Origin: Burkholderiaceae bacterium
GTDB taxonomy: Bacteria; Pseudomonadota; Gammaproteobacteria; Burkholderiales; Burkholderiaceae_C
NCBI GenBank assembly: GCA_030726195.1
Contig: JANREF010000170.1
Coordinates: forward strand, 1 to 18,341
DNA length: 18,341 nucleotides
Reading direction: 5' to 3'
The notes below the pieces were generated by a model. The model saw only the letters and a program-made list of their open reading frames with translations, made no database searches and had not been told where the DNA came from. The position numbers and the translations under genes are program-made. Shown here piece by piece: positions 1 to 18,341 of this stretch (within the stretch, counting starts at the first letter, position 1; every line of letters begins with the position of its first letter).

Positions 1-611
1 CCAACTGCGTGGCCATCGCGCCAACCGCCACCATCTCCAACATCATTGGCGTGGACGCATCAATTGAGCCTTGCTTTGGCAACCTATCGGTGAAGTCCAA
101 CCTGTCGGGCGAATTCACTGTGGTCAACAGCTACTTGGTGCGTGACCTCAAGCGCCTGGGCTTGTGGGACGATGTCATGGTCATGGACCTGAAACACTTC
201 GACGGCTCGCTGCGCGCCATCGATCGCATCCCAGACGAGATCAAGGCCTTGTACGCCACCGCATTTGAAGTCGATACCAAGTGGTTGGTTGAAGCTGGCG
301 CACGTCGTCAAAAATGGATTGACCAAGCGCAGTCGCTCAACATTTACATGGCTGGCGCATCAGGTAAGAAACTGGACGAAACCTACAAGCTCGCTTGGAT
401 TCGCGGCTTGAAGACCACCTACTATTTGCGCACCATGGCGGCTACAAGCATTGAGAAATCAACCGGACGCAGCGGACAAATGAACGCCGTGTCCAACGAG
501 TCAGGCCCCGTCGGTGCGAGTGCTATTGCGCCCAGCGCGGAGCCAGCAGTTGCAGCAACAGACGTCAAGTTTTGTGCCATCGATGACCCAGGTTGTGAAG
601 CATGCCAATAA
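1..611 (+). CDS. nrdA: Ribonucleoside-diphosphate reductase, large (alpha) subunit, C-terminal part
   Basis: The gene is cut by the window start; the first complete codon in frame is at 3 and about 203 C-terminal residues are present. NrdA reduces ribonucleoside diphosphates to deoxyribonucleotides in the cytoplasm together with NrdB. Visible family marks are [14 protein letters not shown] and [18 protein letters not shown] from the catalytic barrel. The adjacent tyrosines at 420-425 (KTTYYLRT) match the radical-transfer pair Y730-Y731 of E. coli NrdA. The protein ends in DPGCEACQ, whose CxxC is the mobile thiol pair that re-reduces the active site; E. coli has wider cysteine spacing here. 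The tail between the core and the CxxC is a variable Ala/Ser-rich linker. nrdB follows after 200 bp on the same strand, as usual for class Ia enzymes. The identification is secure; the 5' part is unseen. Confidence 0.97.
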
Positions 612-811
612 CCAAGCGTGCTTGAGCTCGACGTCACAACCACAGCACAAGCACTGAACCACAACAACACGACAACAACGCGAAGATTGAAGACACACAA
701 GGCGCATGCATTTGATGCATGCGCACAACACACTGAGCAATAAGTTGCCTTATTCGCTTTGCGTTTTCAACTCTCGCTTTGATAATTCAACCAACCGGAA
801 CACTTACAACT
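612..811 (+). other. nrdA-nrdB intergenic leader with two hairpins
   Basis: These 200 bp hold no convincing gene. The first part (about 630-700) is rich in CAA/ACA and poor in G, so probably unstructured as RNA. It is followed by a perfect 10-bp stem with a 3-nt loop (arms 702-711 and 715-724) and a second 6-bp hairpin (AATAAG 739-744, CTTATT 749-754). Neither has a downstream T tract, so they are not obvious intrinsic terminators. I saw no NrdR-box pair. Confidence 0.6.
702..724. repeat. Perfect 10-bp inverted repeat, 3-nt loop
   Basis: GCGCATGCAT at 702-711 and its exact reverse complement at 715-724 flank TTG. As RNA it would be a stable stem between the nrdA and nrdB coding regions. It could be a processing or stability element for an nrdAB mRNA or a protein-binding palindrome. 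The function is inferred, not shown. Confidence 0.7.
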
Positions 812-2014
812 ATGTTGACTTGGGATAACGACTCCTCCACCGCGAGCCAAACATCAGCATCTACAGACGCCGCGTCTGTTGCATCGACTGCACATGCTGC
901 AGCGCACAGCATTGCTGCCTCTACCAACAACACATCCGCAATGGGCGCAAGTGTTGCCGCCTCATCTGGCGCACACACCATGAGCGCACCCAGCGCCGGT
1001 CGCGTCAAAGCATCCGACAAGCGCATCATCAACGGCAAGACAGACGTCAACCAGTTGGTGCCTTTCAAATACAAATGGGCTTGGGAAAAATACCTTGCCT
1101 CTTGCGCCAACCACTGGATGCCGCAAGAAGTGAATATGACGCGTGACATCGCGCTGTGGAAAGACCCCAACGGCTTGACCGACGACGAGCGTCGCCTCAT
1201 CAAGCGCAACCTGGGCTTTTTCGTAACCGCCGACTCATTGGCCGCCAACAACATCGTGTTGGGCAGCTACCGCCACATTACAGCGCCTGAGTGCCGCCAG
1301 TTTTTGTTGCGTCAAGCGTTTGAAGAGGCCATCCACACCCACGCCTACCAATACATTGTTGAGTCACTGGGCTTGGACGAGGCAGAAATTTTCAACGCGT
1401 ACAACGAAGTTGAATCGATTCGCGACAAAGATCAGTTCCTGATCCCATTCATCGATATCTTGTGTGACCCCAACTTCAAAACAGGCACCATTGAAACCGA
1501 TCAAGCTTTGCTCAAGTCGCTGATTGTGTTTGCATGCTTGATGGAAGGCATGTTCTTCTACGTGGGCTTCACCCAAATCTTGGCTTTGGGCCGTCAAAAC
1601 AAAATGACAGGTGCTGCCGAGCAGTACCAGTACATCTTGCGCGACGAGTCTATGCACTGCAACTTTGGCATCGACGTGATCAACCAAATCAAGCTCGAAA
1701 ACCCAGCTTTGTGGACCGCCGAATTCAAGGCAGAAATCAATGCCTTGTTCTTGAAGGCAGTTGAGTTAGAGTATCGGTATGCAGAAGACACCATGCCACG
1801 TGGCGTGTTGGGTTTAAACGCATCAATGTTCAAAGGCTATTTGCGTTACATTGCTAACCGTCGCGCACAACAAATTGGTTTAGAGCCCATGTTCCCGAAT
1901 GAAGACAATCCCTTCCCTTGGATGAGTGAAATGATTGACCTGAAAAAGGAACGTAACTTCTTTGAGACTCGTGTGATCGAGTATCAAACCGGTGGCGCCC
2001 TGTCTTGGGACTGA
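812..2014 (+). CDS. nrdB: Ribonucleoside-diphosphate reductase, small (beta) subunit
   Basis: NrdB carries the diiron-tyrosyl radical that starts catalysis in NrdA. The 400-residue reading from ATG 812 (MLTWDND) is preferred to the in-frame TTG at 779, because MLTWD/MLNWD is the usual family start. No strong Shine-Dalgarno is seen. Residues 1-66 are an Ala/Ser/Thr-rich low-complexity extension. The ferritin-like core follows, with iron ligands D141, E172, H175, E245, E279 and H282 and the radical tyrosine Y179 in EEAIHTHAY. The spacings match E. coli D84, E115, H118, Y122, E204, E238 and H241. The tail [11 protein letters not shown] is the NrdA-docking peptide and includes the likely radical-relay tyrosine Y391. 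All radical and metal residues are present, so this is a normal class Ia protein rather than a tyrosine-less variant. It sits 200 bp after nrdA and ends in a strong hairpin. Confidence 0.98.
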
Positions 2015-2041
2015 TCTAATTTACATGCCGTCCAACTTTTT

Positions 2042-2081
2042 AAAGCCCACCACTGCGTTGTCGAATGCAGTGGTGGGCTTT
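2042..2081 (+). terminator. Terminator hairpin after nrdB
   Basis: A perfect 15-bp inverted repeat (arms 2042-2056 and 2067-2081, starting AAAGCCCACC) has a 10-nt loop and lies 27 bp after the nrdB stop. Only three T residues follow the G/C part, so the U tract is weak. Termination may be partial or the stem may serve as a 3' stabiliser. Confidence 0.75.
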
Positions 2082-2111
2082 GTCGCAGAATTCTTTGGTG
2101 TCACTTGCACG

Positions 2112-2126
2112 CCGCACACTGTGCGG
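2112..2126. promoter_or_regulatory. Odd-length palindrome upstream of the histone-like gene
   Basis: CCGCACA-C-TGTGCGG is a perfect 7+1+7 palindrome located 82-96 bp before the ATG of the H1-like gene. Its shape suits a dimeric repressor operator or a small RNA hairpin. No specific regulator can be named. Confidence 0.35.
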
Positions 2127-2150
2127 GTTGCAGGTCATACCTCTGAGTCG

Positions 2151-2176
2151 CCTAGCGCGCATAACAGCACGCTAGG
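2151..2176. repeat. Inverted repeat in the 5' leader of the histone-like gene
   Basis: CCTAGCG (2151-2157) and CGCTAGG (2170-2176) form a 7-bp stem with a 12-nt loop. It lies 31 bp before the ATG and 19 bp before the Shine-Dalgarno. It may structure the mRNA leader; there is no U tract, so termination is unlikely. Confidence 0.4.
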
Positions 2177-2207
2177 TGTTATTTGAAAATCCAATAAGGA
2201 GAAAATC

Positions 2208-2780
2208 ATGGCAACTGCAAAGAAAGCACCGGCTAAAAAAGCCGCCGCTAAGAAAGCCCCGGCGACTAAAGCCGTTGTAAAAAAAGTTGTGGCGGCTAAA
2301 AAGCCAGCCGTAAAGAAGGCGCCTGCCAAAAAGGTAGTTGCTAAGAAGGCTGTAGCAGCCAAAAAGCCAGCAGCTAAAAAAGTAGCCGCTAAGAAAGTTG
2401 CTGCAAAGAAGCCAGTAGCCAAGAAGGCCGTAGCAGCTAAGAAGCCAGCAGCCAAGAAAGTTGCTGCAAAGAAGCCAGCAGCGAAGAAGGCCGTGGCAGC
2501 TAAGAAGCCAGCAGCCAAAAAAGTAGCCGCCAAGAAAGTTGCTGCAAAAAAGCCAGCAGCTAAAAAAGCAGTTGCCAAGAAGCCTGTTGCTAAGAAAGCT
2601 GTCGCAGCTAAAAAGCCTGCCGCAAAAAAAGTAGCAGCTAAGCCAGCAGCAAAAAAAGCTGCGCCTAAGAAGGCCGCAGCTCCAAAAAAAAAAGTAACGG
2701 CTAAAAAGCCTGTTGCAGTGGCCAAGACAACCTTGACACCACAAGCAGCATGGCCGTTCCCAACTTCTAGCAAGCCCTAA
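2208..2780 (+). CDS. Histone H1-like Lys/Ala/Pro-repeat nucleoid protein
   Basis: The 190-residue protein is built almost wholly from pentapeptide-like units such as AAKKP, AAKKV and VAKKA between about residues 5 and 165. It is strongly basic, lacks a folded domain and is similar in style to the C-terminal tail of eukaryotic histone H1 and to bacterial AlgP and HctB proteins. Proteins of this type bind DNA non-specifically through lysines and are thought to compact the nucleoid or tune transcription. The non-repeated end TLTPQAAWPFPTSSKP resembles the conserved tail of Burkholderiales H1-like proteins as I recall them. The start is clear: AAGGAG at 2196-2201 lies 6 nt before the ATG. The DNA is a mosaic of near-identical 15-30-bp units, so copy number probably varies between strains. 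A run of ten A at 2684-2693 encodes part of a PKKK stretch. The class is certain; the precise role is not. Confidence 0.9.
   Translation: MATAKKAPAKKAAAKKAPATKAVVKKVVAAKKPAVKKAPAKKVVAKKAVAAKKPAAKKVAAKKVAAKKPVAKKAVAAKKPAAKKVAAKKPAAKKAVAAKKPAAKKVAAKKVAAKKPAAKKAVAKKPVAKKAVAAKKPAAKKVAAKPAAKKAAPKKAAAPKKKVTAKKPVAVAKTTLTPQAAWPFPTSSKP
2230..2720 (+). repeat. Internal coding repeats of the histone-like gene
   Basis: Units encoding (V/A)AKK(P/V/A) recur many times, with DNA words such as GCAGCTAAGAAGCCAGCAGC and close variants in direct orientation. Such arrays recombine and slip easily, and they complicate short-read assembly. Confidence 0.85.
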
Positions 2781-2802
2781 GGCAGACGCTAGTCGTAGGA
2801 TC

Positions 2803-2838
2803 AAAAGCCCAAAACAGGCGACTGTTTTGGGCTTTTTT
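2803..2838 (+). terminator. Intrinsic terminator of the histone-like gene
   Basis: A perfect 15-bp stem (2803-2817 and 2822-2836) with a GCGA tetraloop, followed by a T6 run (2833-2838), lies 22 bp after the stop. The opposite strand also ends in TTTT, so it could act on transcripts coming from the DUF3426 gene as well. Confidence 0.93.
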
Positions 2839-2957
2839 GCGTCTGATGGTTTGGCGCAGTGCTAAGCGCTGGGGCTTAGGCGCGCGGCGTTTGTGCAAGC
2901 GCAACTGTGGCGCACGCCATGGCAGAACAATAGACTTCTCAATCTACTCAAACTGAC

Positions 2958-3039
2958 CTGCTCCCTACTGCTCCCTACTGCTCCGTATTGCTCCCTATTG
3001 CTCCGTATTGCTCAGTATTGCCCGTACTGACGCCTACTG
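2958..3039. repeat. Tandem array A, 10-bp unit (CTG)CTCCSTA
   Basis: The unit reads CTGCTCCCTA, CTGCTCCCTA, CTGCTCCGTA, TTGCTCCCTA, TTGCTCCGTA, TTGCTCAGTA and then decays through TTGCCCGTAC and TGACGCCTAC. Six clear copies and about two degenerate ones keep a strict 10-bp period. The period is not a multiple of three, so the array is not a coding repeat. Confidence 0.9.
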
Positions 3040-3140
3040 AGACATGCCAAGACCCATGAATGCGTATCTTGATCTAACCTGCTCTACGGAGGTCGGCTAC
3101 AAGGTATTGACGCCTGCTGCGCCCGACTACATGCCATTGA

Positions 3141-3230
3141 AACCGACCAAGACAAACTAAGGCCAACCGAGAGGCCAACCAAGGCCGACCAAGGCCTAAC
3201 AAGACCCAAGAAGACCTACAAGGCCCCAGA
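3141..3230. repeat. Tandem array B, degenerate 10-bp unit AAGGCCNACC
   Basis: About nine consecutive decamers share a register, for example AACCGACCAA, GGCCAACCGA, GAGGCCAACC, AAGGCCGACC, AAGGCCTAAC, AAGACCCAAG and AAGACCTACA. The consensus differs from array A but the period is the same, and weakly similar decamers fill the gap between them. Confidence 0.75.
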
Positions 3231-3247
3231 CAATTGCCTACAAGCCG

Positions 3248-4600
3248 TTAAGGTGCAGCCGCGTAGCGCAGTTGGGTCCTGTAGCCCACCATGCGCGTGG
3301 CATCAGCCTCAACGGTTGGCCAGCGCACAGTCACGGGGTAGCGGCGCTTGGCGTCAAGACGCTGCGGTGCTTGCGCCCAGTCACTGGGCACAACGGTGTG
3401 CGTCATGAACACTTGGTCATTGGCATCTGTGAGCAACACTTGAATGTTGGGCACACCGAGCTGCACATCACCCATGTTCTCAACCGTGATGTCCAACTGC
3501 AATTCACCGCTGTACAAGCGCATCACCGATGAGGACAAAATGCGCAGTTGTGTGACGTCTTGTATGGGCGCAATGCTGCAGCCCAGCTGCTCGCACACCT
3601 GCTGCGCCGCAGGCTGCAGTTGCGGCACACGTGCTACCAACCACGCACGCTGCCAGTAAGCGAGCTGCAGCCCAGCGAGCAGCAGCAGCACCACAACGGT
3701 GAGGCCAGACCACCAGCTAAAGCCGGCGCGCTTGGATACGGGGTCGGCACTCGCGTCTGTGCCTGTATGGGCTTGTAGCTCGTTGGCCTGCACAGCAAAC
3801 AAAGCTGCATCTTGTCCATCGGGGCGCTCTATATGCGGCTCAGTTTGAGCACCAGCAGCCCCCAGCAATGCACCATGCGCATCCCCACTGTTGGCAAAGG
3901 AGGCGTCTGTGCGATCCAGCGCGGGTTCGTTGTTGGGCGCTGAGGGGGGTGTCGATGTTGGATTCGCCGCGGCACTCGACATCTGATCAAGCGCTTCAGG
4001 CGCGGGCTCGGGTTGCGCCTTACCAGCATCTGGTTTTGGAGGGATGGCGTCGTCCATGGCTTGCGCCAAACTGTCCCAGCTCCAACCCCTTGGCTCTGGC
4101 GGTGTGTTCTGCTGGGTCGCTCCGGCCGCCCCAGCCACGCCTGCCGCAGGCACTGCGGGCTGCGCAGGATCTGAAGGCTTTAACGAATCTAGAGGATCTG
4201 TAGAGTCTGAAGGATCGGATGGCTCTAGGGGACCCAACGGATCTGACGGATCTGAGGCATCTGTAGTGTCTAGCGGCTGCTTTGCTTGTACCGGCTGCGT
4301 AGGCTGCGCGGAATCGGCCGCGTGGCGCGCGCTCGACGCTGGCATGGGCTCCTGCGGCACGGCCTGTCGCGTTCCAGGCGCTTGCGGCGCGGCGGTTGGC
4401 GTGTCATCGCCATAGCCGCTGTGTGCGGGTGCCAAAGTTGGAATGCCAGTATGCGCAACCGCATCGAACAGGTAATGACAACGGCCGCAGCGCGCCCAGC
4501 CCTTGGAGCGCTGCAAGGCACCCACATCCGCCTGCAAAGGCGTTTGGCAGTGTGGGCACTGCGTGCTGAGTTGAACGGGGGAGCGATTGTCTTCGAACAT
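3248..4600 (-). CDS. Zinc-ribbon (MJ0042-type) and DUF3426 single-pass membrane protein
   Basis: The product is a 450-residue protein of unknown function. An N-terminal zinc ribbon has CPHC at residues 15-18 and CGRC at 38-41. Next comes a long disordered Pro/Ala/Asp-rich region with an Asp-Pro-Ser type repeat at about 114-145. One transmembrane helix spans about 296-316 (WWSGLTVVVLLLLAG). A C-terminal DUF3426 domain of about 130 residues, expected beyond the membrane, completes it. Start choice: GAGGTG at 4615-4610 sits 9 nt before ATG 4600; alternatives are ATG 4609 and GTG 4630. The preferred start gives a 13-bp gap after the prmA stop, so the gene is probably the last member of the accB-accC-prmA operon. 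A zinc ribbon joined to a membrane helix suggests sensing or scaffolding, but that is only inference. Confidence 0.9.
   Translation of the reverse strand: MFEDNRSPVQLSTQCPHCQTPLQADVGALQRSKGWARCGRCHYLFDAVAHTGIPTLAPAHSGYGDDTPTAAPQAPGTRQAVPQEPMPASSARHAADSAQPTQPVQAKQPLDTTDASDPSDPLGPLEPSDPSDSTDPLDSLKPSDPAQPAVPAAGVAGAAGATQQNTPPEPRGWSWDSLAQAMDDAIPPKPDAGKAQPEPAPEALDQMSSAAANPTSTPPSAPNNEPALDRTDASFANSGDAHGALLGAAGAQTEPHIERPDGQDAALFAVQANELQAHTGTDASADPVSKRAGFSWWSGLTVVVLLLLAGLQLAYWQRAWLVARVPQLQPAAQQVCEQLGCSIAPIQDVTQLRILSSSVMRLYSGELQLDITVENMGDVQLGVPNIQVLLTDANDQVFMTHTVVPSDWAQAPQRLDAKRRYPVTVRWPTVEADATRMVGYRTQLRYAAAP
4166..4264 (-). repeat. 9-bp coding minisatellite in the DUF3426 gene
   Basis: About eleven degenerate copies of a 9-bp unit (plus-strand forms GGATCTGAC, GGATCTGAG and similar) encode Asp-Pro-Ser/Leu triplets in the disordered linker between zinc ribbon and membrane helix. 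The unit is a multiple of three, so copy changes would alter linker length without a frameshift. Confidence 0.8.
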
Positions 4601-4613
4601 GCCTGTCATCACC

Positions 4614-5498
4614 TCAATGTTTGTGTGCACCCATGAGCGCCCAGCCCTCTTGCTCGTCTAATACTTCCAGTTGCATGTAGGGCGCATAGGCGGCCTTCAA
4701 CTCATCGGTTTGGCGACTCAAAATACCGGCCAGTACCAACGCGCCACCCGCTTGCACATGCGCGCACAGCAGCGGCGCCAAAACCTTCAGTGGCGTGGCC
4801 AAAATATTGGCTAGTACAACGGCGTACTCACCGCTGGCCTTGTCGGGCAAGCCCGCTTGCAAAGGCGTGTTATTCACACTGGCGTTGGCCACAGTGGCTT
4901 GCACAGCCGCGTCGTCAATGTCGACGGCATCAATGTTGGTTGCTCCAAACTTAGACGCCGCCATGGCCAAAATACCAGAGCCACAACCGTAATCTAAAAC
5001 GCGGTGTCCACTCAGGTCGCGCTGCGCAATCCAACGCAAACACATGCGTGTGGTTGGATGCGTGCCGGTGCCAAAGGCCAAGCCTGGGTCAAGACGCAGC
5101 GCAATCTTCGCGGCTTGTGGCGGCTCGTGCCATGTGGGCACAATCCAAAAGCTGGGGGTGATTTCAACCGGCTCAAACTGAGACTGCGTCAAACGCACCC
5201 AATCCTGATCGGCTACCGTCACAATGGCGGCCACACTGCACGTGGCAAAGAAGTCTTGCAGCTCCAGCAACTGCGCAGCCTCGCTGGCAGCGGCTTGCGT
5301 GGTGAACAGCGCGTTGATGCGCGAGCGGTTCCAGCCCGGCTCGGGCGCTGGCATATCGGGCTCACCAAACAAGGCTTGCTCCGCATCGGTGTGCGCGTCT
5401 GCATCCTCAACGGACACACTGAGGGCATCCAATGCCTCCAGCGCGTCGCTGACGGTTTCAACGTGCTGTTGCGGCACCAGTAATTTCAACTCAAACAT
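4614..5498 (-). CDS. prmA: Ribosomal protein L11 methyltransferase
   Basis: PrmA uses S-adenosylmethionine to methylate ribosomal protein L11 in the cytoplasm. From ATG 5498 the protein has 294 residues, close to the usual size. The N-terminal residues 1-60 form the L11-recognition domain (MFELKLLVPQ). The Rossmann methyltransferase domain carries FGTGTHPTT at 142-150, the SAM-binding LDYGCGSG at 168-175, the acidic DAVDIDD at 190-196 and the family NILATPL at 231-237. AAAGGA just upstream of the ATG supports this start over any upstream extension. It lies 38 bp after accC and just before the DUF3426 gene on the same strand, so co-transcription is likely. Confidence 0.97.
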   Translation of the reverse strand: MFELKLLVPQQHVETVSDALEALDALSVSVEDADAHTDAEQALFGEPDMPAPEPGWNRSRINALFTTQAAASEAAQLLELQDFFATCSVAAIVTVADQDWVRLTQSQFEPVEITPSFWIVPTWHEPPQAAKIALRLDPGLAFGTGTHPTTRMCLRWIAQRDLSGHRVLDYGCGSGILAMAASKFGATNIDAVDIDDAAVQATVANASVNNTPLQAGLPDKASGEYAVVLANILATPLKVLAPLLCAHVQAGGALVLAGILSRQTDELKAAYAPYMQLEVLDEQEGWALMGAHKH

Positions 5499-5536
5499 GC
5501 TGTCCTTTGTTGGGCTTGAATGGCAACCAAGGCGAA

Positions 5537-6886
5537 TCACCTCGGATGCTGCTCTAGCCAACTTTCCAAATAGTGAATATTGGTGCCACCGGCAATGAAT
5601 TTCGCATCCACCATCAGCTCGCGATGCAGCGGTATGTTGGTTTTAATGCCTTCAACCACCATCTCAGACAGCGCCGAGCGCATGCGGGCCAGGGCCTGCT
5701 CGCGGGTGTCGCCGTGCACAATCAGCTTGCCAATCATGGAGTCGTAGTTCGACGGCACGGTGTAGTTGTGATACGCGTGCGAGTCCACACGCACACCCGG
5801 GCCGCCAGCGGTGTGCCAGCCTGTGATGCGGCCGGGGGATGGGAAGAACTTGAAGGGATCCTCCGCATTGATGCGGCACTCGATGGCGTGGCCTCTGATC
5901 TCAACTTGCTTTTGTGTGAACGCCAGCTTTTGACCTGCTGCCACTTCAATTTGCGCACGCACGATGTCGATACCTGTGACCAGCTCAGTCACGGGGTGCT
6001 CCACCTGCACGCGGGTGTTCATCTCAATGAAGTAAAACTCGCCGTTTTCGTACAAAAACTCAAACGTACCCGCACCGCGGTAGCCAATCTTTTTACAAGC
6101 GGCCACACAGCGCTCGCCAATTTTCTCAATCAGGCGACGTGGGATACCGGGCGCTGGTGCTTCTTCAATGACTTTTTGGTGGCGACGCTGCATGGAGCAG
6201 TCGCGCTCACCCAAATACACCGCATTCTTAAAGGTGTCGGCAATGATTTGCACTTCCACGTGTCGTGGATTTTGCAAATACTTTTCCATGTACACCTCGG
6301 GGTTGCCAAAGGCAGTACCGGCCTCGGCCTTGGTGGTCTGCACCGCGTGCAACAAGGCCGCCTCGGTGTGCACCACGCGCATACCGCGCCCACCACCGCC
6401 GCCTGCGGCCTTGATGATGACGGGGTAGCCTACGGCCTTGGCCGTGCGTTTGATGGTGGCAGGGTCGTCGTTCAAGGCGCCCTCTGAACCTGGCACGGTG
6501 GGCACACCGGCCCTGATCATGGCTTGCTTGGCTGAGACTTTGTCGCCCATCAGTCGAATCGATGCAGCGGTGGGCCCAATGAACACGAAGCCACTGTTTT
6601 CAACACGCTCGGCAAAGTCGGCGTTCTCACTCAAGAAACCGTAACCCGGGTGTATCGCCTCGGCATCGGTGACTTCAGCCGCCGAGATGATGGCTGGCAT
6701 ATTGAGGTAGCTGTGCGTCGACGACGCAGGGCCAATACAAACAGCCTCGTCGGCCAACTTGACGTACTTGGCATCGCGGTCGGCTTCGGAATACACCATG
6801 ACGGCTTTCACACCCATTTCGCGGCAAGCGCGTTGGATGCGAAGTGCGATTTCGCCTCGGTTGGCTATCAGTATTTTCTTAAACAT
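5537..6886 (-). CDS. accC: Acetyl-CoA carboxylase, biotin carboxylase subunit
   Basis: AccC carboxylates the biotin on AccB using ATP and bicarbonate, the first half of malonyl-CoA synthesis for fatty acids. The 449-residue length from ATG 6886 equals that of E. coli AccC; the upstream in-frame TTG at 6904 overlaps accB and is disfavoured. Visible features are the N-terminal [14 protein letters not shown], the ATP-grasp glycine loop [14 protein letters not shown], the [20 protein letters not shown] block, the metal-binding [14 protein letters not shown] and the catalytic-arginine region ECRINAEDP. It starts 10 bp after the accB stop, so the two are translated from one message. AccA and AccD are not in the window. 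Confidence 0.99.
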
Positions 6887-6896
6887 AGGCCTGGGC

Positions 6897-7358
6897 TTAC
6901 TCAATCACAAACAGCACTTGGCCGTATTCGACAGCTTGCCCGTCCTCCACCAACACTTTGGTGATGGTGCCTGCGTGGTCGGCTTCAATCTCGTTGAGAA
7001 TCTTCATGGCCTCCACAATACACAAGCGTTGGCCAACCTTGACTTGCATACCCACGGTTGCAAACGGCTCAGCACCAGGGCTGGCCGCACGGTAAAACGT
7101 GCCCACCATGGGTGACTTCAGACTGTGGCCGGTCTCGACTGGCGCAGCCGCCGGCGCTGCAGATGCTGCAACGGGCGCGGCAGCAGGCGCTGGCGCCATC
7201 ACAGGTTGCGCAACGGGCATCGCCACGGCGTGCGCAAAGCCCGCATGGGGGTCGGCTTTCACAATACGAACCTTGCCCTCGGCCTCGGTGATCTCCAGTT
7301 CAGACACGTTGGACTCAGACACCAAGTCAATCAGCGTCTTCAGTTTGCGTAAATCCAT
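6897..7358 (-). CDS. accB: Biotin carboxyl carrier protein of acetyl-CoA carboxylase
   Basis: AccB carries biotin between AccC and the carboxyltransferase. From ATG 7358 it has 153 residues. Residues 1-35 are the N-terminal helix and strand ([16 protein letters not shown]). A flexible Ala/Pro linker spans about 45-77. The biotinyl domain begins at [10 protein letters not shown] and carries [12 protein letters not shown] with the biotinylated lysine at K119. AGAGGA lies shortly upstream of the ATG, which fixes the start and excludes the longer frame that opens at 7442. It is the first gene of accB-accC-prmA-DUF3426 and has a long untranslated region in front of it. The Ile after AMK, where E. 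coli has Met, is a minor variation. Confidence 0.98.
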
Positions 7359-7659
7359 GTTCAATCCTCTAATAGTGCGACAGTTGGGCAGCCGCGTGGG
7401 GATACACAGCTGCTGGGCGGCGCTCGCCCGTTGATCGGTCAATACCTACTACCTACACGCCACAGCTGAGCTGAGAGCGCCACCAAGGTGTGGGCTCAAG
7501 CAAAGGCAGCTGCTGCTGTGCGGTGCAACGCAGTGTACTAGACAAAGGCCGACTCACCACTGGCGTCCAATCAGAAATAAATCAGTTTTAAATGTAATAA
7601 AGCTTACTTTGAGCGACGTACAGACAAAAAGAAGTCAAAAAACAAAATATTAAGCTCAA
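7359..7659 (-). promoter_or_regulatory. AT-rich intergenic region upstream of the accBC operon
   Basis: These 301 bp separate the TlpA-like gene from accB, both on the minus strand. About 7565-7660 is clearly AT-rich compared with the surroundings and has A/T tracts, as expected for a promoter with upstream activating DNA. The portion nearer accB is ordinary in composition. I could not pick a convincing -35/-10 pair, and I see no intrinsic terminator for the upstream gene. Control of accBC by autoregulation or growth rate is known in other bacteria but nothing here proves it. Confidence 0.45.
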
Positions 7660-8184
7660 TTAGGTTTGAACGGATGCAAACCAACTGGTGAGATCCTGTT
7701 CGTCCAATTTGCCTGTTTTTTGATGCACGATGGCGCCTGTTTGGTCAAACATAAGCGAAAAAGGCAAACCGCCGCCGGCGTTACCCAAGCTCTTAGACAG
7801 CGCCACACCCGCCATGCCCGCAATCCCGACATCGAAACTCAGCGGCATGCGCTGCAAAAACTGCTGCACCGCCGCCGTGTTATCCACAGCGATGGCCAAT
7901 ACCGCTGTATTTGAACGGTGTTGTTGAAAGTAACGCTCAATTAGCGGCAACTCTTCGACACAAGGCGGGCACCACGTGGCCCAAAAGTTAACCAGCAAGG
8001 CCCGGCCTCGGTAGGGCTGCAGGGGCAAGTCGCTGCCATCCAGGCGGCTGACCGCGCTGCCCCAAAAAGCCGCCACAGCCTCTGGCAATGCCGCTTGCGG
8101 CGTGTGACGTCGCAAACCCACACCCAGCCCCAACGCACCAGCACCAACTGCCGTTAACGCACCGATTAAAAGTCGTCTATCCAC
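7660..8184 (-). CDS. TlpA-like membrane-anchored thiol-disulfide oxidoreductase
   Basis: A 174-residue redoxin of the TlpA/ResA/AhpC-TSA type. Residues 1-4 (MDRR) and a hydrophobic stretch at 5-24 form a signal anchor, placing the catalytic domain in the periplasm. The thioredoxin fold carries FWATWCPPC with active cysteines C72 and C75, and a later GGGLPFSLMFD that contains the usual cis-proline. Likely roles are reducing periplasmic cysteines, for example for cytochrome c maturation, but no partner is encoded nearby. The start is GTG; AAGGAG lies 7 nt before it, which decides the start. It follows the unknown gene by 21 bp, so they form a two-gene unit. Confidence 0.92.
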   Translation of the reverse strand: MDRRLLIGALTAVGAGALGLGVGLRRHTPQAALPEAVAAFWGSAVSRLDGSDLPLQPYRGRALLVNFWATWCPPCVEELPLIERYFQQHRSNTAVLAIAVDNTAAVQQFLQRMPLSFDVGIAGMAGVALSKSLGNAGGGLPFSLMFDQTGAIVHQKTGKLDEQDLTSWFASVQT

Positions 8185-8205
8185 GCCAAATCTCCTTTAA
8201 ACCTA

Positions 8206-8814
8206 CTAAACCGCATCTGCCATGGCTTGGCGCATGGCTGCAACTGCGGCCAAATCACCTCGCGACGCTCGGCCTGTGCTGCCGGCCTTCTTGGGCTTGA
8301 GTGCGCCGCGTATGTCGTCTTCATCGTACAAAACCCAATGCACTCCCGTGGGCCAATCAAAGCCCGCCAAGCGCACCACATGGCTCAACGTCACCACCTC
8401 CAGTCCGTTCATGCCGGTGGTCTCGGTACTGTCCAAACGCAAGCCCATATTGATCAAGTCGATTTGTGCCATCTTGCTGTCGGGGCTGAACAGCTGAATG
8501 AACACGTCGCTCTTATCCGTTGCCAAGCCTTGCCACACGGCCCCCGTGAGGTACGGGTTGTGGTGGATCATGCGTTGCATCCAATGCGCGGCGCAGTCCA
8601 ACAAGCCAGCCATGGCCTGCTGCTGCGTGTCTGGGCAAAAAATGGCGATGTGCTCGCGCACTGCGGCCTCGAGCAGCGTGTTATCGGGCAGGGGCGTGCG
8701 CCCGGGCAAATCCAAATCGTCCAGCGCTTGGCGCTTGGCTGGCCCCCACTCCATGCCGTCTTCGACAATGAGCTTGGCTGCGGCTGCAGCAATTGATAGT
8801 GCTTGTTCGTCCAT
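8206..8814 (-). CDS. Conserved protein of unknown function
   Basis: A 202-residue soluble protein with no signal peptide or membrane helix. I recognise its overall pattern as a conserved betaproteobacterial family usually found next to mpl, but I cannot assign a function. Striking segments are MDEQALSIAAAAAKLIVEDG at the N-terminus, the central LTGAVWQGLATDKSDVFIQL (about 89-108) and a C-terminal RGALKP about 25 residues from the end. The central G-x-SD-h-x-h-x-h pattern recalls, loosely, a minimal nucleotidyltransferase core; this is a guess. ATG 8814 has no proper Shine-Dalgarno; CACAAT lies 6 nt upstream, so it may be translated from a leaderless mRNA. It is divergent from mpl and leads the TlpA-like gene. 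Confidence 0.85.
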   Translation of the reverse strand: MDEQALSIAAAAAKLIVEDGMEWGPAKRQALDDLDLPGRTPLPDNTLLEAAVREHIAIFCPDTQQQAMAGLLDCAAHWMQRMIHHNPYLTGAVWQGLATDKSDVFIQLFSPDSKMAQIDLINMGLRLDSTETTGMNGLEVVTLSHVVRLAGFDWPTGVHWVLYDEDDIRGALKPKKAGSTGRASRGDLAAVAAMRQAMADAV

Positions 8815-8820
8815 GCATGC

Positions 8821-8826
8821 ATTGTG
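8821..8826 (-). promoter_or_regulatory. Candidate -10 element of the unknown gene at 8206-8814
   Basis: On the minus strand CACAAT is followed by the 6-nt spacer GCATGC and then ATG 8814. It matches TATAAT at 4 of 6 positions. A transcript starting at the usual 6-7 nt distance would begin at the start codon. No good -35 was found. Confidence 0.35.
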
Positions 8827-8876
8827 CCCTCGCCGCAGAAGATGGGCACTGGCCAAGGACTCTGTCCATGCCCGCC

Positions 8877-8882
8877 TAAAAT
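8877..8882 (+). promoter_or_regulatory. Candidate -10 element of mpl (leaderless start)
   Basis: TAAAAT matches TATAAT at 5 of 6 positions and is separated from ATG 8889 by AGCGCC (6 nt). There is no Shine-Dalgarno between them. This predicts an mRNA whose 5' end is the start codon. The -35 is poor. Confidence 0.5.
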
Positions 8883-8888
8883 AGCGCC

Positions 8889-10316
8889 ATGCACATTCAT
8901 ATTTTGGGTATTTGCGGCACATTCATGGGCGGCTTGGCCGCCTTGGCGCGCGAGGCCGGCCATACCGTCACTGGCTGCGATGCGGGTGTCTACCCACCCA
9001 TGAGCGATCAACTGCGCGCACTGGGCATAGAGTTGATCGAGGGCTTTGGCGAAGAGCAACTCGCGCTCACACCCGACCTGTTTGTCGTAGGCAACGTGGT
9101 CTCGCGGGCCAGACTGGCCAGCGGCGCTGCAAAATTCCCACTCATGGAAGCCATTTTGGAGCGAGGCCTGCCCTACACCAGCGGCCCACAGTGGCTGAGC
9201 GATCACGTATTGAGGGGGCGACACGTGTTGGCCGTCGCTGGCACGCACGGCAAAACCACCACCACCGCCATGCTCACCTGGGTGCTGGAGCGCTGCGGCC
9301 TCACACCGGGCTTCTTGGTCGGTGGCGTGCCATTGAATTTCGGCGTATCGGCGCGGCTGGGTCAAGCCAGCCAAGCGGGTGCACGGCCTTTTTTTGTGAT
9401 CGAAGCCGACGAATACGACACCGCATTTTTCGACAAGCGCAGCAAGTTTGTGCACTACAGGCCGCGCACAGCCGTACTCAACAACCTAGAGTTTGACCAC
9501 GCAGACATTTTTGACAACTTGGCCGCCATTGAACGCCAATTTGCGCACCTGCTGCGCACCATACCCGCTGGCGGCCACGTGGTGCTGGAGGCCCACAACG
9601 CCGCCCTGGAGCGTGTACTGGCGCAAGGCGTGTACTGCCCCCACAGCAGCTTTGGCACGGGCCAAGCCGATTGGAGCGCCAACGGCCCCGCGCACGATTT
9701 TGATGTGCTGCACCACGGCGAAGTGGTGGGGCATGTGACTTGGAACGTGTCCGGTACACACAACCAACACAATGCGCTGGCCAGTATTGCGGCTGCAGCC
9801 CACGTGGGGGTGTCGCCTGCGCAAGCTTGCGAGGCACTGGCTGGCTTTAAAAACGTGCGCCGACGCATGGAGTTGCGCGGCAGCGTGCACGCCACGGGCG
9901 GCAGCATTGACGTCTTTGACGACTTTGCCCACCACCCCACAGCCATTCGCACCACCGTAGACGGCTTGCGCGATTTGCTGCAGGCCCAAGGCCAGCATGG
10001 GGCGAGGATATTGGCCGTATTTGAGCCGCGCAGCAACACCATGAAGCTGGGTGCCATGAAAGACTTGCTGCCCGACAGCCTCACCCACGCAGACTTGGCC
10101 TTTTGCCACACCGCAGGCTTGAGCTGGGATGCGGCCAGCGCGCTGGCACCCATGGGCGCGCGCGCGCAGTGCACGGACAACATCGACACGCTCACGGCAC
10201 AAGTCGTCGCTGCCGCCCAAGCGGGCGACCGCATTGTGTGCATGAGCAACGGCGGCTTCAGCGGCATTCACGACAAGCTACTCAAAGCCTTGCGCGACAA
10301 GTTTGCGCCGCAGTGA
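8889..10316 (+). CDS. mpl: UDP-N-acetylmuramate:L-alanyl-gamma-D-glutamyl-meso-diaminopimelate ligase
   Basis: Mpl recycles peptidoglycan by joining the tripeptide L-Ala-D-Glu-mDAP, released from old wall, to UDP-MurNAc with ATP in the cytoplasm. The 475-residue length is slightly above the E. coli protein. The N-terminal Rossmann domain opens with MHIHILGICGTFMGGLAALA. The P-loop of Mur ligases, AVAGTHGKTTTTAML, has its GTHGKTTTT at 118-126. The central domain shows LNNLEFDHADIF, and the C-terminal domain shows DVFDDFAHHPTAI, typical of Mpl and MurC. The opening GICGTFMGG favours Mpl over MurC. It stands alone on the plus strand, with candidate leaderless initiation. No recognisable terminator lies before the convergent aroG. 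Confidence 0.96.
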   Translation: MHIHILGICGTFMGGLAALAREAGHTVTGCDAGVYPPMSDQLRALGIELIEGFGEEQLALTPDLFVVGNVVSRARLASGAAKFPLMEAILERGLPYTSGPQWLSDHVLRGRHVLAVAGTHGKTTTTAMLTWVLERCGLTPGFLVGGVPLNFGVSARLGQASQAGARPFFVIEADEYDTAFFDKRSKFVHYRPRTAVLNNLEFDHADIFDNLAAIERQFAHLLRTIPAGGHVVLEAHNAALERVLAQGVYCPHSSFGTGQADWSANGPAHDFDVLHHGEVVGHVTWNVSGTHNQHNALASIAAAAHVGVSPAQACEALAGFKNVRRRMELRGSVHATGGSIDVFDDFAHHPTAIRTTVDGLRDLLQAQGQHGARILAVFEPRSNTMKLGAMKDLLPDSLTHADLAFCHTAGLSWDAASALAPMGARAQCTDNIDTLTAQVVAAAQAGDRIVCMSNGGFSGIHDKLLKALRDKFAPQ

Positions 10317-10461
10317 TCATCTGTGGATCAAGCCCGGTATCGCAGTGGTTGCATTCGTTGCGTTCGTTGCATTGGTTGCATTGATCGCAACGGCTACACA
10401 GCCCGCACAGCTGGACATGCCCAGCCGTGCGAGGCTTTGCGCATACGGGCCGTGATTGGCG
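10317..10461. other. Convergent mpl-aroG spacer
   Basis: The 145-bp spacer contains a short 9-bp tandem repeat (10348-10383) and no clear intrinsic terminator on either strand; only a weak GTTGC/GCAAC stem is seen near its centre. A 36-codon open frame from GTG 10345 is not supported by a ribosome-binding site. Confidence 0.5.
10348..10383. repeat. 9-bp tandem repeat, four copies
   Basis: GTTGCATTC, GTTGCGTTC, GTTGCATTG and GTTGCATTG follow one another without gaps, just after the mpl stop. In one plus frame they encode Val-Ala-Phe/Leu triplets. Confidence 0.85.
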
Positions 10462-11595
10462 TTAGCCGCGGCGTTGCTGCACCGCTTGACTCAGAACCTC
10501 CAACACCTCACCTGAGTCGTCCCAGCCCAAGCACGCATCGGTGATGCTCTGGCCGTAAGTCAGCGCAGCCACATCGTCCTTGCCGGGGGTGAATTTTTGC
10601 GCACCCTCGACCAAGTGGCTCTCCACCATCACGCCAAAGACGCTGCTGGAGCCTTGCGCGATTTGCGCGGCCAAGTCTTTGGCCACATCGAGTTGGCGTT
10701 CGAATTTTTTGGCGCTGTTGGCATGGCTGCAATCCACCATGAGACGGGGTGGCAGTTTGGCTGCGCTCAGCTCGGCACAGGCCTCGCTCACGCTCTGAGC
10801 GTCGTAATTCGGTGCTTTACCACCACGCAAAATAACGTGGCAGTCTTGGTTGCCATTGGTCTGCACAATCGCGACTTGACCCGTTTTATGCACAGACAAA
10901 AAGTGGTGGCCGCGAGCCGCCGCCTGAATGGCGTCGGTGGCGATTTTGATGTTGCCATCGGTGCCATTTTTAAAACCAATGGGCGCAGACAAACCTGAGG
11001 CCAACTCGCGGTGCACTTGGCTCTCGGTGGTGCGCGCGCCGATGGCGCCCCAGGCGATCAAGTCGCCGATGTACTGGGGCGAAATTACATCCAAAAACTC
11101 ACTGCCAGCGGGCAAACCCAAGCGGTTGATTTCAATCAACAGCTGACGCGCCATACGCAAGCCCTCGTCGATGCGGTAGCTCTCGTCCATGTAGGGGTCG
11201 TTGATCAAGCCCTTCCAGCCCACTGTGGTGCGTGGCTTCTCGAAGTACACACGCATGACCACTTCCAAGGTGTCGGCGTATTTGTCGCGCAACACCTTCA
11301 GGCGCTTGGCGTAATCCATGGCCGCCGCGGGGTCGTGTATGGAACAAGGACCAATCACCACCAACAGCCTGTCGTCCTGACCCTGAATCATGTCGCGAAT
11401 GCGCGCACGTGTACCGGCAATGAGCGTCTCAACAGGTGTGCCAGCGATCGGGAAGAAGCGAATCAAGTGCTCGGGCGGTGGCAGCACGTTGATGTCTTTG
11501 ATGCGCGCGTCATCGGTTTGGCTGGTCTTCTCAACCTGGTTGTACCAACTGTCGGCGGACTTGCTACCAACGACGGGTTTGCTCTTACTGGTCAT
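10462..11595 (-). CDS. aroG: 3-deoxy-7-phosphoheptulonate (DAHP) synthase, AroG type
   Basis: This enzyme condenses phosphoenolpyruvate and erythrose 4-phosphate, the committed step of the shikimate pathway to Phe, Tyr and Trp. The 377-residue protein is longer than E. coli AroG (350) by an N-terminal extension of roughly 25 residues. Type I-alpha family blocks are VVIGPCSIHDP, MRVYFEKPRTTVGWKGLIND, GARTTESQVHRELASGLS, GFKNGTDGN, GKAPNYDAQSV and MVDCSHANSAK. Asp and Pro in SEFLDVISPQY and Ser in LASGLS correspond to E. coli AroG positions D146, P150 and S180, which affect Phe inhibition; this fits a feedback-sensitive enzyme but does not prove Phe specificity. AGGAG at 11606-11602 lies 6 nt before the ATG. 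Upstream is a leader peptide and terminator arranged as an attenuator. The gene follows tldD on the same strand. Confidence 0.97.
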   Translation of the reverse strand: MTSKSKPVVGSKSADSWYNQVEKTSQTDDARIKDINVLPPPEHLIRFFPIAGTPVETLIAGTRARIRDMIQGQDDRLLVVIGPCSIHDPAAAMDYAKRLKVLRDKYADTLEVVMRVYFEKPRTTVGWKGLINDPYMDESYRIDEGLRMARQLLIEINRLGLPAGSEFLDVISPQYIGDLIAWGAIGARTTESQVHRELASGLSAPIGFKNGTDGNIKIATDAIQAAARGHHFLSVHKTGQVAIVQTNGNQDCHVILRGGKAPNYDAQSVSEACAELSAAKLPPRLMVDCSHANSAKKFERQLDVAKDLAAQIAQGSSSVFGVMVESHLVEGAQKFTPGKDDVAALTYGQSITDACLGWDDSGEVLEVLSQAVQQRRG

Positions 11596-11643
11596 GACGG
11601 GCTCCTGCGCTGTGGCGCGCTGTGATGGACATATGGGACAAAC

Positions 11644-11668
11644 AAAAAAAAACCGCCTTGCGGCGGTT
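11644..11668 (-). terminator. Intrinsic terminator / attenuator in the aroG leader
   Basis: On the minus strand AACCGCC (11668-11662), GCAA loop, GGCGGTT (11657-11651) and nine consecutive T (11652-11644) form a compact intrinsic terminator 48 bp before aroG. Its position between a Phe/Trp/Tyr-rich leader ORF and aroG suggests an attenuator. It could also simply end tldD transcripts, which would then be about 190 nt past the tldD stop. Confidence 0.93.
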
Positions 11669-11719
11669 GTGTGAGAAGAAACAGTAGCGTTGGGCTCAGA
11701 CTACTAACTCTCGACCGCC
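11662..11719 (-). promoter_or_regulatory. Possible antiterminator pairing in the aroG leader
   Basis: GGCGGT at 11719-11714, codons 18-19 of the leader ORF, is exactly complementary to ACCGCC at 11667-11662 in the terminator's 5' arm, with one more possible G-U pair. The intervening loop can hold a small AGTAG/CTACT hairpin (11705-11701 and 11687-11683). The pairing excludes the terminator. The segment becomes exposed when a ribosome stalls on the aromatic codons just upstream and is covered as a ribosome moves through. Confidence 0.6.
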
Positions 11720-11770
11720 AGTTGCGCGTGAGATAAAAAAGTAACCAAACCAAAAGGACTGCTTGTTCAT
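11696..11770 (-). CDS. Aromatic-rich leader peptide of aroG (24 aa)
   Basis: The ORF runs from ATG 11770 to TGA 11698-11696 and begins MNKQSFWFGYFF; it ends RELVV. Six of seven residues at positions 6-12 are aromatic: four Phe (all TTT), one Trp and one Tyr. The protein has no other recognisable role; composition and position directly before an intrinsic terminator and aroG mark it as a regulatory leader peptide. By analogy with pheA and trp leaders, shortage of charged tRNAs would stall the ribosome here and allow aroG transcription. No Shine-Dalgarno precedes the ATG; TACATT lies 8 nt upstream, so initiation could be nearly leaderless. The function is inferred from architecture; the ORF and the terminator are directly visible. 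Confidence 0.82.
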   Translation of the reverse strand: MNKQSFWFGYFFISRATGGRELVV

Positions 11771-11778
11771 ATGACTGA

Positions 11779-11807
11779 AATGTAGCACATCAAGGCTGAA
11801 CACAAAC
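11779..11807 (-). promoter_or_regulatory. Candidate promoter of the aroG leader transcript
   Basis: TACATT (11784-11779) is a plausible -10, with weak T/G-rich -35 choices such as GTTTGT (11807-11802) at 17 bp or TTTGTG at 16 bp. Transcription would begin within about two bases of the leader ATG at 11770. The element lies in the 85 bp between the tldD stop and the leader. Assignment is tentative. Confidence 0.35.
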
Positions 11808-11855
11808 TGACGCCCACCCAGTAGCGCACGGTGTGCCCTGCCTTTAAGGCTGGCG

Positions 11856-13316
11856 TTAGGCCGTACCACCCACGGTCAAACCGTCGATTCGCAAGGTCGG
11901 CTGGCCCACACCCACGGGTACGCTTTGCCCCTCTTTACCGCAAGTGCCCACGCCACTGTCCAGCGCCATGTCGTTGCCTATCATGCTCACACGCGTGAGT
12001 GCATCTGGGCCGTTACCAACCAAGGTAGCGCCCTTGACGGGATACTTCAGCTGCCCGTTTTCAACCCACCACGCTTGACTGGCAGAAAACACAAACTTGC
12101 CCGACGTGATGTCGACTTGGCCGCCACCAAAGTTGGTCGCGTACAAGCCCTTTTTGATGGAGCCAATGATTTCATCGGGTGTGTGCTCGCCGTTGAGCAT
12201 GTAGGTGTTGGTCATGCGCGGCATGGGCACGTGGGCGTAACTCTCGCGCCTGCCATTGCCCGTGGGCGCCACACCGCTGAGGCGTGCATTCATGCTGTCT
12301 TGAATATAGCCGCGCAAAATACCGTCCTCAATCAGGACATTGCGCTGGCTGGCATTGCCTTCGTCATCGATGTTGAGCGAGCCGCGTCGGTCGGCAATCG
12401 TGCCGTCGTCCAACACGGTCACGCCTTTGGCCGCTACGCGCTCACCAATGCGACCTGCAAACGCGCTGGAGCCCTTGCGGTTGAAGTCGCCCTCCAAGCC
12501 GTGACCGACCGCCTCGTGCAACAAAATACCAGGCCAGCCAGAGCCCAGCACCACGGTCATCTCACCGGCTGGTGCGGCCTGGGCATCGAGATTGGTAATG
12601 GCATTGCCCACCGCATCTGTCACGTACTGCTGCACCAAGGCATCGTCAAACATGTCCAAGCCCAAGCGACCGCCGCCGCCTGCGCTGCCGACTTCGCGGC
12701 GTGCACCTTGCTGCGCAATCACCGTCACCGACAAGCGCGACAAAGGACGCACATCGGCGGCCATCACGCCGTCGGCGCGCGCCACCATAACCACATCAAA
12801 CTCGCTGGCCAAACTGGCCATGACTTGCACCACGCGGCTGTCGGCCGCCTTGGCCAAACGCTCTACTTTTTCAAGCAAGGCCACTTTGCTGGCGCTGTCC
12901 AAACTTTGCGTGGGGTCTATGCCGCCGTACAAACTGCGCGCCGGCGCGATCAGCTTGGGCGCTACCTTGACGCGCTTGTTTTGCCCTTGGTTGGCAATGG
13001 TGCGCACCGTGTGAGCGGCATCGCGCAAGGCGGTCCAAGACAAGTCATCTGAATAGGCAAACGCGGTTTTCTCACCGCTGATGGCGCGTACGCCAACGCC
13101 TTGGTCAATCGAAAAACTGCCGCTCTTCACGATACCCTCTTCCAAGCTCCAGCCCTCTGCGCGGGTGTATTGGAAGTACAGGTCGGCGTCGTCTACGCCT
13201 GCGCTGAGCATATCGCCCAGTGCGCGGCGCAAGTGGGTCTCGGTCAAGCCGTGGGGCTCTAGCAAGTACTGGTGAGCCGTTTGTAAGCGGGCAATGGTGG
13301 GGGTGCGACTGGTCAT
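11856..13316 (-). CDS. tldD: TldD family metalloprotease
   Basis: TldD, normally with TldE/PmbA, is a zinc metalloprotease that degrades unfolded peptides and matures microcins or CcdA antitoxin in enterobacteria. The 486-residue length is standard. The catalytic HEAVGH (HExxxH) is at 267-272 within GILLHEAVGHGLEGDFNRKG. The C-terminal GVGTCGKEGQSVPVG contains the cysteine that serves as third zinc ligand in the family. No TldE is encoded in the window. ATG 13316 lacks a Shine-Dalgarno, and TACAAT lies 6 nt upstream. It is transcribed towards aroG; whether aroG is also read from this promoter depends on the terminator upstream of aroG. Confidence 0.97.
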   Translation of the reverse strand: MTSRTPTIARLQTAHQYLLEPHGLTETHLRRALGDMLSAGVDDADLYFQYTRAEGWSLEEGIVKSGSFSIDQGVGVRAISGEKTAFAYSDDLSWTALRDAAHTVRTIANQGQNKRVKVAPKLIAPARSLYGGIDPTQSLDSASKVALLEKVERLAKAADSRVVQVMASLASEFDVVMVARADGVMAADVRPLSRLSVTVIAQQGARREVGSAGGGGRLGLDMFDDALVQQYVTDAVGNAITNLDAQAAPAGEMTVVLGSGWPGILLHEAVGHGLEGDFNRKGSSAFAGRIGERVAAKGVTVLDDGTIADRRGSLNIDDEGNASQRNVLIEDGILRGYIQDSMNARLSGVAPTGNGRRESYAHVPMPRMTNTYMLNGEHTPDEIIGSIKKGLYATNFGGGQVDITSGKFVFSASQAWWVENGQLKYPVKGATLVGNGPDALTRVSMIGNDMALDSGVGTCGKEGQSVPVGVGQPTLRIDGLTVGGTA

Positions 13317-13322
13317 GCTTGT

Positions 13323-13328
13323 ATTGTA
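13323..13328 (-). promoter_or_regulatory. Candidate -10 element of tldD (leaderless start)
   Basis: On the minus strand TACAAT matches TATAAT at 5 of 6 positions and is followed by ACAAGC (6 nt) and ATG 13316. There is no Shine-Dalgarno. A TATAAG lies a little further upstream as an alternative. The -35 is not recognisable. Confidence 0.45.
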
Positions 13329-13387
13329 GAAACTTATAGGCCCGCGCGCAGCCGCTGGGCCTTAGCCAAGCCACGCCACGTGGTTAC

Positions 13388-14383
13388 CTAGAATTTGGAG
13401 TCGGGGCCGGGCGTAACATCAGGTGCAGCCTGCGGCACCACCTGAGGCGACAGGTCAGGGCTAGGCACACGCATCACGCTGGCTTGTACATCCAGCATGG
13501 CGCTGTCGTCTCGCTCGCCCCAGCCCATGGCCAAGGCCTGCGCAAATAGACCCGCGGCCCGTGCGCCCGCACTGGCCGACAGCCCGGCCTCAGTGGCCAT
13601 GTCCATGGCCAAGCGGGTGTCTTTGGCCAGCAAACGCATGTGCGCCTTCACGCTGGCGTCGCCGGCTAAGGCGCGGCGCATGCGGTCAACGCCAATCCAG
13701 CTGTGCCCGCTGGACTGGGCCATCACATCCCAAGTGGTCGCTGCATCCAGGCCCACCGCTTGTGCGAGTTGCGTGGCCTGCGCACTGGCGACCAAATTCA
13801 TGCCGGCCAGTAAGTTGTTCACCAATTTGGTTTTGGCTGCGTCGCCTACCGCGTCGCCCAAGTCAAACACCGGGTTGGCCAAGGCCTGCAAATAGCCCCA
13901 CCACTGTTGCCGCTTGGGGCCTGACACCATGAGGCTCATCTGGCCCTGGGCCGCACGCACGGGGCCGCCCGACATGGGTGCATCCAACATGGTCACACCC
14001 TGTGTATTCAAGCGCTGCGCGAATTGCTGTACATCATGGGGTGACAAGGTGGGCGTGAGCAACACCCCATGGCCTGCACGCAGCCCACACGCAGCGCCGT
14101 GGGCAGCGTCAAACAAGGCCTGCTCACATTGCACGGCATCCACCACACAGACCACGAGCAAGGCCTCGTCACCCAGCGCCTGCGCCACGGCGCTTGCGCT
14201 GTCGTGGGCATGTGCGCCCAATGCCCTGGCTTGCGCCATGCGCTGTTCGTCCAGATCGAACACATGGGCCTCTCCACCCACACTGCGCCACCGCGTGAGC
14301 ATGCCCATGCCCATGTTGCCAACGCCTACAAAACCCAACGCCTTGGCGAGCGGGGCATCAATGGACGGTTGCGGCGCAGTCAA
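13388..14383 (-). CDS. 3-hydroxyisobutyrate dehydrogenase-like NAD(P)-dependent oxidoreductase
   Basis: A beta-hydroxyacid dehydrogenase of 331 residues. The N-terminal Rossmann fold has GFVGVGNMGMGM at 17-28. The substrate motif DAPMSGGPVRAAQGQMS spans 135-150 with Ser138. The catalytic lysine is K186 in TKLVNNLLAG, with N190. The C-terminal 25 or so residues are a Pro-rich extension beyond the usual roughly 300-residue fold. Family members act on 3-hydroxyisobutyrate, tartronate semialdehyde, threonate or similar acids; the substrate cannot be decided here. The start is TTG 14383: GAGG about 8 nt upstream, overlapping the rodA stop region, supports it. It follows rodA by 10 bp, so the two are co-transcribed, an odd partnership because no metabolic genes of its pathway are near. 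Confidence 0.9.
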   Translation of the reverse strand: MTAPQPSIDAPLAKALGFVGVGNMGMGMLTRWRSVGGEAHVFDLDEQRMAQARALGAHAHDSASAVAQALGDEALLVVCVVDAVQCEQALFDAAHGAACGLRAGHGVLLTPTLSPHDVQQFAQRLNTQGVTMLDAPMSGGPVRAAQGQMSLMVSGPKRQQWWGYLQALANPVFDLGDAVGDAAKTKLVNNLLAGMNLVASAQATQLAQAVGLDAATTWDVMAQSSGHSWIGVDRMRRALAGDASVKAHMRLLAKDTRLAMDMATEAGLSASAGARAAGLFAQALAMGWGERDDSAMLDVQASVMRVPSPDLSPQVVPQAAPDVTPGPDSKF

Positions 14384-14393
14384 TGAAACAACC

Positions 14394-15548
14394 TCAACTC
14401 TGAATCAATCGCTTGGTGCGGGCAATGGCCATCAAAATGCCCAGCCCCATGCCCAAAGTGACCATGGCCGTGCCGCCGTAGCTGATGAACGGCAAAGGCA
14501 CACCCACCACCGGCAAAATGCCGCTGACCATGCCCATGTTGACAAAGCCATACACAAAGAAATTGAGGGTAATGGAGCCCGCCAACAAACGGGAGAACAA
14601 CGTGGGGGCCTCCAGCGCGATGACCAAACCACGGAAAATCAAAAACACCAAGCCACTCACCAACAGCACCGTGCCAATGAGGCCAAACTCTTCTGCAAAC
14701 GCGGCGTAAATAAAGTCGGTGGTGCGCTCGGGAATGAACTCTAAATGCGTTTGCGTGCCCTGCATAAAGCCTTTGCCAAACACACCGCCGGAGCCAATCG
14801 CAATCATGCCTTGGATGATGTGAAAGCCTCGGCCCAGCGGGTCTTTGAACGGGTCAAGCAAGGTGCACACGCGCTGCTTTTGGTAGTCGTGTAGCACCAC
14901 CCAGTCCACGCCAGAGGCGCACCAACTGGGCTCCATGATGATGAGCGTGATGATGCCCGCGCTGGCAATGAGCACGGGCGGCCAAATCAAAGCCCAACTC
15001 AAACCCGCAAAATAAATCACAAAGATGCCCGAGGCCAGCACCAGCAAAGACGTGCCCAAGTCGGGCTGCGACACGATCAAGCCCACGGGCAACACCAAAA
15101 TCAGAGCCGCCACCACGAAATCCAAGGTGCGCATTTGCCCTTCTCTGCGCTGGAACCACCAAGCCAGCATCAGCGGCATGGCGATTTTCAGTATCTCGCT
15201 GGGCTGAATCACAATGCCGATATTGAGCCAGCGCTGCGCACCTTTTTTGGTCAGGCCAAAAAGAGCCACCGCAATCAACAACGCCACACCCACGGTGTAC
15301 AACGGCACGGCGATGCTCATGAGGCGCTGGGGCGTGACCTGCGCCACCAAAAACATCACCACAGCGGCAATCGCCATATTGCGGCCATGATCGACGAAGC
15401 GTGTGCCATGGTCAAAACCCACCGAATACATGGTGGCCAAGCCCGCACAGGCCAGTACCACCACGGCAAACACCAGTGGGCCGTCAAAGCCGCTCAACCA
15501 AGGCGCAAGTCTGGCCGACCACGTGGATTTTTTGATAACGACAGGCAA
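14394..15548 (-). CDS. rodA: RodA, SEDS-family peptidoglycan glycosyltransferase
   Basis: RodA polymerises lipid II into glycan strands during rod elongation, with PBP2. The 384-residue protein is a polytopic inner-membrane protein with about ten helices. SEDS signatures are KKGAQRWLNIGIVIQPSEILKIA, SQPDLGTSLLVL, DPFKDPLGRGFHIIQ with IAIGSGGVFGKG, PERTTDFIYAAFAEEFGLIG (conserved Asp) and GILPVVGVPLPFISYGGTAM near the C-terminus. The start is taken as TTG 15548, which gives the expected N-terminus before the first helix (RLAPWLSGFDGPLVFAV). There is no Shine-Dalgarno; GATAAT is 7 nt upstream. mreBCD and mrdA, commonly adjacent, are not here; a divergent esterase gene lies upstream instead. Confidence 0.96.
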   Translation of the reverse strand: MPVVIKKSTWSARLAPWLSGFDGPLVFAVVVLACAGLATMYSVGFDHGTRFVDHGRNMAIAAVVMFLVAQVTPQRLMSIAVPLYTVGVALLIAVALFGLTKKGAQRWLNIGIVIQPSEILKIAMPLMLAWWFQRREGQMRTLDFVVAALILVLPVGLIVSQPDLGTSLLVLASGIFVIYFAGLSWALIWPPVLIASAGIITLIIMEPSWCASGVDWVVLHDYQKQRVCTLLDPFKDPLGRGFHIIQGMIAIGSGGVFGKGFMQGTQTHLEFIPERTTDFIYAAFAEEFGLIGTVLLVSGLVFLIFRGLVIALEAPTLFSRLLAGSITLNFFVYGFVNMGMVSGILPVVGVPLPFISYGGTAMVTLGMGLGILMAIARTKRLIQS

Positions 15549-15555
15549 GGCCGCT

Positions 15556-15561
15556 ATTATC
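15556..15561 (-). promoter_or_regulatory. Candidate -10 element of rodA
   Basis: On the minus strand GATAAT (5 of 6 matches to TATAAT) is followed by AGCGGCC (7 nt) and the TTG start of rodA. The divergent yqiA-like gene begins 48 bp away on the other strand; its own possible -10, TACAAC at 15588-15593, would leave a leader of about 8 nt. Confidence 0.4.
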
Positions 15562-15608
15562 GTCTGCTAGCGCCACCTTAGAGCGCGTACAACACACCCC
15601 CACACATC

Positions 15609-16196
15609 ATGAGCACCACGCACTTGCTGTACCTACACGGTTTCCGGTCGTCACCCCAGTCCACGAAGGCCTGTTTGCTGCACAACTGGCTGAGTGCGCA
15701 CTACCCTGGTGTGACATGGTTGGCCCCGCAGCTGCCCACCTCACCCCAAGACGCCATGGCGCTCATAGACACGCTCACCGCGCAATGGCCACACGACGGC
15801 AGTGCGGTGGTGGGCTCTAGCTTGGGGGGCTTTTACGCCACTTTTGTGGCCCGACAACGCGGCTGGCCCAGCGTGGTGATCAACCCTGCGGTAGCAGCGC
15901 ACACCCACGGCGAGCGCTTGGTCGGTGAGCACCCCTTGTGGCACGACCCCAGCCAGACCATGCATTTTTTACCCAGCCACGTCGACGAGCTGCGCGCATT
16001 GGCACTGGCACGCGCCGATGTCCCCAGCAACACCATGGCCATCGTAGCCAAGGGCGACGAGGTGCTGGACTGGCGCGACATGGCCGCCCACTACCAGCAC
16101 GCCCAGCTGCACCTGCTGGCCCAAGGCGACCACGGCCTGAGCGACTTTGAGCCCTGGCTAGAGCCCATTGCTGACTTTTTGCAGCTCAGCGCTTAA
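15609..16196 (+). CDS. yqiA: YqiA-like alpha/beta-hydrolase esterase
   Basis: A 195-residue cytoplasmic hydrolase. It begins with MSTTHLLYLHGFRSSPQS, typical of the YqiA/YcfP family (LHGF-SSP oxyanion region). The nucleophile elbow GSSLGG is at 69-74 with Ser71. The acid is probably D150 (AKGDEVLDW) and the histidine H175 (GDHGLSDFE), completing a Ser-Asp-His triad. E. coli YqiA hydrolyses short acyl esters; the physiological substrate is unknown. No signal peptide is visible. There is no clear Shine-Dalgarno before ATG 15609. It is divergent from rodA and 58 bp ahead of the RNase gene on the same strand. Confidence 0.93.
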   Translation: MSTTHLLYLHGFRSSPQSTKACLLHNWLSAHYPGVTWLAPQLPTSPQDAMALIDTLTAQWPHDGSAVVGSSLGGFYATFVARQRGWPSVVINPAVAAHTHGERLVGEHPLWHDPSQTMHFLPSHVDELRALALARADVPSNTMAIVAKGDEVLDWRDMAAHYQHAQLHLLAQGDHGLSDFEPWLEPIADFLQLSA

Positions 16197-16242
16197 CCCA
16201 GACCCCCTCCAAAGGGCCAGCGCCCCTGCGCAGCGGGCGTGG

Positions 16243-16248
16243 GACAAT
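16243..16248 (+). promoter_or_regulatory. Candidate -10 element of the RNase gene (leaderless start)
   Basis: GACAAT (4 of 6 matches to TATAAT) is followed by CTAGCC (6 nt) and ATG 16255, with no proper Shine-Dalgarno. The geometry is the same as at mpl and tldD. Confidence 0.35.
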
Positions 16249-16254
16249 CTAGCC

Positions 16255-18341
16255 ATGTACCTATTATTTGAAGATGCCGGCAAGTTTTTGGCCGGTCGCA
16301 TCCTGTCTGAAACAGACGCTTCCTCCCAAGTTGAGCTGGCCTCTGGCAAGCGCCAAAAGGTGAAAGCTGCCAATGCCCTCATCCGCTTCGAGCAACCCAG
16401 CCCAGCGGACTTGTTGGCCCAAGCCAGCCATGGCGCACAAGACATCGATTTGGACTTGGCATGGGAGTGCGCAAGCGACGAAGAATTTGGCTTCGCCGAC
16501 ATGGCCAGCGAATACTTTGGCGAAAAGCCAACCGTGGCACAACAAGCCAGCGCCCTCATGCGCTTGTTTGAAGCGCCGCACTACTTTCGCCGCGCAGGCA
16601 AGGGTCGCTTTAAAAAGGCCAGTGCCGAAGTGTTGCAGCAAGCCTTGGCCGCCATTGAGAAAAAAGCCGCCGTGCAGGCTCAAGTCGAGCAGTGGACCAG
16701 CGACTTGGCCACTGGCACGTGCCCAGAGCCCATTGCACAGCAGCTGTACAAAATTTTATTCAAGCCCGATAAAAACGCGCCGGAATACAAGGCCGTGGTG
16801 GCGGCGACCAAGCAAACCCAGCTGGGCCCACTGCAGCTGCTGCAGCAAGCAGGCGCCATACACAGCGCGTTTGAATTCCACTGGCAGCGCTTTTTGTTTG
16901 ACCAGTTCCCCAAGGGCATCGCCTTCCCGCCCCTGTCCGCACCCGCCATAGACACCGGCGCGCTGCCCTTGTCTGAAGCGCAGGCATTTTCCATAGACGA
17001 CTCCAACACCACCGAAATTGACGACGCCCTATCGGTTCGTGGCTTGGGCAGTGGCACGGTCACCTTGGGTATTCACATTGCAGCACCGGCGCTGGCCATC
17101 AAGCCCGGCGATGCCATCGACGCGGTAGCGCGCTCGCGCATGTCCACCATGTACATGCCCGGCTTCAAAGTCACCATGCTGCCCGACGAGGTGGTGCAGC
17201 ACTACACGCTGGCCGCAGGACGCGACTGCCCCGCCTTGTCGCTGTACGTCACCATAGACGAGCACACACTGGCCATGGGTGACACCACGACAGTGGTTGA
17301 ACGCGTGCACATTGCAGACAACCTGCGCCACGATCAATTGGGCGACGTGTTCAATGACGCTTTTTTCGATGCAGACGCCGAGCCGCAAGACATGCCGCGC
17401 TGGGGCCGGGAAATGCGTTTTCTCCACCGCTTGGCCAAGCAGCTCAAAGCTGGACGCGAAGTGGTGCGCGGCAAACCCGAGACCTTCAACCGTCCCGACT
17501 ACAACTTCTCGCTGGTGAAGCCCCAGGGCGCATCAGCGCTGCCAGTGGGCGACGAAACCGTAGAAATCACCGTGCGCCCCAGAGGCTCCAACCTCGACTT
17601 GGTCGTGGCAGAGGCCATGATTTTGGCCAACAGCACATGGGGGCAGTGGCTGGGCGCATTAGGCGTACCTGGCATTTACCGCAGCCAAGCCAGCTTGGCC
17701 CCAGGCGTGAAAGTACGCATGGGCACCAAAATGGCCCCGCACGCGGGTATTGGTGTGCCAGCCTACGCCTGGAGCACCTCGCCGCTGCGCCGCTACACCG
17801 ACATGGTCAACCAGTGGCAGCTCATTGCCTGTGCACAGCACGGCGCAACGGCTGCATTGGTCGCGCCGTTCAAACCCAAAGATGCGGCCTTGTTCGCCAT
17901 CATCAGTGGGTTTGACGAAACTTACAGCGCCTACAACCAATTCCAAAACGCCATGGAGCGCTACTGGACGCTGCGCTACTTGGACCAACAAGGCATTACA
18001 GACATCACCGCCGTGCTGTTCAAGGACGGTTTGGTCAGGGCCGACGATGTGCCCTTGGTCGTGCCCGTGATTGGCGCGCAACACATGCCACGCGGCGCAC
18101 ACGTGCGCGTCAAACTGGGCGCGCCAGACCCCATGGCACTGGACATCAGCGGCAGCATCATCGAGCGCTTGGATGCGAACGACGTGAGCGCAGACACCAG
18201 CGACATAGACTTCGGTGCAGATGGCGAGGGCGATGACGCAGACGGCCTAGACACCGGCAGACTCAAGCTGGCCATGGACTTGAGCGATGAGCCCAGCCCA
18301 GCACACGCAGATGTCAATGCAGATGGAAATGGAAATGGCAA
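16255..18341 (+). CDS. RNase II-family (RNB domain) exoribonuclease, 3' end beyond the window
   Basis: The frame is open from ATG 16255 to the window end (695 complete codons). Residues 1-230 are an N-terminal region without obvious cold-shock motifs. The RNB catalytic domain starts at about 240: FSIDDSNTTEIDDALSV carries D248, D256 and D257, matching E. coli RNase II D201, D209 and D210. Glu254 replaces the Asp207 equivalent. The helical SPLRRYTDMVNQWQL motif is present later. A short beta-rich S1-like segment (VPLVVPVIGAQHMPRGAHVR) follows, and then an acidic, Asp/Gly-rich tail. Such enzymes degrade single-stranded RNA 3' to 5' hydrolytically in the cytoplasm. The domain layout lacks the long N- and C-terminal extensions of RNase R, so an RNase II or plant/cyanobacterial-like subgroup is more likely. 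Confidence 0.93.
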   Translation, partial: MYLLFEDAGKFLAGRILSETDASSQVELASGKRQKVKAANALIRFEQPSPADLLAQASHGAQDIDLDLAWECASDEEFGFADMASEYFGEKPTVAQQASALMRLFEAPHYFRRAGKGRFKKASAEVLQQALAAIEKKAAVQAQVEQWTSDLATGTCPEPIAQQLYKILFKPDKNAPEYKAVVAATKQTQLGPLQLLQQAGAIHSAFEFHWQRFLFDQFPKGIAFPPLSAPAIDTGALPLSEAQAFSIDDSNTTEIDDALSVRGLGSGTVTLGIHIAAPALAIKPGDAIDAVARSRMSTMYMPGFKVTMLPDEVVQHYTLAAGRDCPALSLYVTIDEHTLAMGDTTTVVERVHIADNLRHDQLGDVFNDAFFDADAEPQDMPRWGREMRFLHRLAKQLKAGREVVRGKPETFNRPDYNFSLVKPQGASALPVGDETVEITVRPRGSNLDLVVAEAMILANSTWGQWLGALGVPGIYRSQASLAPGVKVRMGTKMAPHAGIGVPAYAWSTSPLRRYTDMVNQWQLIACAQHGATAALVAPFKPKDAALFAIISGFDETYSAYNQFQNAMERYWTLRYLDQQGITDITAVLFKDGLVRADDVPLVVPVIGAQHMPRGAHVRVKLGAPDPMALDISGSIIERLDANDVSADTSDIDFGADGEGDDADGLDTGRLKLAMDLSDEPSPAHADVNADGNGNG

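Follow-up and report, generated by a model that had tools for sequence, protein, structure and literature searches.

A probable ribosome-mediated attenuator with an aromatic leader peptide upstream of aroG in Burkholderiales

Introduction

The pheL leader of Escherichia coli encodes an aromatic-rich peptide, and its RNA has the alternative pairings 1:2, 2:3 and 3:4, with a terminator located before the biosynthetic gene. A survey of attenuation was reportedly published by Vitreschak in 2004. In gammaproteobacteria, pheA and trp are under attenuation according to the available part of PMC5343134, where aroG is listed under TrpR in Pasteurellales and under TyrR in Vibrionales. Putative attenuators before tyrA operons, one of them in Bordetella parapertussis, are given in the accessible sections of PMC1173090. 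The trpL RNA of Sinorhizobium meliloti starts with the trpL ATG (available part of PMC7298713), and leaderless mRNAs have been reported in Burkholderia cenocepacia and Cupriavidus metallidurans (portions of PMC4603805 and PMC7563307). Term searches of PMC5343134, PMC1173090, PMC2965389, PMC4833913, PMC4603805 and PMC7563307 revealed no betaproteobacterial aroG attenuator, nor was one found described in the literature searched, a scope outside which most subscription papers and supplementary files fall.

Here, we analyze an element upstream of aroG in an 18,341-nt stretch of DNA from a Burkholderiaceae bacterium (contig JANREF010000170.1), referred to in its entirety as the window. On the combined weight of sequence, comparison and folding, we consider it very likely that the element is a ribosome-mediated transcription attenuator, which would match aroG expression to the availability of charged aromatic tRNAs (mainly those for Phe and Tyr, with Trp added in this family). 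It resembles the pheA (pheL) attenuator known from gammaproteobacteria, E. coli among them, in its aromatic-rich leader, its predicted 1:2, 2:3 and 3:4 alternatives and the terminator before the gene. However, it stands at the first step of the shikimate pathway and not at the Phe branch, its leader has Phe, Tyr and usually Trp codons, it is apparently leaderless, and it has no Rfam match in the window. A leaderless leader would be shared with the trpL-trpE(G) attenuator of S. meliloti, which, in contrast, is Trp-specific, alphaproteobacterial and located before trpE(G). The gammaproteobacterial DAHP synthase genes under TyrR/TrpR encode the same enzyme family and are also controlled by aromatic amino acids, but protein regulators act at the DNA there, whereas a cis RNA and a leader peptide would act here. 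The kind of control is known, and what appears new is its multi-aromatic, aroG-attached and probably leaderless form, which was not found in the literature searched.

Results and Discussion

Organization of the aroG locus

On the minus strand of the window, tldD is followed by a leader ORF, a hairpin with a T tract, and aroG. The features are as follows.

13316-11856, minus strand: tldD (NCBIfam TldD)
11779-11789, minus strand: extended -10 promoter element TGTGC-TACATT, read from the sequence, with its hexamer ending 8 nt before the leader ATG
11696-11770, minus strand: leader peptide ORF, 24 codons plus stop, MNKQSFWFGYFFISRATGGRELVV, with the control codons at 6-12
11724-11733, minus strand: strand 1, predicted to pair with strand 2 in the protector 1:2 hairpin (minimum-energy fold)
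11709-11719, minus strand: strand 2, GGCGGT (11719-11714, codons 18-19) plus GAGA, with strand 1 or strand 3 as predicted partner
11662-11668, minus strand: strand 3, AACCGCC, 5′ arm of the terminator (fold, terminator scan and pair counts)
11651-11657, minus strand: strand 4, GGCGGTT, 3′ arm of the terminator (fold, terminator scan and pair counts)
11644-11652, minus strand: T tract of the terminator, nine T (sequence and terminator scan)
11602-11606, minus strand: Shine-Dalgarno AGGAG of aroG (sequence)
10462-11595, minus strand: aroG, class I 3-deoxy-7-phosphoheptulonate (DAHP) synthase, the putatively regulated gene (profile match)

The aroG product scores 537 bits against NCBIfam TIGR00034 (cut-off 173) and 558.8 bits against the AroG-specific NF006723, slightly below the cut-off of 568. 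The first-pass annotation, made from the sequence of the window, had placed a 24-codon minus-strand ORF at 11770-11696 with FWFGYFF at codons 6-12, and both the coordinates and the codons (four Phe, one Trp and one Tyr) are right. The GC hairpin with nine T that it described in front of aroG is present in the sequence and in the terminator scan, and aroG, starting at 11595, does have its own Shine-Dalgarno at 11606-11602. Only the interval between the stop codon and the hairpin needs correction, from 28 to 27 nt. The terminator reads AACCGCC-GCAA-GGCGGTT (11668-11651), extends over 11668-11644 with its T tract, and is separated from the aroG ATG by only 48 nt after the T tract. GGCGGT of codons 18-19 is able to pair with the terminator 5′ arm, as had been claimed. 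The RNA strand from 11775 to 11640 folds with -40 kcal/mol (z -2.8), which was equalled by one of 200 shuffles. The proposal of a classic attenuator layout in front of a DAHP synthase gains support from the leader, the terminator, the 2:3 and 3:4 alternatives and the conservation described below.

A known Rfam element was considered and rejected: no family reached its gathering score in the window, and the matches below it were far under the cut-off. The Rfam families Phe_leader and Trp_leader are both missing from the four matches that 11560-11860 gives at E ≤ 5. Elsewhere in the window, inspection by eye revealed a 190-aa Ala/Lys-rich repetitive protein with AAKK repeats, histone-H1-like, at 2208-2780, downstream of an ORF resembling the small subunit of ribonucleotide reductase (779-2014).

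Conservation in and around the home family

Comparison was based on 110 aroG loci, consisting of the top 30 from an aroG search of 60 relatives, 56 of which gave a match, and the best 80 of 593 named loci, which include Variovorax, Acidovorax, Hydrogenophaga, Polaromonas, Limnohabitans, Xylophilus and Comamonas. An aromatic leader (at least four aromatics in 10 residues) with a terminator downstream was found in 100 of these 110 loci, two pairs of which come from the same genome. The hairpin finder behind this count accepts weak hairpins and chose inner hairpins in several long-loop loci; the pair counts given below use the CCGCC/GGCGG arms instead. The ten other loci are L058, a locus devoid of upstream sequence, four Polynucleobacter, two Cupriavidus and three metagenome bins. 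Under a stricter definition (an ATG-started ORF of 10–35 aa with at least five aromatics in 10 residues), 96 of 109 aroG upstream regions contain an aromatic ORF, against 0.3 expected from base shuffling, which argues that its presence is not due to chance.

A covariance model, R1, was built from 44 leader sequences with no part of aroG included. It matches 146 of 150 genomes sampled from the home family (f1, probably Comamonadaceae) at E ≤ 0.001, and the match is single in 143; at least 13 of the 150 had given sequences to the model. In each of the 28 home-family genomes common to the aroG search and the R1 search, it lies just upstream of aroG.

Several individual loci deserve mention. In a genome of the same genus (G001:C1:2223977-2225042), aroG is split into two adjoining matches, residues 22–128 and 128–377, through a frameshift or an assembly error. 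Two bins named Polynucleobacter (L062 and L063) retain the leader element. In the Polynucleobacter loci L080, L081, L084 and L086, tldD adjoins aroG and there is no leader; L080 has a TAAAAT box 6 nt before an in-frame ATG of aroG, and aroG itself may be leaderless there.

Promoter and start of the leader

Distinct leaders were grouped into an aroG-similarity set of 103, from the aroG searches and the f1 genomes of an order-wide search, and a set of 53 from other families. An extended -10 pattern (TGnTAnnnT, with at least four of six matches to TATAAT) ending 6–8 nt before the leader ATG is present in 94 of the 103, compared to 0.1 expected in shuffled upstream sequences, and in 93 of 97 once six odd loci (L061, L097, L099, L104, L109 and L110) are moved out of the family-type group by hand. 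A Shine-Dalgarno-like motif precedes only two of the 103 leaders and two of the 53, compared to 85 of 100 aroG genes. This combination of a closely placed -10 box and a nearly absent ribosome-binding motif makes a leaderless RNA the probable template for translation of the leader. In the window, the box at 11789-11779 has a gap of 8 nt, which predicts a start at 11772 or 11770 and a 5′ UTR of 0–2 nt. This reading goes beyond the first-pass annotation, which lacked it. That annotation had made its proposal depend on a transcript start before 11770, and a promoter-like extended -10 element lies directly there, although a strict promoter scan of 11550-12000 finds no site. No -35 element stands out in the aligned leader upstream sequences of the gap 6, 7 or 8 groups.

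The TA-rich box could also belong to a longer 5′ UTR, in which case the attenuator would not be leaderless: transcription would start further upstream, and the leader would be translated without a Shine-Dalgarno. Among the other-family leaders, only 12 of 53 have the extended -10 (21 of 53 if the TG is not required, 1.3 expected), and no -10 is seen at that spot in families f3 (0/5), f8 (0/6), f20 (0/5) and f32 (0/3). We nevertheless regard a longer 5′ UTR as unlikely, given the 6–8 nt spacing of the box in the aroG-similarity set and the base preceding the ATG, which is C in 17 of 19 leaders with gap 6 and 43 of 49 with gap 7, but in only 11 of 23 with gap 8, the group of the window.

Conservation and covariation of the RNA strands

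Of 97 distinct leaders, 91 contain the GGCGG of strand 2. It lies in frame 0 in 73 of them, 49 of which read Gly-Gly-Arg-Glu, and frames 2 and 1 account for 17 and one, respectively. Judged by these sequences, strand 2 is conserved as RNA rather than as peptide. The aromatic run and the stem complementarity, on whose retention in relatives the first-pass annotation had made its proposal depend, are kept in most of them (100 of 110 loci and 91 of 97 leaders, respectively). A stop codon directly follows the strand-2 Gly-Gly (GG*E) in 11 leaders (for example, L012, L023, L026, L041, L053 and L085), and the remaining leaders end 15–35 nt after the start of GGCGG.

The bases flanking the three conserved arms (before the strand-2 GGCGG, after the strand-3 CCGCC and before the strand-4 GGCGG) form the combination C-G-C in 81 elements and U-A-U in 22, out of the 156 that remain from 159 after dropping the duplicates L055, L066 and L142 (the folding and complementarity sets used 157, with L142 in). 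Compensatory exchanges, C-G/U-A and G-C/A-U, link strands 2, 3 and 4. The consensus fold of a first alignment (A1, 44 sequences) yields the terminator alone, and none of its pairs has changed on both sides, because A1 is too uniform; a wider alignment of 45 diverse sequences (A2) was used for this reason. In A2, 21 sequences have G-C and 18 have A-U at the flanking terminator position, which is unpaired in four and gapped in two, with a covariation score reached by none of 500 shuffles, and the antiterminator pair 78:156 is C-G in 11, U-A in 11, U-G in three, G-C in one and unpaired in 19 of 45, with a score reached by nine of 500 shuffles; these counts ignore relatedness, and the exchange follows lineages and represents few events. 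The compensatory changes in the two stems, proposed as a check by the first reading, were found, for 2:3 and for 3:4, in both the A2 pair counts and the three-strand counts. The 3:4 pairs are formed in 96.8% of cells in A2, and the leader tail complements strand 3 better than shuffled tails do (mean of the best value 19.4, compared to 12.6, in a score of our own).

A leader so close to aroG might act on translation, through coupling or reinitiation, and the available part of PMC4833913 proposes reinitiation at leaders in general terms. Yet a terminator with a T tract lies between leader and aroG, its arm co-varies with strand 2, and an SD-like motif by the same pattern precedes aroG in 85 of 100 leader-bearing loci, with any in-frame ATG or GTG allowed. 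Control at the level of translation in place of transcription termination is, consequently, very improbable.

Simulated switching and proposed mechanism

Folding of nascent RNA was simulated with the transcript cut just after strand 3 and a ribosome mask reaching through 12 nt past the start of the A-site codon, an assumed footprint. In the window, the probability of 2:3 pairing is 0.007 without a ribosome and 0.998–0.999 with a ribosome on an aromatic codon. Over 157 elements, the median is 0.03 (mean 0.27) without a ribosome, compared to 0.99 (0.83), 1.00 (0.98) and 0.99 (0.85) with the ribosome at the first, second-last and last aromatic codon, respectively. In the complete RNA at equilibrium, the terminator dominates every state (means of 0.94–0.99; 0.97–1.00 in the window, even with a stalled ribosome). 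Antitermination must, therefore, be kinetic, with 2:3 formed before strand 4 is made.

Synonymous recoding was applied to the 40 elements of the first set. A strict switch criterion holds for 23 of the 40 natural elements and fails for 17, compared to 106 of 400 recoded ones that satisfy it. Recoding lowered the stalled 2:3 probability from 0.98 to 0.78, whereas the free value went from 0.32 to 0.28 and did not rise; this lends moderate support to the 2:3 pairing and none to 1:2. The 1:2 protector hairpin is predicted by folding only, and only 55 of the 157 elements have strand 2 covered by a ribosome at the stop codon under the assumed footprint.

The leader, the terminator, the 2:3 and 3:4 pairings, their conservation and the position of the promoter are supported by sequence, comparison and folding; we infer the start site, termination, stalling and the response to amino acids. 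Transcription would start at or within ~2 nt of the leader ATG, and the leader would be translated from a leaderless RNA. When aromatic tRNAs are charged, the ribosome would pass codons 6-12 and leave, allowing strand 1 to pair with strand 2; the 3:4 terminator would then form and transcription would stop near 11644. When Phe, Tyr or Trp is short, the ribosome would stall on codons 6-12 and cover strand 1, so that strand 2 (GGCGGT) could pair with the emerging strand 3 before strand 4 is made, and with 2:3 formed the polymerase would read on into aroG.

Relationship to tldD

The setting between tldD and aroG, taken by the first-pass annotation as the frame for comparison, applies to the window and to the 78 of 106 loci with tldD just upstream of aroG, but it does not extend to 23 leader-bearing loci (two from the same genome) that have no tldD in the stored upstream sequence of up to ~1.4 kb. 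The element does not need tldD as a neighbor. The hairpin, which is downstream of tldD in the window, could be a mere tldD terminator, with the leader ORF incidental and aroG served by its own promoter, and the frequent adjacency of tldD would fit. There is little chance of this, since the aromatic leader, GGCGG and terminator accompany aroG as a set in different families, the four Polynucleobacter loci have tldD beside aroG but no leader, and the strict scan finds no promoter-like site for aroG itself. A terminator serving tldD only was rejected on the basis of the 23 loci. Although the RNA and peptide of the Sinorhizobium trp attenuator act in trans (available part of PMC7298713), a main function of the aroG element as a ligand-binding riboswitch, T-box or trans-acting small RNA is scarcely credible, as no Rfam family reaches its gathering score in the window and the conserved positions cluster in the -10 box, ATG, aromatic codons, GGCGG/GAGAG and terminator.

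Predicted amino acid specificity

All 103 leaders of the aroG-similarity set contain Phe, 100 contain Tyr, 88 contain Trp and 87 contain all three. The corresponding numbers for the 53 other-family leaders are 53, 49, 21 and 20. As Trp codons are usual only around the home family (88/103 vs 21/53), Phe and Tyr represent the common core, and the leaders share a core of Tyr-Phe-Trp-Phe just before strand 1. From this sequence content, the attenuator appears to sense Phe and Tyr, to which Trp is usually added in the home family and its surroundings, the response itself being predicted. Phe is encoded by TTT in 276 of 425 cases in the leaders, compared to 194 of 834 in aroG of the same loci, a preference that may make decoding slower or leave the region unstructured.

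Distribution beyond the home family

R1 matches were found at E ≤ 0.1 in 95 of 250 genomes of the order, although many of these matches are short and limited to the terminator. The top 54 places (E ≤ 2.6e-4, including that of the window) are all upstream of an aroG homolog; ten weaker places were fetched, of which seven are upstream of aroG, one is upstream of leuA and two are at neither. In a small first sample of the order, aroG was matched in 20 genomes outside f1, and seven of these have an R1 match beside it. Leaders were found in families f1, f3, f4, f8, f10, f11, f12, f13, f20, f23, f30, f32, f40 and f44. A search of the class with a second model, R2, gave matches in 33 of 274 genomes, and 20 matches were fetched. 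Five of these have an aroG homolog, those of two home-family genomes, the window and two f63 genomes; no aroG homolog was detected by tblastn in the remaining 15, two of which were unreadable at the given offset. Outside the order, the f63 matches L210 and L212 are the only ones upstream of aroG among the 20 fetched. The element, which the first-pass annotation proposed to trace across Comamonadaceae, is not confined to them: it extends to further families within the order and to one that lies outside. A record named Solimonas (L074) also carries the element with aroG. Transfer, contamination or common descent are possible explanations for the element in f63 and in this record.

Second copies of aroG in the home family served as controls (19 listed, 13 fetched; 53–58% identical, one 62%). 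None of the 13 has at least five aromatics in 10 residues or a CCGCC/GGCGG terminator. The paralog L204 comes close, with a weak hairpin and a GTG-started ORF containing four aromatics in 10, a combination that the looser rule of at least four aromatics would let through. Likewise, none of 13 order genomes with aroG but no adjacent R1 match has a leader with at least five aromatics in 10, and none has an aromatic leader with a CCGCC/GGCGG terminator; L195 has a CCGCC...GGCGG hairpin with four T and no aromatic ORF, and L199 has an ORF with four aromatics and no such terminator. Seven weak R1 matches occur elsewhere in the genome of the window; five were inspected, four of which are a bare hairpin, and none has an obvious aromatic leader. 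Weak R1 matches without aroG also occur in L172 and L178. By eye, L172 (G169:C6:38230-38372) has an ORF, MNTQSFLACSYYWYRTSTGGARLE, and downstream of it a CCGCC/GGCGG hairpin whose T tract is poor, but no aroG follows.

A sister element upstream of leuA and wider implications

R1 also matches leuA leaders in three home-family genomes. A survey of 19 leuA loci, 18 of which could be parsed (L248 could not), was read by eye. Nine of 11 home-family leuA loci, including that of the genome of the window, and three loci from other families have a Leu-rich leader whose ATG is immediately preceded by a TA-rich box; loci of this kind include L237 (G000:C40, the genome of the window), L174, L229, L230, L232, L233, L235 and L238–L242. 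The TA-rich -10 box lies 6–8 nt before the ATG, though these boxes are not independent evidence since the choice of ORF favored those with a -10-like box, and most loci have a GGCCCG...CGGGCC terminator. The leuA element resembles the aroG element in the spacing of its -10 box, a leader rich in codons of the pathway and a terminator before the gene; it differs in its Leu codons, its gene and its terminator core (GGCCCG/CGGGCC). From its sequence, it seems to be a sister attenuator for Leu, apparently leaderless as well.

The arrangement of leader, promoter and terminator may be general. We suggest, tentatively, that leaderless attenuators form a class in Burkholderiales (aroG, leuA and perhaps others), with the promoter fused to the start codon of the leader. 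The regulatory window would then be set by 70S initiation and by the coupling of transcription and translation. If this is true, the ribosome would have to load on the 5′-terminal AUG of a very young transcript and pace the polymerase from the first nucleotide. If leaderless, the aroG element would be a compact natural system for the coupling of ribosome and RNA polymerase at a 5′-terminal AUG, with termination decided within ~125 nt. The element is also a source of aromatic-responsive control parts for use in harmless Comamonadaceae. As aroG is the entry to aromatic amino acid synthesis, its attenuator could explain how this entry step is tuned by means other than the TyrR/TrpR logic of gammaproteobacteria.
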